This document shows, piece by piece, positions 1 to 64,000 of a stretch of 64,000 nucleotides of DNA. The position numbers and the translations under genes were made by a program. The notes under the pieces are model-generated. The model did not search any database. It saw nothing but the letters and a program-made list of their open reading frames with translations, and had not been told where the DNA came from. Each line of letters starts with the position of its first letter. Positions within the stretch are counted from its first letter, which is position 1. The DNA comes from Rosettibacter firmus. GTDB taxonomy: Bacteria; Bacteroidota; Ignavibacteria; Ignavibacteriales; Melioribacteraceae. The DNA is taken from contig NZ_JAYKGJ010000005.1 of NCBI RefSeq assembly GCF_036860695.1, forward strand, positions 62,001 to 126,000, given 5' to 3'.

Positions 1-1
1 T

Positions 2-550
2 TCAGGTCTTATTTTGTGGGGTGGAAGTGGTTATGCTTACATTATGATGATTGAAGATTTTAGAATTGGAGCAATTGGATTAAGTGGTTCGACTTCGACA
101 AGTGGAACAGTTGGTGAATTCGAAAAAGAAGTTAAATATAATTTTGGTCTTGGTGGATTAACTTTTGAATATACTCTACCTTTTATAAAAAATGTTGCAG
201 TTTCTTTAGGTGCAATAGTTGGTTATGGTTCTTCTTCAATTGAAATTTATCAATCAAGCTCAGATTATTCATGGGAAAATGTCTGGTCTAAAGTTAATGA
301 TGGTATTGTTATGACACGAGATGTGAGTGATATTCTAAAACAATCATATTTATTATTTACACCAACAATTAATTGCGATATTCCACTTACACGATTTTTT
401 TCATTTAGAATTGGAGGCGGATACAATTTAACATTTAATAGAAGTTGGAAAGTTAACAACAATAAAAGTATATCAGGAATGCCTTCGGGCTTAAACTCAA
501 ACTCATTTTTTATACAAACAGGAATTTATTTTGGCTTCTTTGCATACTGA
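2..550 (+). CDS. Outer-membrane beta-barrel protein, 3' end only
   Basis: The reading frame is open from the left edge (it reads through TCA-GGT-CTT-ATT before a TTG at 14), so only the C-terminal ~180 residues are present. Alternating hydrophobic/polar strands rich in Gly, Tyr and Phe, such as FGLGGLTFEYTLPF and FFSFRIGGGYNLTF, and a final strand ending in aromatic residues (FFIQTGIYFGFFAY) fit an outer-membrane beta-barrel. The specific function cannot be told. Its stop codon lies one base before the rmlB start, so the two may be cotranscribed. Confidence 0.6.
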   Translation, partial: SGLILWGGSGYAYIMMIEDFRIGAIGLSGSTSTSGTVGEFEKEVKYNFGLGGLTFEYTLPFIKNVAVSLGAIVGYGSSSIEIYQSSSDYSWENVWSKVNDGIVMTRDVSDILKQSYLLFTPTINCDIPLTRFFSFRIGGGYNLTFNRSWKVNNNKSISGMPSGLNSNSFFIQTGIYFGFFAY

Positions 551-551
551 T

Positions 552-1565
552 ATGAAAAATGTACTTATAACTGGCGGAGCTGGTTTTATTGGTAGTAACT
601 TCATTAATTATATTTTATCCCGCAAAGATGACTGGCAAATTGTTAATTTGGATAAATTAACATACGCTGGTAATCTTGAAAATTTAAAATCTGTTGAAAG
701 AAATAAAAACTATCACTTCTTTAAAGGTGATATTACCAATCGTGAACTTATTGATTATCTATTCAAAAAATATTCTATAAAATATGTTATTAATTTTGCT
801 GCTGAATCGCATGTAGATAGAAGCATTCTTGGTTCTGAAATTTTTTATAGAACAAATGTTATTGGAACTAATGTATTACTCGAAGCATCGAGAAGATATA
901 ACATCGAAAAATTTATTCAGATCTCTACAGATGAAGTTTATGGTAGTTTAAGCGAAGAAGGATATTTTACAGAAGAAACTCCGCTCTCTCCTAATAGTCC
1001 ATATTCATCAAGTAAAGCTGCAGCAGATTTAATGGCTCTTGCATTTCATCATACTTATAATTTGCCAGTAGTTATTACGAGATGCTCGAATAACTATGGA
1101 CCTTATCAATTCCCAGAGAAATTAATTCCTCTTATGATTATTAATTGCTTGAATAATAAAAAACTTCCAGTATATGGTGATGGGCTGAATGTTCGAGACT
1201 GGATTTATGTAATTGATCACTGCAAAGCTATTGAATTAGTTTTTGAAAAAGGAAAAGCTGGTGAAGTCTATAATATAGGTGCAAGCTGTGAAATGAAAAA
1301 TATTGATATCGTAAAATTGATTTTAAAAAAGTTAAACAAATCAGATGACCTGATTGAATTTGTAAAAGATAGACCGGGGCATGATCGTCGTTATGCAATT
1401 GATTCTACAAAAATTCAGAATGAGCTGGGCTGGAAGCCAGAGTTTAATTTTGAATCTGCATTAGATTATACGATTGAATGGTATATAAAAAATAAAGACT
1501 GGTGGGAAAGAATAATTTCAGGAGAATATCTTAACTACTATAAAAAGCAATACGGAGATTTGTAG
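552..1565 (+). CDS. rfbB: dTDP-glucose 4,6-dehydratase
   Basis: Converts dTDP-glucose to dTDP-4-keto-6-deoxyglucose, the entry step to dTDP-rhamnose and other deoxysugars for envelope polysaccharide. This is an extended SDR of 338 residues, normal for RmlB. The N-terminus has the NAD-binding motif TGGAGFIG (residues 7-14), then STDEVYG (125-131) carrying the catalytic Thr-Asp-Glu, and the YSSSK active site (Tyr151, Lys155). The ATG at 552 is chosen over an in-frame TTG at 531 because it puts the Rossmann motif at the usual distance. No rmlA, rmlC or rmlD is in the window, so the end product is unknown. It opens the polysaccharide locus. Confidence 0.93.
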   Translation: MKNVLITGGAGFIGSNFINYILSRKDDWQIVNLDKLTYAGNLENLKSVERNKNYHFFKGDITNRELIDYLFKKYSIKYVINFAAESHVDRSILGSEIFYRTNVIGTNVLLEASRRYNIEKFIQISTDEVYGSLSEEGYFTEETPLSPNSPYSSSKAAADLMALAFHHTYNLPVVITRCSNNYGPYQFPEKLIPLMIINCLNNKKLPVYGDGLNVRDWIYVIDHCKAIELVFEKGKAGEVYNIGASCEMKNIDIVKLILKKLNKSDDLIEFVKDRPGHDRRYAIDSTKIQNELGWKPEFNFESALDYTIEWYIKNKDWWERIISGEYLNYYKKQYGDL

Positions 1566-1677
1566 AATTTTTACACATCTCATCATACTTACAAGTAATA
1601 TATTTGTTATCGCTACAAAAAAATTATAATTTTAGAATTAATGTTATAATAATTAATTAACTCAGAATAATCTAAAG

Positions 1678-3147
1678 ATGAAAATGAGATTCATAAAATT
1701 TTTTATTTATTTCTTTGTGTATCTAATAAGTTATAATTTGTTTGCTCAGGATATTGAACAAACAACTTCAAAAACTCTTCAAACATCTGTAATGCAACCA
1801 ATTACTGTTACTGTTGGGGGAAATTTTGTAGTAACTGGTTCATTTACAGCTTTTAGAACACAGAGATTAGATCATTTCATAACCAGTTTATATAACCAAG
1901 CTCAAGAAATATCATTAGGAGCTGTAAATAAACCTGAAATTATAAAACAAATAAAAAAAGAATTACAAAAATATCCATTAAGAGATATTTTACTTAAGCG
2001 AGCAGATGGGACACAAATAAAAATTGATTTACTTAAGTTCAGACTCACAGGAGATTTTAAATATAATCCATATCTAATGAATGATGATGTTATAATATTT
2101 CCATCATATGATGAAAAGAAAAATATAGTTGAAATATCTGGAGCTGTTAATAAACCAACACAATTTCAATTTGTAGAAGGTGATAAACTTTCTGATGCAA
2201 TTTTATTTGCTGGTGGAATTAATAAAGCATATGATAATGTCACAGAAGCTGAAATATCAAGAATAAAAGAGAATGGCAAAGCAGAAGAAATAATTCGCGT
2301 AAAAATTAGTGATGATGTACCTTTACAAAGAGGTGATAGAATTACAATACTTTTTAATGAAAATAATAAAACCATCTTTAAGGTTTTAGTACTTGGAGAA
2401 GTAAATAGACCAGGATATGTTTATATCACAAAGAATAATACAACAATTAGAGAAGTAATAGAGAAAGCAGGAGGTTTTACATACGATGCAGATTTAAAAA
2501 GAGCTGAGATATTAAAAGGAACAGATGAATCCCAAATAATGAAAATGAAAGCAATAAGAGATGCTTACGAAGCCGATACATCATTTACTACTTTACCTTT
2601 AGTTCTTAAAACTGTTGACGAACTAAAAAGTGAAGAAATAAAAATGTTACGTAGTGCAAATGTTACTACTGAAGAATTTCAATATTCTTTTGTATATGAT
2701 AATTCATTAAGATTTATTGAAAACAAGAGTATTATCGATTTTACAAAAATATTTTCAGATTCTGCTAAGGATGGAAATTATATAGTAAATGATGGTGATA
2801 TAATAATTATTCCTAAAAAACAGAATTTAGTTTATGTATTTGGTCAGGTTGTTAATCCAGGTTTTTATTTATATGATTCTACAAAAACATGGAAAGATTA
2901 TATTAATGAAGCTGGCGGCGTTACACAGACTGCAAAAAATGGTAAACAAACTCAAATTATAAAAGGGACAAATAGAACATGGTTTAATGCAGAAGATACA
3001 ATAAAAATAGAACCAGGTGATTTTATTTATGTTCCGAAAGATTTACCTCGAGATCTTTCGTATTATATTCAAAACATAGGAGCTGTATCGGGAATTGTTA
3101 CAGCTTTAATTTCTATTACATTTTTAATAATTCAAGCAACAAAATAG
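1678..3147 (+). CDS. Polysaccharide export protein with SLBB domains
   Basis: Likely forms the periplasmic/outer-membrane conduit for the polysaccharide made by this locus (Wza/OPX-type). It is 489 residues long. A signal peptide (about 1-24, ending LFAQ) has no lipobox Cys, unlike Wza. A Poly_export-like part (about residues 38-140) is followed by at least three SLBB-type segments, recognisable as repeated VxGxVxxPG/(Q)F(Y/V) units at NIVEISGAVNKPTQFQF, FKVLVLGEVNRPGYVY and LVYVFGQVVNPGFYLY. A C-terminal hydrophobic helix (about 465-486) could span a membrane. It is followed after 9 bp by the Wzz-like gene, its usual partner. An in-frame ATG at 1684 is an alternative start. Confidence 0.85.
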   Translation: MKMRFIKFFIYFFVYLISYNLFAQDIEQTTSKTLQTSVMQPITVTVGGNFVVTGSFTAFRTQRLDHFITSLYNQAQEISLGAVNKPEIIKQIKKELQKYPLRDILLKRADGTQIKIDLLKFRLTGDFKYNPYLMNDDVIIFPSYDEKKNIVEISGAVNKPTQFQFVEGDKLSDAILFAGGINKAYDNVTEAEISRIKENGKAEEIIRVKISDDVPLQRGDRITILFNENNKTIFKVLVLGEVNRPGYVYITKNNTTIREVIEKAGGFTYDADLKRAEILKGTDESQIMKMKAIRDAYEADTSFTTLPLVLKTVDELKSEEIKMLRSANVTTEEFQYSFVYDNSLRFIENKSIIDFTKIFSDSAKDGNYIVNDGDIIIIPKKQNLVYVFGQVVNPGFYLYDSTKTWKDYINEAGGVTQTAKNGKQTQIIKGTNRTWFNAEDTIKIEPGDFIYVPKDLPRDLSYYIQNIGAVSGIVTALISITFLIIQATK

Positions 3148-3156
3148 AAAATAATT

Positions 3157-4380
3157 ATGGATCAAAAACAAGAAACTTATGTTGGCAGAACATTTATAGA
3201 GTTTTTAACTGTTGTTATTAAGTATAGGTGGTTTTTATTCTGGTTTGTGTTTACAATAACAGCTGGAGCAACTTTATACGCGCTTTTAGCGCCTAAATGG
3301 TATAAAGCAACTGCTTCTGTTTTCCCAGCAGAAAAAACAGATTTACTATCAACACTTTCTGGATTATCAAGTTTAGCTAAAGGATTTTCTGCAAGTAAAG
3401 GATTAGCAGCTTTGACTGGTGCAAACACTGAAGCAGATAGATATATTGCTATTTTAAAAAGTGCAACAATTACAGATGACGTAATTAAGAAATTTGATTT
3501 ACGTAAAGAATATGAAATGGAAGATGATTACTATGAAAAGGTTGTTAAAAAATGGCAATCAAATTTAGAATTAGAAATCCAGGATGAAGGAAATTTAACA
3601 ATTACTGTTTATGATAAGAATCCACAAAAAGCTGCTGATATTGCTAATTATCTTGTTGAAAGACTAAATGAAATCAATACAAAACTAAGTGTGACCAATG
3701 CGAAGGCTAATAGAGAATTTGTTGAAAAGAGATATTTACAAAACATAGCTGATATAAATAATCTTGAAAGTGCAATGAAACAATTTCAGGAAAAATATGG
3801 AGTAATAGCAATCCCAGAACAAATAGAAGCAACAGTAAAATCTATGTCAAGCATATACTTGGATTTATATAAAAAAGAAATAGAATTTAATGTAATGCAA
3901 CAAACTTATGGAAAAGATCATCCACTTGTTGCAAATACTAAAATAGAAATGAATGAATTGAGGAAAAAAATTAATCAACTTAATGCAGGTACAGATATAT
4001 CTCAAAAGGATGTTAAATTACTTATTCCATTTAAAGAAGCTCCTCAATTAGCAAATGAATATTTAAAGATTTATCGTAATCTGGAAATTCAATATAAGAT
4101 TCTTGAATTTATACAGCCATTATATGAACAGGCAAAAGTAGAAGAAGCAAGGAATACCCCATCTGTTATAGTACTGGATAAAGCAGGACCAGCTGAAAGA
4201 AAGGCAAAACCAAAAATTTCAATTTATGCTAGCATTGCATTCATTATTTCATTATTCCTAGGTCTTGTAATTGTTTTTACATTAGAACTTTTGAATAGAT
4301 TAAAGGTTGCAGATAATAGTAAGTACAACTTCATCGTAAATGAATTTAAAAAAGATCTTAAGAAGTTCAGTAAGAAATAG
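3157..4380 (+). CDS. Wzz-type chain-length determinant / lipopolysaccharide biosynthesis protein
   Basis: Inner-membrane polysaccharide co-polymerase that probably sets chain length and couples polymerisation to export. It is 407 residues long with a transmembrane helix near residues 25-49, a long periplasmic part with coiled-coil stretches (about 150-300), and a second membrane helix near 348-376 preceded by the Pro-containing stretch AGPAERKAKPKI, a classic Wzz/PCP layout. It has no C-terminal Walker-type tyrosine-kinase domain, so it is a PCP-1 or kinase-free PCP-2 form. It lies between the export protein and a flippase. Confidence 0.85.
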   Translation: MDQKQETYVGRTFIEFLTVVIKYRWFLFWFVFTITAGATLYALLAPKWYKATASVFPAEKTDLLSTLSGLSSLAKGFSASKGLAALTGANTEADRYIAILKSATITDDVIKKFDLRKEYEMEDDYYEKVVKKWQSNLELEIQDEGNLTITVYDKNPQKAADIANYLVERLNEINTKLSVTNAKANREFVEKRYLQNIADINNLESAMKQFQEKYGVIAIPEQIEATVKSMSSIYLDLYKKEIEFNVMQQTYGKDHPLVANTKIEMNELRKKINQLNAGTDISQKDVKLLIPFKEAPQLANEYLKIYRNLEIQYKILEFIQPLYEQAKVEEARNTPSVIVLDKAGPAERKAKPKISIYASIAFIISLFLGLVIVFTLELLNRLKVADNSKYNFIVNEFKKDLKKFSKK

Positions 4381-4418
4381 TTTAAAATCCCTCTTAATTA
4401 AGAACTTGATTGTAATTT

Positions 4419-5855
4419 ATGACCGTAATCAAAAAGTTAAGGAATAATTCTTTCCTATCATTTTTATCAATTCTTTCAAGGCTTATTCCTAATTTTTTAA
4501 TCTTTTTATTTGTAGCTAGAATTTATCGTCCGTACGAATTTGGAATGTTCTCGTATGCACATACTTTATCTAATACATTTCTTCTTATTGCTGATTTTGG
4601 TTTTGATGTGTTACTTACTACTGAAATTGCCAAAAACAAAAATCGTGTTTCTGAAATTGTCTCTGAATATTTAATATCGAAAATTGTATTTGTTATTGTT
4701 GCAATAATCTCAATGTCTACGTTTATATTTTTGAAAAGTGATAGTATAAGTGAAATTATACTTGGCTTTGTGTTTTTAATTTATATGGTATTCAATTCAT
4801 TTTCGAACTTTATGATTTCAATAATTAAGGGACTCGAGAAATTTCATTATGAAACTACGATTTCAGTGATAATGAACCTTTCTTTGTTGTTACTTTCTTT
4901 TATTTTTATTTATACAACTAAAAATATTTTTTTAGTTGGATTGGCTTATGGAATATCAAGATTATTTGCAATTATATCGAGTAAAAAATTTATAAGAAAA
5001 GAAGTTGCTATAAAATTTGTAAAATTCAATAAGAATGATTTTATAGTAGCCATAAAAAAAAATATTGTATTTGGAAGTTTAGTTATATTAAATAATTTAC
5101 TTTATCAGCTTGATACTTTATTTCTTGGAGTATTAAAAGACAATTATAATGTTGGGATTTATCAATCTGTTAAAAATTTGATGTTTATTCCTTTTATAAT
5201 TCCGGGAATAATATACAATTCATTTTTACCTACAATGTCAAGGTTGTTTAAAGAAAATAATTACGAATGGTTTTCATCAACAAAGTTATTTTTCAAACTT
5301 ACAATAATTTTAAGTATGATTATTTCTGTTATCAGCTTTTCTTATCCAGAAGAAATAATTCACTTTTTTTATAGCAATAAAAATTATAACGAATCAATAA
5401 TTGTTCTTAAAGTTGCTGCTTTTGTGATGTTTCTAAGAATAATTTCAGATTTTTTTGGAGTAATGTTAATTACAACTGAAAAATTTAAAAAACATATTTT
5501 CACTTCATCTTTGGGAATTTTAATAAGTATAATTTTATTTTACGTATTGATACCAAAATACAATGCACTTGGAACAATGTTATCTTATTTGATAATGATA
5601 ATTGTTGTACTGATTATGTTTATTAAACCAAATTATAATATCTTTCTAAAAAAAATACTTGACGCAAGATTTCTATTTGTTGTACTTTATTATTTGACGA
5701 TTATATTATTATTCAATTTTCATAAAATGGATTTTGTTATAGGCATTACATTCATATTAATTTCATTTTCACTGATTTTAATGTTTATTTTTTATGATAA
5801 AGTTGAATTTAATTTATTCAAAAGAAATATATTGTTTTTAGGAAAAAGTAAATGA
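4419..5855 (+). CDS. Flippase (Wzx-like polysaccharide biosynthesis protein)
   Basis: Predicted to flip undecaprenyl-linked oligosaccharide across the inner membrane. It is 478 residues long, very hydrophobic, with about 12-14 membrane segments. The N-terminal pattern (short basic start, then LIPNFLIFLFVARIYRPYEFGMFSYA) is typical of the MOP/Wzx superfamily. Its stop overlaps the next gene's start (ATGA), showing translational coupling to the Wzy-like polymerase. A second, different flippase lies at 17201, so the locus may handle more than one substrate. Confidence 0.85.
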   Translation: MTVIKKLRNNSFLSFLSILSRLIPNFLIFLFVARIYRPYEFGMFSYAHTLSNTFLLIADFGFDVLLTTEIAKNKNRVSEIVSEYLISKIVFVIVAIISMSTFIFLKSDSISEIILGFVFLIYMVFNSFSNFMISIIKGLEKFHYETTISVIMNLSLLLLSFIFIYTTKNIFLVGLAYGISRLFAIISSKKFIRKEVAIKFVKFNKNDFIVAIKKNIVFGSLVILNNLLYQLDTLFLGVLKDNYNVGIYQSVKNLMFIPFIIPGIIYNSFLPTMSRLFKENNYEWFSSTKLFFKLTIILSMIISVISFSYPEEIIHFFYSNKNYNESIIVLKVAAFVMFLRIISDFFGVMLITTEKFKKHIFTSSLGILISIILFYVLIPKYNALGTMLSYLIMIIVVLIMFIKPNYNIFLKKILDARFLFVVLYYLTIILLFNFHKMDFVIGITFILISFSLILMFIFYDKVEFNLFKRNILFLGKSK

Positions 5856-7111
5856 GTGTGGTATCTATAATATGTTTTGTATTATTTTTTCTGATCTTAT
5901 TGTTAGCAAGAAAAAAAGATTTCTTTTCTCCAGCTAAAGTATTTACATTAGTTTGGTTTTTAGCAATTGGCTTAACTGATTTAAAACTTAGTCGATTACA
6001 AATAACTTGGAGTGGATTAGCATGGTTTTCTCTCCTTCTGGCAGTATTTTCATTTTTATTGGGTGTTTATATTGTATATGTTTTATTTTTTAACAAAAAT
6101 ATATTAAAAATTAATGATGTGAGATTAATATTTACAAAATCAGAAATTAATGAAAATTTATTATACATAATAATTATTACGCTTTTTATTTTTTATTCCA
6201 TATCATACATTATTACTTATCTAATTAGAGGTTTCGTTCCCATATTTACTAGAATGCCAGAAATAGCAAGAACAAAATGGGGCATTTTTGGGATTGGTTC
6301 TTTTGTTTATACCATACCTGCTATATTGTACTTATCATTAATACATGTTTTCATTTCAAAAACTAATATTATGAGAAAGTTTATTATATTCTCAATAATG
6401 CTAATTTCATTTATTACTTATGTTTTTCTTTTGAATCGATTTTATTTATTACTGCCAATTGCTCTATTTGTAATTTTACTTTATTACAAAACTAACCGAC
6501 TGCGTCCAAGAAATATTTTAATTGTTCTTATAATTTTTTCAATAATCTTTTTTGAAATTTCGAATTTAAGATTAAGCCGATATGCAATTAACATTCTTTA
6601 TTATTTAAGTGAAATGAAGTTTGGAAAAGAATATGCAATTTTAACAGAACCTTATATGTATATATCAATGAACTTAGAGAATTTTGCAAATGCTATTGGT
6701 AAGTTAGATTTTCATACTTATGGTTATTTTGTTTTTGACTTTTTATTGAAACCAATTGGTTTGAAGGATTTAATTTCTGAATATGTTCATATAGAAGAAT
6801 TTCCACACATTATAAATCGTGCTTACAACACATATACAATGTTTTTTATTTATTATCGTGATTTTGGTTTTGTTGGACTTTTTGTCATCCCTTTGTTATT
6901 TGGAGCTTTAGTTTCATACATATACTATAAAATGCGATTGAATCCAACAATTTATAACATTTCGTTTTATGGAATGTTAATTTTTGTTGTAGCTTTTTCT
7001 TTCTTTGTACCAATTCTTCATTGGATTCATTATGTCTTTAATTTAATACTAATTTATATAACGACTTATTTCATAACCAATAAGAAATTTATTATAAAGG
7101 GGGATAATTGA
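5852..7111 (+). CDS. O-antigen polymerase-like membrane protein (Wzy-type)
   Basis: A 419-residue multi-spanning protein with about 10-12 membrane helices and a large extracytoplasmic loop (roughly 230-330) that contains an amphipathic stretch, as in Wzy/EpsG-type polymerases. It has no soluble domain. The call rests on topology and position: the ATGA overlap with the flippase upstream and a TTG/TGA overlap with a glycosyltransferase downstream. Wzy proteins are poorly conserved, so an O-antigen ligase is not excluded. Confidence 0.7.
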   Translation: MSVVSIICFVLFFLILLLARKKDFFSPAKVFTLVWFLAIGLTDLKLSRLQITWSGLAWFSLLLAVFSFLLGVYIVYVLFFNKNILKINDVRLIFTKSEINENLLYIIIITLFIFYSISYIITYLIRGFVPIFTRMPEIARTKWGIFGIGSFVYTIPAILYLSLIHVFISKTNIMRKFIIFSIMLISFITYVFLLNRFYLLLPIALFVILLYYKTNRLRPRNILIVLIIFSIIFFEISNLRLSRYAINILYYLSEMKFGKEYAILTEPYMYISMNLENFANAIGKLDFHTYGYFVFDFLLKPIGLKDLISEYVHIEEFPHIINRAYNTYTMFFIYYRDFGFVGLFVIPLLFGALVSYIYYKMRLNPTIYNISFYGMLIFVVAFSFFVPILHWIHYVFNLILIYITTYFITNKKFIIKGDN

Positions 7112-8331
7112 ACGTATTACATATTCATGAATTTGACATTGGAGGTGGAGCCGAAACAGTATTTAATATTACTAGAAAAAATATTTTTATTGAAAACAAT
7201 TATTCAGGTTTCATAAGTAAAAATAATTTAAATAAATCCGATATTGATTTTAAATCTTACGAAAAATATAACTTTATGCTTAAACCATTTTTATATGTAT
7301 TTTCAATTAATAATTTTATTAAATTAAATAAATTTTTAAGAAATAATAACATTGATATAATTCATATACATGGATTTATTGGGTCACTCTCATCTTCTAT
7401 TTTACTTGCCATAAGATTACATAAAAAAAGAAAAAAAATTAAAATTGTTCAAACATTACATGATTTTCATATATCTTGCCCAAACTCATTATTATTTAAT
7501 TTTAAAAAAGAAGTTATCTGCGAAAAATGTTTAGGGAAAAAAATTAAGTTAAAAATGTTAACAACTTCATGCGAAAGGAGAGGTTATTTTTATACTTTAC
7601 TTAAAGCTATTAGAAGTTTTGTCGCAAATAATATATTAAATCATAAAAAAATAATTGATAAGTTTATTGCTCCAAGCAATTTAATGAAGCAAAAATTAAT
7701 AGAAGATAACATAGATGAAGAAAAAATATTTTTATTAAGAAATCCTATTAAATTAAATGAAATTAAATATGAAAAAAAATCTGATATAATTACTTATTAT
7801 GGAAGAATTTCCAAAGAAAAAAATATCTATTTTATTTTAGATGCTTTTAATGAATGGAAAATAAAATCTAATAATAATTTTAAATTGTTCATAATTGGTG
7901 ATGGTGATGAAAAAGTTAATATTCAAAAGTATGCGAACAATTTAAAGTCTAATAAAGATATTATTTTTTATGATTTCAAAGGAGAAAAAGAATTGTTTGA
8001 TATATTAAAAGATGTAAAGTATTTGTTTATGGCTTCAAAACTTTATGAAAATGCACCGATGACTTTGCTTGAAGCAATATCATTAAATATTTTACCGATT
8101 GTTCCAGACCTTGGTGGTATGAAGGAGACCGTTAAGGATGTTTTTCAATTTGGTAAAATTTATGAGAAGAATAATATTGAATCATTCATTAAAAAAATTG
8201 AAGAATTGGAATCTGAATACTCATTAGAATTAGATAAATTGATTAAAAGAAAAGCTTTTCTTTTAGAAAATTTTGGTATTGAAGCATATTACAAAAATTT
8301 ATTTAATCTTTATAACGAGTTATCGAATTAA
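7108..8331 (+). CDS. Glycosyltransferase family 4
   Basis: Cytoplasmic retaining GT-B sugar transferase adding a residue to the lipid-linked oligosaccharide. It is 407 residues long. The N-terminal domain shows HEFDIGGGAETVFN, the Gly-rich acceptor-domain loop. The C-terminal domain shows YYGRISKEKN (about 230) and the nucleotide-sugar site ASKLYENAPMTLLEAI (about 310-326), where the distal Glu of the EX7E motif is seen. The start is a TTG at 7108 overlapping the previous stop (TTGA) and preceded by the strong ribosome site AAAGGGGGAT. A CxxC-like pair (CEKCLGKK, then a Cys near 152) may bind metal. Substrate unknown. Confidence 0.85.
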   Translation: MNVLHIHEFDIGGGAETVFNITRKNIFIENNYSGFISKNNLNKSDIDFKSYEKYNFMLKPFLYVFSINNFIKLNKFLRNNNIDIIHIHGFIGSLSSSILLAIRLHKKRKKIKIVQTLHDFHISCPNSLLFNFKKEVICEKCLGKKIKLKMLTTSCERRGYFYTLLKAIRSFVANNILNHKKIIDKFIAPSNLMKQKLIEDNIDEEKIFLLRNPIKLNEIKYEKKSDIITYYGRISKEKNIYFILDAFNEWKIKSNNNFKLFIIGDGDEKVNIQKYANNLKSNKDIIFYDFKGEKELFDILKDVKYLFMASKLYENAPMTLLEAISLNILPIVPDLGGMKETVKDVFQFGKIYEKNNIESFIKKIEELESEYSLELDKLIKRKAFLLENFGIEAYYKNLFNLYNELSN

Positions 8332-8347
8332 AATCAAGATATATATA

Positions 8348-9139
8348 ATGATTGAAGTATCAATAGTTATTATTACATGGAATGCAAAAAAATTTTTAAA
8401 GAGACTCTTAGAATCCATTAAGAAATATTCATCGGGTTTTACATATGAAATTATTATTGTTGATAATAATTCAACTGATGGGACAATTGAATATCTAAAT
8501 GAGAATCACTCCGATATAAAACTAATAAGAAATAAAAAAAATCTTGGTGTTGCTAAGGCAAGAAATATTGGTATGAAAGAAACTATTGGTAAGTATGTTC
8601 TTATTTTAGATGTTGATATGGAGTTAATTGAAAATTCTATTAAAAAGATGCTTGACTTTATGAATTCTAATCTGGATATAGGTTTGGTTGGCTCAAAACT
8701 TGTTTACTCAAATGGAGAACTTCAGTATTCTTGTAAAAATTTCCCAAATATTTTATCTCTGCTTGCAAGACGACTGGATTCAATAGAGCTTATTAAAAAT
8801 TCTAAAGTATTGAAAAATCATTTAATGTCAGATTGGGATCATAATGAAATAAGAGAAGTTGATTATTTAATTGGTGCGTGTCAATTTATTCGTAGAGAAG
8901 TTATTGAAGAAATAGGTTTTTATGATGATACTATATTTTATGGCCCTGAAGATATTGATTATTGTATTCGTGTTTGGAGAGCAAATTGGAAAGTAGTTTA
9001 TTTCCCATTAACAACAATTATTCACTTTGAACAAAGAATAACTAAAACAACATTTTTTTCTAAAATTACCATGAAACATTTTCTTGGAATTTTGTATTTA
9101 TTTAGAAAATATAGATGGAAATTATCAAGATATGTGTAG
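8348..9139 (+). CDS. Glycosyltransferase family 2 (rhamnosyltransferase-like)
   Basis: Inverting GT-A sugar transferase of 263 residues. It begins IEVSIVIITWNAKKFL, the standard GT2 N-terminus. Further motifs are VDNNSTDGT, the DXD equivalent LDVDMEL, and the acceptor-side signature YGPEDIDYCIRVWRANW. Family resemblance is to WcaA/RfbF-type enzymes. The ATG at 8348 is chosen because a longer frame back to 8273 would overlap the preceding gene and add a non-homologous leader. Donor sugar unknown. Confidence 0.85.
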   Translation: MIEVSIVIITWNAKKFLKRLLESIKKYSSGFTYEIIIVDNNSTDGTIEYLNENHSDIKLIRNKKNLGVAKARNIGMKETIGKYVLILDVDMELIENSIKKMLDFMNSNLDIGLVGSKLVYSNGELQYSCKNFPNILSLLARRLDSIELIKNSKVLKNHLMSDWDHNEIREVDYLIGACQFIRREVIEEIGFYDDTIFYGPEDIDYCIRVWRANWKVVYFPLTTIIHFEQRITKTTFFSKITMKHFLGILYLFRKYRWKLSRYV

Positions 9140-9258
9140 AAAAAAATAGATGGGTTTAATTATTGGGAAAAATCAATAATTTTTTTTGTTTTAATATGAT
9201 CAGGTTAATTTTATTATAATTATTTTGCAATAAGAAAATTAGGTGTAAAAATTATGAT

Positions 9259-10338
9259 GTGTTTTTATATTCATTAAATGAATCATTTCTAGAAAGAGCT
9301 TTACCATCTTCATTAAAGAGTTATTGTAAAGAAATAAAAGTTCAAAAAATTGGTTTTAATAAAATTTTTAAAAACTTATTGAAAAATTTATTTTATAAAA
9401 AACCTTTTCAGGTCAGTTATTATTATTTCAATAGAATTCAAAAGGATGTTTTATTAGAAATAAATAGATTTCAGCCGGATGTCATAATATGCCAAATGAT
9501 TAGAACTTCTGAATACCTGAAAAATTATAATATGGCTCCCAAAATTTTAGATTATGTTGATTTACTTTCTGAAGGTTTAAAGAGAAGAATTCCTAATTCG
9601 AATTTCTTTTTTAAATGGTTATTAAAGATTGAATATAAACGAGTACTTAATTACGAAAAGGAGATAAGAAATTATTTTGATAAATTAGTCATTATTTCTG
9701 AAGAAGATAAAAAATATTTCTGTAAATCTGATGATCCTAAAATAAACGTAATTGAGAATGGGGTTGATATAGATTATTTTCATCCTAAAACAGCAGAAAA
9801 AGAATTCGATATTTTTTTTAATGGTAACCTGAGTTATCCTCCAAATATTGATGCCACTCAATTTATAGTAAATAAAATTTATCCAGAATTAAAAAAAATT
9901 AAGCCCGATATTAGAATTTTAATTGCAGGAGCGAATCCTAAAAAGAAATTATTTAAACTATCCAATAAGAATATTGTAATAAAGGGATGGATTGAGGATG
10001 TACGTGAGTATTACTGGAAATCAAAAATTTTTATTGCCCCAATGCAAATAGGAACAGGATTACAAAATAAATTACTTCAAGCAATGGCTATGCGTATTCC
10101 ATGTGTTGCGTCAGAACTTACAGTAAAAGGTTTATCTTATGGTGCTGAAAATGTTGTCTTAGTTGCAAAAACTCCTTCTGATTATGCTAATTTAATAATT
10201 AAGTTATTAGATGATGATAATTTTAGAGAGGATGTAGCAAGAAGGGGATATGAGTTTATTCAAAAGAACTATAAGTGGGAAAATGTAATTCAAAAACTCG
10301 AAAATATAATTCAAGAAACAATAAACAATAAAAAATAA
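9259..10338 (+). CDS. Glycosyltransferase family 4, N-terminally shortened
   Basis: GT-B fold protein of 359 residues resembling the sugar transferases linked to exopolysaccharide/PEP-CTERM loci. The C-terminal donor site is intact: FFNGNLSYPPNIDA, ILIAGANP, then IAPMQIGTGLQNKLLQAMAMRIPCVAS. At the N-terminus the protein begins in the middle of the first Rossmann domain (FLYSLNESFLERALPSS), without the usual first strand and the GDKxR loop. The frame upstream is interrupted by TAA at 9217 and 9157. The start is uncertain: a GTG at 9259 with no good ribosome site. It may be a decayed or misassembled gene; activity is doubtful. Confidence 0.7.
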   Translation: MFLYSLNESFLERALPSSLKSYCKEIKVQKIGFNKIFKNLLKNLFYKKPFQVSYYYFNRIQKDVLLEINRFQPDVIICQMIRTSEYLKNYNMAPKILDYVDLLSEGLKRRIPNSNFFFKWLLKIEYKRVLNYEKEIRNYFDKLVIISEEDKKYFCKSDDPKINVIENGVDIDYFHPKTAEKEFDIFFNGNLSYPPNIDATQFIVNKIYPELKKIKPDIRILIAGANPKKKLFKLSNKNIVIKGWIEDVREYYWKSKIFIAPMQIGTGLQNKLLQAMAMRIPCVASELTVKGLSYGAENVVLVAKTPSDYANLIIKLLDDDNFREDVARRGYEFIQKNYKWENVIQKLENIIQETINNKK

Positions 10339-10342
10339 ATTT

Positions 10343-11536
10343 ATGTTTGATATTATCATTATCGGCGCGGGAATTGTTGGACTTGCTTCTGCATTAAAAA
10401 TTCTTGAAAAAAATCCTCACCTTAAATTATTAATTCTTGAAAAAGAAAATGACATTTCTAAACATCAAACAGGAAATAATAGCGGTGTAATTCATTCAGG
10501 TATTTATTATAAACCAGGAAGCTTAAAAGCGATCAACTGTACTCTTGGTTATAAAATGTTAATAGATTTTTGTGACAAATACGAAATCAATTATAAAATT
10601 ACTGGAAAGATTATTGTTGCAAAAAATGAAAACGAACTTCCTATTTTGAATTCAATTTATGACCGTGGAATTAAAAATGGTCTTACCGGTTTACAAAAAC
10701 TAAATAAAAACCAGATAAAAAATTATGAACCTTATGCTGATGGCATCGAAGCTATTTATGTGCCTCAAACTGGTATTGTAGATTTTTTCCAGGTAGCAAA
10801 AAAATATCTTGAAATAATTCTTAAACACAATGCTCAAATTAAATTTAATAATGAAGTTAAAGAGATAAAAATAAAAAATGATATTTGTGAAGTAATTACT
10901 AATAACGATACTTTTCAATCAAAATTTGTTGTTACCTGTGCAGGATTATATTCAGATAGAATTGCAAAATTAACTCATAAAAATCTTCCTTTGAGAATAA
11001 TTCCATTTCGTGGTGAGTATTATAAAATTAAAGAAGAGAAAAAATATCTTGTCAATTCTTTAATTTATCCTGTACCAAATCCCGAGTTTCCATTTTTAGG
11101 AGTTCATTTTACCAGAATGATTAATGGTGATGTTGAAGCTGGTCCAAATGCAGTCCTGGCTTTTAAGAGAGAAGGTTATAAAAAAACGAGTTTTAATTTT
11201 CGAGATACAATTGATACTTTTACATGGAAAGGATTTTATAGTATTGTAAAAAAATACTGGAAAGTTGGTTTGTACGAATATTATCGCTCATATAGTAAAA
11301 ATGCATTTACTAAAGCATTACAAAATCTAATACCAGAGATTAATGAAAATGATTTGATTGAATCTGGAGCAGGTGTTAGAGCCCAGGCTTGTGATATAAA
11401 TGGAAACTTGCTTGATGATTTTTATTTTGTCGAAGATAAAAAAGTTATTCATGTTTGTAATGCTCCCTCGCCAGCTGCAACTGCTTCTTTATCAATTGGT
11501 GATAATATTGCGAATAAAGTACTACAGCATTTCTAA
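10343..11536 (+). CDS. lhgO: L-2-hydroxyglutarate oxidase/dehydrogenase
   Basis: FAD enzyme oxidising L-2-hydroxyglutarate to 2-oxoglutarate at the membrane, passing electrons to quinone or oxygen. It is 397 residues long. The dinucleotide motif IIGAGIVGLASA lies at about residues 6-17, followed by the family signature TGNNSGVIHSGIYYKPGS (about 45-62). The C-terminal part has GAGVRAQACD and the FAD-binding end NAPSPAATASLSIG. It is unusual inside a polysaccharide locus, lying 4 bp after a glycosyltransferase and 12 bp before a sugar-phosphate transferase. A relative acting on another 2-hydroxyacid or a sugar acid is possible. Confidence 0.85.
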   Translation: MFDIIIIGAGIVGLASALKILEKNPHLKLLILEKENDISKHQTGNNSGVIHSGIYYKPGSLKAINCTLGYKMLIDFCDKYEINYKITGKIIVAKNENELPILNSIYDRGIKNGLTGLQKLNKNQIKNYEPYADGIEAIYVPQTGIVDFFQVAKKYLEIILKHNAQIKFNNEVKEIKIKNDICEVITNNDTFQSKFVVTCAGLYSDRIAKLTHKNLPLRIIPFRGEYYKIKEEKKYLVNSLIYPVPNPEFPFLGVHFTRMINGDVEAGPNAVLAFKREGYKKTSFNFRDTIDTFTWKGFYSIVKKYWKVGLYEYYRSYSKNAFTKALQNLIPEINENDLIESGAGVRAQACDINGNLLDDFYFVEDKKVIHVCNAPSPAATASLSIGDNIANKVLQHF

Positions 11537-11548
11537 TTTTTCTTTGAG

Positions 11549-12958
11549 GTGAAATTGAGTAAAAAAACAGAAAAAATATTCTTACTTATTACAGATTTTG
11601 TAACAATTAATTTTTCCTGGTTTTTGTTTTTTTATCTACGTGTTAATACAGGCTGGTTCGAATTAATTTCTCAACCCGATTTCTTTCTTCCAATGTTAGC
11701 AATTTACTTTTACTGGTTGATAATTTTTACTCTCGTTGGAATGTATAGAACATGGTTTGCTCAATCTCGATTTGATGAAATCTCCACTCTTTTTAAAACA
11801 ACATTTGTAGGTATTTTTATTCTTTTGTTTTTAATTCTTTATGATGATTATAGAACTGGTATTGCAACTCCTTTTCGATTTTTCATTTTTGTTTACTGGA
11901 TTATCTTTTTTGTTATAGTAAGTGCTGGAAGAATTCTTATTAGAAGTATTCAGCGAAATCTACTCATAAAAGGTTTTGGAAGAAGAAAAGCTGTTATTGT
12001 AGGATTTAATTCTAGAGCACAGGAAATTTATGAGATGCTCGAAAATCATAAAGGATTGGGACTTGATGTGGTTGGCTTTGTTTCTGTAATGAATAAAAAT
12101 GTTGATAAAGATTACAATGGTGTTAAAGTTCTTGATACAGCAGACAATCTCGAGAAAGTAATTGATACTTATGAAATCAAAGATGTTATAATATCAGTTG
12201 AAAGACATCATGAAGATCTTATACTTGATTTGATATCAAAATGTGATGGAAAAAATGTTGAAATAAAAATTGTTCCAGACCTTTATGATATTATTAGTGG
12301 TCAGGTTAAAACTTCTCAAATTTATGGAATCCCTCTCATCGATATTATGCCAGAATTAATGCCTGAGTGGGAAAAGAAATTAAAAAGATTGATGGATATA
12401 GTTCTTTCTCTTATTATGTTGATTGTAACTTCTCCAATAATATTACTTGCTGCTTTAGCAATTAAACTTGATAGTGAAGGACCGGTATTTTATAAGCAAG
12501 AACGAATGGGAATGAATGGGAAAATTTTTAAGATAATTAAGTTCCGTACAATGATAAAAGATGCTGAAAAACATACAGGACCCGTCTGGTCTTCTAAAGA
12601 TGACCCGAGAGTAACAAGAGTCGGAAAAATTTTACGTAAAATAAGATTCGATGAAATTCCGCAGGCAATTAATATTCTTAAAGGTGATATGAGTTTTGTA
12701 GGTCCGCGTCCAGAAAGACCATATTTTGTTGAACAACTTTCAAAAGAGATTCCACTTTATAAAAGAAGATTGAAAGTTCGTCCAGGATTAACGGGCTGGG
12801 CTCAAGTCAAACATAAATATGACGAAACTATTGACGATGTAAAAATAAAATTACGCTATGATTTATTTTATATTGAAAACATGAGTCTTCGACTGGATTT
12901 TAAAATAATTTTTAGAACAATTTTTGTTGTATTATTCGGGAAGGGACATTATGACTAA
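11549..12958 (+). CDS. Polyprenyl-phosphate sugar-1-phosphate transferase (initiating)
   Basis: Starts each repeat unit by moving a sugar-1-phosphate from its nucleotide to undecaprenyl phosphate. It is 469 residues long: four N-terminal membrane helices (about 10-130), a Rossmann-like CoA_binding_3 region (KAVIVGFNSRAQEI, about 147-250), a further membrane helix (about 280-305), and the bacterial sugar transferase domain with EGPVFYKQERMG, KFRTM, the catalytic Asp-Glu dyad (D368-E369 in FDEIPQ), SFVGPRPE and PGLTGWAQV. All key residues are present. The start is GTG 11549 or TTG 11555; GAGGTG sits just upstream of the latter. It overlaps the next gene by 8 bp. Confidence 0.9.
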   Translation: MKLSKKTEKIFLLITDFVTINFSWFLFFYLRVNTGWFELISQPDFFLPMLAIYFYWLIIFTLVGMYRTWFAQSRFDEISTLFKTTFVGIFILLFLILYDDYRTGIATPFRFFIFVYWIIFFVIVSAGRILIRSIQRNLLIKGFGRRKAVIVGFNSRAQEIYEMLENHKGLGLDVVGFVSVMNKNVDKDYNGVKVLDTADNLEKVIDTYEIKDVIISVERHHEDLILDLISKCDGKNVEIKIVPDLYDIISGQVKTSQIYGIPLIDIMPELMPEWEKKLKRLMDIVLSLIMLIVTSPIILLAALAIKLDSEGPVFYKQERMGMNGKIFKIIKFRTMIKDAEKHTGPVWSSKDDPRVTRVGKILRKIRFDEIPQAINILKGDMSFVGPRPERPYFVEQLSKEIPLYKRRLKVRPGLTGWAQVKHKYDETIDDVKIKLRYDLFYIENMSLRLDFKIIFRTIFVVLFGKGHYD

Positions 12959-13679
12959 TTCATTAAAAACACTAATCATAATTCCAACTTATAACGAACT
13001 GGATAATATTCAGGAACTAATTCCTAACATACTCGAAAAGTATCCAGATGTAAATATTTTGATTGTTGATGATAACTCTCCAGATGGCACAGCAAATTAT
13101 GTTGATGAATTAAGTAAAAAAGATTCTCGTGTAAAACTGATAAAACGCGAAAAGAAACTTGGACTTGGAACAGCATATGTCGAAGGATTTAAATATATGC
13201 TAAACAATGGATACGATGTGGCAATTCAAATGGATGCAGATTATTCTCACGATCCAAAAGAAATAAAAAATTTTTTAAAAAAGATTAAAGATTATGATGT
13301 TGTTATAGGAAGTAGATACATTAATGGTGTTCGTGTAATTAACTGGCCAATCAGGAGATTATTACTAAGTTATTTTGCTAACCTTTACACAAGAATTATT
13401 ACAGGAATGCCTATTAAAGATGCTACAGGAGGATTTAAATGCTTTAGAAGAAAAGTTCTCGAATCTATAAATCTGGATAATATTCATTCGAATGGTTACT
13501 CATTTCAAATAGAAATGAATTTTATTGCATGGAAGAAAAAATTTAAGATAACAGAAATTCCAATTGTTTTTGTTGAAAGAACTCAGGGTTCATCGAAAAT
13601 GTCAAAAAAAATTGTTTATGAAGCAATCTTTATGGTATGGAAATTACGTTTAAGAGGTTTATTAGGATTTTATAAATAA
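12951..13679 (+). CDS. Polyprenol monophosphomannose synthase-like GT2
   Basis: GT-A glycosyltransferase of 242 residues resembling dolichol-phosphate mannose synthase. It probably makes a polyprenyl-phosphate sugar used as donor on the outer face of the membrane. Visible are IIPTYNELDNI at the N-terminus, IVDDNSPDGT, the metal site QMDADYSHDP, VIGSRY, and GGFKCFRR. It lacks the C-terminal membrane helices of longer DPMS types. The start at 12951 overlaps the previous stop (ATGACTAA), so the two are coupled. It ends one base before the next gene. Confidence 0.88.
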   Translation: MTNSLKTLIIIPTYNELDNIQELIPNILEKYPDVNILIVDDNSPDGTANYVDELSKKDSRVKLIKREKKLGLGTAYVEGFKYMLNNGYDVAIQMDADYSHDPKEIKNFLKKIKDYDVVIGSRYINGVRVINWPIRRLLLSYFANLYTRIITGMPIKDATGGFKCFRRKVLESINLDNIHSNGYSFQIEMNFIAWKKKFKITEIPIVFVERTQGSSKMSKKIVYEAIFMVWKLRLRGLLGFYK

Positions 13680-13680
13680 T

Positions 13681-15672
13681 ATGATTGACCTTTCAATTAT
13701 CATAGTAAATTATAATGTAAAAGAATTTTTATTGAATCTGCTGGATTCAATAAAGAAAGCTATTGATAAAATTACGGTAGAAATAATTGTGGTAGATAAT
13801 GCTTCTGACGATGGAAGTGTTGATGTATTAAAAGAAAAATTTCCAGAAGTTAAATTAATTATAAACGAAAAAAATATTGGATTTGGAGCCGCTAATAATC
13901 TTGCTCTTAAAGAAGCTAAAGGCAAATATTTTTTACTCCTTAATCCAGATACAATTATTCGTGAAGATACATTAACAAAGATGATAGAATTTTTTGAAAC
14001 TCATCCCGATTGTGGAATTGCTGGTTGCAAAGTTTTAAATCCTGATGGAACACTTCAACTTGCCTGTAGAAGAGGTTTCCCTGGTCCCTGGACTTCTTTT
14101 ACTAAAGTTATGGGATTAAGTAAGTTGTTTCCTAAAAGCCGACTTTTTGCTAAATATAATTTAACATATCTCGACGAAAATCAAACTTATGAAGTTGATG
14201 CTGTAAGTGGTGCATTTTTGATGATGCGAAGAGAAGTATATGAAAAAATTGGTGGATTTGATTCTCAGTTTTTTATGTATGGTGAAGATCTCGATTTGTG
14301 CTATCGTGCTCAGAAGGCAAATTATAAAGTTTATTATGTTCATTCCACAGAAATAATTCACTATAAAGGAGAGAGTACAAAAAGAAGTAAAATAGATGAA
14401 ACAAAACTTTTTTACGATGCAATGCATCTTTTTGTGAAAAAACATTTTTCATCTTCATTCATAGTAGAAGGAATTTTGCAGCTGGCAATTCTATTTCGCA
14501 AATTAATAGCTTTTGCTTATGTATATAAGCTTGCAATTGTTAGTATTTTATTGGATTTTATTTTCTTTAGTAGCTCAGTATTACTTGCAGAAAGATTATA
14601 TGCAAATGAACACTGGAGAGGATTTCCTTCTTTTGTAATTCCCTGGGTTTATTTTTTGCCAGCACTTTTACAAATATTTATATCAATATTATCAGGTACC
14701 TATCAAAAAAATGCAATTTCTGTTTTACGCAGTTTAATTTCACTTTTTTATGGTTTTATTGTTTTATCTGCATTAACATATTTTCTTAAGCAATTTGCAT
14801 TCAGTCGTGCCGTTGTATTGATTACATATATTTTAGCTGTGATATTGTTTTCTATGTGGAGAATTTTTGTGAAAGTAGTTTTTAGACTTGGTTTGATAAG
14901 TGAATCTCGAAAAGCTAAGACATTAATTGTAGGTAATAACATAAAAGCCAATGAACTTGCAGTAAAATTAAAATCAAATATTACTTCACTATATCAGGTT
15001 ATTGGATTTGTTGGATTAAGTCGAAAGGAAATAGGCGAAAAAATAGGTAATTATAAAATATTAGGCTCTTTAGAAAATATTAAAAAACTAATAACTGATG
15101 AAAAAGTTGAAAGAGTAATATTCTTTTCTAATGATATATCTTTCGAGCAAATTTTTGCTGTTGTATCTGAATGTCAGGGTTTAAATGTTGAATTTATGGT
15201 AGCAGGAAAAGAGCTTGATTATCTTGTTGGTAAATCTGCAATTACAATGCTTGATGATATACCACTATTAAAAGTTCAATATAATATTTCTTCTTTTGGT
15301 CATAAAATTACAAAATTAATTTTTGATTACAGTTTGAGTTTAATCTTAATTTTACTTTTGGTTTATCCTTTAATATTTTTACTTCATAAGTTCAGTCATA
15401 AAAAGAATGATTTTGTTAATTTTATTTTACAGATACCAGAAATATTAAATGGTAAAAAAAGTTTTGTTGGTCCACTCAAAAATTCTTATTATGGTGAATT
15501 ATTTGTAGGTAAAATTGGGCTTACTGGTTTATGGTATGTAGAAAATATTTTATCTAATGACGAAGAAGAAATTAAAGCACTTGATATTTTTTATGCCAAG
15601 AATCAAAACATCTGGCTGGATTTAGAAATTCTCGGAAGAACATTTGCAAAAATGATACTTAAAATGGAGTAA
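13681..15672 (+). CDS. Fusion: GT2 glycosyltransferase + degenerate polyprenyl glycosylphosphotransferase
   Basis: 663 residues in two halves. Residues 1-260 are a GT2 enzyme: [33 protein letters not shown] as metal site, [17 protein letters not shown]. Residues about 275-400 are four membrane helices, then [17 protein letters not shown] begins a CoA_binding_3-like domain, then a membrane helix (about 545-570). The C-terminus recalls a bacterial sugar transferase ([36 protein letters not shown]) but lacks the KFRxM region. The Asp-Glu dyad position reads Asn580-Phe581, so this half is probably inactive and may scaffold or target the GT2. No frameshift is seen. Confidence 0.85.
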
Positions 15673-15674
15673 AA

Positions 15675-16625
15675 ATGGCTAAAAACACACTGGATTTTGA
15701 AAAACCAATTATTGAACTGGAAAATAAAATCGAAGAAATGCGTAAATATGAGGGTCATCTTGATATTTCAAATGAAATAAAAACACTTGAGGAGAAAGTC
15801 ATTCAACTTAAAAAAAGTATTTATGAAAATCTTACACGCTGGCAGCGTGTACAACTTGCACGCCATCCCGAAAGACCATATACACTTGATTATATTTATA
15901 TGATGACCGAAGATTTTATTGAACTTCATGGCGATCGTCTTTTTAGAGACGATCATGCAATTGTAGGTGGCTTTGCAAAATTAGATGAATATAAAGTAAT
16001 GATTATTGGTCATCAAAAAGGGAGAGATACAAAATCTAATCTATACAGAAATTTTGGAATGCCAAATCCAGAGGGATATAGAAAAGCATTGAGATTAATG
16101 AAACTTGCTGAAAAATTTAATAAACCTGTTATCACAATGCTCGATACACCTGGTGCTTATCCTGGTCTCGAAGCAGAACAACGTGGACAGGCAGAAGCTA
16201 TTGCAAGAAATCTTCTGGAAATGAGTAGATTAAAAGTTCCAATTATCGTAGTTATTATTGGTGAAGGTGCAAGCGGTGGAGCACTCGGTATTGGTGTGGG
16301 CGATAGAATATTAATGCTTCAAAATACATGGTATTCTGTAATTAGTCCCGAATCATGTTCGAGCATTTTATGGAGAAGCTGGGATTATAAAGAACAGGCA
16401 GCCGAAGCTCTTAAACTTACTGCAGATGATTTACTTCAACAGGGAATAATTGATAGAATAGTTCCTGAACCACTTGGTGGAGCTCACAAAGATCATCAGG
16501 GCATGGCTAATACATTAAAAGCAATCCTGAAAGAAGAATTGGCAGCATTAATTAAAATTAAACCAGAAAAACTTGTTCAAAATCGTCTTGAGAAATTTGG
16601 TAAAATGGGTGTTTATATTGAGTAA
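15675..16625 (+). CDS. accA: Acetyl-CoA carboxylase carboxyltransferase subunit alpha
   Basis: Part of the AccAD carboxyltransferase that moves the carboxyl from biotin to acetyl-CoA, making malonyl-CoA for fatty-acid synthesis in the cytoplasm. It is 316 residues long, the usual AccA length. Family features include [39 protein letters not shown], the oxyanion region [16 protein letters not shown], and the Gly-rich [17 protein letters not shown] ribosome site (GGAGTAAAA) lies inside the end of the preceding fusion gene, with a 2-bp gap. accD is not in the window. Confidence 0.96.
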
Positions 16626-16708
16626 GTAGAAATTCAAATCATCATTCAAAGTGATTAAATAATGCTAAATCTTTTCAGATGAATTTAATTATAAATCGTT
16701 ACTGATAA

Positions 16709-17119
16709 ATGCTCACTCACAAAACTGAAATTCGTGTTAGATATGCTGACACAGATAAAATGCAATTTGTATACAATGGAAAATATCTTGAATATTTTGA
16801 AGTAGGGAGAACAGAACTTTTAAGATTTACTGGTTTATCGTATGCAGAACTGGAACGTAATGGATATCAATTGCCTTTAATCGAAGCGAATGTAAAATAT
16901 AAAAGTCCAGCATTTTATGACGATATTCTTGAAATCGAAGCAATAGTTAAAGAATTATATTCACCAAAAGTACATATCGAATATGTAATTAGAAGAAAAT
17001 CTACAAATGAGCTTATAGCAGAAGGATTTACAACTCATATTTTTATTAAATCCGATACTAAAAAGGCTGTTCGTCCACCACAGATTTATATTGATGCACT
17101 AAAAAAATATTTTGTGTGA
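16709..17119 (+). CDS. Acyl-CoA thioesterase, YbgC/4HBT family
   Basis: Hot-dog fold thioesterase of 136 residues hydrolysing acyl-CoA. The signature RVRYADTDKMQFVYNGKYLEYFEVGRTE near the N-terminus holds the catalytic Asp of the 4-hydroxybenzoyl-CoA thioesterase family, followed by YKSPAFYDDILEIEA. The substrate is not known; YbgC relatives act on short-chain or phospholipid-linked acyl groups. An 83-bp gap follows accA, consistent with a lipid-metabolism pairing. Confidence 0.87.
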   Translation: MLTHKTEIRVRYADTDKMQFVYNGKYLEYFEVGRTELLRFTGLSYAELERNGYQLPLIEANVKYKSPAFYDDILEIEAIVKELYSPKVHIEYVIRRKSTNELIAEGFTTHIFIKSDTKKAVRPPQIYIDALKKYFV

Positions 17120-17200
17120 ATTATAAGTTTAATGTTCAATAAGCATAATAAATTAATTCTATTTATTACATCGAAATCTTAAAGCATAAATTTCCATACA

Positions 17201-18652
17201 ATGTTTGATAAGATAAAAGAACTAACAAAAGATACGATTATATATGGAGTAAGCACCATAATTGGCAGGTTTCTAAATTTTCTTCTTGTTCCATTTTATA
17301 CAAATGTATTTACACCAGCCGAAGTTGGTATTTATTCGAATATATATGCCTATATAGCATTTCTTAATATTATTTTTATTTATGGAATGGATGCAGCTTT
17401 TATGAAATATAGTTCAGTTGCTCCAGCCGATAAAAAGAAAGTTGCATATTCTACTGCTTTTTTGTGTGTTACATTTTCTTCTTTGATACTTTCAATTATC
17501 TTATTTTTTCTGAGAAAATTTTTTGTTGAATTAATAGAAATCCCCCAGCATTATTTTTATTTATATTATTATCTGATACTAATCATTCTTATTGATACAC
17601 TTGCAATTGTTCCCTATGCAAATCTTCGTTTACAAAGAAAATCACTCAAGTTTACTTTTATTAGACTTAGTAACATATTCTTAAATATTCTATTGAATTT
17701 TATTCTTGTCCTGAAATTCAAAATGGGGATAGAGGCTATTTTAATTGCAAATCTTTCTGCATCTTTATTTTCACTGGTAATTTTATCATTTGATATAATT
17801 AAAAATTTTGTACTTAAAATCGATAAAGAATTTTTAAAACCAATGTTGAAATTTGCTATACCATATTTACCTGCAAGTTTAGCAGCAACTGTAGTTCAGG
17901 TTATCGATAGACCAATTGTACTTGCACTTACTAACGAAGAGACTCTTGGGATTTATCAGGCAAATTATAAACTTGGAATATTTATGATGTTAATAGTTCA
18001 GATGTTTCAATTTGCCTGGCAACCATTTTTACTTACAACTGCTAAAGAAGAAAATGCAAAGGAGATTTTTTCTAAAGTTCTTACACTTTTTTTGATTGCA
18101 ACTTCGGTTGTCTGGATAATTCTTTCTTTGTTTATTGATGATGTGGCTAAAATAAAATTTTTTGGAAATGTAAGTCTAATTGGCTACAAATTCTGGGATG
18201 GTTTATCAATTGTTCCAATAATTTTATTAGCTTATTTGTTTAATGGATTATATGTGAATTTTCAGGCAGGATTATATATTGAAGAGAAGACAAAATATTT
18301 TCCTGTTGTTACTGGAACAGCTGCATTAGTAAATGTAGTTTTTAACTTATTGTTGATTCCATCACTTGGAATTATGGGAGCTGCACTTGCAACACTGGCA
18401 AGTTATTTAGTTATGGCTACTACTTTATTTTTATTCTCTCAAAAAGTTTATAAAATTAATTATGAATACGAAAGAATATTAAAAATATTATCACTCATTT
18501 TAGTAACTTGTATCGTATATTATATATTTTATTATAATGGTTTGCTTACCATAGCAATAAAATTAGTTTTATTAATAACATTTTTTATGCTTCTATTTAT
18601 ATTAAAAATTATTGACAGGAAATTTTTAAATAAGATTATAAAAGTGTTTTAA
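17201..18652 (+). CDS. Second flippase / polysaccharide biosynthesis membrane protein
   Basis: A 483-residue protein with about 14 membrane helices of the MOP superfamily (Wzx/RfbX-like). The N-terminus reads KDTIIYGVSTIIGRFLNFLLVPFYTNVFTP, typical of this family. The conserved middle part has AIPYLPASLAATVVQVIDRPIV and the region around LAYLFNGLYVNFQAGLYIEEKTK. It differs clearly from the flippase at 4419, so it may move a different lipid-linked sugar. It is separated by 3 bp from the dUTPase fusion gene. Confidence 0.85.
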   Translation: MFDKIKELTKDTIIYGVSTIIGRFLNFLLVPFYTNVFTPAEVGIYSNIYAYIAFLNIIFIYGMDAAFMKYSSVAPADKKKVAYSTAFLCVTFSSLILSIILFFLRKFFVELIEIPQHYFYLYYYLILIILIDTLAIVPYANLRLQRKSLKFTFIRLSNIFLNILLNFILVLKFKMGIEAILIANLSASLFSLVILSFDIIKNFVLKIDKEFLKPMLKFAIPYLPASLAATVVQVIDRPIVLALTNEETLGIYQANYKLGIFMMLIVQMFQFAWQPFLLTTAKEENAKEIFSKVLTLFLIATSVVWIILSLFIDDVAKIKFFGNVSLIGYKFWDGLSIVPIILLAYLFNGLYVNFQAGLYIEEKTKYFPVVTGTAALVNVVFNLLLIPSLGIMGAALATLASYLVMATTLFLFSQKVYKINYEYERILKILSLILVTCIVYYIFYYNGLLTIAIKLVLLITFFMLLFILKIIDRKFLNKIIKVF

Positions 18653-18655
18653 AAG

Positions 18656-19426
18656 ATGATTAAAGGAATTAAACCACAAAATATTATTTCATTACTTAAA
18701 GAGTATGATAGAATAAATAAAACTATCAAAGACAAATGGATTATTATTGGTACCTGGTTATCGATAATTTCACTTGTTATTATTATTTCTTTTGTATTGT
18801 TCGAAATTTCAAAATTGGGAAGTTTCGGAAAAATTTTACTTCCATTACTTTTAGTAATTCTTATCTGGGAAATTAATTTGTTATCAAAAAATTATTTTGA
18901 TAAAAAACTTTTTATAATTTTATCTGCATTGCTCGATAAAGATGAAAATTTAGACAGGAAAGAATTTAATCTTACAAAAATTGATTTAAAGGTTAAAAGA
19001 ATATCTGATAACTTTAAAGATATTCCTTTACCAGAATATGCAACCGATGGTAGCAGTGGTCTGGATATAAGAGCAGCTATCGATAATGAACTTATAATTC
19101 AAAGTGGAAGTTTTGCATTAATACCAACGAATTTAAAAGTTGAGATCCCAGAAGGATATGAAATTCAGGTTAGGCCCCGTAGTGGACTGGCAGCAAAACA
19201 CGGGATTGGTTTATTGAATTCACCTGGTACAATTGATTCAGATTATCGTGGTGAAATAAAAATTATATTATTCAATTTTGGTAATGAAGATTTTGTTGTA
19301 AGACGTGGTGATAGAATTGCTCAACTTGTTCTTTCAAAGATTTATAAAGCAGAATTAATTGAGTCAGAGGAAATTAACGAAAGCAAACGTAACGAAGGGG
19401 GTTTTGGTCATACAGGATTAAATTAA
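18656..19426 (+). CDS. dut: dUTPase with N-terminal membrane domain
   Basis: Hydrolyses dUTP to dUMP and pyrophosphate. The C-terminal part (about 110-256) carries all five trimeric-dUTPase motifs: DGSSGLDIRAA (131-141), RPRSGLAAKHGIG (173-185), the catalytic stretch GTIDSDYRG with Asp194 and Tyr197 (191-199), RGDRIAQLV (217-225), and the P-loop-like GGFGHTG (248-254). The first ~110 residues are extra: two membrane helices (about 28-51 and 58-76) and a linker. No ATG, GTG or TTG lies in frame near the expected Dut start, so the membrane part seems truly fused. Usual Dut length is about 145-150 residues. Confidence 0.92.
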   Translation: MIKGIKPQNIISLLKEYDRINKTIKDKWIIIGTWLSIISLVIIISFVLFEISKLGSFGKILLPLLLVILIWEINLLSKNYFDKKLFIILSALLDKDENLDRKEFNLTKIDLKVKRISDNFKDIPLPEYATDGSSGLDIRAAIDNELIIQSGSFALIPTNLKVEIPEGYEIQVRPRSGLAAKHGIGLLNSPGTIDSDYRGEIKIILFNFGNEDFVVRRGDRIAQLVLSKIYKAELIESEEINESKRNEGGFGHTGLN

Positions 19427-19435
19427 GGAAATAGA

Positions 19436-20016
19436 ACACAGATGACACAGATTGGACAGATGACTACAAGATTATTATCAGTGAAAATCGAGTCTCATCA
19501 GTGTCATCAGTGTTCAAAAAATAATTTAATGATTGCACGCAGATAACACAGATTTGGACAGATGACCACAAGATTATCAGTGAGAATCGAGTCTTATCAG
19601 TGTCATCGGTGTTTAAAAAATAATTTAATGATTGCACACAGATGACACAGATTGTACAGATGACCACAAGATTATTATCAGCGAGAATCGAGTCTTATCA
19701 GTGTCATCAGTGTTCAAAAAGTAATTTAATGATTGCACACAGATGACACAGATTGTACAGATGACCACAAGATTATTATCAGCGAGAATCGAGTCTTATC
19801 AGTGTCATCAGTGTTCAAAAAATAATTTAATGATTGCACGCAGATAACACAGATTGGACAGATGACCACAGATGAAAAATCAGTGAGAATCGAGTCTCAT
19901 CAGTGTCATCAGTGTTCAAAAATAATTTAATGATTGCACACAGATGACACAGATTAGACAGATGACCACAGGATTATCAGTGAGAATCGAGTCTCATCAG
20001 TGTCATCAGTGTTCAA
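19436..20016. repeat. Six tandem ~100-bp units, each an imperfect inverted repeat
   Basis: Units start at 19436, 19537, 19636, 19737, 19838 and 19938, with lengths 101, 99, 101, 101, 100 and a ~79-bp last unit without the tail. Each begins with ACACAGATGACACAGAT and has a downstream arm ATCAGTGTCATCAGTGT; the arms are complementary at 15 of 17 positions. The centre holds GAGAATCGAGTCTC, itself a near-palindrome (12 of 14). Units are joined by CAAAAAATAATTTAATGATTGC. Divergence between units is a few percent. The array fills the whole gap between dut and dnaE. No protein is credible here. Confidence 0.95.
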
Positions 20017-20066
20017 TCAATTTTTTATATTTTTTCATTCAAAGTGGAAAAAAGAGTTAAACAAAA

Positions 20067-23000
20067 ATGTCAGATTTTATTCATTTACATAATCATTCTC
20101 ACTATAGTTTACAGGATGCAGCATGCACGGTTGAAGATTTAGTTTTAGCTGCTAAAAAAAATGATATGCATGCTGTTGCTCTAACTGATCATGGTGTAAT
20201 GTTTGGTGTGTTACAATTTTATAAAAAAGCTAAAGCTGAAGGTATTAAACCAATAATTGGAATGGAAGCTTATGTAGACTTTGAGAAAAGTAGATTTGAT
20301 AAAGTTACTGATACAGAAAATGGAAAACGTAAATCGAAACATTATAGTCATCTTCTTCTACTTGCAAAAAATGAAATTGGATATAAAAATTTAATGAAGA
20401 TCTCGACTATTGGGCACACAGAAGGTTTTTATTATAAGCCCAGAATTGATCTTGAAGTATTAACGAAATATAAAGAAGGTTTAATCTGTACTTCAGCATG
20501 TCCTGCAGGACCAATTTCAACTTATTTAATTAATGATAATTGGGCAAAGGCAAAAGAAATAGCGATTAGTTTAAAAGAATTATTTGGTGATGATTTTTAT
20601 CTTGAAATTCAGGACCATGGAATGGATATAGAAAAACCAATTTTAGCAGGAATGCCAAAACTTGCAAAAGAACTTAATATTAAACTTGTTGCAACCAATG
20701 ATATTCATTATATAGAAAAAGATCATTCAATTGCTCATAATATTCTGTTATTGCTTGGCGATAAATCTGGAACTGCTGATTATCATGAACTGAGATATGG
20801 AACTGATCAGATTTATTTTAAATCTGCAGAAGAGATGAAAAAAATTTTCAAGAATTATAAAGGAGCAATTGAAAACACATTAGAAATAGAAGAGAAAATT
20901 AATTTAACACTCGATCTTAAAGGTCATCATTTCCCTATCTTTCCATTACCAGATAATACTAAATCACTTGAAGAATACCTGATTCAATTAACATATGAAA
21001 GATTGGAAAAGCGATTCAAAAAAATTACACCTGAAATTGAAGAGCGTTTAAAATATGAATTAGATGTAATTAATAAGATGGGATATGCTGGCTACTTTCT
21101 CATAGTTCAGGATTTTATCAATGCATCAAAGAAAAAAGGAATTCCTGTTGGACCAGGAAGAGGGAGTGCTGCAGGAAGTTTAGTGGCTTATGTTCTCGGG
21201 ATTACAAATGTAAATCCACTCGAATACAATCTTTTGTTCGAAAGATTTTTAAATCCTGCTAGAAAATCGATGCCAGATATTGATGTTGACTTTGCAGATG
21301 ATAAACGAGAAGAAGTTATTAATTATGTTAAAGAAAAATATGGTGAAAATTCTGTTGCACAAATTATTACATTTAATAGATTATCATCCCGTCAGGTAAT
21401 TCGTGATGTAGCTCGTGTTCTGAAGATTCCTATTCCACAGGTCGATAATATTACAAAATGGATACCTTCAAAATTTGGTCGTGTCTATACAATTGATCAG
21501 GCACTCGAAGAAGTTCCAGAGTTGCAATGGGTTAAAAAATCTGAAGATCCGCTTATTAAAGATCTTATAAAGTATGCTCGATTACTGGAAGGTTTAAATC
21601 GAAATGCATCGAAACATGCAGCAGGAGTTGTAATAACACCAGGTGATGTTAGCGATTTTGTCCCGCTTGCTATTTATGGTGATCAGGGAGAAACTGCTAC
21701 TGTTACACAGTTTAATATGAAAGATCTTGAAGAGGTAGGAATTCTTAAAATGGATTTTCTTGGACTGGATACTCTATCAATAATTCGAGATACAATTGAA
21801 CTGGTAAAAGAAACAAGAGGCGAAATAATTGATATAGAAAATATTCCAGTCGATGATCCCAAAACTTATGAGCTTTTTGCTAAAGGACAGACTACAGCAG
21901 TATTTCAGTTTGAATCTGCTCCAATGAAAGAATATTTAAAAAGATTGAAACCTACAAGTATTAAAGATCTTGCTGCAATGAATGCTCTTTATCGTCCTGG
22001 TCCAATGGAATTTATTGATGATTTCATAGCACGCAAGCATGGTAAAAAAGAAATTACATATTTACATCCTGTACTCGAACCAATACTAAAAGAAACATAT
22101 GGAATAATTGTTTATCAGGAACAGGTTATTCAAATTGCTAATAAAGTTGCAGGAATGAGTTTAGCAGAAGCAGATCTTTTAAGAAGAGCAATGGGCAAAA
22201 AAGATCTGAAAGCAATGCAAGAACAAAGAGAAAAATTTATTAAAGGTGCACAACAAAATAATATTGATCCACAAATTGCAGGTGAAATTTTTGATGCTAT
22301 AGATAAATTTGCTAATTATGGATTTAATAAAAGTCATGCTGTTGCTTATAGTATTCTTGCATATCAAACAGCATATCTCAAAGCTCATTATCTCGAAGAA
22401 TTTTTAGCAGCAAATCTTAGTAATAAATATGATAATACAGATAAAGTTACTGTATTACTCGAAGAATGTAGAAAAATGGGCGTAAAAGTAATGCCCCCAG
22501 ATATCAATAATCCAACCGTTAAATTTCAGGTCAAAGATAAAAAAATAATTTTTGGTATGGCAGCAATTAAAAATGTAGGCATTCAGGCTGTTGAAGAGAT
22601 TAAAAGAGCACATAAAGAGTTAGGAAGAGATTTTAAGAGTATATATGACTTTTGTGCAAATGTCGATACACGAATTGTTAACAAACGTGCACTCGAAGGT
22701 TTAGTCTTGGCAGGTGCTCTGGATTCTTGTGGTGGAACAAGAGCACAAAATTTTGCTGCAATTGAAGAAGCACTCGAAATTGGAAGTAAGATAAAGCTTG
22801 CTAAAGAATCTCACGCTAATAGTTTATTTGCAACATATTCAGATGATTTTCAATATGAAGAACCTTCTCTTCCAGAAGTTAGACAGTGGGATACACGAGA
22901 AAGACTCGCTAAGGAAAGAGAAGTTTTAGGATTTTATCTGAGTGATCATCCACTAAGAAAATATGAAATTGAATATAATTCTTTCGCAACTGTTCATCTC

Positions 23001-23522
23001 GGAGAATCTGAAACTTATAAATATGATGAAATGGTGAGAGCCTGCGGTGTTATTACAGATGTTAGTCTTAAAATTGATAAGTCTGGTAAACAAATGGCAT
23101 TTTTTAAACTGGATGATTTTACAGGTTCATGTGAATGTTTGATGTTCTCTAAAATATTTAAAGATTATGGTCATCTTATAACACTTGAATCAACAGTTAT
23201 GGTAAAAGGCAGACTTGAAAGTAGTGGCGATGCAGTTAAACTTCATGTAGAAGAAGCTTATCCTTTGAATGAAACCAGAAATAAATTCACAAAAAGATTG
23301 GGACTGATTTTAGATCCAGCATTACACAATTCAGAATTGGTTGAAGAACTCCAGAAGTTATTGCAGATGTATGAAGGAAATATTCCTGTTTTATTGTGTG
23401 TTAAAGAAAATGGTACAGTAAGAGAATTTACTGTTGATTATCGTGTCAAGCTGGATGATGATTTTATTGAAAGATTGAAAAATCTTCTTGGTTATGAAAA
23501 CATTCTCTTTTTTACAACATAA
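20067..23522 (+). CDS. dnaE: DNA polymerase III subunit alpha
   Basis: Catalytic subunit of the replicative polymerase. It is 1151 residues long, normal for DnaE1. The N-terminal PHP domain begins FIHLHNHSHYSLQDAA and has AVALTDHGVM, with His/Asp metal ligands kept. The polymerase core includes GRGSAAGSLVAY and the catalytic pair in MPDIDVDFADDKRE (two Asp), then NASKHAAGVVI and ALYRPGPMEF. A tandem HhH region follows, and an OB-fold starts near RACGVITDVSLKIDKSGKQ. The start ATG at 20067 lies about 50 bp after the repeat array, so its promoter is either in or just after the repeats. Confidence 0.97.
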   Translation: MSDFIHLHNHSHYSLQDAACTVEDLVLAAKKNDMHAVALTDHGVMFGVLQFYKKAKAEGIKPIIGMEAYVDFEKSRFDKVTDTENGKRKSKHYSHLLLLAKNEIGYKNLMKISTIGHTEGFYYKPRIDLEVLTKYKEGLICTSACPAGPISTYLINDNWAKAKEIAISLKELFGDDFYLEIQDHGMDIEKPILAGMPKLAKELNIKLVATNDIHYIEKDHSIAHNILLLLGDKSGTADYHELRYGTDQIYFKSAEEMKKIFKNYKGAIENTLEIEEKINLTLDLKGHHFPIFPLPDNTKSLEEYLIQLTYERLEKRFKKITPEIEERLKYELDVINKMGYAGYFLIVQDFINASKKKGIPVGPGRGSAAGSLVAYVLGITNVNPLEYNLLFERFLNPARKSMPDIDVDFADDKREEVINYVKEKYGENSVAQIITFNRLSSRQVIRDVARVLKIPIPQVDNITKWIPSKFGRVYTIDQALEEVPELQWVKKSEDPLIKDLIKYARLLEGLNRNASKHAAGVVITPGDVSDFVPLAIYGDQGETATVTQFNMKDLEEVGILKMDFLGLDTLSIIRDTIELVKETRGEIIDIENIPVDDPKTYELFAKGQTTAVFQFESAPMKEYLKRLKPTSIKDLAAMNALYRPGPMEFIDDFIARKHGKKEITYLHPVLEPILKETYGIIVYQEQVIQIANKVAGMSLAEADLLRRAMGKKDLKAMQEQREKFIKGAQQNNIDPQIAGEIFDAIDKFANYGFNKSHAVAYSILAYQTAYLKAHYLEEFLAANLSNKYDNTDKVTVLLEECRKMGVKVMPPDINNPTVKFQVKDKKIIFGMAAIKNVGIQAVEEIKRAHKELGRDFKSIYDFCANVDTRIVNKRALEGLVLAGALDSCGGTRAQNFAAIEEALEIGSKIKLAKESHANSLFATYSDDFQYEEPSLPEVRQWDTRERLAKEREVLGFYLSDHPLRKYEIEYNSFATVHLGESETYKYDEMVRACGVITDVSLKIDKSGKQMAFFKLDDFTGSCECLMFSKIFKDYGHLITLESTVMVKGRLESSGDAVKLHVEEAYPLNETRNKFTKRLGLILDPALHNSELVEELQKLLQMYEGNIPVLLCVKENGTVREFTVDYRVKLDDDFIERLKNLLGYENILFFTT

Positions 23523-23805
23523 GCATTTGTATAATTTGATGTATTATTGAATTTTATGATAAGTAGTTTTTGATGACTTTTGTTAATAATAATCAGAAAA
23601 AATATTTTAATAATTTGTTGTGTAGAAAAATTATTAAGCAGATTTATGTGCTTATAGCAAATTTAGTGATGAAATAATTATAAGAACATCGATGGTTATA
23701 AGATGTAAAAGAATTTAAAAATCCAATTCAATCTAATCTAACCGTTTGATTTGTTTTTTCTATTTCTTAAGTTTGCACCACACTTAATTAAAAAGGGGAA
23801 TATTA
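23523..23805. other. Intergenic region with no recognised element
   Basis: 283 bp of AT-rich sequence between dnaE and the SDR gene. I see no convincing ORF, tRNA or hairpin terminator. A good ribosome site (AAGGGGAAT) precedes the next gene. A promoter for the SDR gene probably lies here but no clear -35/-10 pair stands out. Confidence 0.5.
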
Positions 23806-24633
23806 ATGGAAAAAAAATGGGCATTAATTTTAGGAGCTTCAAGCGGTTTTGGAGGAGCATCAGCAATTGAACTTTCAAAACATGGTTATAGCATTTTTGG
23901 AGTTCATCTTGACCGTCAAGCTACCATGCCTCAGGTTAATCAAATTATAAAAAAAATCGAAAAAAATGGTCAGCAAGCAATTTATTTCAATATAAATGCT
24001 GCAGATCAAATTAAAATAAATGATACACTTGATGAAATAAAAGAAAGATTTGCTGCAGCCAAAGATAATTCAAAAGTAAATGTACTTATTCATTCTTTAG
24101 CGTTTGGTACATTAAAACCATTCATATCAAAAAATCCAGAAGAATGTGTTACTCCAGCACAAATGACGATGACACTTGATGTGATGGCACATTCGTTAGT
24201 TTATTGGACACAGGGCTTATTTTTTAGAAATTTACTTGCAGAAGGTGGAAGAATATTTGCACTCACAAGTGCAGGTTCTCATACAGTAATTCCTAATTAT
24301 GGTGCAGTTTCTGCAGCTAAAGCAGCACTCGAAGCTCATATAAGACAATTAGCAGTAGAACTTGGTCCAATGCGAGTTACATGTAATGCTATAATGGCTG
24401 GAGTTACAGATACACCTGCAGGCAGAAAAATTCCAATGTTTGATAAGATGTTACATGCAGCACAATTCAAAAATCCACAGGGAAGACTAACAACTCCAGA
24501 AGATATCGCAAAAGCTATTGTGGCTCTTTGCGACGAAAAGTGTGACTGGATATCTGGAAATGTTATTGGAGTGGATGGAGGCGAATACATTGTTAATTTT
24601 ATAGGAGAGAAAGCTCACCTCGCATTCAAATAA
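23806..24633 (+). CDS. Enoyl-ACP reductase-like SDR (FabI/FabL type)
   Basis: Probably reduces enoyl-ACP in the last step of fatty-acid elongation. It is 275 residues long. The Rossmann motif ILGASSGFGGASA lies near residue 8. The active site reads SAGSHTVIPNYGAVSAAKAALEA, i.e. Tyr-X6-Lys, the spacing of FabI/FabL enoyl reductases rather than the Tyr-X3-Lys of ketoreductases. The end has SGNVIGVDGG. The downstream acyl-CoA dehydrogenase, 15 bp away, suggests a lipid operon. A general SDR with another substrate is possible. Confidence 0.75.
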   Translation: MEKKWALILGASSGFGGASAIELSKHGYSIFGVHLDRQATMPQVNQIIKKIEKNGQQAIYFNINAADQIKINDTLDEIKERFAAAKDNSKVNVLIHSLAFGTLKPFISKNPEECVTPAQMTMTLDVMAHSLVYWTQGLFFRNLLAEGGRIFALTSAGSHTVIPNYGAVSAAKAALEAHIRQLAVELGPMRVTCNAIMAGVTDTPAGRKIPMFDKMLHAAQFKNPQGRLTTPEDIAKAIVALCDEKCDWISGNVIGVDGGEYIVNFIGEKAHLAFK

Positions 24634-24648
24634 ATCGGGAATAAATTA

Positions 24649-25794
24649 ATGCATGAATTTACCTTTACTGAAGAACAAAAAATGTTACGCGAAACAGTTC
24701 GCGATTTTGTCAACAATGAAATTAAACCTATCGCATCTAAAATTGATGCCGAAGAAAAAATTCCAGATGATTTAATTAAAAAATTAGCAGAACTTGGATT
24801 TCTTGGAGTTGCTTTTCCAGAAGAATATGGTGGTGGTGGTTTCGGTGAAATTGGTTATTGTATAATGCAGGAAGAAATTGCAAGAGGATGTTTATCAACT
24901 GCAACTTTCATAGGTGCACATCAATCAATCGGTGCTAATGCAATTTATATTGGAGGTAATGAAGAACAAAAAAAGAAATATCTGACACCCCTTGCTAAAG
25001 GAGAAAAAATTGGAGCTTTCTGCTTAACAGAAGCACAAGCAGGCTCAGATTCATTTAATGTTAAAACCAGAGCAGAACTTGATGGTGATTATTGGGTAAT
25101 TAATGGCGAAAAATTATGGATAACTAATGGTGGAATTGCAGATATCCTTACAGTCTTTGCAAGAACTTCTAAAGGAATAAGTGCTTTTATTGTAGAATCA
25201 AATACACCTGGTTTTCATGCCGGACCTCCAGAAAAGAAAATGGGTATTAAAGGAAGTACTACTAATGCATTGACATTTGAAAATGTTCGAGTTCCAAAAG
25301 AAAATTTACTTGGAAAAGAAGGACGGGGTTTTTTACTCGCAATGAAAACTCTTGATGCAGGTAGGTTAGGTCTTGGTGCTGCCTGTCTTGGAGCTTCTAA
25401 AGAACTTTTAGAGCTTTCAACACGTTATGCTAAACAAAGAAAACAATTTGATCAAACTATATCAAGTTTTCAGGCAATTCAATTTATGCTTGCAGAAATG
25501 GCAACGATGATTTATACTATGGAATCAATTGTTTATAGAACTGCTGTTGATTATGATCTGGGTAAAGATATTTCATATCAATCTGCTATTGTAAAATTAT
25601 ATTGTTCAGAAGCACTTGATAAAATTGTAGATTATGCAGTTCAAATACACGGTGGAATGGGTTATTCACGAGAATTACCAATTGAAAGATTTTATCGCGA
25701 TTCGAGAATTAATAGAATATTTGAAGGTACAAACGAAATTCAAAAAGGTATCATTGCTAGAGAAGTGATAAAAAAGAATGGTGTATTGATTTAA
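24649..25794 (+). CDS. Acyl-CoA dehydrogenase
   Basis: FAD flavoprotein oxidising acyl-CoA to trans-2-enoyl-CoA, passing electrons to ETF. It is 381 residues long, typical of short-chain/butyryl-CoA dehydrogenases. Seen in order: FTEEQKMLRETVRDFV, FCLTEAQAGSDS with the FAD/substrate loop, KLWITNGGIAD, the C-terminal ARQRKQFDQ-like segment (YAKQRKQFDQTIS), QIHGGMGYSRELPIERFYRD, and RIFEGTNEIQK, which includes the catalytic Glu of the short-chain class. The operon with the SDR suggests fatty-acid turnover. Confidence 0.93.
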   Translation: MHEFTFTEEQKMLRETVRDFVNNEIKPIASKIDAEEKIPDDLIKKLAELGFLGVAFPEEYGGGGFGEIGYCIMQEEIARGCLSTATFIGAHQSIGANAIYIGGNEEQKKKYLTPLAKGEKIGAFCLTEAQAGSDSFNVKTRAELDGDYWVINGEKLWITNGGIADILTVFARTSKGISAFIVESNTPGFHAGPPEKKMGIKGSTTNALTFENVRVPKENLLGKEGRGFLLAMKTLDAGRLGLGAACLGASKELLELSTRYAKQRKQFDQTISSFQAIQFMLAEMATMIYTMESIVYRTAVDYDLGKDISYQSAIVKLYCSEALDKIVDYAVQIHGGMGYSRELPIERFYRDSRINRIFEGTNEIQKGIIAREVIKKNGVLI

Positions 25795-25888
25795 TACTTT
25801 ATTTAAGTAAAATAATTTGTCATTTTAGAAATTTTATGAAATAATTTATTAAATTAATTTGTAAATTAGATAGGAGATAAGAATAGAT

Positions 25889-26209
25889 ATGAAGCCATTT
25901 ACGTTTACTGATAGCAATTTTGATACAGAAGCACTTCAATCAGATATTCCAGTTATTGTAGATTTTTGGGCTGCATGGTGTGGACCATGTAGAATGATTG
26001 CACCGATTATAGAAGACCTATCAGAAGAATATGAAGGAAAAATAAAAGTAGGGAAACTTGATGTTGATGAAAATCAGCAGACAGCCATTCGGTATGGAGT
26101 AAGAAGTATTCCCACAGTTTTATTTATTAAAAATGGAGAAGTAAAAGATACTATAATTGGAGCTGTTCCTAAAAGTGTATTTATAGAAAAAATTCAAAAA
26201 CTGTTGTAA
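25889..26209 (+). CDS. trxA: Thioredoxin
   Basis: Cytoplasmic disulfide reductase of 106 residues. The active site is WAAWCGPCRMIAP (Cys-Gly-Pro-Cys), the cis-Pro loop is RSIPTVLFIKNG, and there is no signal peptide. The ribosome site TAGGAGATAAG precedes the ATG at 25889. The 94-bp gap upstream suggests its own promoter. Confidence 0.96.
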   Translation: MKPFTFTDSNFDTEALQSDIPVIVDFWAAWCGPCRMIAPIIEDLSEEYEGKIKVGKLDVDENQQTAIRYGVRSIPTVLFIKNGEVKDTIIGAVPKSVFIEKIQKLL

Positions 26210-26255
26210 TATCTTTTATCAAAAAAGAATTTGAGTGTTTTTTTCTTTTTTCTAC

Positions 26256-26284
26256 TTGACAAAGCGAATTAGTGATATTATTTT
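26256..26284 (+). promoter_or_regulatory. Candidate sigma-70-type promoter upstream of the TonB receptor operon
   Basis: TTGACA at 26256-26261, a 17-bp spacer and TATTTT at 26279-26284 (an overlapping TATTAT lies at 26276-26281). The position fits transcription of the 26505-33966 operon with a leader of nearly 290 nt. Confidence 0.45.
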
Positions 26285-26504
26285 TTTATTGAAAATGAAA
26301 AGATTTTGAATAATGTTAATAAACATAAAAATTATAATGTTATATTTTCTGAAGCTAACAAATAGAGAGATTGAGTGGCTGTATGAAGGGCATTTATGTT
26401 AAAGAATTATTTTTTTATTCTATGTTTATCCCAACAACAGAATTTAATAATAATTCAAAAAAAAATAATTAATTACAATATCTCACAAAGATAGGAGGTA
26501 ATTA

Positions 26505-26567
26505 TTGTACTTTATTTACAATTTTTTTCCTTTCATTAACCCTTTCTTAATTAAAATAACAAGCTAA
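26505..26567 (+). CDS. Possible 20-residue leader peptide
   Basis: A TTG-initiated ORF of 20 codons preceded by a near-perfect Shine-Dalgarno (AGGAGGT, six bases upstream). The product, MYFIYNFFPFINPFLIKITS, is rich in Phe, Ile and Tyr. Its TAA stop directly abuts GGAGTAAAGT, the ribosome site of the TonB receptor gene, so its translation could couple to or regulate that gene. It may also be chance in AT-rich DNA. Confidence 0.35.
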   Translation: MYFIYNFFPFINPFLIKITS

Positions 26568-26577
26568 GGAGTAAAGT

Positions 26578-29577
26578 ATGCATCGAAGAATTTTTTACTT
26601 TTTGCTATTACTTGCTCTTTTTCCTGCATTGTTAACAGCAGGAACAAAGGGTAGAATCAAAGGTAAAGTAGTAGATTTGCAGACAGGCGAACCATTGATT
26701 GGTGCCAACGTTATTGTTATGGGTACCACAACTGGTGCAGCCACTGACGCAAATGGAGAATATGTACTACAAAACCTTGACCCGGGTGTTTATACTGTTA
26801 GAGCATCATACCTGGGATATCAATCAATAACTATTTCAAATGTGCGTGTAAATGCAGACCTCACAACTTCATTAGATTTTCAGTTACCAAGTGAGGAAAT
26901 ACAGGTTGGCACTGTAGAAATTGTAGCACAGAAACCACTTATACAAAAAGATAATACAAACGCAGTAAGAATTACAACAAGTGAAGATATACAGGCATTG
27001 CCTGTTCGTGGAGTAAATAATATAATAAGTTTAACAGCTGGTGTTACACTTCAAAATGGAAATATATATATCCGTGGTGGTAGAAATGATGAAGTCGGAT
27101 ATTATCTTGAAGGTGTATCAATTAAAAATCCAATTACAGGAAATCGTGGTGTAACAATTTCACAGGATGCTCTTGAAGAAATTCAAGTTCAAGCAGGTGG
27201 TTATACTGCAGAATTTGGTGGTGCCAATGCTGGTATTATTCGTCAATCATTTAAATCTGGTGGCACTCAACTTAAAGCTAGTTATGAATATATTACTGAT
27301 AATATAACATTCAAAAGCAAAGATAATGCTTTTGATGGTAAAAAACGTCTTGGTGCATACTGGTGGGGATATCACGAAGAAAGTGGAGTATTAAGTGGTC
27401 CTCTATTTGATAATAGAGTTAAGTTTTTTGCTAATATTAATTATGTATATCAGCGAGATCCCGAACCCCAGCCATATCCAGGAATGAATTTAGGAATTTT
27501 AACAGATAATATATCAGGTGATACAATTAATTTCGTTTATCCAGCTGGACCTCGAAAAGGGGTACAGGAACAATATTATACTTATACAGGAACATTGAAT
27601 TTTGATTTAAAACCAGTTTTAATAAGATTAGCTGGTACATATACAACATATAATAGTGATGTTTGGGCAGATAATCCTATTAGAAATATTCTTCAAACTC
27701 GTCGTGGTAGAAATGAACAAGCAAATGGAGCATTAAATCTTAAAGTAACACACGTATTAAGTGGCTCAATGTTTTATGAATTATCAGCTGGATATTTCTT
27801 CTCAAATAGCGAAACTTATACTCCTGGCTTGGGTTCTAATTACTGGGCATACGGAGATAGCGTAGCTAATGCAGAAGTTGGATGGACTATTCCAAGAACT
27901 GCAGCTGATATTGCAAATGGGGTTTATGGAAGATATGTTAGCCCAACACAAGCAAGTATCATGGGCTTCTATTTTAATAGAGATGGATCAATACCAACAG
28001 GATATGGAAAAAATAAAAGAGAAGGGATTTCACTTAATGGTGCTTTATCATTTTTGTTAGGTAAACATCATTCTTTCAAAGTTGGTGGTGAATATCAACA
28101 ATATGTATTGAGAAATTGGGGTTTACGTAGTCAGGTTAGTTTAGCTGCGTCACTTAATAACTGGTTGGTAGCTCATCCAAATGCTACAGAGGATGAAATC
28201 ACAGCAGCAAAGCGTCAGTTCATTTTAACCAGAGGTGTCAATAACTATGGTTATGATGTTTTTGGTAATGAAACAGATGAAGGATTCTTTGATGCTCCAC
28301 ATAAACCAGTTTTTGCTGCTGCATACATCCAGGATAAAATTGAGTATGAAGATTTAGTAATAAACGCAGGCTTAAGATTTGATTATATTGATATTGATAA
28401 TCTTACATTTGTAGATCCAAGTCAACCAGATTTAGCAATCAATCCTCAAACTGGAGAATTGTACGAAGCTGGTTGGAAGAAGGTACCAACATTTAGTGCA
28501 GTAAGTCCTCGTTTAGGATTTTCATTTCCTGTTACAGATAAAACAGTATTCCATGCTCAGTTTGGTAAATTTGTACAACAACCAGCACTTAATACTGCTT
28601 ATTTAGGTTACTATGAATTAGCTTGGGAAATTAAAGGTGGCTTTTTTATTTCAAGACCAGCTGGTTCTAATATTAGACCAACAAGAACAACTCAATATGA
28701 ATTAGGATTTACTCAACAATTAACAGATTTTATGTCATTGGATATTACTGGTTACTATAAAGATATAAAGGATCAGGTTCAATTTGTAAATCAACCAGTT
28801 GTTAGAACATCTGCATTCCAGAATTATAATATTTTAGCAAATGGTGATTATGCTACTACAAAAGGAGTAGAAATAACTCTTAATATGAGAAGATATCAGA
28901 GATTAGCAGTTAATGCTACACTTTCATTCCAGGATGCCAGAGGTACAGGTTCGAATCCATATTCAAATAGTGGTGTTGTTGGTGCTCCACTTGATGGTGT
29001 TACAATATTTGTTCCTAAATATATTTCACCACTTCAATTCAATCAAGCAATTAAAGGAAATGTTAATATAGATTATCGTTTTGGACCTAAAGATGGACCT
29101 TCTTTACTGCAAAATTTTGGTATATCCTTGCTTGCAATGTTTAATAGTGGACATCCATACACAAGAGGATTTGGTGCACTGAATGCGGAATCAGATGCTC
29201 GTTTCCGTCAACCACTTGAAGCTTTGAATGCATCAACTACTCCTGGTGAATTTCAGGTTGATTTACGTGTAGATAAAACATTTAGATTATTTGATAGACT
29301 TTCTCTCAATGTTTATGTATATGTAATCAACCTGTTTGATAGAAAGAATGTAAGAAATGTATTCTTGAGAACAGGTTCGGCTGACGATGATGGTGTCATT
29401 TATAATCCAGAATTAGCACAACAGTTACTTTCCACCTATGGTGATCAATATATAAATCTCTATAAAGCAATCAATATTGATTACCAGCAAGGATACGGTG
29501 GTGTTCCTGGTGCAACAACTAACTTATTATATGGACCACCTCGTCAGATTCGACTTGGTATCAGATTAGAATACTAA
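26578..29577 (+). CDS. TonB-dependent outer-membrane receptor with carboxypeptidase-regulatory-like N-domain
   Basis: 999 residues: signal peptide (1-21), then a CarboxypepD_reg-like beta-sandwich (RIKGKVVDLQTGEPLIGANV, about 25-105), a plug domain (LPVRGVNNIISLTAGV, IYIRGGRNDEVGYYLEGVS, about 130-230), and a long 22-strand type barrel ending PPRQIRLGIRLEY with the terminal aromatic residue. This is the layout of SusC-like and Ignavibacteria/Bacteroidetes receptors. The substrate is unknown. It is followed at 31 bp by a T9SS cargo-like protein and then a PorV-like protein, so the three may form one surface system. Confidence 0.9.
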   Translation: MHRRIFYFLLLLALFPALLTAGTKGRIKGKVVDLQTGEPLIGANVIVMGTTTGAATDANGEYVLQNLDPGVYTVRASYLGYQSITISNVRVNADLTTSLDFQLPSEEIQVGTVEIVAQKPLIQKDNTNAVRITTSEDIQALPVRGVNNIISLTAGVTLQNGNIYIRGGRNDEVGYYLEGVSIKNPITGNRGVTISQDALEEIQVQAGGYTAEFGGANAGIIRQSFKSGGTQLKASYEYITDNITFKSKDNAFDGKKRLGAYWWGYHEESGVLSGPLFDNRVKFFANINYVYQRDPEPQPYPGMNLGILTDNISGDTINFVYPAGPRKGVQEQYYTYTGTLNFDLKPVLIRLAGTYTTYNSDVWADNPIRNILQTRRGRNEQANGALNLKVTHVLSGSMFYELSAGYFFSNSETYTPGLGSNYWAYGDSVANAEVGWTIPRTAADIANGVYGRYVSPTQASIMGFYFNRDGSIPTGYGKNKREGISLNGALSFLLGKHHSFKVGGEYQQYVLRNWGLRSQVSLAASLNNWLVAHPNATEDEITAAKRQFILTRGVNNYGYDVFGNETDEGFFDAPHKPVFAAAYIQDKIEYEDLVINAGLRFDYIDIDNLTFVDPSQPDLAINPQTGELYEAGWKKVPTFSAVSPRLGFSFPVTDKTVFHAQFGKFVQQPALNTAYLGYYELAWEIKGGFFISRPAGSNIRPTRTTQYELGFTQQLTDFMSLDITGYYKDIKDQVQFVNQPVVRTSAFQNYNILANGDYATTKGVEITLNMRRYQRLAVNATLSFQDARGTGSNPYSNSGVVGAPLDGVTIFVPKYISPLQFNQAIKGNVNIDYRFGPKDGPSLLQNFGISLLAMFNSGHPYTRGFGALNAESDARFRQPLEALNASTTPGEFQVDLRVDKTFRLFDRLSLNVYVYVINLFDRKNVRNVFLRTGSADDDGVIYNPELAQQLLSTYGDQYINLYKAINIDYQQGYGGVPGATTNLLYGPPRQIRLGIRLEY

Positions 29578-29608
29578 TTTAGTTTTGAAAAAATAACAGG
29601 AGTAAAAA

Positions 29609-32600
29609 ATGAAAATAAAGTTAATTAGATATTTAAGTTTTGCGCTAATACTAATAGCGTTTACTTCATTGGCACTTGCAAAAGGTGGTGGCGATAAAAA
29701 ATCCACCAGACTTAACAAGAGTCTCGGAACGCCAGTTTATACCAAAATTAATATAAATAATATTTCTACCTGGATTAAAAATGATGGTGAAACTGACATA
29801 AATCAAAATGGTAATTCCGGTTTTGTATTTCCAAAAGGAAGTAATAAAACAGCGGTTTTCCAATCTGGTTTCTTGTGGGGTGGTAGAGTAGATGGACAGT
29901 GGAGAGTTGGAGGTTCAACATATAGACAGGGAACAGTTCCAGGACGTATTTTACCAAATGGACAACCTGCAAATCCAGATGATCCGGATGTAAGAATTTA
30001 TAGAGTTAGAAGAGATTATAAAGATGGCGATTTAAGTGCTGAATTGGCTGATGGTGATGGACCTTCTATTGAAGCTATTAGACAACAATATGAAAAGGAC
30101 TGGAATGAATGGCCAGCTGATCAGGGAGCACCTTTCGAAGATGTCGATGGCGATGGTAAATATAATCCTCAGATAGATATACCTGGAGTACCAGGAGCCG
30201 ATCAGACAGTTTGGTTTGTTTGCAATGATTTAGATCCAGCTCAAACTGATTATATGTATGGTTCTCTTCCAATGGGCATAGAGGAACAGGTGACTGTTTG
30301 GGGTTACAAAGCTACAGGTGCATTAGGCAATATGATATTTAGAAAATTCATTATTATAAATAAAAATCCAGAACAAAAACCATTTACAGAAATGTATGTT
30401 TCTATGTGGAGTGATATTGATGATGGAGACGCAGGTGATGATTTTGCAGGTTGCGATACAACTCTAAGTTTAGGATATTGTTACAATGCAAATGCTACAG
30501 ATGCAGTTTATAACCCGCTTCCACCTCCTGCTGTTGGTTTTGATTTCTTCCAGGGTCCTATTGTTGCCGGAAGTGCTGAAGATAAAGCCATTTATAAAGG
30601 TAAATATGTTGAAGGAAAGAAAAATCTTCCAATGACAGCTTTTTATTTCTTTATTAATGGTGACCCAATATATAGCGACCCTGATTTAGGATTGTATGAA
30701 ACAGGTGCATTACAATGGTATAATTTGTTTAGAGGAAGAATTTCTACAAGTGGTGATCCATTTGTAGATCCTACTACAGGTCAACCAACCAAATTTACAC
30801 TATCTGGTGATCCAATTACAGGCACTGGCTGGATTGATGGAATGCTTCACCCACCGGGAGATAGAAGAATTGGTATGGTTTCCGGTCCTTTTGAAATGGC
30901 TTATGGTGATACACAGGAAGTTGTAGTTGCTGAAATTGCAGCAGGTGCTATTCCTGGTGTTGATAGACTTAGTGCTATTCAATTATTAAAGTTCTATGAC
31001 TTACAAGCACAATTAGCTTATGATAATTTCTTTAATGTTCCGAAAGCTCCACCTGCCCCTGCTGTATCAGTTGCGGAAATGGATAGGGAAGTTATACTTT
31101 CTTGGGGAAGTGATTTAGCAAAGGTAAATGCTACAGAGTCCTACTCACAAAGTGGTTTTGAATTTGAAGGTTATTGTATATATCAACTACCATCAAGAAC
31201 AGCCCAAGCAAATGAAGCTAAGTTAATAGCAACTTATGATAAAGTAAATGGTGTTCTTAAAATTAGTGATTTAGAATTTGATGCTACATCTGGAGTAGTA
31301 CAGAGTAGAGTTGTAAAATTTGGTACAGATTCAGGAATTAAACGTTATATAAGTATTAAATCGGATGCTTTTAAAGGTGGAATGCCATTAAACAATGGAA
31401 GTAAATATTATTTTGCAGTAACAGCATATGCATATAATCCAGATCCAAATGCAGTTCCTAAAGTACTAGAAAATTCGATTGAAGTTATTGAAGTAACACC
31501 TCAACCACCCAAACCCGGTGTAAGATACGAAGCTTCATTGGGTAAAGAAATTGTTGCTACACATAAATCAGGGTTTAGTGATGGTAAGGTTACAGCATTT
31601 GTTGTTGATCCAACAAAAGTTACCGGACACAAGTATGAAGTTAGTTTTGATGTAGATGGATGGATTTTAAAAGACCTAACAACCTCCACTACAATATTAA
31701 CAAAACAAACCAACCAAAAAGCTGATGACTTATCTCCAATGGTTGATGGTATGTTAATAAAAGTTTCCGGTGCGCCAAATGATTTCAAAGATTTTCTTGT
31801 AACTGCAAATGCAAATGGACCACTCGATCCACCTGAATATGGTGCTTTTGCATTCAATAATAGTGGATTCCCGCATCCATCTACAGGTGATAGACCGACA
31901 CCAAGGCAACAGGTTCGTGGTGGTTTGTGGGGTATTCATACTGGAAATATAGATGATGCCTCTTTTGACTTTGATTTCTTTAAAACAAGAGTAACTCAGG
32001 GAGGCGCACGCTGGCCAAGAATAATACCAAATGATTTTGAAATAAGATTTATACCAGGTAAAGCTTTCTTATATCCAGGAAGTGATTATGGTGGACATGG
32101 TAAATTAGTAGATGTTCCATTCCAGTTATGGAATATTGGAACAAAATCTGATGCAAGTGATGATGTTCGTTATTTCCCGTATATACTTGATGCTAATGAA
32201 AATGGAGTATTTGATTTATCAGGTATTGATCATCCAATTTCGGGTAGGGATGATGATCCAGAAACAGATTGGATTTATTGGGTAATTCCAAAAGATATGA
32301 CGCCTGGCGAGAGTGGTTATAATGCAATTGTTAATAAAATACAAACAGAAGGTGATGCTAATCACGAGTATATGGATGGAGCAATAATGAGCGGTGATGC
32401 AATGCGTCGTATGGTACTGGTAAACTGGAACGGTGGAAGTGTCTCTGATGCAAACTGGCCTAATAATGTTAATAGTCCAATGCCAGAAGAAGGAACAGTA
32501 TTTAAGATAATTACTACTAAACCAAATCTACCAGGTTCTGATGTATTTGAATTCACAGCTCCTTCAGTTACTGTAAGTACTGAACTTGCTAAAGAAGATG

Positions 32601-32917
32601 TAGAAAAGATTAATGTTTTCCCAAATCCATATTATGGCGTTAATCCTCAAGAAATAAATAAATATCAACGTTTTGTAACATTTACTCATCTACCGCAAAA
32701 GGCAACAATTAGAATATTTAACCTTGCAGGTCAACTTGTTAGAACAATTAGAAAAGATTCACCTGAACAATTCCAGAGATGGGATTTAAATAATGAGAGT
32801 AGTTTGCCTGTTGCAAGCGGTATCTATATTGTTCACGTTGATATGCCAGATTTGGGTAAAACAAAGATTTTAAAAGTAGCTATCATTCAAGAACAACAAG
32901 TTCTTGATAGATTCTAA
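29609..32917 (+). CDS. Large secreted surface protein with type IX secretion C-terminal domain
   Basis: 1102 residues. A signal peptide (1-24, ending ALAK) is followed by a long extracellular part with acidic DxDxDG-like loops (DVDGDGKYNPQID, DANENGVFD) that may bind calcium, and a fibronectin-III-like segment near 490-620 (VSVAEMDREVILSWG). The end (about 1005-1102) is a T9SS type A sorting domain: INVFPNPYYG, TIRIFNLAGQLVRTI, LPVASGIYIVHVDMP, KILKVAI. It would be exported by Sec, then by T9SS, and attached or released at the surface. Function unknown. Confidence 0.85.
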   Translation: MKIKLIRYLSFALILIAFTSLALAKGGGDKKSTRLNKSLGTPVYTKININNISTWIKNDGETDINQNGNSGFVFPKGSNKTAVFQSGFLWGGRVDGQWRVGGSTYRQGTVPGRILPNGQPANPDDPDVRIYRVRRDYKDGDLSAELADGDGPSIEAIRQQYEKDWNEWPADQGAPFEDVDGDGKYNPQIDIPGVPGADQTVWFVCNDLDPAQTDYMYGSLPMGIEEQVTVWGYKATGALGNMIFRKFIIINKNPEQKPFTEMYVSMWSDIDDGDAGDDFAGCDTTLSLGYCYNANATDAVYNPLPPPAVGFDFFQGPIVAGSAEDKAIYKGKYVEGKKNLPMTAFYFFINGDPIYSDPDLGLYETGALQWYNLFRGRISTSGDPFVDPTTGQPTKFTLSGDPITGTGWIDGMLHPPGDRRIGMVSGPFEMAYGDTQEVVVAEIAAGAIPGVDRLSAIQLLKFYDLQAQLAYDNFFNVPKAPPAPAVSVAEMDREVILSWGSDLAKVNATESYSQSGFEFEGYCIYQLPSRTAQANEAKLIATYDKVNGVLKISDLEFDATSGVVQSRVVKFGTDSGIKRYISIKSDAFKGGMPLNNGSKYYFAVTAYAYNPDPNAVPKVLENSIEVIEVTPQPPKPGVRYEASLGKEIVATHKSGFSDGKVTAFVVDPTKVTGHKYEVSFDVDGWILKDLTTSTTILTKQTNQKADDLSPMVDGMLIKVSGAPNDFKDFLVTANANGPLDPPEYGAFAFNNSGFPHPSTGDRPTPRQQVRGGLWGIHTGNIDDASFDFDFFKTRVTQGGARWPRIIPNDFEIRFIPGKAFLYPGSDYGGHGKLVDVPFQLWNIGTKSDASDDVRYFPYILDANENGVFDLSGIDHPISGRDDDPETDWIYWVIPKDMTPGESGYNAIVNKIQTEGDANHEYMDGAIMSGDAMRRMVLVNWNGGSVSDANWPNNVNSPMPEEGTVFKIITTKPNLPGSDVFEFTAPSVTVSTELAKEDVEKINVFPNPYYGVNPQEINKYQRFVTFTHLPQKATIRIFNLAGQLVRTIRKDSPEQFQRWDLNNESSLPVASGIYIVHVDMPDLGKTKILKVAIIQEQQVLDRF

Positions 32918-32937
32918 AAAATTGAAGGAGACTGAAA

Positions 32938-33966
32938 ATGAAAAAAATAAATTTATTTGCAGTTATACTTTTAACACTACTTACTGTCAGCAGTCTTTTT
33001 GCTGGTGGAGGAAGTCGTAATGGTACTGCTGGTGCTACAGAATTACTGGTTCCGGTTGGTGCTCGCGGTATCTCGATGTCAGGTGCAACTATAGTTGGTG
33101 CAACTGGTGTTGAAGCTTTATATTGGAATCCAGCTAATCTTGTTCGCGGAGAGTATAATACTTATGCAATGTTCTCTCATATGAATTACATTGCAGATAT
33201 TAGTGTTGATTATGGTGCAGTTTCAACTAACATTGAAGGATTTGGTGCTTTAGGATTTACTATAAAATCTATTGGAATAGGTGATATCCCTGTTACTACC
33301 GTAATTAATCCAGATGGAACAGGTCAAACCTTTAGACCATCATTTGTTACATTGGGTGTTACTTATTCAAGAATGTTAAGTGATAGAATTTCTGTTGGTG
33401 TTACAGCTAATCTTATAACCGAAAGAATTGAATTGGTTTCTTCTACTGGTATAGCATTTAATATGGGTATTGCTTATAAGAATTTAGCAAATGTTGATGG
33501 ATTAAGCTTTGCAGTAGTACTGAAAAATATTGGTCCTCAAATGAAATATGATGGAAGTGGTCTAAACGTAAAAGCAATTTCAACAGATTTAGCACGTCCA
33601 ACTCAGTACTATAAGATTGATGCTGCTTCGTTCGAATTACCATCAACATTAGAATTGGGTTTGGGTTATAATTTACAAATTAATGAATCAAATGCCTTAA
33701 TGGTTAATGGTGTATTTCAAAATAGTAACTTTTATGGTGATGAGTATAAATTGGGTGCTGAGTATGGATTTAATAATACCTTATTCTTAAGAGGTGGATA
33801 TATGTTTATGCCAGAACTAGATAGTGATAGCAATGTATTTGGTTTAACAGCTGGTTTTGGTATAAACTATGATTTAGGAGGCGTTGGTTTAAAATTAGAT
33901 TATGCTTATCGCCAGGCTAAATTCTTTGATGCTAACCATGTATTTACTATTACATTAGGTCTATAA
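32938..33966 (+). CDS. PorV/UPF0164-like outer-membrane protein
   Basis: 342 residues with a signal peptide (1-22) and a beta-barrel. The N-terminal stretch TELLVPVGARGISMSGATI and GVEALYWNPANL is the PorV/PorQ (FadL-like, UPF0164) signature; the last strand is HVFTITLGL. PorV shuttles T9SS cargo to the surface attachment complex in Bacteroidetes, so its place 20 bp after a T9SS cargo-like gene is meaningful. Whether it is the general PorV or a dedicated paralogue cannot be told here. Confidence 0.8.
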   Translation: MKKINLFAVILLTLLTVSSLFAGGGSRNGTAGATELLVPVGARGISMSGATIVGATGVEALYWNPANLVRGEYNTYAMFSHMNYIADISVDYGAVSTNIEGFGALGFTIKSIGIGDIPVTTVINPDGTGQTFRPSFVTLGVTYSRMLSDRISVGVTANLITERIELVSSTGIAFNMGIAYKNLANVDGLSFAVVLKNIGPQMKYDGSGLNVKAISTDLARPTQYYKIDAASFELPSTLELGLGYNLQINESNALMVNGVFQNSNFYGDEYKLGAEYGFNNTLFLRGGYMFMPELDSDSNVFGLTAGFGINYDLGGVGLKLDYAYRQAKFFDANHVFTITLGL

Positions 33967-33986
33967 TTCAGTTCTAACTTAAAAAA

Positions 33987-34021
33987 GAAGCCCTCTGAAA
34001 AAAGAGGGCTTCTTTTTTTTT
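33987..34021 (+). terminator. Rho-independent terminator after the PorV-like gene
   Basis: Perfect 10-bp stem GAAGCCCTCT / AGAGGGCTTC (33987-33996 and 34003-34012), 6-nt loop GAAAAA, then nine T. It closes the TonB receptor-cargo-PorV operon. Confidence 0.95.
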
Positions 34022-34143
34022 AAAATTCCTTTTCTTTTTTATAATAATATTAACATACTTCAGCAACTATATTGTAGAATTGATTATATTTTCCTAAATG
34101 ATTAAATATAGTACCTAAAATTCTATTAATATCGAGGAGATAA

Positions 34144-35511
34144 ATGAAAAAAATTGTTTCATTTATAATAATATTATATTCCCAGCTTTTTGCTCAATCC
34201 GAATTGGGATTTGAATTTGATTATGCCCGATTTAAATATGATTCAAGTTCAGTGTATATGGAATTTTATTACGAATTAAATACTACTAATATGAAAGTTA
34301 GAGAAACTGATGCAGGACAGGTCAAAGAAGCAATCGTTCATATTGAAATGAAAAATTTAGAAGCCGATACTTTTTTTATAAATAAAGACTGGAAAATTAC
34401 ACATCAGATTAATGAGCAGAGCGATAATCAGGACAGAAATTATACAGGAGTAATTGGTTTTATAATATCAAAGGGAAATTATTCCTTGTTGATTAAAGCT
34501 TATGATGTTGCAAATCCTTCTTTCAATAAAGTTATTAATGAGAAAATTATAGTAAATCCATTTAAAGATAATAAATATTCAATAAGTGATATACAAATTG
34601 CTACAAATATTAAAAAAGATGGAGCTGATCCAAATTCAATTTTCTATAAAAATACTCTCGAAGTTATTCCAAATCCATCTATGACTTACACCGATAAAAT
34701 GCCAATGTTATTTTATTATGCTGAACTTTATAATTTATTATTAGAAGATGCCGATAATGAATTTAAGCTATTCAAAGTACTTTATAATAGTATTGGAGAG
34801 AAAGTTTTTGAACAATCTAAAAAGATTAAACAAAGTCAAAATTCATTTGTAGAAATTGGAACAATAAATTTATCTAAATTACCAACCGATTCTTATAATC
34901 TTGTTTTCAGTCTTGTTGATAACAAAACAAATCAAGCATATATATCAACTAAACGATTTTATTACTATAACGCAAAATATATTGATACTTCAAAAGCAAA
35001 AATTGTAGATAAAGGTGTACTTGGGAGCGAATTTGCAATATTAGATAAAAATGAATGTGATAAAATGTTTTCTCAGATAAAGTACATTGCAACTCAACAA
35101 GAAATTGATCAATATAAAAAGTTAGATTCTTTAGCTGCAAAAAGAGAATTTTTATATAATTTCTGGAAACAACGCGATCCCGACCCTTCTACCTCAATAA
35201 ATGAATTTAAAGAAGACTATATGAAACGTGTTGAATATGCAAATAGAAATTTTAGTATTTATTCTAAAGAAGGATATTTAACCGATAGAGGAAGAGTTTA
35301 CTTAATTTATGGTGAACCAGATCAAAGAGATTATTACCCAAGCGAAGCAAATATGAAACCTTATGAAGTATGGTTTTATAATCAAATAGAAGGAGGAGTA
35401 AGTTTTATTTTTGGTGATGTTACAGGATTTGGAAATTATGAATTACTCCATTCTACTAAGAGAGGAGAAGTTAGAGATGATAACTGGCAACGACGATTAA
35501 GTACTCAATAA
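34144..35511 (+). CDS. GWxTD domain-containing protein
   Basis: 455 residues with a signal peptide (1-18, ending LFAQ), so periplasmic or outer-membrane exposed. The C-terminal third has the GWxTD family pattern: FWKQRDPDPSTSINEFKEDY, RVEYANRNF, then EGYLTDRGRVYLIYGEPDQ, where the family Trp is Tyr. The function of this family is unknown; it is common in Ignavibacteria, Bacteroidetes and Acidobacteria. The ribosome site GAGGAGAT is strong. It ends 6 bp before an LpxL-type gene. Confidence 0.82.
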   Translation: MKKIVSFIIILYSQLFAQSELGFEFDYARFKYDSSSVYMEFYYELNTTNMKVRETDAGQVKEAIVHIEMKNLEADTFFINKDWKITHQINEQSDNQDRNYTGVIGFIISKGNYSLLIKAYDVANPSFNKVINEKIIVNPFKDNKYSISDIQIATNIKKDGADPNSIFYKNTLEVIPNPSMTYTDKMPMLFYYAELYNLLLEDADNEFKLFKVLYNSIGEKVFEQSKKIKQSQNSFVEIGTINLSKLPTDSYNLVFSLVDNKTNQAYISTKRFYYYNAKYIDTSKAKIVDKGVLGSEFAILDKNECDKMFSQIKYIATQQEIDQYKKLDSLAAKREFLYNFWKQRDPDPSTSINEFKEDYMKRVEYANRNFSIYSKEGYLTDRGRVYLIYGEPDQRDYYPSEANMKPYEVWFYNQIEGGVSFIFGDVTGFGNYELLHSTKRGEVRDDNWQRRLSTQ

Positions 35512-35517
35512 AGAAAT

Positions 35518-36393
35518 ATGTTCAACAAAAATAAAATTGAATATTTTTTCTTTCGTCTTTTTAATAAAATTCTTCGATTTATTGGATTACAAAAAGCAAG
35601 AAAACTTGCTAAGTTTTTAGGTACTTTTCTTTATTATTTTATTCCTATCAGAAAAAAAACAGTAATAAGTAATCTTAAAATTGCTTTTCCAGAAAAGTCA
35701 CTAAAGGAGATAAAAAAAATTGCAAAAAAAAATTTCCAGAATATCTTCATCACATTTGTTGAATTGATGCTCATTCCTTTCTTAAAACTGGATGAAATAA
35801 AATCTCAAGTATGGTTTGATAACCTGGATTTAATTAGTAATAAAATTAAAAATGGTAAAGGTCTTATTATTTTAACAGGACACTTTGGTAACTGGGAAAT
35901 ATTAATATCATCTATAGTTGCTTATATCAATGCTAATTATCATGTTTTGGTAAAACCTCAAAGAAATCAATATATAACAGAGTGGCTTAAAAGAACTCGT
36001 AGCATAGGAAATACTAATGTTATACCAGTAGGTGTTTCAGTCAAAGAAATAATTAAAGCATTAAAATCAGGTGAAGTTGTTTTAATTGCTGGCGACCAGC
36101 GAGGTCCAATCGATGGTGCGAGATTTAATTTTTTTAACCATCAAACTGCTCTATATACTGGTACTGCTTCAATTGCTCTTAAAACTAATTGCAATATTAT
36201 TCTGGTTGCTTGTGTTAGACAACCAGATTATAAATATATAATTCATGTTGAAGAATTAAACTTTGAAAATTTACCAGACGAAATAGAGAAAAGACCAATC
36301 GAATTAACCCAGCGATATATATCATTTCTTGAAAAATATATTAGATTAAATCCCGAGCAGTATTTCTGGATGCATAAGATATGGAAATATTGA
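35518..36393 (+). CDS. Lysophospholipid/lipid A acyltransferase (LpxL/HtrB family)
   Basis: Inner-membrane enzyme that likely adds a secondary acyl chain to lipid A or its precursor. It is 291 residues long with an N-terminal membrane anchor region (about 8-42). The catalytic HX4D/E-type motif is TGHFGNWEIL (about 120-130), followed by AGDQRGPIDGARFNFF. It overlaps the next gene (GT9) by 13 bp, which together point to lipopolysaccharide assembly. Confidence 0.87.
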   Translation: MFNKNKIEYFFFRLFNKILRFIGLQKARKLAKFLGTFLYYFIPIRKKTVISNLKIAFPEKSLKEIKKIAKKNFQNIFITFVELMLIPFLKLDEIKSQVWFDNLDLISNKIKNGKGLIILTGHFGNWEILISSIVAYINANYHVLVKPQRNQYITEWLKRTRSIGNTNVIPVGVSVKEIIKALKSGEVVLIAGDQRGPIDGARFNFFNHQTALYTGTASIALKTNCNIILVACVRQPDYKYIIHVEELNFENLPDEIEKRPIELTQRYISFLEKYIRLNPEQYFWMHKIWKY

Positions 36394-37427
36394 ACTCTAA
36401 AAAGAGAATTTTAATTATACAAACAGCATTTCTGGGTGATGCAATTTTAACATTGCCAATGATTCAAAAATTGAAAGAATATTATCCTCAATATTATATC
36501 GATGTTTTATGTATACCTTCGACTTCAGAAATTTATAAAAACTCTCCTTTTGTTGACGATGTTATTATATATGATAAAAAAAAGAATCAAAAATCTTTGA
36601 TTGATTTATTTTATTTAATAAAAACCATTCGAAAAAAAGAATATTCAAAAGTCTATTCTCCACATCGTTCATTTCGTTCTGCAATTATATCAAAATTTTC
36701 TAATGCCAGCGAGACTTTTGGTTTTGATAATGCCTCTTTTAATTTTTTATATAAGTATAAAATGCATTATGAAAAAAATAAGCACGAAGTAGAGAGAAAT
36801 TTAAAATTAATTGGATATGATACATCAAAGAATAACTGGAGAATTTTACCATCAATAAAATATTCTGAAGAAAGTGAACATAAAATTAATGAGTTATTAA
36901 AATTTATAACCAAAAAAATTGTTGCTATTGCACCTGGCTCTGTCTGGAAAACAAAAATTTATCCAAAAGAATATTATGAAGTAATTGTCAAATATCTTAC
37001 AGGTCTTAATTATTTTGTTTGCTTAATTGGTAGTAGCGATGACAAATTAATCTGTGAATATTTGAATGAAAAATTTCCTGATGATACTTATTCACTAGCA
37101 GGTAAATTAACTGTAATCGATACAATAACTCTTCTAAAAAAATGTACACTGCTTATTTGTAATGATAGCGCACCTACTCATATGGCAATGGCGGCTAATA
37201 TTCCAACATTAACAATTTATTGTTCAACAATTCCAGATTTTGGTTTTTATCCGTATAATTCTAAAAGTGATTTTATTTCATATAATGATTTGAAATGTAA
37301 ACCATGTGGTATTCACGGATATAATCAATGTCCACTAAAAACTTTTGATTGTGGCTATTTACTTACTCCTCAAATGGTTATAAATAGAATAAACCAGTTA
37401 ATAAATATCGAGAAAAAAAACTCATAA
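36381..37427 (+). CDS. Glycosyltransferase family 9 (lipopolysaccharide heptosyltransferase-like)
   Basis: Probably adds heptose to the lipopolysaccharide core. It is 348 residues long. The family N-terminus is IIQTAFLGDAILTLPMI, then SPFVDDVIIYDKK. The donor domain shows VAIAPGSVWKTKIYPKEYY, and the C-terminal part LLICNDSAPTHMAMAANIPTLTIYCSTIP (GT9 D-S-G-P-like loop). A Cys-rich tail (CKPCGIHGYNQCPLKTFDC) resembles WaaF. The ATG at 36381 overlaps the acyltransferase end; a TTG at 36390 is an alternative. Confidence 0.87.
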   Translation: MEILNSKKRILIIQTAFLGDAILTLPMIQKLKEYYPQYYIDVLCIPSTSEIYKNSPFVDDVIIYDKKKNQKSLIDLFYLIKTIRKKEYSKVYSPHRSFRSAIISKFSNASETFGFDNASFNFLYKYKMHYEKNKHEVERNLKLIGYDTSKNNWRILPSIKYSEESEHKINELLKFITKKIVAIAPGSVWKTKIYPKEYYEVIVKYLTGLNYFVCLIGSSDDKLICEYLNEKFPDDTYSLAGKLTVIDTITLLKKCTLLICNDSAPTHMAMAANIPTLTIYCSTIPDFGFYPYNSKSDFISYNDLKCKPCGIHGYNQCPLKTFDCGYLLTPQMVINRINQLINIEKKNS

Positions 37428-37461
37428 TTTCATATATTTGATACAACATCAATAAATAAAA

Positions 37462-38304
37462 ATGAAATTTTTAAACTTAGATAAGCTAAAAAGGATATTT
37501 TTTGTAATAACACCAAACCTGCCAGATTCAAGTACAAAAACTTATAAGTTCAGTATATTTAGAAGTATTTTGTATATATCGATTTATACTTTGATTTCAT
37601 GGATGATATTAATCTTTATACTTTCTATTACACCATTAAAAGATTTCCTTTTTGTTCTTGATAATCAGGAATTAATTGCTCAACGAAAAAAAATAAATGA
37701 ACTTCAGGAAAAAGTTAAACTACTCACAGGTGAATTAGAAAGTATCTCTTCTACAAATGAAAAGATAAAATATTCATTAAGACTTGCAACAAGAGATTCT
37801 TCTGACACATCAAAAGCAATTTACGATACATTAAAGAAGAAAATCACAAAAAAGATTAATTTAGGTGGAAATATTTTACTTGCATTTAAGGAATTGTTTA
37901 GTAAATTAAAAAATGAAAATTACGAATTGGTTGATTCCATAGTATTCATAGCACCTGCAATAGGTATTTTAACAAAGGGCTTTGATCCTAAAATTGGCCA
38001 TTTAGGTGTAGATTATGGACTTAAAATTGGTACGCCAATTTATGCTTCTGCAGGTGGTCTGGTTATTTTTGCAGATTATACTATAGATTATGGATACACA
38101 ATTATAATTCAGCATGACTCTGATTACATTACAATGTATAAACATTGCTCAATCCTACTTAAAAGGCCACAAGATTTTGTTAGACAGGGCGAATTAATTG
38201 CTCTTAGTGGAAACTCTGGAAGGAAGAGTACAGGTCCACATCTTCACTTCGAATTATGGCATAAAGGAAAACCTTTAAATCCGGAAAGGATAATTATAAA
38301 GTAA
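37462..38304 (+). CDS. M23 peptidase (LytM-type peptidoglycan endopeptidase)
   Basis: 280 residues: a cytoplasmic N-terminus, a membrane helix (about 34-54), a coiled coil (about 70-100), then a periplasmic LytM domain (about 170-280). The zinc ligands are kept: HLGVDYG (His, Asp) and GPHLHFELW (HxH). It should therefore cut peptidoglycan cross-links. It is followed 10 bp downstream by a bactofilin gene, a pairing known to govern cell shape in other bacteria. Confidence 0.92.
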   Translation: MKFLNLDKLKRIFFVITPNLPDSSTKTYKFSIFRSILYISIYTLISWMILIFILSITPLKDFLFVLDNQELIAQRKKINELQEKVKLLTGELESISSTNEKIKYSLRLATRDSSDTSKAIYDTLKKKITKKINLGGNILLAFKELFSKLKNENYELVDSIVFIAPAIGILTKGFDPKIGHLGVDYGLKIGTPIYASAGGLVIFADYTIDYGYTIIIQHDSDYITMYKHCSILLKRPQDFVRQGELIALSGNSGRKSTGPHLHFELWHKGKPLNPERIIIK

Positions 38305-38314
38305 AGGAGGAACC

Positions 38315-38686
38315 ATGGCTTCTAAAAAAGATTTACATGAAGAAGAAATAAGTATTATTAGTAGTGGAGTTAAAATTGAAGGCAATCTAACAAGTGAAGG
38401 AAATGTAAGAATTGATGGTATTGTTGTTGGAAATTTATCGATTAATGGTAATTTAACAATTGGTGATACATCTGAAATTTATGGAGAAATTAAAGCTCGA
38501 AATATTACAACAAATGGTAAAGTTGAAGGAAAAATTTATGCTTCAGAAAAATTAAAATTAGAACCTAAATCTATAATTAAAGGTGATTTAATTACGAAAA
38601 CATTAATAATCGAAGAAGGGGCAATTTTTGAAGGTCATAGTTCGATGAATGGAACACAACCTTTAAATCAGAAAGGAAATGATTAA
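38315..38686 (+). CDS. Bactofilin (polymer-forming cytoskeletal protein)
   Basis: 123 residues with the right-handed beta-helix of bactofilins: SIISSGVKIEGNLTSEGNVRIDG, then hydrophobic residues repeating about every six positions with Gly turns, ending KGDLITKTLIIEEGAIFEG. There is no membrane segment. Strong ribosome site AAAGGAGGA. It likely forms filaments that localise the M23 peptidase upstream. It overlaps atpZ by 8 bp, joining shape genes to the ATP synthase operon. Confidence 0.92.
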   Translation: MASKKDLHEEEISIISSGVKIEGNLTSEGNVRIDGIVVGNLSINGNLTIGDTSEIYGEIKARNITTNGKVEGKIYASEKLKLEPKSIIKGDLITKTLIIEEGAIFEGHSSMNGTQPLNQKGND

Positions 38687-38915
38687 TTTTGAAAAATATC
38701 CCAATAAAATTGCAGAAACTTATAGAAACCTTGGTCCTTATTTAGGATTAGGCACTCAATTAGCTGCTACAATAATATTAATGTTTTTTATTGGAAGATG
38801 GCTTGATAATATTTTTAATACCAGTCCAATTCTAATGTTAATATTTTCTTTTTTAGGTTGCTTTGCGGCAGTATATAATTTTATTAAGACAGTTCTAAAA
38901 TTAAATAAAAAATAG
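38679..38915 (+). CDS. atpZ: AtpZ/AtpI-family protein of the F-ATPase operon
   Basis: 78 residues with two membrane helices (about 19-40 and 46-72). The start MINFEKYPNKIAETYRNLGPYLGLGTQLAA and FIGRWLDN match the AtpZ/F0F1-ATPase assembly family, thought to help Mg2+/Ca2+ supply or c-ring assembly. It begins inside the end of the bactofilin gene. Confidence 0.8.
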   Translation: MINFEKYPNKIAETYRNLGPYLGLGTQLAATIILMFFIGRWLDNIFNTSPILMLIFSFLGCFAAVYNFIKTVLKLNKK

Positions 38916-38916
38916 T

Positions 38917-39318
38917 TTGGCAAAAAAAATAAAAATATCTGCTGCATTTATTACTTTTTTATTCTTTTTGCTTCTATATTTATATTACTCAAATATCATA
39001 ACAGAATTGCAATTCAGATCTATTCTTTTTGCAATGATAATTGCTGTCATCAATTATATTTTATTTTTAATATTATTTAAAATTTCAATTAGAGATAACT
39101 CAAGCTTTTTTTTAATTAATCTTGGAGGAATGGTAATCAGGATAATTATCATGCTTGTTTTGATTTTTATAGTAGTAAAATTCTTGAAAGTTGATGAATA
39201 TAGATTTATATTTGCTTTTTTTATAATGTATTTTTTGTTATTAATTAATGAATTGTATATAGTAATAAGCACTTTATCAAGGAAATCTTACGGTAAACAT
39301 AAAGATGTTATCCGATAG
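38917..39318 (+). CDS. ATP synthase subunit I-like membrane protein
   Basis: 133 residues and four membrane helices. A TTG start at 38917 directly follows the atpZ stop (TAGTTTG, 1-bp gap). There is no clear sequence signature; the call rests on size, topology and the place occupied by atpI in other operons, just before atpB. It overlaps atpB by 14 bp. Confidence 0.6.
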   Translation: MAKKIKISAAFITFLFFLLLYLYYSNIITELQFRSILFAMIIAVINYILFLILFKISIRDNSSFFLINLGGMVIRIIIMLVLIFIVVKFLKVDEYRFIFAFFIMYFLLLINELYIVISTLSRKSYGKHKDVIR

Positions 39319-40144
39319 CACAACTGTAGTTGATACTTTGCAAACCTCGCATACTGGTAGCCAGGATACTGGCTGGATAATGCATCATATTCTTGATTCA
39401 AAAGAATTAGATTTAACACCATTTGGTATAATTCATCTTCCGGAAATTCATTTATTTGGGTTTGATATTTCAATTACCAAGCACGTTGTTTTTATGTGGA
39501 TTGCTGCTCTAATTTTGATAATTACTTTTATCAAAGTATCAAACTCTTATAAAAAATCTTTGGTCCCAAAGGGAATTACAAATTTGGTAGAAGTATTAAT
39601 CATTTTCGTGCGAGACGAAATTGCTAAACCTACAATAGGTTCAGGTTACGATAAATTCTTACCATATTTACTAACAGTTTTCTTTTTCATTTTAACCTGC
39701 AACTTTTTAGGATTATTACCTTATGCAGCTACATCCACAAGTAATATTGCAGTAACTGCAACACTGGCAGGGATATCATTTTTAGTAATCCAGATTGGCG
39801 GTATAATGAAAAATGGATTGATAGGTTACTTCAAAGGTTTAATTCCACATGGAATACCATGGTGGCTTACCCCCATTATGTTTTTGGTTGAAATACTTGG
39901 TTTGTTTACTAAACCATTTGCTCTGGCTATCCGTCTTTTTGCTAATATGACTGCAGGTCATATTGTGATTTTAGCATTATTAGGTTTGATTTTTATTTTA
40001 AGAACTTATTTTGTAGTTCCTGTTTCAATAGCATTTGCTTTGTTTATTTATTTACTCGAAGTTTTAGTAGCTTTAATTCAAGCATATATATTTACAATGC
40101 TATCTTCTTTGTTTATTGGGATGGCATATCATCAAGAACATTAA
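39305..40144 (+). CDS. atpB: F-type ATP synthase subunit a
   Basis: Proton channel subunit of F0. It is 279 residues long with a long N-terminal lead and about five or six membrane helices. The essential Arg lies in ALAIRLFANMTAGHIV (about residues 204-219); FLGLLPYAATST and the last helices (LLEVLVALIQAYIFTMLSSLFIG) are typical. The ATG at 39305 lies within the preceding gene. Confidence 0.95.
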   Translation: MLSDSTTVVDTLQTSHTGSQDTGWIMHHILDSKELDLTPFGIIHLPEIHLFGFDISITKHVVFMWIAALILIITFIKVSNSYKKSLVPKGITNLVEVLIIFVRDEIAKPTIGSGYDKFLPYLLTVFFFILTCNFLGLLPYAATSTSNIAVTATLAGISFLVIQIGGIMKNGLIGYFKGLIPHGIPWWLTPIMFLVEILGLFTKPFALAIRLFANMTAGHIVILALLGLIFILRTYFVVPVSIAFALFIYLLEVLVALIQAYIFTMLSSLFIGMAYHQEH

Positions 40145-40163
40145 AATAAAAAGGAGGATATCA

Positions 40164-40382
40164 ATGGAATTTGTTTATTTAGCAGCTGGTATTGGTGCAG
40201 CACTTACTGTTATTGGCGGTGCATTTGGAATTGGTAAATTAGCTAGTGCAGCTATGGAAGCAAGTGGCCGTCAACCAGAAGCTGCAGGAGAAATTAGAAC
40301 CTCAATGATTATAGCTGCTGCTTTAATTGAAGGTATTTCTTTGTTCGCTCTGGTTATTTGTATTCTTTTAGCATTGAAATAA
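40164..40382 (+). CDS. atpE: F-type ATP synthase subunit c
   Basis: Rotor ring subunit of 72 residues with two helices joined by the polar loop GRQPEAAGEI. The ion-binding carboxylate is the Glu in AALIEGISLFAL. The Gln and Ser/Thr ligands of sodium-type rings are absent (Glu is followed by Gly, and the aligned helix-1 position is Ile), so proton coupling is likely. The ATG at 40164 follows AAGGAGGAT, a near-perfect ribosome site, as expected for a many-copy subunit. Confidence 0.95.
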   Translation: MEFVYLAAGIGAALTVIGGAFGIGKLASAAMEASGRQPEAAGEIRTSMIIAAALIEGISLFALVICILLALK

Positions 40383-40420
40383 TGAGTTAATTATTCTCTT
40401 TCAAAATAGGGAGTAGATTT

Positions 40421-40966
40421 ATGAATTTCGGCAATTTGCTTTTTGTTATTTTACTTAGTAGTGGTGAATCATCAGGGAGTCCACTTGATGTTAATCCTGG
40501 ATTGATATTATGGACTATAGTTACTGTGTTTTTTCTGATACTGATTCTATCGAAATTGGCATGGAAACCAATATTAAAATCCCTTAATGAAAGAGAAAAT
40601 TTAATTAGAGAATCACTTGAAAAAGCTGAAAATGCTAGAAAAGAAGCAGAAAGATTAATTGCAGAAAATAAAGCTAATCTTCAAAAAGCAGAAGCAGAAG
40701 CACAGAAAATTATTGATCAGGGAAGAGAATATGCAGAAAAATTAAAATCGCAAATTCTCGAAGAAAGTAAAAATCAGGCTAAGAAAATGATTGCAGATGC
40801 TCAGAAAGAAATAGAAAGAAAAAATGCCGAAGCATTCCAGAAATTAAAAGAGCAAATTGCTGATATTGCAATTAGTGCTTCCGAAAAAATATTGAGAGAA
40901 AATCTTGATAAAGAAAAGCAATTGAAAATAGTTTCAAGATATTTAGAAGATCTTTCTAAAAATTAA
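40421..40966 (+). CDS. atpF: F-type ATP synthase subunit b
   Basis: Peripheral stalk subunit of 181 residues: one N-terminal membrane helix (about 23-43) followed by a long charged coiled coil rich in Ala, Glu and Lys (KAENARKEAERLIAENKA). The N-terminus has an unusual Ser/Gly-rich lead (SSGESSGSPLDVNPG). It lies between atpE and atpH as expected. Confidence 0.94.
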   Translation: MNFGNLLFVILLSSGESSGSPLDVNPGLILWTIVTVFFLILILSKLAWKPILKSLNERENLIRESLEKAENARKEAERLIAENKANLQKAEAEAQKIIDQGREYAEKLKSQILEESKNQAKKMIADAQKEIERKNAEAFQKLKEQIADIAISASEKILRENLDKEKQLKIVSRYLEDLSKN

Positions 40967-40968
40967 TT

Positions 40969-41523
40969 ATGAGTGTTTTTAGAATATCATATCGTTACGC
41001 TAATTCATTATTTCAACTTGCTGAAGAAAAAAATATTTTAGATACTTTGGCTGAAGATGCAGAGTTGATTTATTCAACATTGTATAATTCGAAAGAATTA
41101 CGTTCTTTACTCAAAAATCCTGTTCTTAAAACCGATAAGAAAAAAGAAATTTTATTTGCTGTATTTAATAATATTAGTTCTGCAATGAAGGACTTTTTAA
41201 ACTTCATTGTTGATAAGAACAGAGAAGATATATTGATGGAAATTATGAATGAATTCTTGAACCTTATCGATAATAAAAAAGGAATTTTAAGAGCAGAAGT
41301 TGTTTCTTCAGTTGAATTAGATGATAATCTAAAAAATGAAATAATTTCTAAATTAGAAAAAAGAGAAAATAAAAAAGTTGTTGCTAAATTTAGTGTCAAT
41401 CCAGATATAGTAGGTGGTTATATTATAAAATTTCGCGATACAATAATTGATGCTTCCCTTATTCATCAATTAGAAAGATTAAGAATAAAGTTTTCTGAAG
41501 ATATAAGTATTACGAACAATTAG
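40969..41523 (+). CDS. atpH: F-type ATP synthase subunit delta
   Basis: Links the stalk to the catalytic head. It is 184 residues long. N-terminal pattern [14 protein letters not shown]; the C-terminal part has the conserved [30 protein letters not shown]. It starts 2 bp after atpF and ends 1 bp before atpA. Confidence 0.93.
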
Positions 41524-41524
41524 G

Positions 41525-43081
41525 ATGAAAAAAATGATAGAAATTAGACCTGACGAAGTTTCTGCAATATTAAGAAAACAGCTTGCTGGTTTTGATAACG
41601 AAGTGGATGTTTATGATGTTGGTACAGTATTACAGGTTGGTGATGGAATTGCTCGTGTATATGGTTTAACGAAAGTAATGGCTAGCGAGCTTGTAGAGTT
41701 TCCTAATGGTGTAATGGGAATGGTTCTTAACCTGGAAGAAGATAACGTAGGTTGCGTGTTGTTTGGTGAAAGTACTTTGATTAAAGAAGGTGATATTGTA
41801 AAAAGAACAAAACGAGTTGCATCTTTCCCTGTAGGAGAAGGATTGCTGGGAAGAGTTGTAGATCCACTCGGTCAACCGCTGGATGGAAAAGGGAATATAC
41901 AATTTGAAAAGTACTCTCCTATTGAAAGAAAAGCACTTGGTGTTATTCAACGTCAACCTGTTAAAGAACCACTGCAAACTGGTATTACAGCAATTGATGC
42001 AATGATTCCTATAGGAAGAGGACAGAGAGAATTAATAATTGGAGATAGACAAACAGGTAAGACTGCAATTGCAATAGATACAATTATTAATCAAAAATAT
42101 ACACATACAGAAGAAGCTAAAAAATATGGAATTAAACCTGTATATTGTATTTATGTTGCAATAGGCCAAAAGAATTCAACAGTTGCTCAGGTTGTTGCTA
42201 AGCTCGAAGAATATGGAGCCATGGAATATACAACAGTTATCTCTGCTCCTGCTTCTTCCCCAGCTCCACTTCAATACATTGCACCTTATGCTGGAGCAAC
42301 ATTAGGTGAATATTTTAGAGATAATGGAAAACATGCTCTTGTAGTTTATGATGATTTATCAAAGCAGGCAGCTGCATATCGCGAATTATCATTACTTTTG
42401 AGAAGACCACCAGGAAGAGAGGCATATCCTGGCGATGTTTTCTATTTGCACTCACGCTTGCTGGAACGTGCATCAAAATTGAGTGACGAAGAAGGCGGCG
42501 GAAGTTTAACTGCACTTCCTATTATAGAAACACAGCAGGGAGATGTTTCAGCTTATATTCCAACAAATGTTATTTCTATTACAGATGGTCAAATTTATCT
42601 TGAACCGAACTTATTTAATGCAGGCGTTCGTCCCGCTATTAATGTTGGTATATCTGTTTCTCGTGTAGGAGGCAATGCACAAATTAAAGCAATGAAGAAA
42701 GTTGCTGGTTCATTAAAATTAGATTTAGCTCAATACCGAGAACTTGAAGCTTTTGCCAAATTTGGTTCTGATCTTGATAAAGCAACTCAAAGAACTCTTG
42801 CCAAAGGAGCTCGACTTGTTGAATTGTTAAAACAGGGACAGTATTCACCAATTCCTGTTGAGAAACAAATTGTTAGTGTTTTTATTGGTACAAATGATTA
42901 TCTCGAAACAATTGATATTAAAGATGTTAAGAGATTTGAAAAAGAATTTCATGAATATGTTGAATTAAAATATCCTGAAATTTATGAAAATATAAGATCG
43001 ACAAAAGAATTACGTGATGATACAATTCAACTTCTTAAAAAAGCTGCTAGTGAATTTTTAGAAAAGTTTAAGAAAAGTTAA
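41525..43081 (+). CDS. atpA: F-type ATP synthase subunit alpha
   Basis: Non-catalytic nucleotide-binding subunit of F1. It is 518 residues long. Walker A is GDRQTGKTA (about 171-179), with [19 protein letters not shown] around it. Walker B is [11 protein letters not shown], and the family signature [13 protein letters not shown] is present. The start is ATG 41525 or ATG 41534; AGGATGA precedes the second at a better distance. Confidence 0.97.
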
Positions 43082-43089
43082 TAAAATTA

Positions 43090-43974
43090 ATGGCAACCTT
43101 AAGAGATATTAAAAGAAGAATCGTTGGTGTTAAAAGCACTCAGAAAATTACTAAAGCCATGAAAATGGTGGCTGCAGCAAGATTGCGTCGTGCACAGGAT
43201 AATATTATAAATGCAAGACCCTATTCTCGAAAAATTGCCGAAGTTTTATCTCATTTGCTAAATGTTGAAAAGAATATTAATAACCCTTTAATTAAAGAAC
43301 GAGAGATTAATAATGTAATAATTGTTGTTGTTACGTCAGATAGAGGTCTATGTGGTAGTTTTAATGTAAATGTTATAAGACAGGTAGAAGAATTAATTCA
43401 AAAAGACTATAAAGAATTATATGATAATGGAAAAATTTTTCTTTATTGTGTTGGTAAGAAAGGTTATGACTACTTCTCAAGAAAAAAATATATTATAACT
43501 GGAACCCACCAGGGAATCTTCTCCCACTTAAAATTTGAATTCGCTTCCGGTATAGTCAAAGAGTTAATGCATAAATTTTTAAATGGAAAAGTTGATAAAG
43601 TTTTGCTGGTTTACAATGAATTTCGTTCAATTATACAACAGAAAACTGTAGTAGAGCAATTTTTACCAATTAAATCTTTTGCTAAAGAAGATTATGATGA
43701 AAGAATAGTGCCTGAATTTATATATGAACCTAATAAAACTGAGATTATTAATTTTCTATTACCAAAACATCTGAATGCTCAAATGTGGAAAGTTTTACTT
43801 GAATCTTATGCTGCTGAACTTGGTGCTAGAATGACTGCAATGGATATGGCAACAGAAAATGCAAAAGAACTTATTCGCATACTACAGTTAAATTATAATA
43901 AAGTAAGACAGGCTACCATTACCAAAGAAATAATTGAAATTGTAACCGGAGCGAATGCACTGAAAGAAAGCTAA
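43090..43974 (+). CDS. atpG: F-type ATP synthase subunit gamma
   Basis: Central rotor shaft of 294 residues. N-terminal helix TLRDIKRRIVGVKSTQKITKAMKMVAAARLRRAQ and C-terminal RMTAMDMATENAKELI are the conserved pair of helices; VTSDRGLCGSFN is the middle signature. It is the last ATP synthase gene here; atpD (beta) and atpC (epsilon) are absent from the window. Confidence 0.96.
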   Translation: MATLRDIKRRIVGVKSTQKITKAMKMVAAARLRRAQDNIINARPYSRKIAEVLSHLLNVEKNINNPLIKEREINNVIIVVVTSDRGLCGSFNVNVIRQVEELIQKDYKELYDNGKIFLYCVGKKGYDYFSRKKYIITGTHQGIFSHLKFEFASGIVKELMHKFLNGKVDKVLLVYNEFRSIIQQKTVVEQFLPIKSFAKEDYDERIVPEFIYEPNKTEIINFLLPKHLNAQMWKVLLESYAAELGARMTAMDMATENAKELIRILQLNYNKVRQATITKEIIEIVTGANALKES

Positions 43975-44026
43975 TCTATAGATTTTTGAAATGAATTTCC
44001 TTTTTATTATCTTTTCATAGGATATT

Positions 44027-45361
44027 ATGCTTGAAGATTTAACAGAGAAATTAGAAAGAACTCTAAAAAAAATTACAGGTCAGGGTAAACTAACCGAAGA
44101 AAATATTTCTGATACCCTGCGAGAGATAAGGCGTGTTCTTTTAGATGCTGACGTTAATTATAAAGTAGCTAAACAATTTATTGAAGATGTAAAAGCTAAA
44201 GCTCTGGGAAAAGAAGTATTACTTTCTGTAACTCCTGGACAGCTTATAACTAAAATAATTTATGATGAATTAACAAAGCTACTTGGCGGAAGTGGTGCTG
44301 AACTTAAACTAAATCCTTCTGGCATAACAGTAATAATGTTAATCGGATTACAGGGATGTGGAAAAACAACTTTCAGTGCTAAATTAGCCAAGTACTTAAA
44401 AGAGCGAAAAAGAAATGTTCTTTTAGTAGCTGCAGATGTTTATCGGCCTGCTGCAATTAATCAATTGAAAGTTTTAGGTTCTCAAATAAACGTACCTGTT
44501 TTTTCAATTGATGATAGCACAGATCCGATAAAGATAGCCTGCGAATCACTGAACTATGCTAAAATAAATAAACTTGATACAATAATTATTGATACTGCTG
44601 GAAGACTTCATGTTGATGACGAAATGATGGAAGAAGCCGCTGCAATTAAAGCAAAAGTGAACCCAACGGAAACATTATTTGTTGTTGATTCAATGACAGG
44701 GCAGGATGCTGTTAACTCGGCTAAAGCATTTCATGAAAAAGTAGATTTCGATGGTATCGTTGTTACAAAACTCGATGGTGATGCAAAAGGTGGATGTGTA
44801 CTTTCAATTAAAGCAGTAGTTGACAGACCGATTAAATTTATAAGCGTTGGTGAAAAACTTGATTCGATTGAAATTTTTTATCCTGATAGATTGGCTTCCA
44901 GAATTCTGGGTAAAGGTGATATTGTTACATTGGTTGAAAAAGCTCAACAGCAGGTAGATGAAAAAGAAGCAGAAGAACTGGAAAAAAAATTATTAGCCAA
45001 TAAATTTGACTTTGAAGATTTCTTAAAGCAGATTAAAATGATAAAAAAAATGGGTTCTTTAAAATCACTTTTATCTTTAATACCGGGTGTGGGTTCTGCT
45101 CTTAAAAATGCAGATATAGACGACAAACAATTGGTAAAAGTAGAAGCCATAATTCAATCTATGACAAAAGAAGAAAGAAGAAATCCTAAAATATTAAATG
45201 GTAGCAGGAGAAAAAGAATTGCTCGAGGTAGCGGGAATTCAATTCAGGATGTAAATAGATTAATAAAACAATTTAATCAAATGCAACAAATGATAAAAAT
45301 GTTAAATTCAAAATCGGGTAAAGCTGGAATAATGAATCTGAAAAATTTTAAAATGAATTAA
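44027..45361 (+). CDS. ffh: Signal recognition particle protein Ffh
   Basis: GTPase that targets nascent membrane proteins with 4.5S RNA. It is 444 residues long: N domain (1-90), G domain with GLQGCGKTTFSAKLA (about 106-120), DTAGRLHVD, TKLDGDAKGG, then a Met-rich M domain ending with SMTKEERRNPKILNGSRRKRIARGSG and NQMQQMIKMLNSK. It heads the ffh-rpsP-khpA-rimM-trmD-rplS run. Confidence 0.97.
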   Translation: MLEDLTEKLERTLKKITGQGKLTEENISDTLREIRRVLLDADVNYKVAKQFIEDVKAKALGKEVLLSVTPGQLITKIIYDELTKLLGGSGAELKLNPSGITVIMLIGLQGCGKTTFSAKLAKYLKERKRNVLLVAADVYRPAAINQLKVLGSQINVPVFSIDDSTDPIKIACESLNYAKINKLDTIIIDTAGRLHVDDEMMEEAAAIKAKVNPTETLFVVDSMTGQDAVNSAKAFHEKVDFDGIVVTKLDGDAKGGCVLSIKAVVDRPIKFISVGEKLDSIEIFYPDRLASRILGKGDIVTLVEKAQQQVDEKEAEELEKKLLANKFDFEDFLKQIKMIKKMGSLKSLLSLIPGVGSALKNADIDDKQLVKVEAIIQSMTKEERRNPKILNGSRRKRIARGSGNSIQDVNRLIKQFNQMQQMIKMLNSKSGKAGIMNLKNFKMN

Positions 45362-45394
45362 TATTTTAAAAACTATAAAGGAGGAATAAATAAA

Positions 45395-45823
45395 TTGGCA
45401 GTTAAGTTAAGACTGAAAAGAATGGGAAAGAAAAAACAGCCTGTATACAAAGTAGTAGCTGCAGATGCTCGTTCGCCAAGAGATGGTAAGTTTATTGAAG
45501 CAATTGGATTATATAATCCTAAAACAGAACCAGCTACTATCGAAATAAAAGAAGATAGAGCATTATACTGGTTAGGTGTTGGAGCTCAACCAACACAAAC
45601 CGTAAGAAGTTTACTTTCTCAAAAAGGAATTTTATTGAAAAGAGATTTAATGAAACGCGGACTTTCTGAAGAACAGATAGCTATTAGAATGGAAGAATGG
45701 AAAAAGTTAAAAGAAGCACAAATTGCTGAAAAATTAAAGAAAGCAGAAAAAACAAAGTCAAAAAAACAATCTGAAAAAGCAGAAGATAAGTCAACAGAAG
45801 AAAACAGTGCAGCGGAAGTATAG
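45395..45823 (+). CDS. rpsP: 30S ribosomal protein S16
   Basis: The first ~80 residues are standard S16 ([32 protein letters not shown]). The protein is 142 residues because of a Lys/Glu/Ala-rich tail of about 55 residues, as often in this phylum. It uses a TTG start at 45395 after AAAGGAGGAATAA. Confidence 0.97.
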
Positions 45824-45874
45824 GGTACTGCTTCCGAAGAAGCTAATTATAGCAAAGCATTAAATAGGTACCCT
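45822..45874 (+). other. Nested inverted repeats between rpsP and khpA
   Basis: AGGGTAC (45822-45828) pairs with GTACCCT (45868-45874). Inside lies a tight hairpin GCTTC-CGAA-GAAGC (45830-45843) and an alternative pairing TGCTT/AAGCA (45829-45833, 45855-45859). There is no T-run, so it is not a simple terminator. It might be an mRNA processing or stability element, or chance. Confidence 0.4.
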
Positions 45875-45899
45875 TAGTCATTTAATTATAGGTATTCTC

Positions 45900-46133
45900 A
45901 TGAAGGAATTTATTGAATTTATTGCAAAACACCTTGTTGATAATCCGGGGAATGTTTCAATTGAGGAAGCAAAACCCGATGAAAAAACAATCGAACTTAC
46001 ACTTAAAGTAGGTGCGGAAGATGTTGGTAAAGTTATTGGAAAACAAGGTAAAACAGCTCAAGCAATGAGAACTCTTCTTACTGCTATTGCAGCTAAAGAA
46101 GGGAAAAGAGCTATACTAAAAATTCTGGATTGA
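45900..46133 (+). CDS. khpA: KH-domain RNA-binding protein KhpA
   Basis: Small RNA chaperone of 77 residues with a single KH domain; the GxxG loop is VIGKQGKTAQAMRTLL. It sits between rpsP and rimM, the conserved place for this gene (YlqC) in many bacteria. Confidence 0.92.
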   Translation: MKEFIEFIAKHLVDNPGNVSIEEAKPDEKTIELTLKVGAEDVGKVIGKQGKTAQAMRTLLTAIAAKEGKRAILKILD

Positions 46134-46660
46134 TTTTTTGTCAAGTGAAAGATTTAATATTAATTGCTGTTGTAAGATCAGTCTTTAATAATGAAGGATT
46201 TGTTTTAGTAGATTCGTATAGTGATTTCAATGACAGGTTTTTTAATTTGAAAACTGTCTATATAGAGTTTTTTGGAAACTCAAAAGAATTTATTGTTGAA
46301 AAAGCAGATATAATCGATAATAATGTTGTGCTCAAAATAAAAGGTTTTGATAATTACGAAGATGCTGCACTGTTGATAAATAAAAATATTTATGTTGATA
46401 TTGAAAATGCTGTTAAATTAGATAACGATACCTATTTTATACATGATTTGATTGATAGCGAAGTTTATAGAAATGGTAAGTTACTTGGTTATTTAAAAGA
46501 TGTTATTGTTCTTAAATCAAATGATGTTTATGTGATCAAAGATTTAGAAGGTAGAGAAATTTTAATACCTGCAGTAAAAGATTACATAAAGAGTTTTGAT
46601 CCTAAAGAAAAAAGATTAGAATTAGTAGAAGATTGCGATTTGCTTTATGATGAGGATTGA
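46130..46660 (+). CDS. rimM: Ribosome maturation factor RimM
   Basis: Assists 30S assembly with S19. It is about 171-176 residues long and quite divergent. The N-terminal half has the beta-barrel order of RimM, with KIKGFDNYEDAALLINKNIYVD; the C-terminal PRC-like half has YFIHDLIDSEVYRNGKLLGYL and REILIPAVKDYIKSFDPKEKRLEL. The call is helped by the position between khpA and trmD. The start is either TTG 46130, overlapping the khpA stop, or GTG 46145, which better fits the family N-terminus. It overlaps trmD by 14 bp. Confidence 0.85.
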   Translation: MIFCQVKDLILIAVVRSVFNNEGFVLVDSYSDFNDRFFNLKTVYIEFFGNSKEFIVEKADIIDNNVVLKIKGFDNYEDAALLINKNIYVDIENAVKLDNDTYFIHDLIDSEVYRNGKLLGYLKDVIVLKSNDVYVIKDLEGREILIPAVKDYIKSFDPKEKRLELVEDCDLLYDED

Positions 46661-47330
46661 TGTTATATCTGCTGTGCCAGATTTTTTTAATAGTCCTTTA
46701 AATACTAGTATAATTAAACGAGCACAGGATAAGAAGAAAGTTGAAATTTATGTGCATAATTTAAGAGATTATGCTTATGATAAACATAAACAAATAGATG
46801 ATAAACCTTTTGGTGGTGGACCGGGAATGTTATTAAAACCCGAACCGTTCTTTGAATGTATTGAAAAACTTTTGAATGAACGTAAGTATGACCATATAAT
46901 TTTTCTTACACCTGGTGGTAAGTTTTATGACCAGGAAATGGCTAAAAGATATTCTCTTGCTCAGAATATAATGATTCTAGCAGGACATTATAAAGGTATT
47001 GATGATAGAGTTCGGCAAAAATTTGCAACTGATGAAATATCAATTGGAAATTATATATTAACAGGAGGAGAAATTCCTGCTCTGGTGATTATTGACTCTG
47101 TTGTTAGATTAATACCTGGAGTTCTTAACGATAGTGAATCTGCTTTAAATGATTCTTTAATTGATGGAAATTATATTGAAGCACCATATTTTACTCGTCC
47201 TGCTGAATATAAAGGTTTAAAAGTACCTGAAGTTTTGCTTTCAGGTCATCAAAAAAAAATTAAAGAATGGAAAGAAGAACAATCAAAAATTTTAACAGAA
47301 AAATGGAAGAAGATAAATAATCTGGAGTAA
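46647..47330 (+). CDS. trmD: tRNA (guanine37-N1)-methyltransferase
   Basis: Methylates G37 of tRNAs with SAM to prevent frameshifting. It is 227 residues long. The trefoil-knot SPOUT motifs are visible: [52 protein letters not shown] and the catalytic Asp in this region. Two ATGs (46647, 46650) are tandem. Confidence 0.97.
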
Positions 47331-47332
47331 CA

Positions 47333-47680
47333 ATGGATAAAATCAAAGAAATAACAGAATCTCAACTACGAACCGACTTACCTTCATTTAAACCTGGAGA
47401 TCATATTCGTGTACATGTTAGAGTTATTGAAGGGGATAAAGAAAGAATTCAACCTTTTGAAGGTGATGTTATAAACATCAGAGGTACTGGTTTAAGCAAA
47501 ACTTTTACAGTCAGAAAAATATCCAGTGGTGTTGGTGTTGAAAGAATTTTCCCTTATCATTCCCCTAAGATTGCTAAAATAGAAGTATTACGAGAAGGTA
47601 AAGTTCGAAGAGCAAAATTGTTTTATTTGCGTAAGCTTTCTGGAAAAGCTGCTAAGATTAAAGATAAAAACCAAACATAA
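47333..47680 (+). CDS. rplS: 50S ribosomal protein L19
   Basis: 115 residues, standard length. Motifs: [52 protein letters not shown], and the basic end [18 protein letters not shown]. Last gene of the translation operon; a terminator follows. Confidence 0.97.
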
Positions 47681-47686
47681 TGGAGT

Positions 47687-47715
47687 AAAGCCGCTAAATA
47701 CTGGCGGCTTTTTTT
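47687..47715 (+). terminator. Rho-independent terminator after rplS
   Basis: AAAGCCGC (47687-47694) pairs with GCGGCTTT (47704-47711) around a 9-nt loop and runs into a T tract. It lies just before the MqnA-like gene. Confidence 0.9.
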
Positions 47716-47724
47716 ATTTGTATT

Positions 47725-48483
47725 ATGAATATTTATTTACCAAATAATATCTATTCTTCAATTTTTGAATCTATTATTCCGAAAAGCGAAGAGATTAATA
47801 TATTAAAAAAAGAAACAGCTCTTTTAGCTAATCAACTTCTTAGAGATGAATCTTCCATTGCACTTATTCCCTCGCTCGAACTTATTAATCACAATGAATT
47901 TTTTATTTCTTCAAAATTCAGTTTTTCTTTCGATGGTCTTTTATCTTATGCATATTTATATTTTACAGAAAATGAAAAAAGCATTAATAAAATTTTTATT
48001 AGAGCTGATGTATCTATCAATGAAATTATATTGACTAAAATTTTATTTGCAGAAAGATATTCAATCTATCCAGAGATAACCCTTGATACATCAAATAAAA
48101 TCAGTCCAGGAAATGATTATGTTGTAAGTGGCGATGAAAATTTTACTTTGTGGGATGTTCATCACGGAATAAGTTTTGCTGATGAAATTTCTGACCTTAT
48201 CAGTTTGCCTTATGTTAACTTTTTATTTGCTTCTCAGAATAGAAATTCTCTGGAATATTTTAATAATCTTTTCACAGAAGTTGATGCAAAAATTGAAGAT
48301 AATATTGATAATATTCTTCAACCTCTAAATTATTCTGATAATGTAAAATCATTTATCAAGGAAAATTTAGGTTCAATTTATTTTGAATTGACTGATAATG
48401 AAATTGAAGCATTAAAAGAATTAATTAAACTTGTCTATTATCATGAAATTATTGATGATATATTCGATCTGAATTTAGTTTAG
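47725..48483 (+). CDS. MqnA/MqnD-like (chorismate dehydratase family) protein, divergent
   Basis: 252 residues, no signal peptide or membrane helix. The layout resembles the substrate-binding-protein fold of menaquinone futalosine-pathway MqnA: DESSIALIPSLELI (the D..LVPS block), KIFIRADVSINEIILTKILF (the SRTS-like block, here less conserved), VSGDENFT (the IGD block), and ISLPYVNFLFASQN (the GLPFVFAVW block). Key residues are not clear, so activity is uncertain. It may be an inactive homologue or have another small ligand. It starts 10 bp after the rplS terminator. Confidence 0.5.
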   Translation: MNIYLPNNIYSSIFESIIPKSEEINILKKETALLANQLLRDESSIALIPSLELINHNEFFISSKFSFSFDGLLSYAYLYFTENEKSINKIFIRADVSINEIILTKILFAERYSIYPEITLDTSNKISPGNDYVVSGDENFTLWDVHHGISFADEISDLISLPYVNFLFASQNRNSLEYFNNLFTEVDAKIEDNIDNILQPLNYSDNVKSFIKENLGSIYFELTDNEIEALKELIKLVYYHEIIDDIFDLNLV

Positions 48484-48513
48484 AATTATCAACAATATAC
48501 TAATGAGTATAGC

Positions 48514-48849
48514 ATGACCGAGACAATTCTAAATATCTATTTAATTATCGAGAATAATAATGTTGTGGCTTTTAAGGCTATATCATATGACATAGAAGGA
48601 AACGATGAATATAAAATTAAATTCCTGAAGCAAAATGCAATAAATGATTTTACAAAAGCATATTATTTTGAAGCCCCAAGAAATCGAAAAGGGGAATTTA
48701 TGTCTTATCGAAAGTTCTCAAAACTTGAATCGCAAGGAATGCAATTTCAACTATTTGAAGAGATATTTGAAAGATTTAATGTCCCCCAAAATCCTTTAAT
48801 TTGTGTAACTCCAGTTGTAGATGGTAAAATATTAGCACAGTTAGATTAA
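48514..48849 (+). CDS. Hypothetical protein
   Basis: 111 residues, soluble, with no family that I recognise. It mixes predicted beta-strands (ILNIYLIIENNNVVAFKAISYD) with a basic middle (APRNRKGEFMSYRKFSKLE) and ends with ICVTPVVDGKILAQLD. It lies 30 bp after the MqnA-like gene on the same strand and overlaps by 9 bp the end of the convergent DedA-type gene. Confidence 0.65.
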   Translation: MTETILNIYLIIENNNVVAFKAISYDIEGNDEYKIKFLKQNAINDFTKAYYFEAPRNRKGEFMSYRKFSKLESQGMQFQLFEEIFERFNVPQNPLICVTPVVDGKILAQLD

Positions 48850-49455
48850 ATATTTTATTACAGCAAATCCACCAATTAATAATGCTGTAAAAGCAAAAGC
48901 AAGCCAGTTAAAGTATTTATCTATGAAGGTTTTAATTTGTTCTCCATATTTCCATATTAAAGCAGCTACAATAAAAAATCTCCCGGCTCGACTAATAATT
49001 GAAGCTATTACAAACATTAATATATTTATTTCGAATGCACCTCCGGTTACTGTAAAAACTTTGTATGGAATAGGAGTAAAACCTGCGGTAAATATTATCC
49101 AGAAATTCCATTCATCATAAAGCTTCTTTACATCATAAAATAATTTATGAGTAAAACCTGGAACATTTGAAAAGAAAAAATCTGCTACAGGAGAAAATTG
49201 ATGATCAATTGTCCACCACAAAAAATGACCTATTCCATAACCAGCAAGTGCACCTGTAACTGATGCTACTGTACATATGAATGCAAATTTAAAAGCTTTT
49301 TTTTGTGAACCAAGAACAAGTGCAATTAATAATGCATCAGGTGGTATAGGGAAAAAAGAGGCTTCTGCAAAAGAAAGTACAAACAATGCTGTAGGTCCAT
49401 ATGGTGTATTAGCCCAGTGCAGGACCCAATCATATAATTTTCTTAATATTTTCAT
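48841..49455 (-). CDS. YqaA/DedA-family membrane protein (VTT domain)
   Basis: 204 residues with about five membrane helices. Typical SNARE-associated/VTT motifs: FAEASFFPIPPDALLIALVLG, then GALAGYGIGHFLWW and the conserved FTAGFTPIPYKVFTVTGGAF. Such proteins act as lipid scramblases or transporters in the inner membrane. The ATG at 49455 is chosen because the longer frame adds a poor leader. Confidence 0.9.
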   Translation of the reverse strand: MKILRKLYDWVLHWANTPYGPTALFVLSFAEASFFPIPPDALLIALVLGSQKKAFKFAFICTVASVTGALAGYGIGHFLWWTIDHQFSPVADFFFSNVPGFTHKLFYDVKKLYDEWNFWIIFTAGFTPIPYKVFTVTGGAFEINILMFVIASIISRAGRFFIVAALIWKYGEQIKTFIDKYFNWLAFAFTALLIGGFAVIKYLI

Positions 49456-49582
49456 AAAATGATTATAATTTTGAAATGTAAGTATAGTAAAAATAAAGCA
49501 AATCAATTAGTCTAATTGTAAAATTTGTTGTTGCTTTTTGAAAATACTAAAATTATCTTGTTCTAAAATTTAGGAGGTAATA

Positions 49583-51406
49583 ATGCCAGTACTGAAAGAT
49601 TTTAAGACAATTCCAGAACTTTTTAATTTTATTACAACCGAATTTGGCAAAGGAAAAGAAAGACCTGTTCTTAAACATAAAGTAGATGATAAGTGGGTTG
49701 GTATAACATATGATCAGCTATACGATGAAACAGTTAATTTTGCATGTGGTCTTGCATCTATAGGTGTGAAAAGAGATCATAAGGTTGCTATTATTTCAGA
49801 AAATCGTCCTGAATGGGTTTACTCTGATATGGCAATTTTAGGATTGGGTGCTGTCGATGTTCCAATTTATCCAATATCTACTTCAGAAACTATCGAATAC
49901 ATACTAAATAATTCAGAATCAATAGGTGTAATTGTTTCAAATAAATTTCATCTGAATAAAATTCTTAAAGTCAGAAGTAATTGTAAATATCTAAAATTTA
50001 TTATTGTAATGAATAATAATGATAAGACTAATGATAAGGATGTATATGCTTTTAGTGAAATCCAAGCTAAAGGAAGAGAATTTAGAAAAGAGAATCCAAA
50101 TTATTTTAAAGAACAAAGTGAGATATGCAGAGAAACAGATTTATGCACAATTATTTATACTTCCGGTACTACTGGCGAACCGAAAGGTGTAATGCTTACT
50201 CATCGAAATATAGTATCTAATATAAAAGCTGCTCACGAAGTATTTTATATTGACGAAAATGATATATTCCTTTCATTCTTACCTTTGTGTCATATTTTCG
50301 AAAGAATGGCCGGATATTATACTGCTTTTTCTTGTGGGGGTACAATTGCATATGCAGAATCAATTGAAAAAATAGCAAATAATTTATTGGAAATAAAACC
50401 TACAATTGTAACAGCAGTGCCAAGATTATTTGAAAGAATGTATTCTAAAATAAAAAGAAGTGTTGAAAGCCAATCTGAAAGAAAACAAAAAATTTTTAAC
50501 TGGGCTATTGAAACAGGTAAAGAATATCAATTAGCAAAAAAATCCAGTCAACCGATTCCTATTTCTCTTTTACTAAAACATAAATTAGCCGATAAATTAG
50601 TTCTATCGAAATTAAGAGAAAGAACTGGTGGAAGAATAAGATTTTTTATATCTGGCGGAGCTGCTTTATCTCGCGAACTGGGACTATTTTTTGAAGCTGC
50701 CGGTATACTCATTATAGAAGGTTATGGATTAACAGAATCATCTCCTGTTATTGCTGTTAATCGTCTCAATGATTATAAGTTTGGAACAGTTGGAAAACCT
50801 TTGCCTGGAGTAGAAATAAAAATTGCTAAAGATGGAGAAATTCTGGCATCGGGTCCTAACATTATGTTAGGCTATTATAAAAATAAAAAAGAAACCGAAG
50901 AAACAATTAAAGATGGATGGCTTCATACTGGTGATATTGGTGTATTTGATGCAGAAGGATTTTTAATTATAACAGATCGGAAGAAACATTTATTTAAAAC
51001 TTCTCAAGGTAAATATGTTGCTCCTACACCAATTGAAAATATGTTCCTTGCAAGTAAGTATATTGATCAATTTGTTATCATTGGTGATAGACGTATGTTT
51101 ATAACTGCTCTTATTGTGCCAGACTTCGAAGCATTAAAAGAATATGCCGATGCAAATAGAATTCAATATAGTAGTGTTGAAGAACTGGTGAAAATGAAAC
51201 AAATCTATGAATTACTTGATAAAGAACTTGATCAATTTCAGAAAAAACTCGCCAACTTTGAAAGAATTAGAAAATTTGCAATACTTGATAAACCATTTAG
51301 TATTGAAACTGGTGAACTTACACCATCACTAAAAGTTAGAAGAAAAGTAATTGAAGAAAGATATAAAGATTTGATTGAAGAAATGTATAAAGGTTTGGAA
51401 GGATAA
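49583..51406 (+). CDS. Long-chain acyl-CoA synthetase (AMP-forming)
   Basis: Activates fatty acids with ATP and CoA. It is 607 residues long. The AMP-binding P-loop is IIYTSGTTGEPKGVMLTHRN (about 190-209), then GYGLTESSPVIAVN, the DGWLHTGDIG motif (Asp-bearing), and ITDRKKHLFKTSQGKYVAP. This is the ACSL/FadD15-like type. A strong ribosome site (TAGGAGGTAAT) precedes it. Confidence 0.94.
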   Translation: MPVLKDFKTIPELFNFITTEFGKGKERPVLKHKVDDKWVGITYDQLYDETVNFACGLASIGVKRDHKVAIISENRPEWVYSDMAILGLGAVDVPIYPISTSETIEYILNNSESIGVIVSNKFHLNKILKVRSNCKYLKFIIVMNNNDKTNDKDVYAFSEIQAKGREFRKENPNYFKEQSEICRETDLCTIIYTSGTTGEPKGVMLTHRNIVSNIKAAHEVFYIDENDIFLSFLPLCHIFERMAGYYTAFSCGGTIAYAESIEKIANNLLEIKPTIVTAVPRLFERMYSKIKRSVESQSERKQKIFNWAIETGKEYQLAKKSSQPIPISLLLKHKLADKLVLSKLRERTGGRIRFFISGGAALSRELGLFFEAAGILIIEGYGLTESSPVIAVNRLNDYKFGTVGKPLPGVEIKIAKDGEILASGPNIMLGYYKNKKETEETIKDGWLHTGDIGVFDAEGFLIITDRKKHLFKTSQGKYVAPTPIENMFLASKYIDQFVIIGDRRMFITALIVPDFEALKEYADANRIQYSSVEELVKMKQIYELLDKELDQFQKKLANFERIRKFAILDKPFSIETGELTPSLKVRRKVIEERYKDLIEEMYKGLEG

Positions 51407-51486
51407 ATTTTTTAATACTCTGAATCTCAAGAAATTCTGGAATTAAGAAACGATAACTTTTTCTAAATTGAATTAATAATTTGCAA

Positions 51487-51658
51487 GGTTGGTTGGGAAT
51501 AAATAAAGTTGATTATTAAAGCCTGAGAGGACTCGAAGCACCAACCAACCCCGTCTTTAGACGGACAGCTATCCATTATAAATTAGAATTGATTTAGTAC
51601 CCCCGAGAGGACTCGAACCTCCGACCAACCTCGTCTTTAGACGGGCTGCTCTATCCAT
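51487..51658 (-). repeat. Two decayed partial copies of tRNA-Arg(CCU) in tandem
   Basis: 51599-51658 and 51521-51576 repeat the 3' part of the tRNA (from the end of the D arm to the acceptor 3' strand), spaced by about 80 bp. Both lack the 5' acceptor strand and most of the D arm. In both the anticodon arm is replaced by a CGTC-TAAA-GACG tetraloop hairpin. The second copy is more damaged in the T arm. Beyond it, GGTTGGTTGG at 51487-51496 is the exact complement of 51541-51550. Confidence 0.85.
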
Positions 51659-51678
51659 GATAAATTGGATTGATTTAG

Positions 51679-51753
51679 TACCCCCGAGAGGACTCGAACC
51701 TCCGACCAAGAGTTTAGGAAACTCCTGCTCTATCCATACTGAGCTACGGGGGC
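51679..51753 (-). tRNA. tRNA-Arg (anticodon CCU)
   Basis: Reads on the minus strand as a full cloverleaf. The acceptor stem is GCCCCCG/CGGGGGU (with a terminal G-U), the D arm contains AGCTCAGTATGGATAGAGC, and the anticodon stem-loop is GGAGT-TTCCTAA-ACTCT, giving CCU. The T arm is GGAGG-TTCGAGT-CCTCT. The discriminator is A. CCA is not encoded. Confidence 0.95.
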
Positions 51754-51915
51754 ACAAATAAATTCAGCAATGCAAATATAAAAAAAATTATTCTCTTACT
51801 TTACTCGCTATAACATCGTCGTGAAAGAAGCAAAATAAATTTAGTTATAAGATTGATAATACTTCAATCTTTTAATTATTTTTGCATTTGACATTTAATA
51901 ATTAATAGGAGTTAA

Positions 51916-53217
<1,302 letters not shown>

Positions 53218-53225
53218 TTTAAATT

Positions 53226-53266
53226 GCTGCCTCAATTAATTTTATTTGATTGGGGCAGCTTTTTTA
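53226..53266 (+). terminator. Rho-independent terminator after eno
   Basis: GCTGCCTCAAT (53226-53236) pairs with ATTGGGGCAGC (53249-53259), 11 bp with one T-G wobble, followed by a T-run. Confidence 0.93.
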
Positions 53267-53313
53267 ATTTACTTAAATATTTATTTCTAATTGTAATTAA
53301 TTAGGAGTAAAAA

Positions 53314-54105
53314 TTGGAACTCAATATTAGTGGTAAAAATGTTCTTGTAACAGCAGCCAGTAAAGGAATTGGTAGAGCAGTTGCAGAACAATTTATTAAA
53401 GAAGGATGTAATGTTGCTATTTGCTCAAGAAGTAAAGAGAATTTATTAAAAGCTGTTCAAGAAATAAAAGTAATATACAATGTTGAACCACTATGGTTTG
53501 TTTGTGATATTAATAATTTAGAAGATATTGAAAACGCCATAAAATTAGTTAACGAAGCATTTGGTAGTATCGATATTCTTGTGAATAATTGTGGTGGCCC
53601 TCCTTCTGGTTTTTTTGAAGAATTAAACGACGAAGACTGGGATTTTGCATATAAGCAAATTTTATTGAGTGTTATTAGGTTTACTCGATTAGTTCTTCCT
53701 GCAATGAAAGAAAAAAAATGGGGTAGAATTATTAATATTACCTCTCTTGCTGTTAAACAACCTGTAGATAATTTAATTTTGTCAAATTCATTACGTAGTG
53801 CTGTAACTGCATTTGCTAAAACACTTAGTAATCAAGTGGGGAAATATAATATTACAATTAATAATGTTGCTCCTGGCTATACATTAACCTCTCGTATTTA
53901 TGAACTTGCAATTATAAAAGCGAAACAATTAGGGACTTCACACGAAGAAGTGCTCGCTTCAATAGCAAATGAAGTCCCGATGAAAAGATTAGCACGCCCA
54001 GACGAAGTTGCTTCTCTAATTGTTTATCTTGCATCTGAACTGGCTGGATATATTACTGGTTCTACAATTGCAGTAGATGGTGGAATTATAAAGTCAACTT
54101 ATTAA
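53314..54105 (+). CDS. Short-chain dehydrogenase/reductase with atypical active site
   Basis: 263 residues. The Rossmann site VTAASKGIGRAVAEQF and the NNCGGPPSG segment are standard SDR, as is the end GSTIAVDGGI. But the Tyr-X3-Lys centre is missing: the aligned stretch reads LILSNSLRSAVTAFAKTLS, with no Tyr and Arg where Lys is expected. A subgroup of FabG-like proteins carries this SN..R pattern. It may use another chemistry or be non-enzymatic. TTG start at 53314 with ribosome site TTAGGAG. Confidence 0.85.
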   Translation: MELNISGKNVLVTAASKGIGRAVAEQFIKEGCNVAICSRSKENLLKAVQEIKVIYNVEPLWFVCDINNLEDIENAIKLVNEAFGSIDILVNNCGGPPSGFFEELNDEDWDFAYKQILLSVIRFTRLVLPAMKEKKWGRIINITSLAVKQPVDNLILSNSLRSAVTAFAKTLSNQVGKYNITINNVAPGYTLTSRIYELAIIKAKQLGTSHEEVLASIANEVPMKRLARPDEVASLIVYLASELAGYITGSTIAVDGGIIKSTY

Positions 54106-54119
54106 AATTAATATTTAGT

Positions 54120-54257
54120 ATTGATAACATTATAAAATTAGATCCAGCAGATATTGCTCAAATAAAAAACTTAGAAGCAAAAATTATAAACGAAATAAAA
54201 TCTTTTGTATTAAGATTTGATTTGTACATTGGTGAAGTAAAAATAAATGATAATTAA
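54120..54257 (+). pseudogene. Possible small ORF or gene remnant without a standard start
   Basis: An open stretch of 45 codons ending TAA at 54257, encoding a well-behaved amphipathic sequence (KLDPADIAQIKNLEAKII, then LRFDLYIGEVKINDN). The composition looks protein-like, but no ATG, GTG or TTG lies in frame upstream before it meets the SDR gene in another frame. Either an ATT/ATA start, a remnant, or chance. Confidence 0.25.
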
Positions 54258-54303
54258 TTTTATCATATGTTAATGAGACATTGTATTGAGATAGAGAATA
54301 ACA

Positions 54304-55866
54304 ATGAAAAAAGAAATTGAATTAACTATTCATCCAGATAATATATTTGATTATGAATTTATAAAAAGCCAGGTAATTTCTCGCCTAAAAGTTAATGCCG
54401 AAGAAATTAATTCTATAAGAATATTAAAAAGATCAATAGATGCAAGGAAAATAAATCCAGTTTATAAACTAAAAGTAATTGCATACATTAAAGAACAACC
54501 CGATGAATATCCTAAAAGAATTGAATTTAAAAGTGTTAACAGTGATAAAAAAGTTATTATAGTTGGTTTTGGACCTGCAGGAATGTTTGCAGCAATGAAG
54601 TTAATAGAATTAGGAATAAAACCAGTAATACTTGAAAGAGGAAAAGATGTTCGGAGTAGAAGAAGAGATTTAAAGGCAATCCAAAGAGATGGGATTGTAA
54701 ATCCAGATTCAAATTATTGTTTTGGAGAAGGAGGTGCAGGAACATATAGTGATGGAAAACTTTATACTCGTTCTACAAAACGAGGGGATTTTAAAAGAAT
54801 ACTTACATTACTCGTTCAGCATGGTGCTAAAGAAGAAATACTTATTGATTCGCATCCTCATATTGGTTCAAATAAATTGCCTGGAATTATTACTAACATT
54901 CGACAAACAATTTTGAATTGTGGAGGTGAAATTTATTTTAATTCACGAGTAACAGATTTCATTATTAAAGATAGAAAAATATTAGGTGTGATCGTAAATA
55001 ATGAGAAAGAATTTATTGCAGATGCAGTTATTCTTGCTGTAGGTCATTCTGCAAGAGATATTTATTATTTATTAAATCAAAAAGGAATTAAGTTAGAATC
55101 AAAACCTTTTGCTGTGGGTGTAAGAATTGAACATCCACAAAATTTAATTGATGAAATACAATATCACTCAAAAATTCGTCATCCAAATTTACCTGCTGCA
55201 AGTTATAATCTTGCATGTCAAGTCGATAAACATGGTGTATATTCATTTTGTATGTGTCCAGGAGGAATTATAATTCCAGCATCAACTTCGAATGAAGAGT
55301 TAGTTTTAAATGGTATGAGTGTTTCAAGACGTAATTCACCTTTTGCAAATTCGGGACTTGTAGTTTCTGTTGATGAACGCGATTGGAAACAATTTGATAA
55401 AGCTGGAGTTTTTGCTGGTTTAGAATTTCAAAAAGCAATTGAAAGATCTGCATTTATAGCTGGAGGGAGTAATCAAAAAGCTCCTGCACAAAGAGTAACA
55501 GATTTTTTAAATAGAACTATTTCCAGTTCACTTCCAAAAACTTCTTACATTCCTGGTGTAGTTAGCGCTCCACTTCATGAAATTTTACCACAAAATATTG
55601 TTAAAGGAATTACAAATGCATTATATTTTTTCAATAATAAAATGAAAGGATATATAACCGAAGAAGCTCAATTACTTGCACCCGAAACCAGAACTAGTTC
55701 ACCAGTCAGAATACCGAGGGATAATTCATCATTCATGCATATTGAAATTGAAGGATTATTTCCATGTGGAGAAGGTGCTGGTTATGCGGGAGGTATTGTT
55801 TCTTCTGCTATAGATGGCGAAAAAGTAGCTGAAGCTGTAGCTATATATTTAATAAAAAAAATCTGA
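54304..55866 (+). CDS. FAD-dependent dehydrogenase (COG2509-like)
   Basis: 520 residues. An N-terminal ~80-residue domain precedes the FAD site VIIVGFGPAGMFAAMKL (about 81-97), then LERGKDVRSRR, CFGEGGAGTYSDGKLYTRS (a family hallmark), and the C-terminal PCGEGAGYAGGIVSSAIDGEKVAEA. This family is widespread but of unknown substrate. ATG at 54304. Confidence 0.88.
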   Translation: MKKEIELTIHPDNIFDYEFIKSQVISRLKVNAEEINSIRILKRSIDARKINPVYKLKVIAYIKEQPDEYPKRIEFKSVNSDKKVIIVGFGPAGMFAAMKLIELGIKPVILERGKDVRSRRRDLKAIQRDGIVNPDSNYCFGEGGAGTYSDGKLYTRSTKRGDFKRILTLLVQHGAKEEILIDSHPHIGSNKLPGIITNIRQTILNCGGEIYFNSRVTDFIIKDRKILGVIVNNEKEFIADAVILAVGHSARDIYYLLNQKGIKLESKPFAVGVRIEHPQNLIDEIQYHSKIRHPNLPAASYNLACQVDKHGVYSFCMCPGGIIIPASTSNEELVLNGMSVSRRNSPFANSGLVVSVDERDWKQFDKAGVFAGLEFQKAIERSAFIAGGSNQKAPAQRVTDFLNRTISSSLPKTSYIPGVVSAPLHEILPQNIVKGITNALYFFNNKMKGYITEEAQLLAPETRTSSPVRIPRDNSSFMHIEIEGLFPCGEGAGYAGGIVSSAIDGEKVAEAVAIYLIKKI

Positions 55867-55989
55867 CATCCTAAAGTTTGACTTAATAATATATATTTTT
55901 TATGTTAATGTTAGAATCTTCAATGAGGAACATCTAAAATTCTATATATATTCCTCTCTTGAAATAATTTTAATATAAAGGAGGGAATC

Positions 55990-56274
55990 ATGGCAGTAGC
56001 AAATCCAGTAGAACTTTCAGTATATATTGTTTCAATGGCAGCTTCAGCACGCGCAGCTCAAGCTATTATGAGTACAGGCGCTGATCCAATGGCAATAAAA
56101 GAATTTACTTTTAAAGTAAATATTTCTGCTGATTTTTCAGTACAAAGTGAAACTAATATTTCACTAAATATCTGGCGATTAAGCATTAAAGAAAAAATTA
56201 CAGTTGATTATAAAAGTCATTGGGGACTTGAAATTAGTTGCACAATCGTACCTGTAGTAACTTTGGAAGGATAA
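55990..56274 (+). CDS. Small conserved-looking protein of unknown function (paralogue A)
   Basis: 94 residues, no signal peptide. An N-terminal helix rich in Ala and Ser (VYIVSMAASARAAQAIM) is followed by alternating beta-strand stretches (IKEFTFKVNISADFSVQ, TNISLNIWRLS, GLEISCTIVPVVTL). A very strong ribosome site (AAAGGAGGGAATC) suggests high expression. The neighbour 11 bp downstream has the same helix-then-strands layout, so the two may be distant paralogues forming a hetero-complex. Confidence 0.75.
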   Translation: MAVANPVELSVYIVSMAASARAAQAIMSTGADPMAIKEFTFKVNISADFSVQSETNISLNIWRLSIKEKITVDYKSHWGLEISCTIVPVVTLEG

Positions 56275-56285
56275 AATGAGGTCAT

Positions 56286-56600
56286 ATGGCAGTTAAAAAA
56301 GAAGAAGAATTTATTGGATTTGAAAAAGTAGTTGAATTACTTTCAAATTCTCTTGCAAGAGCTAATCAAGTTATTTCTGAAGAAGCTAAGAAATCAAAAG
56401 AGGGTTTAGCTTTTGTAGCAACTGAAGTTTCTGTAACATTTCCAGCTGAATTTAAAGTTATGGAAAATAAACCACTCTTACGTTTTGTTAGTATTCAGCA
56501 GCAAGCTATGATCTCTGAAAAGAAAAAGCCTAATGAAATTAAGCAAGAAACAAAAAATATTGCAACTATTACTATTAATTTACGTCCAGTTCCAATTTGA
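56286..56600 (+). CDS. Small protein of unknown function (paralogue B)
   Basis: 104 residues, soluble. An acidic helix (FEKVVELLSNSLARANQVISEEA) is followed by beta-strands (FVATEVSVTFPAEFKV, LLRFVSIQQQAM) and a final strand IATITINLRPVPI after a charged linker. Ribosome site GAGG before ATG at 56286. It sits in an operon-like pair with the 55990 gene; two outer-membrane barrel genes follow. No recognised family. Confidence 0.75.
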   Translation: MAVKKEEEFIGFEKVVELLSNSLARANQVISEEAKKSKEGLAFVATEVSVTFPAEFKVMENKPLLRFVSIQQQAMISEKKKPNEIKQETKNIATITINLRPVPI

Positions 56601-56624
56601 AAAATTCTTATAAAGTAATATATA

Positions 56625-57251
56625 ATGAAAACAAAAATACTTATTGTATTGTTATTTTTGTTCACTTTAACATCAGCACAATCAGTTACAAATTATGGAA
56701 TTAAAATCGGGGTTACCTTTTCAAAAGCAGTAGATATCGATATTAAAAATTATTACTGGAATTTATATAGAAATGCCAGAATTGGTAGTAATTACGGTTT
56801 CTTTGCACAAATATTTAAAACTGATAATATCAGCTTTGTAGCTGAAATGGGTTATAAACAAATTGGTGCTGAAGATAAAATCCCTGTTACAACATCAGAA
56901 AATCCAGATGGTACTGGAGAATTTATTACACTGGATCATGCATATGATTTTTTAGTCTTTCAAATATCCTTTCAACCTGAATATGAAATGCAAGCAGTTA
57001 AATTTTATGGAATTTTTGCTCCTACTTTTAATTATATGATAGGAAATAGAGATCAACTTATAATGAATAGATACGTAAAGAAATTTTTAATAGGGTACAA
57101 TCTGGGAATTGGGATTCAACCTAAAACTTTTTTAAATGGTAAACTCTTTTTAGAAGTTAATTACAATGGTTTCTTTTCCAAAGTTGTTTCAAACGATTTT
57201 GTTAGTATGAAATTTAGTTCGTTTCAGATTAGTATCGGGAATTATTTTTAG
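56625..57251 (+). CDS. Outer-membrane beta-barrel protein (PorT-like fold)
   Basis: 208 residues: signal peptide (1-18, ending TSAQS), then about eight amphipathic strands typical of small barrel proteins (TNYGIKIGVTFSKA, YGFFAQIFK, SFVAEMGYKQIG) and a final strand SSFQISIGNYF ending in Phe. Cargo or function unknown. It follows the small-protein pair by 24 bp. Confidence 0.75.
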   Translation: MKTKILIVLLFLFTLTSAQSVTNYGIKIGVTFSKAVDIDIKNYYWNLYRNARIGSNYGFFAQIFKTDNISFVAEMGYKQIGAEDKIPVTTSENPDGTGEFITLDHAYDFLVFQISFQPEYEMQAVKFYGIFAPTFNYMIGNRDQLIMNRYVKKFLIGYNLGIGIQPKTFLNGKLFLEVNYNGFFSKVVSNDFVSMKFSSFQISIGNYF

Positions 57252-57309
57252 TTATTTTGATTTTACATTAAGTAATTTTTTATATGTAACATAAAAATGG
57301 AGTAAAGTT

Positions 57310-57930
57310 ATGAAAAAATTATTTTTTTTAACTTTATTGCATTTGTTTTTAGTAGCACAAGTTTTATCGCAGCCTAAATATTCAATTCAAATTAATGGTG
57401 GATTACTGATGCCCAACAGTAATGATAAAGGATTAACAGCAAATATACAGTTAAATTATTTATTAGGAGAATCTGTTTATTTGTATTTTAATTCTGGAAT
57501 ATCAAGCTGGGATAAAAATATAATATCGTACGCAACTGGTAATCGGTTGCCTTATACTTCTTACTCAGAAGATGATCATTTATTAATTTATTTTTATACA
57601 GGAATACAAAAGAATTTAAAATCGGTTAAGACTTTTAATATATATTTTACAGTCGATGTGGGTTATAATTATTTAAAGTATAATAAGTATAAAAATATAA
57701 TATTAATAGACGAGGATACAAAAGAATTAATAAAATTTGATATAGAACCAGGTTCTGGTAGGAGAGAAAGTAAAAATCTTATTGGAGCAGGCATAGGAAT
57801 AGGTATTAATAATATGATGTCAGAAAATTTCGGGATATCTGTTAGTGGAAAAATGAATAATTTATTTTACTTACTTAAAGAGCCAAAAACTCAATATTCT
57901 ATTATGGTTAGTTTTATTTTTAAGATATAA
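57310..57930 (+). CDS. Outer-membrane beta-barrel protein
   Basis: 206 residues with a signal peptide (1-21, ending VLSQ) and barrel-like strands (YSIQINGGLLM, ESVYLYFNSGIS, IYFTVDVGYNYL, IGAGIGIGINNM), ending YSIMVSFIFKI. Ribosome site GGAG. It is related in type, not clearly in sequence, to the preceding barrel gene. Convergent with the lexA operon. Confidence 0.72.
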   Translation: MKKLFFLTLLHLFLVAQVLSQPKYSIQINGGLLMPNSNDKGLTANIQLNYLLGESVYLYFNSGISSWDKNIISYATGNRLPYTSYSEDDHLLIYFYTGIQKNLKSVKTFNIYFTVDVGYNYLKYNKYKNIILIDEDTKELIKFDIEPGSGRRESKNLIGAGIGIGINNMMSENFGISVSGKMNNLFYLLKEPKTQYSIMVSFIFKI

Positions 57931-57984
57931 TGAAATAGGGGAAAAGAGTTATATAATTCATAAAAAAAATTGATTTATTCATCT

Positions 57985-58401
57985 TCATCTATCATCTTCA
58001 TCTATTATAGGGACTAATTTAATTTTGTTTTTAACTTCATCATCAAGTAAATTGATAATCATATCTGCCTGAAGAATCTTATTGGCTGGAACACCAACAA
58101 ATAATGTTACTTTACTATTTGACTTTGTTTTTAGATTTGCAAGTTTATTTAATCGTGATAAAAGTTGTGGGTCATCAAGATCTTTATCAGAAAGTGTTAT
58201 TCCAATTGCGATTTTCTTTCTATACTTTGATTTAAAATATACTGGTTCAGTAATACTTGCAACTACATCAATATCCCAACCATTTATTGAAGGTGGCTTT
58301 GGAAGATATTTACTATACTTTCTACTTAAAGTCATATATCCACGACTCAGTAGATGATCAACCAATCTCTCAACTCTAATTTTTTCTTTTTCTAATTTCA
58401 T
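57985..58401 (-). CDS. Hypothetical protein, possibly PD-(D/E)xK-like fold
   Basis: 138 residues. A basic N-terminal helix (EKEKIRVERLVDHLLSRGYM) is followed by GWDIDVVAS, which resembles the Asp strand of restriction-endonuclease-like folds, and RKKIAIGITLSDKDL where the ExK strand would be; the Glu and Lys are not at the expected place, so a nuclease is only a guess. It is the last gene of the lexA operon, 2 bp after the WYL-like gene. The C-terminus ends in an acidic DEDDR made by a 13-bp tandem duplication. Confidence 0.65.
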   Translation of the reverse strand: MKLEKEKIRVERLVDHLLSRGYMTLSRKYSKYLPKPPSINGWDIDVVASITEPVYFKSKYRKKIAIGITLSDKDLDDPQLLSRLNKLANLKTKSNSKVTLFVGVPANKILQADMIINLLDDEVKNKIKLVPIIDEDDR

Positions 58402-58403
58402 TT

Positions 58404-58652
58404 CTAATTAATTAATGGTGTTATTGAAATTACTGGCGAAAATTTTTGATAATTAAGTGTTTTGATGTTCGATATTTTTTTATACTCAAAACATTTTATT
58501 TCGTTTGTTCCAAATACTTTTCCATAGAGTACTTTCTTACCATTTTTGTTTTTTGAAACATAAAGTGGTTCTACGATAAATTCTTTTAAGCCATATAAAA
58601 ATTTTATTCTATTTCTATTATGAATTGCTGATTTAAAAATTACTGTTTTCAT
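58404..58652 (-). CDS. Mini WYL-domain-like protein
   Basis: 82 residues, a free-standing form of the Sm-like WYL domain found in transcription factors that sense nucleic acids or nucleotides. Seen: FKSAIHNRNRIKFLYGLKEFIVEPLYVS, then KKVLYGKVFGTNEIKCFEYKKISNIKTL and FSPV. The WYL tripeptide itself is VLYG here. ATG 58652 follows GGAGT at the right distance on the minus strand. It lies 13 bp after lexA, so it is likely SOS-regulated. Confidence 0.65.
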   Translation of the reverse strand: MKTVIFKSAIHNRNRIKFLYGLKEFIVEPLYVSKNKNGKKVLYGKVFGTNEIKCFEYKKISNIKTLNYQKFSPVISITPLIN

Positions 58653-58665
58653 AATTACTCCAATT

Positions 58666-59295
58666 TTAACTATAACTTCTGAAAACACCAATTACTTTTC
58701 CTATTATCGAAAAGTCATCGGTATTTTCAACAAGTATTGGTTTATAATTTTCATTTTCTGGTACGAGGTAAATTCTGCCATTTTCAATAACAAATCTTTT
58801 CATAGTTGCTTCGTCTCCCAGTAAGGCTATTATGATATCACCATTTTGTGCTTCCCTTTGAGGTTGTACAATTACTAAATCTCCTTCAAGTATACCTGCG
58901 TTTTTCATACTATCGCCACGCACCTTTAAGCCAAAGCATTCATTACGATTTCCAATTAAATTTTTGTCGATTGAAAGATTGCCTTCAATATTTTCTTCTG
59001 CCAGCAACGGAATACCAGCAGCTACTCGTCCAACAATTGGAATTTCAACAATATTTTGTTCTTCTGTTGGTGTATTATTTACAACTAAAGATAATGTTCT
59101 ACTGGCTCTTGACTCATTACTTAAATAACCTTTTTTAATTAATGCATCGATATGACGCTTTACACCAAATGTACTTGAAATATTGAATTTTTTCCCGATC
59201 TCTCGATAAGTGGGTGGATAACCATTAAAATCCACATAGTCTTGAATGAAATCGAGGATTTCTTTCTGGCGTTGTGTGATTTTTTGGTTTTTCAT
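58666..59295 (-). CDS. lexA: LexA repressor
   Basis: SOS repressor with self-cleavage. It is 209 residues from the ATG at 59295; an ATG at 59307 would add four residues. Winged-helix domain: ITQRQKEILDFIQDYVDFNGYPPTYREIGKKF. Cleavage site RVAAGIP (Ala93-Gly94), catalytic Ser129 in RGDSMKNAGI, Lys166 in EATMKRF. Two LexA-type boxes lie in its own promoter region, so it is probably autoregulated. Confidence 0.96.
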   Translation of the reverse strand: MKNQKITQRQKEILDFIQDYVDFNGYPPTYREIGKKFNISSTFGVKRHIDALIKKGYLSNESRASRTLSLVVNNTPTEEQNIVEIPIVGRVAAGIPLLAEENIEGNLSIDKNLIGNRNECFGLKVRGDSMKNAGILEGDLVIVQPQREAQNGDIIIALLGDEATMKRFVIENGRIYLVPENENYKPILVENTDDFSIIGKVIGVFRSYS

Positions 59296-59300
59296 AATAG

Positions 59301-59348
59301 TGCTCATTTGTTCACTGTTAATATAGTGAACAAATGTTCAGGTGTCAA
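59301..59348 (-). promoter_or_regulatory. lexA promoter with two LexA-type operators
   Basis: On the minus strand: TTGACA (59348-59343), 17-bp spacer, TATATT (59325-59320). The spacer contains TGAACA-AA-TGTTCA (59327-59340). A second box, TGAACA-AA-TGAGCA, spans 59301-59314, ending 5 bp before the chosen start and covering the alternative ATG at 59307. A 9-bp perfect inverted repeat (TTGTTCACT/AGTGAACAA, 59308-59316 and 59325-59333) links the two. The box is like the Gram-positive GAAC-N4-GTTC type. Confidence 0.8.
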
Positions 59349-59427
59349 GTAAATTTTTAATTGGTAGGAATTTTTTAATTAAATGGGATTCAGTTTTTTA
59401 AGAATTTATTTTAGAATGCAGGCTTAT

Positions 59428-59458
59428 AAAAAAAGTCGTAGCATAATTTGCTACGACT
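59428..59458 (-). terminator. Rho-independent terminator after ilvE
   Basis: Perfect 10-bp stem AGTCGTAGCA / TGCTACGACT (59434-59443, 59449-59458) with a 5-nt loop. An A-run at 59428-59434 gives a U-run for minus-strand transcripts. It lies about 26 bp after the ilvE stop. Confidence 0.93.
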
Positions 59459-59484
59459 ACGTATTTAAATTTTATTTTAGAAAA

Positions 59485-60555
59485 TTAATCTACATACGTA
59501 ATCCATCCATATCTATCTTCTATTTTACCATATTGAATTCCAGTAAGCTCTTCATAAAGTTTAGTTGCCAGCTCGCCGGGTTTTGTATCGTTAAATTGTA
59601 AAATTTTATCATTGTATTTTAATCGACTAACAGAAGAAATAACAGCTGCAGTTCCAGTGCCAAATATTTCTAATAATTTCCCATTATTATAAGCATCAAT
59701 AACTTCATGAATAGAGATAAGTCGTTCTGTTACATTATATCCCCAATCTTTCAACAATTGAATAACAGACATTCTTGTTATTCCAGGTAAAATTGAACCG
59801 CTGAGCATGGGTGTAGCAACTTCATCTTTAAATCTTACAAATATATTCATAGCACCTACTTCTTCAATGTAATTTTGTTCTATTGCATCTAGCCAGAGTA
59901 CCTGAGAATAACCTTCATCTTTAGCTTCGGATTGTGCTAATAGTCCTGCAGCATAATTACCTGCAGCTTTGCAATCACCTGTTCCTTTTCTTACAGCACG
60001 AACATATTTATCTGTAACCATAATTGGTACTGGCAGGAATCCTTCGGGATAGTATGGACCAACTGGACTTAAAATTATCATAAACTTATAATTATTCGAA
60101 GCTCGAACACCAAAACATGGTTCAGTAGCAATTATAAAAGGTCTAATATAAAGTGAATAACCGGGTTTTGAAGGAATCCAGTCTTTATCGATTCTTACAA
60201 GTTCTTTGATAGCTTTTAATGCAAGTTCAGGTTCAACTTCTGGAATGCATAATCTTCTTGCAGAACGATTCAATCTTTTTACATTTTCTTCCGGTCTGAA
60301 TAAAGCAATTTTTCCGTTGACTTGTTTATAAGCTTTTAATCCTTCGAATATTGCCTGTCCATAATGAAAGACCATTGCAGCTGGACTTATACTTAAATCA
60401 TGAAATTTTTTTATTGTAGGTTTCTGCCAACCACCGTTTGATTCATCATAATCCATCTCGAAAATGTGGTCGGTAAAAATTTTACCAAAGACAAGATTTT
60501 CCGGAAGCTCAACTTTTGATTTTCGTTCAACTTTTTCAATAATAAAATCTTCCAT
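59485..60555 (-). CDS. ilvE: Branched-chain amino-acid aminotransferase
   Basis: PLP enzyme making or degrading Leu, Ile and Val. It is 356 residues long. Motifs: FHYGQAIFEGLKAYKQ, FRPEENVKRLNRSARR, the lysine region GDCKAAGNYAAGLLAQ, YIEEVGAMNIFV, and the C-terminal EIFGTGTAAVISSV. Typical of the larger BCAT form. The ATG at 60555 is preferred; 60570 and 60597 are alternatives. Confidence 0.95.
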   Translation of the reverse strand: MEDFIIEKVERKSKVELPENLVFGKIFTDHIFEMDYDESNGGWQKPTIKKFHDLSISPAAMVFHYGQAIFEGLKAYKQVNGKIALFRPEENVKRLNRSARRLCIPEVEPELALKAIKELVRIDKDWIPSKPGYSLYIRPFIIATEPCFGVRASNNYKFMIILSPVGPYYPEGFLPVPIMVTDKYVRAVRKGTGDCKAAGNYAAGLLAQSEAKDEGYSQVLWLDAIEQNYIEEVGAMNIFVRFKDEVATPMLSGSILPGITRMSVIQLLKDWGYNVTERLISIHEVIDAYNNGKLLEIFGTGTAAVISSVSRLKYNDKILQFNDTKPGELATKLYEELTGIQYGKIEDRYGWITYVD

Positions 60556-60675
60556 TTTGTTCACCATCATTGTTTGATATATATTTTTTTTCTGCAATAT
60601 ATATGAAATTAATTAGTAATTGGCAATAAGAAAAGTTTTTAATTAATTTAAAAAACAAAAAGGATTTAAAATGAA

Positions 60676-61512
60676 ATGTTATTTAAACGCGTAGGTTTAG
60701 CTTTTACATTTTCTCCAAATGCATTTGCACTTTTAAGAATTGCATTGAGATTAAAAAAATTATTTAATTCTGATTTTTTTATTATTCATGCTGGAGAAGA
60801 TACATTAGAATATCGTACAAAAATTTCTCAAATGATTCAAAGCAGTGAATTTTTTGACAATGATTATGAAATTATAATTAAAAAAGAAGAACCCGTAAAA
60901 TTAATATCAGATGTTTGTAAAGAAAAAAATATTGATTTACTAATTTGTGGAGCTTTAGAAAAAGAAAGTATATTGAAATATTATCTTGGTTCGGTAGCAA
61001 GAAAATTAATGCATGAAGTTACAAGTTCTATTCTTGTAATTGTGAATCCTCAAAATATCATAAGTCCATTCAAAAAATTTTGTGTAAATATTGATTATTC
61101 TCAAGCGGGAGAGTATGCTGTAAAAAAAGCTTTTGAGTTTGCCAAACTGGAAAAAGCAGATGAATTTATACTTGTTCGAGAATTTCAAATCCCAGGTCTT
61201 GCAATTACAATCTATGATGGTGGTGAAGTTAATAAAACTGAGAAGACAAGAATTGAATATCAAAAAGAAGAAGAAGAAAAACTGAAAGTATTTTCTGATG
61301 AACTAAATCTTACAGGTTTGAACATAAAAAGAGTATGTCTTTATGGTAAACAGGGCTGGGAATTAAAACAATACGCAAAAGATTCTGCTAGCGATTTGCT
61401 TGTATTATCTTCGCCTCCTAAAAAATTAAAACTATTTGATAAATTATTTCAACATGATATTGAAATAATTTTGAATCAACTCCCCTGTTCATTATTAATT
61501 ATTCGTTCCTGA
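60676..61512 (+). CDS. Universal stress protein, tandem-domain
   Basis: 278 residues, two UspA-like domains. The first (1-150) ends with GALEKESILKYYLGSVARKLMHEVTSSILVI, an ATP-binding-loop pattern (G-x-G-S); the second (about 155-278) ends LPCSLLIIRS with a weaker nucleotide loop. It is followed 9 bp downstream by a CPA2 antiporter, so the Usp domain may sense ATP or control that transporter. Confidence 0.85.
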   Translation: MLFKRVGLAFTFSPNAFALLRIALRLKKLFNSDFFIIHAGEDTLEYRTKISQMIQSSEFFDNDYEIIIKKEEPVKLISDVCKEKNIDLLICGALEKESILKYYLGSVARKLMHEVTSSILVIVNPQNIISPFKKFCVNIDYSQAGEYAVKKAFEFAKLEKADEFILVREFQIPGLAITIYDGGEVNKTEKTRIEYQKEEEEKLKVFSDELNLTGLNIKRVCLYGKQGWELKQYAKDSASDLLVLSSPPKKLKLFDKLFQHDIEIILNQLPCSLLIIRS

Positions 61513-61521
61513 AGGATATTT

Positions 61522-63207
61522 ATGCAAATGTCTTCTAATGAAATAACAATCTTTTTGGTTAGTATAAGTATCATTCTACTTTTTGCAAGAGGGTTTGGAG
61601 AGTTATTAAGATTAATTAAACAACCTATTGTTATTGGAGAAATAATAGCAGGAATATTTTTAGGACCAACAATTTTTGGTAAAATTTTTCCAGAGAGCTA
61701 TAACCTTCTTTTTCACCAATCTCAAACAGTATCAATTGCACTTCATGGATTAACAACTTTAGGAGTTGTAATGTTACTGTTGATAACAGGAATTGAAATA
61801 GATATATCATTAATGATTAAACAAGGGAAAAAACCATTTTTAATAAGTTTGTTTGGAGTTCTTTTTCCTTTCCTTATAGGTTTTTTTGCTTCTTACTTTT
61901 TTCCAAAAAATTTTGGCTTAATAAATTCTGAAATGCATCTTATTTATTCTCTTTTCATAGGTACTGCTCTTTCAGTTACTGCTTTACCAGTTGTTGCCAG
62001 GACATTAATGGAATTAAACATTTTCAAGTCTGAAATAGGCTCTTCTATTATAACAGCTGCTATGTTAATCGATCTAATTGGCTGGCTGATTTTTTCTGTT
62101 TTACTGGGAATAATTGGGAAAACTCATTCACAAAATTTTGAAGTATATGAAATTATTGTATATCTAATTTTCTTTGCTTTAGCAGTATTCTTCTTATTCA
62201 GAAAATTATTTGATTATATTCTTGGCTTTTCAAATAAATATCTCTCAAATCCAGGAGGCTTATTAAATATTATATTCATACTTGGATTTTTAGGTGCTGC
62301 ATTTACTGAGTATATAGGAATTCATGCAATTTTTGGAGCATTTATAGTTGGAATCGCAATAGGTGATTCAGGTTATTTAAAAGAAAATATTCGAGAGATT
62401 TTAAACCAATTTATAACGAATATTTTTGCTCCTCTGTTTTTTGTAACAGTAGGATTAAAAATAAACTTTATCGATAATTTCGATTTACTTCTTGTTATAA
62501 TGTTTATTTCATTATCCATTGCAGGAAAAATTACTGGTGCTTTTCTGGGTGGATATTTATCTGGCTTCAACAAAAACGATTCATTTATTATTGCATTTGG
62601 TTTGAATGCACATGGTACAATTGAACTTATTCTTGGAACAATAGCATATGAATCGGGATTGATAAACGAAAAAGTGTTTGTAGCTTTAATAATTATGGCA
62701 ATAGTTACAACATTATCCAGTGCACCATTAATGAGTTTATTTATTAAAAAAGCACAAACAATCATAAAATTATCTAATTTGATAAAACCTGAGAACATTA
62801 TTTTTACAGATATAAATGATAAAGAAGAACTGATAAAAATACTTTGTAAAAATATTTCTCAATACAATGGGATTGATTTTCAAAATTTATTTAAACGTGT
62901 GCTTGAAAGAGAAAAACTAATTTCAACAGGACTTGAAAACTCAATTGCTATACCTCATGCAAGGCTTAAAATAAAGAAACCTTTAGCTGCGATTGCTATT
63001 CATAAACAGGGTCTGGATTTTGATTCTATTGATAAACTACCTGCAAAAATTATAATACTTTTAATTACACCAGAAGATAATCCGGAAATACAACTGGAAC
63101 TCATTTCAGAAATTGCTATGAAGTTTGGTAATAAAAAAGTTGTAGAAGATTTAGTATCTGCAAAAGATTCTAAAGATGTAATTTATAAAATCAAACAACT
63201 TTATTAG
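61522..63207 (+). CDS. CPA2-type Na+(K+)/H+ antiporter fused to PTS EIIA-like domain
   Basis: 561 residues. About 12 membrane helices (1-420) of the Na+/H+ exchanger family: LIKQPIVIGEIIAGIFLGPT, SVTALPVVARTLMEL, FGLNAHGTIELILG. A cytosolic C-terminus (about 430-561) resembles a fructose/mannitol-type EIIA: LISTGLENSIAIPHARLK with the phosphorylatable His479, then LLITPEDNPEIQLELISEIA. This suggests control of ion transport by PTS phosphorylation. No other PTS gene is in the window. Confidence 0.88.
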   Translation: MQMSSNEITIFLVSISIILLFARGFGELLRLIKQPIVIGEIIAGIFLGPTIFGKIFPESYNLLFHQSQTVSIALHGLTTLGVVMLLLITGIEIDISLMIKQGKKPFLISLFGVLFPFLIGFFASYFFPKNFGLINSEMHLIYSLFIGTALSVTALPVVARTLMELNIFKSEIGSSIITAAMLIDLIGWLIFSVLLGIIGKTHSQNFEVYEIIVYLIFFALAVFFLFRKLFDYILGFSNKYLSNPGGLLNIIFILGFLGAAFTEYIGIHAIFGAFIVGIAIGDSGYLKENIREILNQFITNIFAPLFFVTVGLKINFIDNFDLLLVIMFISLSIAGKITGAFLGGYLSGFNKNDSFIIAFGLNAHGTIELILGTIAYESGLINEKVFVALIIMAIVTTLSSAPLMSLFIKKAQTIIKLSNLIKPENIIFTDINDKEELIKILCKNISQYNGIDFQNLFKRVLEREKLISTGLENSIAIPHARLKIKKPLAAIAIHKQGLDFDSIDKLPAKIIILLITPEDNPEIQLELISEIAMKFGNKKVVEDLVSAKDSKDVIYKIKQLY

Positions 63208-63232
63208 TTTTGTTAAAAAAATAATTTTATAT

Positions 63233-64000
63233 ATGATAGTTAATGTCGTACAAAAGATAGGCAAAAAAACAATAGACTTTTTACAGGAAAGTGGTCAGAT
63301 ATTTAAGTTAATGGGAGAAATTTTTTTCTATGCACCTTCCTTAGTTAAAGGACGTAGGAATTTCTTTTTTCAAATGGAACATATAGGAGTAAATTCTATC
63401 CCTCTTGTTTTTATAATTGCAATATTCACTGGAGCAGTATCAGCCTGGCAGGCAGCATATCAACTGAAAGGGCTCGCACCTCTATCTTTTTTAGGAGCTG
63501 CTACAAGTCGAGCAATTATAACTGAGTTAGGACCTGTTCTTACTGCAATTGTAATTGCAGGTAGAGTAGGAGCTTCAATTGCTGCAGAGCTGGGTTCAAT
63601 GAAAGTTACTGAACAAATTGATGCTTTAGAAACTATGGGAATAAGTCCTGTTAGGTTTTTAGCTACACCAAGATTTTTTGCTGCTATTATTATGATGCCC
63701 ATTCTTGTAATATTTGCTAATGTGATTGCAACAATTGGTGCATACTTTATATCAAACTTTTTTTTGGGAGTTTCTTTTAATGTTTTTTTCGAATCTGTTA
63801 GAAGATATTTTGTATTTGGTGATTTTCTCTTTGGATTATTTAAAGGGATGGTATTTGGAGCAGTAACTTCACTTCTTGGATGTCATATTGGATTTAGAAC
63901 AGAAGGAGGAGCCGAAGGCGTCGGATTATCTACAATTCGTTCTTTTGTTCTTAGTTCTGCCTGTATTTTAATTTTAGATTATTTTTTGTGGACAATAATT
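63233..64000 (+). CDS. MlaE-family ABC transporter permease, 3' truncated
   Basis: An open frame from ATG 63233 to the window edge (256 codons, no stop). MlaE permease of the phospholipid-transport ABC system: an N-terminal amphipathic region, then IPLVFIIAIFTGAVSAWQAAYQL, the family box RAIITELGPVLTAIVIAGRVGASIAAELGSM, KVTEQIDALETMGISPVRFLATPR, and GAVTSLLGCHIGFRTEGGAEGVG near the edge. It lies 25 bp after the antiporter gene. An MlaF ATPase would be expected downstream. Confidence 0.92.
   Translation, partial: MIVNVVQKIGKKTIDFLQESGQIFKLMGEIFFYAPSLVKGRRNFFFQMEHIGVNSIPLVFIIAIFTGAVSAWQAAYQLKGLAPLSFLGAATSRAIITELGPVLTAIVIAGRVGASIAAELGSMKVTEQIDALETMGISPVRFLATPRFFAAIIMMPILVIFANVIATIGAYFISNFFLGVSFNVFFESVRRYFVFGDFLFGLFKGMVFGAVTSLLGCHIGFRTEGGAEGVGLSTIRSFVLSSACILILDYFLWTII

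Follow-up and report, generated by a model that had tools for sequence, protein, structure and literature searches.

A LexA-headed operon of Ignavibacteriales encoding a predicted stand-alone WYL protein and a probable pseudo-nuclease

The regulators PafBC and DriD are described as mediating DNA-damage responses through ssDNA binding in their WYL domain (PMC11804915, PMC12340889), and the DriD response is presented there as non-canonical and outside the SOS response. In one WYL survey, HTH-containing domain classes make up more than 90% of WYL sequences (PMC6789036). Two further papers place the YolD proteins (PF08863; YolD, YqjX), which are small and stand-alone, in the WYL superfamily and in LexA-controlled operons (PMC4012209, PMC6511836). 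LexA itself can share one operon with damage-response genes, as in lexA-imuA-imuB-dnaE2 (PMC3765255).

Herein, we analysed a 64-kb window (the whole stretch of 64,000 nucleotides) from a 3.24-Mb genome of nine contigs with a completeness of 99.98%, in which lexA is followed by the genes of two small proteins, P0001 and P0002. P0001 has the WYL fold in common with PafBC, DriD, CapW, and BrxR (Z 9.5-12.4), but it consists of the WYL domain only and keeps neither the WYL tripeptide nor one key Arg position; it also lies behind lexA, whereas DriD acts outside the SOS response. Its small size, stand-alone domain, and place in a very probably LexA-controlled operon recall YolD. However, YolD is encoded beside a Y-family polymerase gene, whereas P0001 is encoded beside lexA and has no Pfam or profile match to YolD. 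P0002 has the core strand order and the motif Asp in common with SdaI, NucS/EndoMS, XisH, and YraN (UPF0102), the last of which aligns to it over helix 1 and the Asp strand, but it lacks the Glu and Lys of the (D/E)xK motif and carries an extra RKxGxYLPxP segment. The arrangement resembles that of lexA-imuA-imuB-dnaE2, but neither small protein matched any of those families in Pfam and NCBIfam scans. The lexA-P0001-P0002 operon was not described among the literature matches listed, a set mostly without subscription papers, and the terms WYL, Ignavibacter, and Chlorobi had zero occurrences in the main text of a paper on the LexA of Bacteroidetes (PMC8565304). A bare WYL protein behind lexA with a nuclease-shaped partner thus looks like a new variation on known elements.

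Gene layout and conservation of the lexA operon

The three genes are consecutive ORFs on the minus strand, lexA (58666..59295), P0001 (58404..58652, 82 aa, pI 10.05), and P0002 (57985..58401, 138 aa, pI 9.52), separated by gaps of 13 bp and 2 bp. The ORFs, lengths, and gaps given in the first-pass annotation were all correct when the sequence was read again, except for the lexA start, which had been set at the ATG at 59307. That codon falls within the second operator described below, and by-eye comparison with relatives made the ATG at 59295 (MKNQKITQRQ...) the likelier start. The identity of LexA was supported by a TIGR00498 score of 213.5 bits against a cut-off of 110.95, a confident equivalog assignment, and by Pfam matches to both LexA_DNA_bind and Peptidase_S24. 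The autocleavage residues Ala97-Gly98, Ser133, and Lys170 (numbered as in the first-pass annotation) were present here and in all 57 aligned orthologues.

A P0002 match was found in 55 of the 58 Ignavibacteriales genomes searched, including that of the window, and in all 55 the order lexA-P0001-P0002 was kept on one strand, so that the proposed synteny of both genes with lexA was borne out in relatives. P0001 stood directly behind lexA in each of the 57 lexA loci of the order that were compared. Genomes G001 (79% complete) and G054 had lexA and P0001 with no P0002 beside them, even by profile search. P0001 looks like the core part of the pair, since it is kept in these two genomes where P0002 was not found. 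In G030 both P0001 and P0002 were absent, and in place of a full-length LexA match there was just a 151-aa ORF with a short S24 match, behind which lies a Y-family polymerase gene. We also took in 80 of the 95 P0002 relatives in GTDB genomes as named loci, whose species partly overlap the 58-genome set; the relatives include Melioribacter, Ignavibacterium, Melioribacteraceae, and Ignavibacteriaceae, and these names are the basis for assigning the order to Ignavibacteriales. The trio was present in 78 of the 80. Of the remaining two, L200 begins where its contig does, and in L178 neither lexA nor P0001 occurs within 5 kb of P0002.

Beyond the order, a phylum sample of 395 genomes yielded P0002 matches in 39, all from Ignavibacteriales, and among the genomes listed G030 was the only member of the order without one. 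P0001 matches came from the same 39 genomes. Five more, all weak (E 1e-5 to 7e-4), sit within longer ORFs of 316-395 aa, and the three of these that were scanned were HTH-WYL regulators. At 11 lexA loci in sister families of the class, the P0001 and P0002 profiles matched nothing at E≤0.1. As for a viral origin, a pattern-based IMG/VR scan returned four stretches, none of them a P0002 relative, and neither protein had a tblastn match among 50,697 phage records.

The surroundings of the trio are conserved as well. In 67 of the 78 named trio loci the next gene was uppS-like, and a BamA-like gene followed it in as many (both names come from reading of the sequences only); in 54 of the 78, one of the nearest three ORFs upstream was ilvE-like. 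Six of the 11 trio loci without the uppS-like gene have less than 800 bases of flank. In the genome of the window, the gene after P0002 is convergent and not uppS-like. Conserved adjacency alone is therefore weaker evidence than it appears, because the uppS-like and following genes are kept too. The spacing is more informative. The lexA-P0001 gap had a median of 12 bp (range -13 to 38, n=57), and the P0001-P0002 gap had a median of 12 bp (range -4 to 87) and was ≤40 bp in 53 of 55 loci, whereas the median gap from P0002 to the first ATG of the uppS-like ORF was 264 bp (range 92-754). These gap lengths and the promoter upstream of lexA set the trio apart from its conserved surroundings, and the median gaps of 12 bp together with the conservation of this promoter support co-transcription of the three genes.

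LexA-type operators and the SOS regulon

Upstream of lexA on the minus strand lies a promoter of the form TTGACA-17 bp-TATATT (59320..59348), with TTGACA at 59343-59348 and TATATT at 59320-59325, and a similar layout was found upstream in relatives. Two putative LexA operators accompany it on the same strand. Operator 1 (CCTGAACATTTGTTCACT, 59325..59342) is an 18-mer between the -35 and -10 elements, overlapping TATATT by one base, and with a score of 17.9 it was the second best site in the window. Operator 2 (AGTGAACAAATGAGCACT, 59299..59316) lies just downstream of the -10 element, scored 25.6, and matches AGTGNNCANNTGNNCACT exactly, as no other site of the 3.24-Mb genome does; the next best site in the window scored 10.1. 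The two LexA-type boxes noted earlier ahead of the operon are thus real as sequences and are kept at the lexA promoters of relatives. Among 57 such promoters, the best box had ≤2 mismatches to AGTGNNCANNTGNNCACT in all 57, a second box with ≤3 mismatches was present in 55, and the two were spaced by 26 bp in 50. It is only through these relatives that the boxes become convincing, because the simpler pattern GAACNNNNGTTC had one match in the window and 29 of 100 shuffles reached as many. Sites with ≤2 mismatches are likewise no evidence by themselves, since the genome of the window held 36 of them against 30 for a control pattern. At C1:379596 there is an operator with one mismatch, located in or at an MFS-like ORF, which we took as a chance match.

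As the operator pattern was derived from lexA promoters, only its 33 other places are independent, and all 33 were examined. The exact pattern, in its 19-base form AGTGNNCANNNGNNCACTA, occurred in 45 of the 58 genomes with 109 strand-hits, and these, like the 33 further places, compare with 3 hits of the reversed control pattern; AGTGNNCANNNGNNCACTA is near-palindromic, and many places are counted twice among the 109. At 27 of the 33 places a polymerase gene starts nearby, either DnaE-like (24 places, motif CFYIESPGMR) or of the Y family, and at L309 an S24/UmuD-like gene does so. Pfam scans of representatives of the operator-linked genes confirmed DNA_pol3_finger, IMS, and Peptidase_S24. No polymerase or S24/UmuD-like gene was found at L294, L307, L314, L316, and L320. 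Because the same operator adjoins a translesion polymerase gene at 27 of the 33 other places, the lexA-P0001-P0002 operon is very probably SOS-controlled.

Placement of recA under a LexA operator is common in SOS systems but not obligatory. We scored 22 of 23 recA loci (L365 was left out) and found no convincing operator in any of them, so that recA was rejected as a LexA target. The best upstream site scored 8.3 (L360, at -241) and the next best 2.1, compared with 4.9-26.5 for true operator boxes (10th percentile 16.7, median 21.5); the recA gene of L360 may have a weak operator. The recA of the window's own genome (L356) was without a convincing one. An ORF of 1153 aa holds the single DnaE-like match of that genome, and its one Y-family gene (C1:1574141) has no site with ≤2 mismatches nearby. 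From these patterns, Ignavibacteriales look to have a small SOS regulon with the lexA operon as its constant member, a size estimate from which targets with weaker boxes would escape.

Predicted folds of P0001 and P0002

P0001 had been called WYL-like from its sequence, and this held well in predicted structure, structural alignment, and profile comparison. The AlphaFold2 model, built from a 57-row alignment, consists of a helix and five strands with a pLDDT of 89.7. In Foldseek, PafBC, DriD, BrxR, and CapW ranked first with a best E of 0.0016, and nothing was returned at E≤0.001. VIA-align aligned 73 residues with DriD at Z 12.4 and an rmsd of 1.3 Å, followed by PafBC chain 9fnd_X at Z 11.2; Hfq was lower at 9.3. 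WYL (PF13280) was the Pfam family that most P0001 members matched, 23 of 57 at E≤1 with a best E of 0.0024; the P0001 of the window itself had no WYL match at E≤1. In profile-profile comparison, the family aligned to five full-length WYL regulators with P 7e-9, compared with 0.27 and 0.43 for control pairings. P0001 is, on its modelled fold, a stand-alone WYL (Sm-like beta-barrel) domain, a single domain of 82 aa with neither an N-terminal HTH nor a WCX. In PADLOC, a single P0001 homologue gave the two best matches, AbiEii (0.00037) and WYL (0.0011). No match of note came from NCBIfam and PHROGs scans of the two small proteins, and PDB sequence searches with the P0001 and P0002 profiles gave nothing meaningful.

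Within the family, A9, P29, and K40 are invariant. The C-terminal tail (58422..58442, minus strand), FSPIIPI in the family and FSPVISI here, lies mostly outside the barrel, with block pLDDT values of 70 and 50, and is a candidate interaction motif; F71 is kept in 56 of 57 members, P73 in 55, and P76 in 51, the window's protein having Ser at 76. The contacts of PafB with ssDNA are reported as R181, Y196, R204, R208, R211, and R214 (PMC11804915). When PafB and P0001 were aligned by hand, with R204 left out, R214 corresponded to position 59 (Lys/Arg in 54 of 57 members) and R208 to position 53 (Lys/Arg in 48), whereas R211 corresponded to position 56 (Glu in 48), Y196 to position 41 (Val in 48), and R181 to position 25 (Ile, Val, Phe, Thr, Leu, or Trp). 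As this contact set is only partly kept, the ligand of P0001 may not be ssDNA. Nucleic-acid binding is nevertheless likely from the modelled fold and the charge (pI about 10). Both families are basic throughout, with median pI values of 9.9 for P0001 and 9.6 for P0002. Pairwise dN/dS was 0.01-0.09 for P0001 (five pairs) and 0.04-0.16 for P0002 (three pairs), values for which synonymous sites were near saturation in several pairs, and both genes appear to be under purifying selection.

The AlphaFold2 model of P0002, built from 55 rows, has the order alpha-beta-beta-beta-alpha-beta-alpha-beta with a pLDDT of 91.2, which is the PD-(D/E)XK strand order. Foldseek returned nothing at E≤0.001, the best match being MspJI (E 0.021, TM 0.43). 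The VIA-align ranking was headed by SdaI (8.5), ASFV RNA polymerase chain E (8.2), and PaqCI (8.0), then by a Pyrococcus repair endonuclease (7.7) and XisH (7.3), with many restriction enzymes below and a few unrelated entries such as acetyl-CoA carboxylase; we take most of the top entries to be PD-(D/E)XK folds. The best Z of 8.5 is moderately above background and near the level of common arrangements. The YraN profile match (P 3e-4, probability 41%) covers helix 1 and runs on to where strand 3 begins. The nuclease-like fold suggested in the first-pass annotation is moderately supported by the strand order, the SdaI score, and the YraN match, and the GWDIDVVA stretch does lie where the Asp strand of a PD-(D/E)XK fold is expected.

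The residues for cutting present a different picture. The motif Asp, D45 in strand 2 (58267..58269, minus strand), is Asp in 54 of 55 members and Glu in one. The position expected for the Glu of (D/E)xK is G67 (58201..58203, minus strand), which is Gly in 54 of 55 members and Ala in one; it was assigned from the strand order and by extension of the YraN alignment, which ends about G67. At position 69 the 55 members carry Thr, Val, Ile, Ser, Ala, Leu, Asn, Tyr, or Cys, and none has Lys or Glu. Because the (D/E)xK Glu and Lys are missing across the family, an active nuclease is unlikely, and we rejected nuclease activity by homology as the leading view; P0002 is probably a pseudo-nuclease that has lost its cutting residues. 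Other positions are well kept, namely R27 and P36 (invariant, 55 of 55), position 11 (Asp in 52 and Glu in three, including the window's protein), D/E74 after strand 3 (53 of 55), and the conserved RKxGxYLPxP segment ahead of the motif Asp. Between strands 2 and 3, the P0002 of the window and its nearest relative, L002, have 10 inserted residues, which are absent from the other 53.

Possible roles of the P0001-P0002 pair

We hold it to be highly likely that Ignavibacteriales have a LexA-autoregulated SOS operon and that P0001 and P0002 have WYL and PD-(D/E)XK folds. The best explanation overall, an SOS operon with a damage-induced DNA-binding accessory pair, has in our judgement about an even chance of being right. 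As a working mechanism, which we put forward tentatively, the pair would tune the response as a DNA-binding accessory. DNA damage would give rise to ssDNA, RecA filaments would trigger LexA self-cleavage, and the lexA-P0001-P0002 operon would be derepressed. P0001, which is basic, might then use its Sm-like groove to bind a nucleic acid, either ssDNA or another, and P0002, the likewise basic probable pseudo-nuclease, might bind the adjoining duplex or junction, so that the pair might limit or tune the response at the level of RecA-LexA signalling or fork processing. It is a rather doubtful further proposition that the operon unites LexA cleavage and WYL ssDNA sensing, two damage-sensing routes otherwise described apart. 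If it were true, direct reading of ssDNA would fall to a bare WYL protein induced through LexA, which together with its DNA-binding, nuclease-shaped partner would act on RecA-LexA signalling or on the fork; this would be an SOS feedback or effector module of a new type.

Other roles have to be weighed against this accessory pair. P0001 could serve a translesion polymerase complex as a small subunit resembling YolD or UmuD', and P0002 could be a further mutasome part. The small, stand-alone, LexA-controlled YolD proteins, placed in the WYL superfamily by two papers (PMC4012209, PMC6511836), lend this some appeal, as does the DnaE-like or Y-family polymerase gene that is the commonest other operator target (27 of 33 places). 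However, none of the 57 P0001 members matched PF08863 at E≤1, and profile comparison with six YolD proteins gave P 0.27, although that comparison is insensitive, as full WYL regulators also fail it (0.19). Moreover, seven of the 58 genomes keep P0002 at lexA but have no Y-family match (three 99-100% complete, four 81-90%), and the window's genome, though it has one Y-family match, has only the one DnaE-like match, in the 1153-aa ORF. A purely mutasome role is not favoured, because the trio is kept where a Y-family match is absent and also in the window's genome, which has no separate SOS DnaE-like gene; we consider this explanation unlikely. We give equally little weight to P0001 or P0002 as a direct LexA/RecA feedback regulator of the SOS switch, comparable to DinI or RecX. 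P0001 does stand behind lexA in 57 of 57 loci, its C-terminal tail is conserved, and it is retained in the genomes without a P0002 match; since none of the 22 recA loci scored has a convincing operator, tuning could take place on the side of LexA. But the positive partial correlations among the distance trees of the three proteins (54 loci, L013 left out) are confounded by shared descent and were not used as evidence.

Two further readings appear quite improbable. In one, P0002 would be a nuclease that is active through a site elsewhere in the protein and is gated by P0001. Asp45 (54 of 55), Arg27 (55 of 55), the acidic position 11 (55 of 55), and D/E74 (53 of 55) are conserved, and fusions of WYL domains with Mrr-like nucleases are reported (PMC4012209), but the expected Glu is Gly in 54 of 55 members and Ala in one, and position 69 is without Lys or Glu in all 55. 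In the other, the two genes merely sit within a conserved housekeeping block, ilvE-lexA-x-y-uppS-bamA, with no SOS role. The uppS-like gene that follows in 67 of 78 trio loci and the ilvE-like gene upstream in 54 of 78 agree with this; however, the uppS-like ATG lies 92-754 bp away while gaps within the trio have a median of 12 bp, the window's genome keeps the trio although a gene other than uppS follows it, and G030 is without lexA and both small genes together.

Returning to the accessory pair, P0001 and P0002, both unstudied, may be central to DNA-damage handling in Ignavibacteriales, because the lexA operon is the most constant member of what looks like a small SOS regulon. Their small size puts both within reach of direct expression and testing, and P0001 would also allow the question of the WYL ligand to be addressed without attached HTH or WCX domains. 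The two proteins need not be an obligate pair, as G001 and G054 have P0001 without P0002, and P0002 is unlinked from lexA in L178.

Variation in the two small proteins

The PD-(D/E)XK-fold protein without the (D/E)xK motif, P0002 (138 aa), carries a 10-residue insertion at residues 49-58 (window 58228-58257), between strands 2 and 3 of the predicted structure. Among 55 homologues, this insertion was common only to the protein of the window and that of the same-genus genome G002 (L002). The homologue of the 82-aa WYL-domain protein P0001 at locus L013 (G009) comprises 73 aa and lacks the conserved FSPIIPI tail, providing a natural test of the role of this tail.

Gene neighbourhood of the operon

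Two adjacent ORFs, at 57310-57930 and 56625-57251, both convergent with the lexA-P0001-P0002 operon and read by eye as exported or outer-membrane protein-like, occupy the place that a uppS-like gene takes in most relatives. At locus L178 (Melioribacteraceae SKW230; 4995-5384), the P0002 homologue was near neither lexA nor P0001 when a 5 kb flank was examined, the sole such case among 80 named P0002 homologues (80 of the 95 relatives found).

Other genes linked to lexA or its operator

In family f13 of the same class (L248-L252, L254, and L255), a different conserved small protein follows lexA and is another clade-specific lexA partner. An end pattern like RLExLCExLRAKY was found in the small protein after lexA at seven of the 11 loci examined in this class.

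At L297 and other operator loci, the LexA operator accompanies a DnaE-like protein of ~560 aa with finger and HHH domains. L297 also has a separate, divergently placed PHP/NTPase-domain ORF; this arrangement is a split DnaE under putative LexA control.
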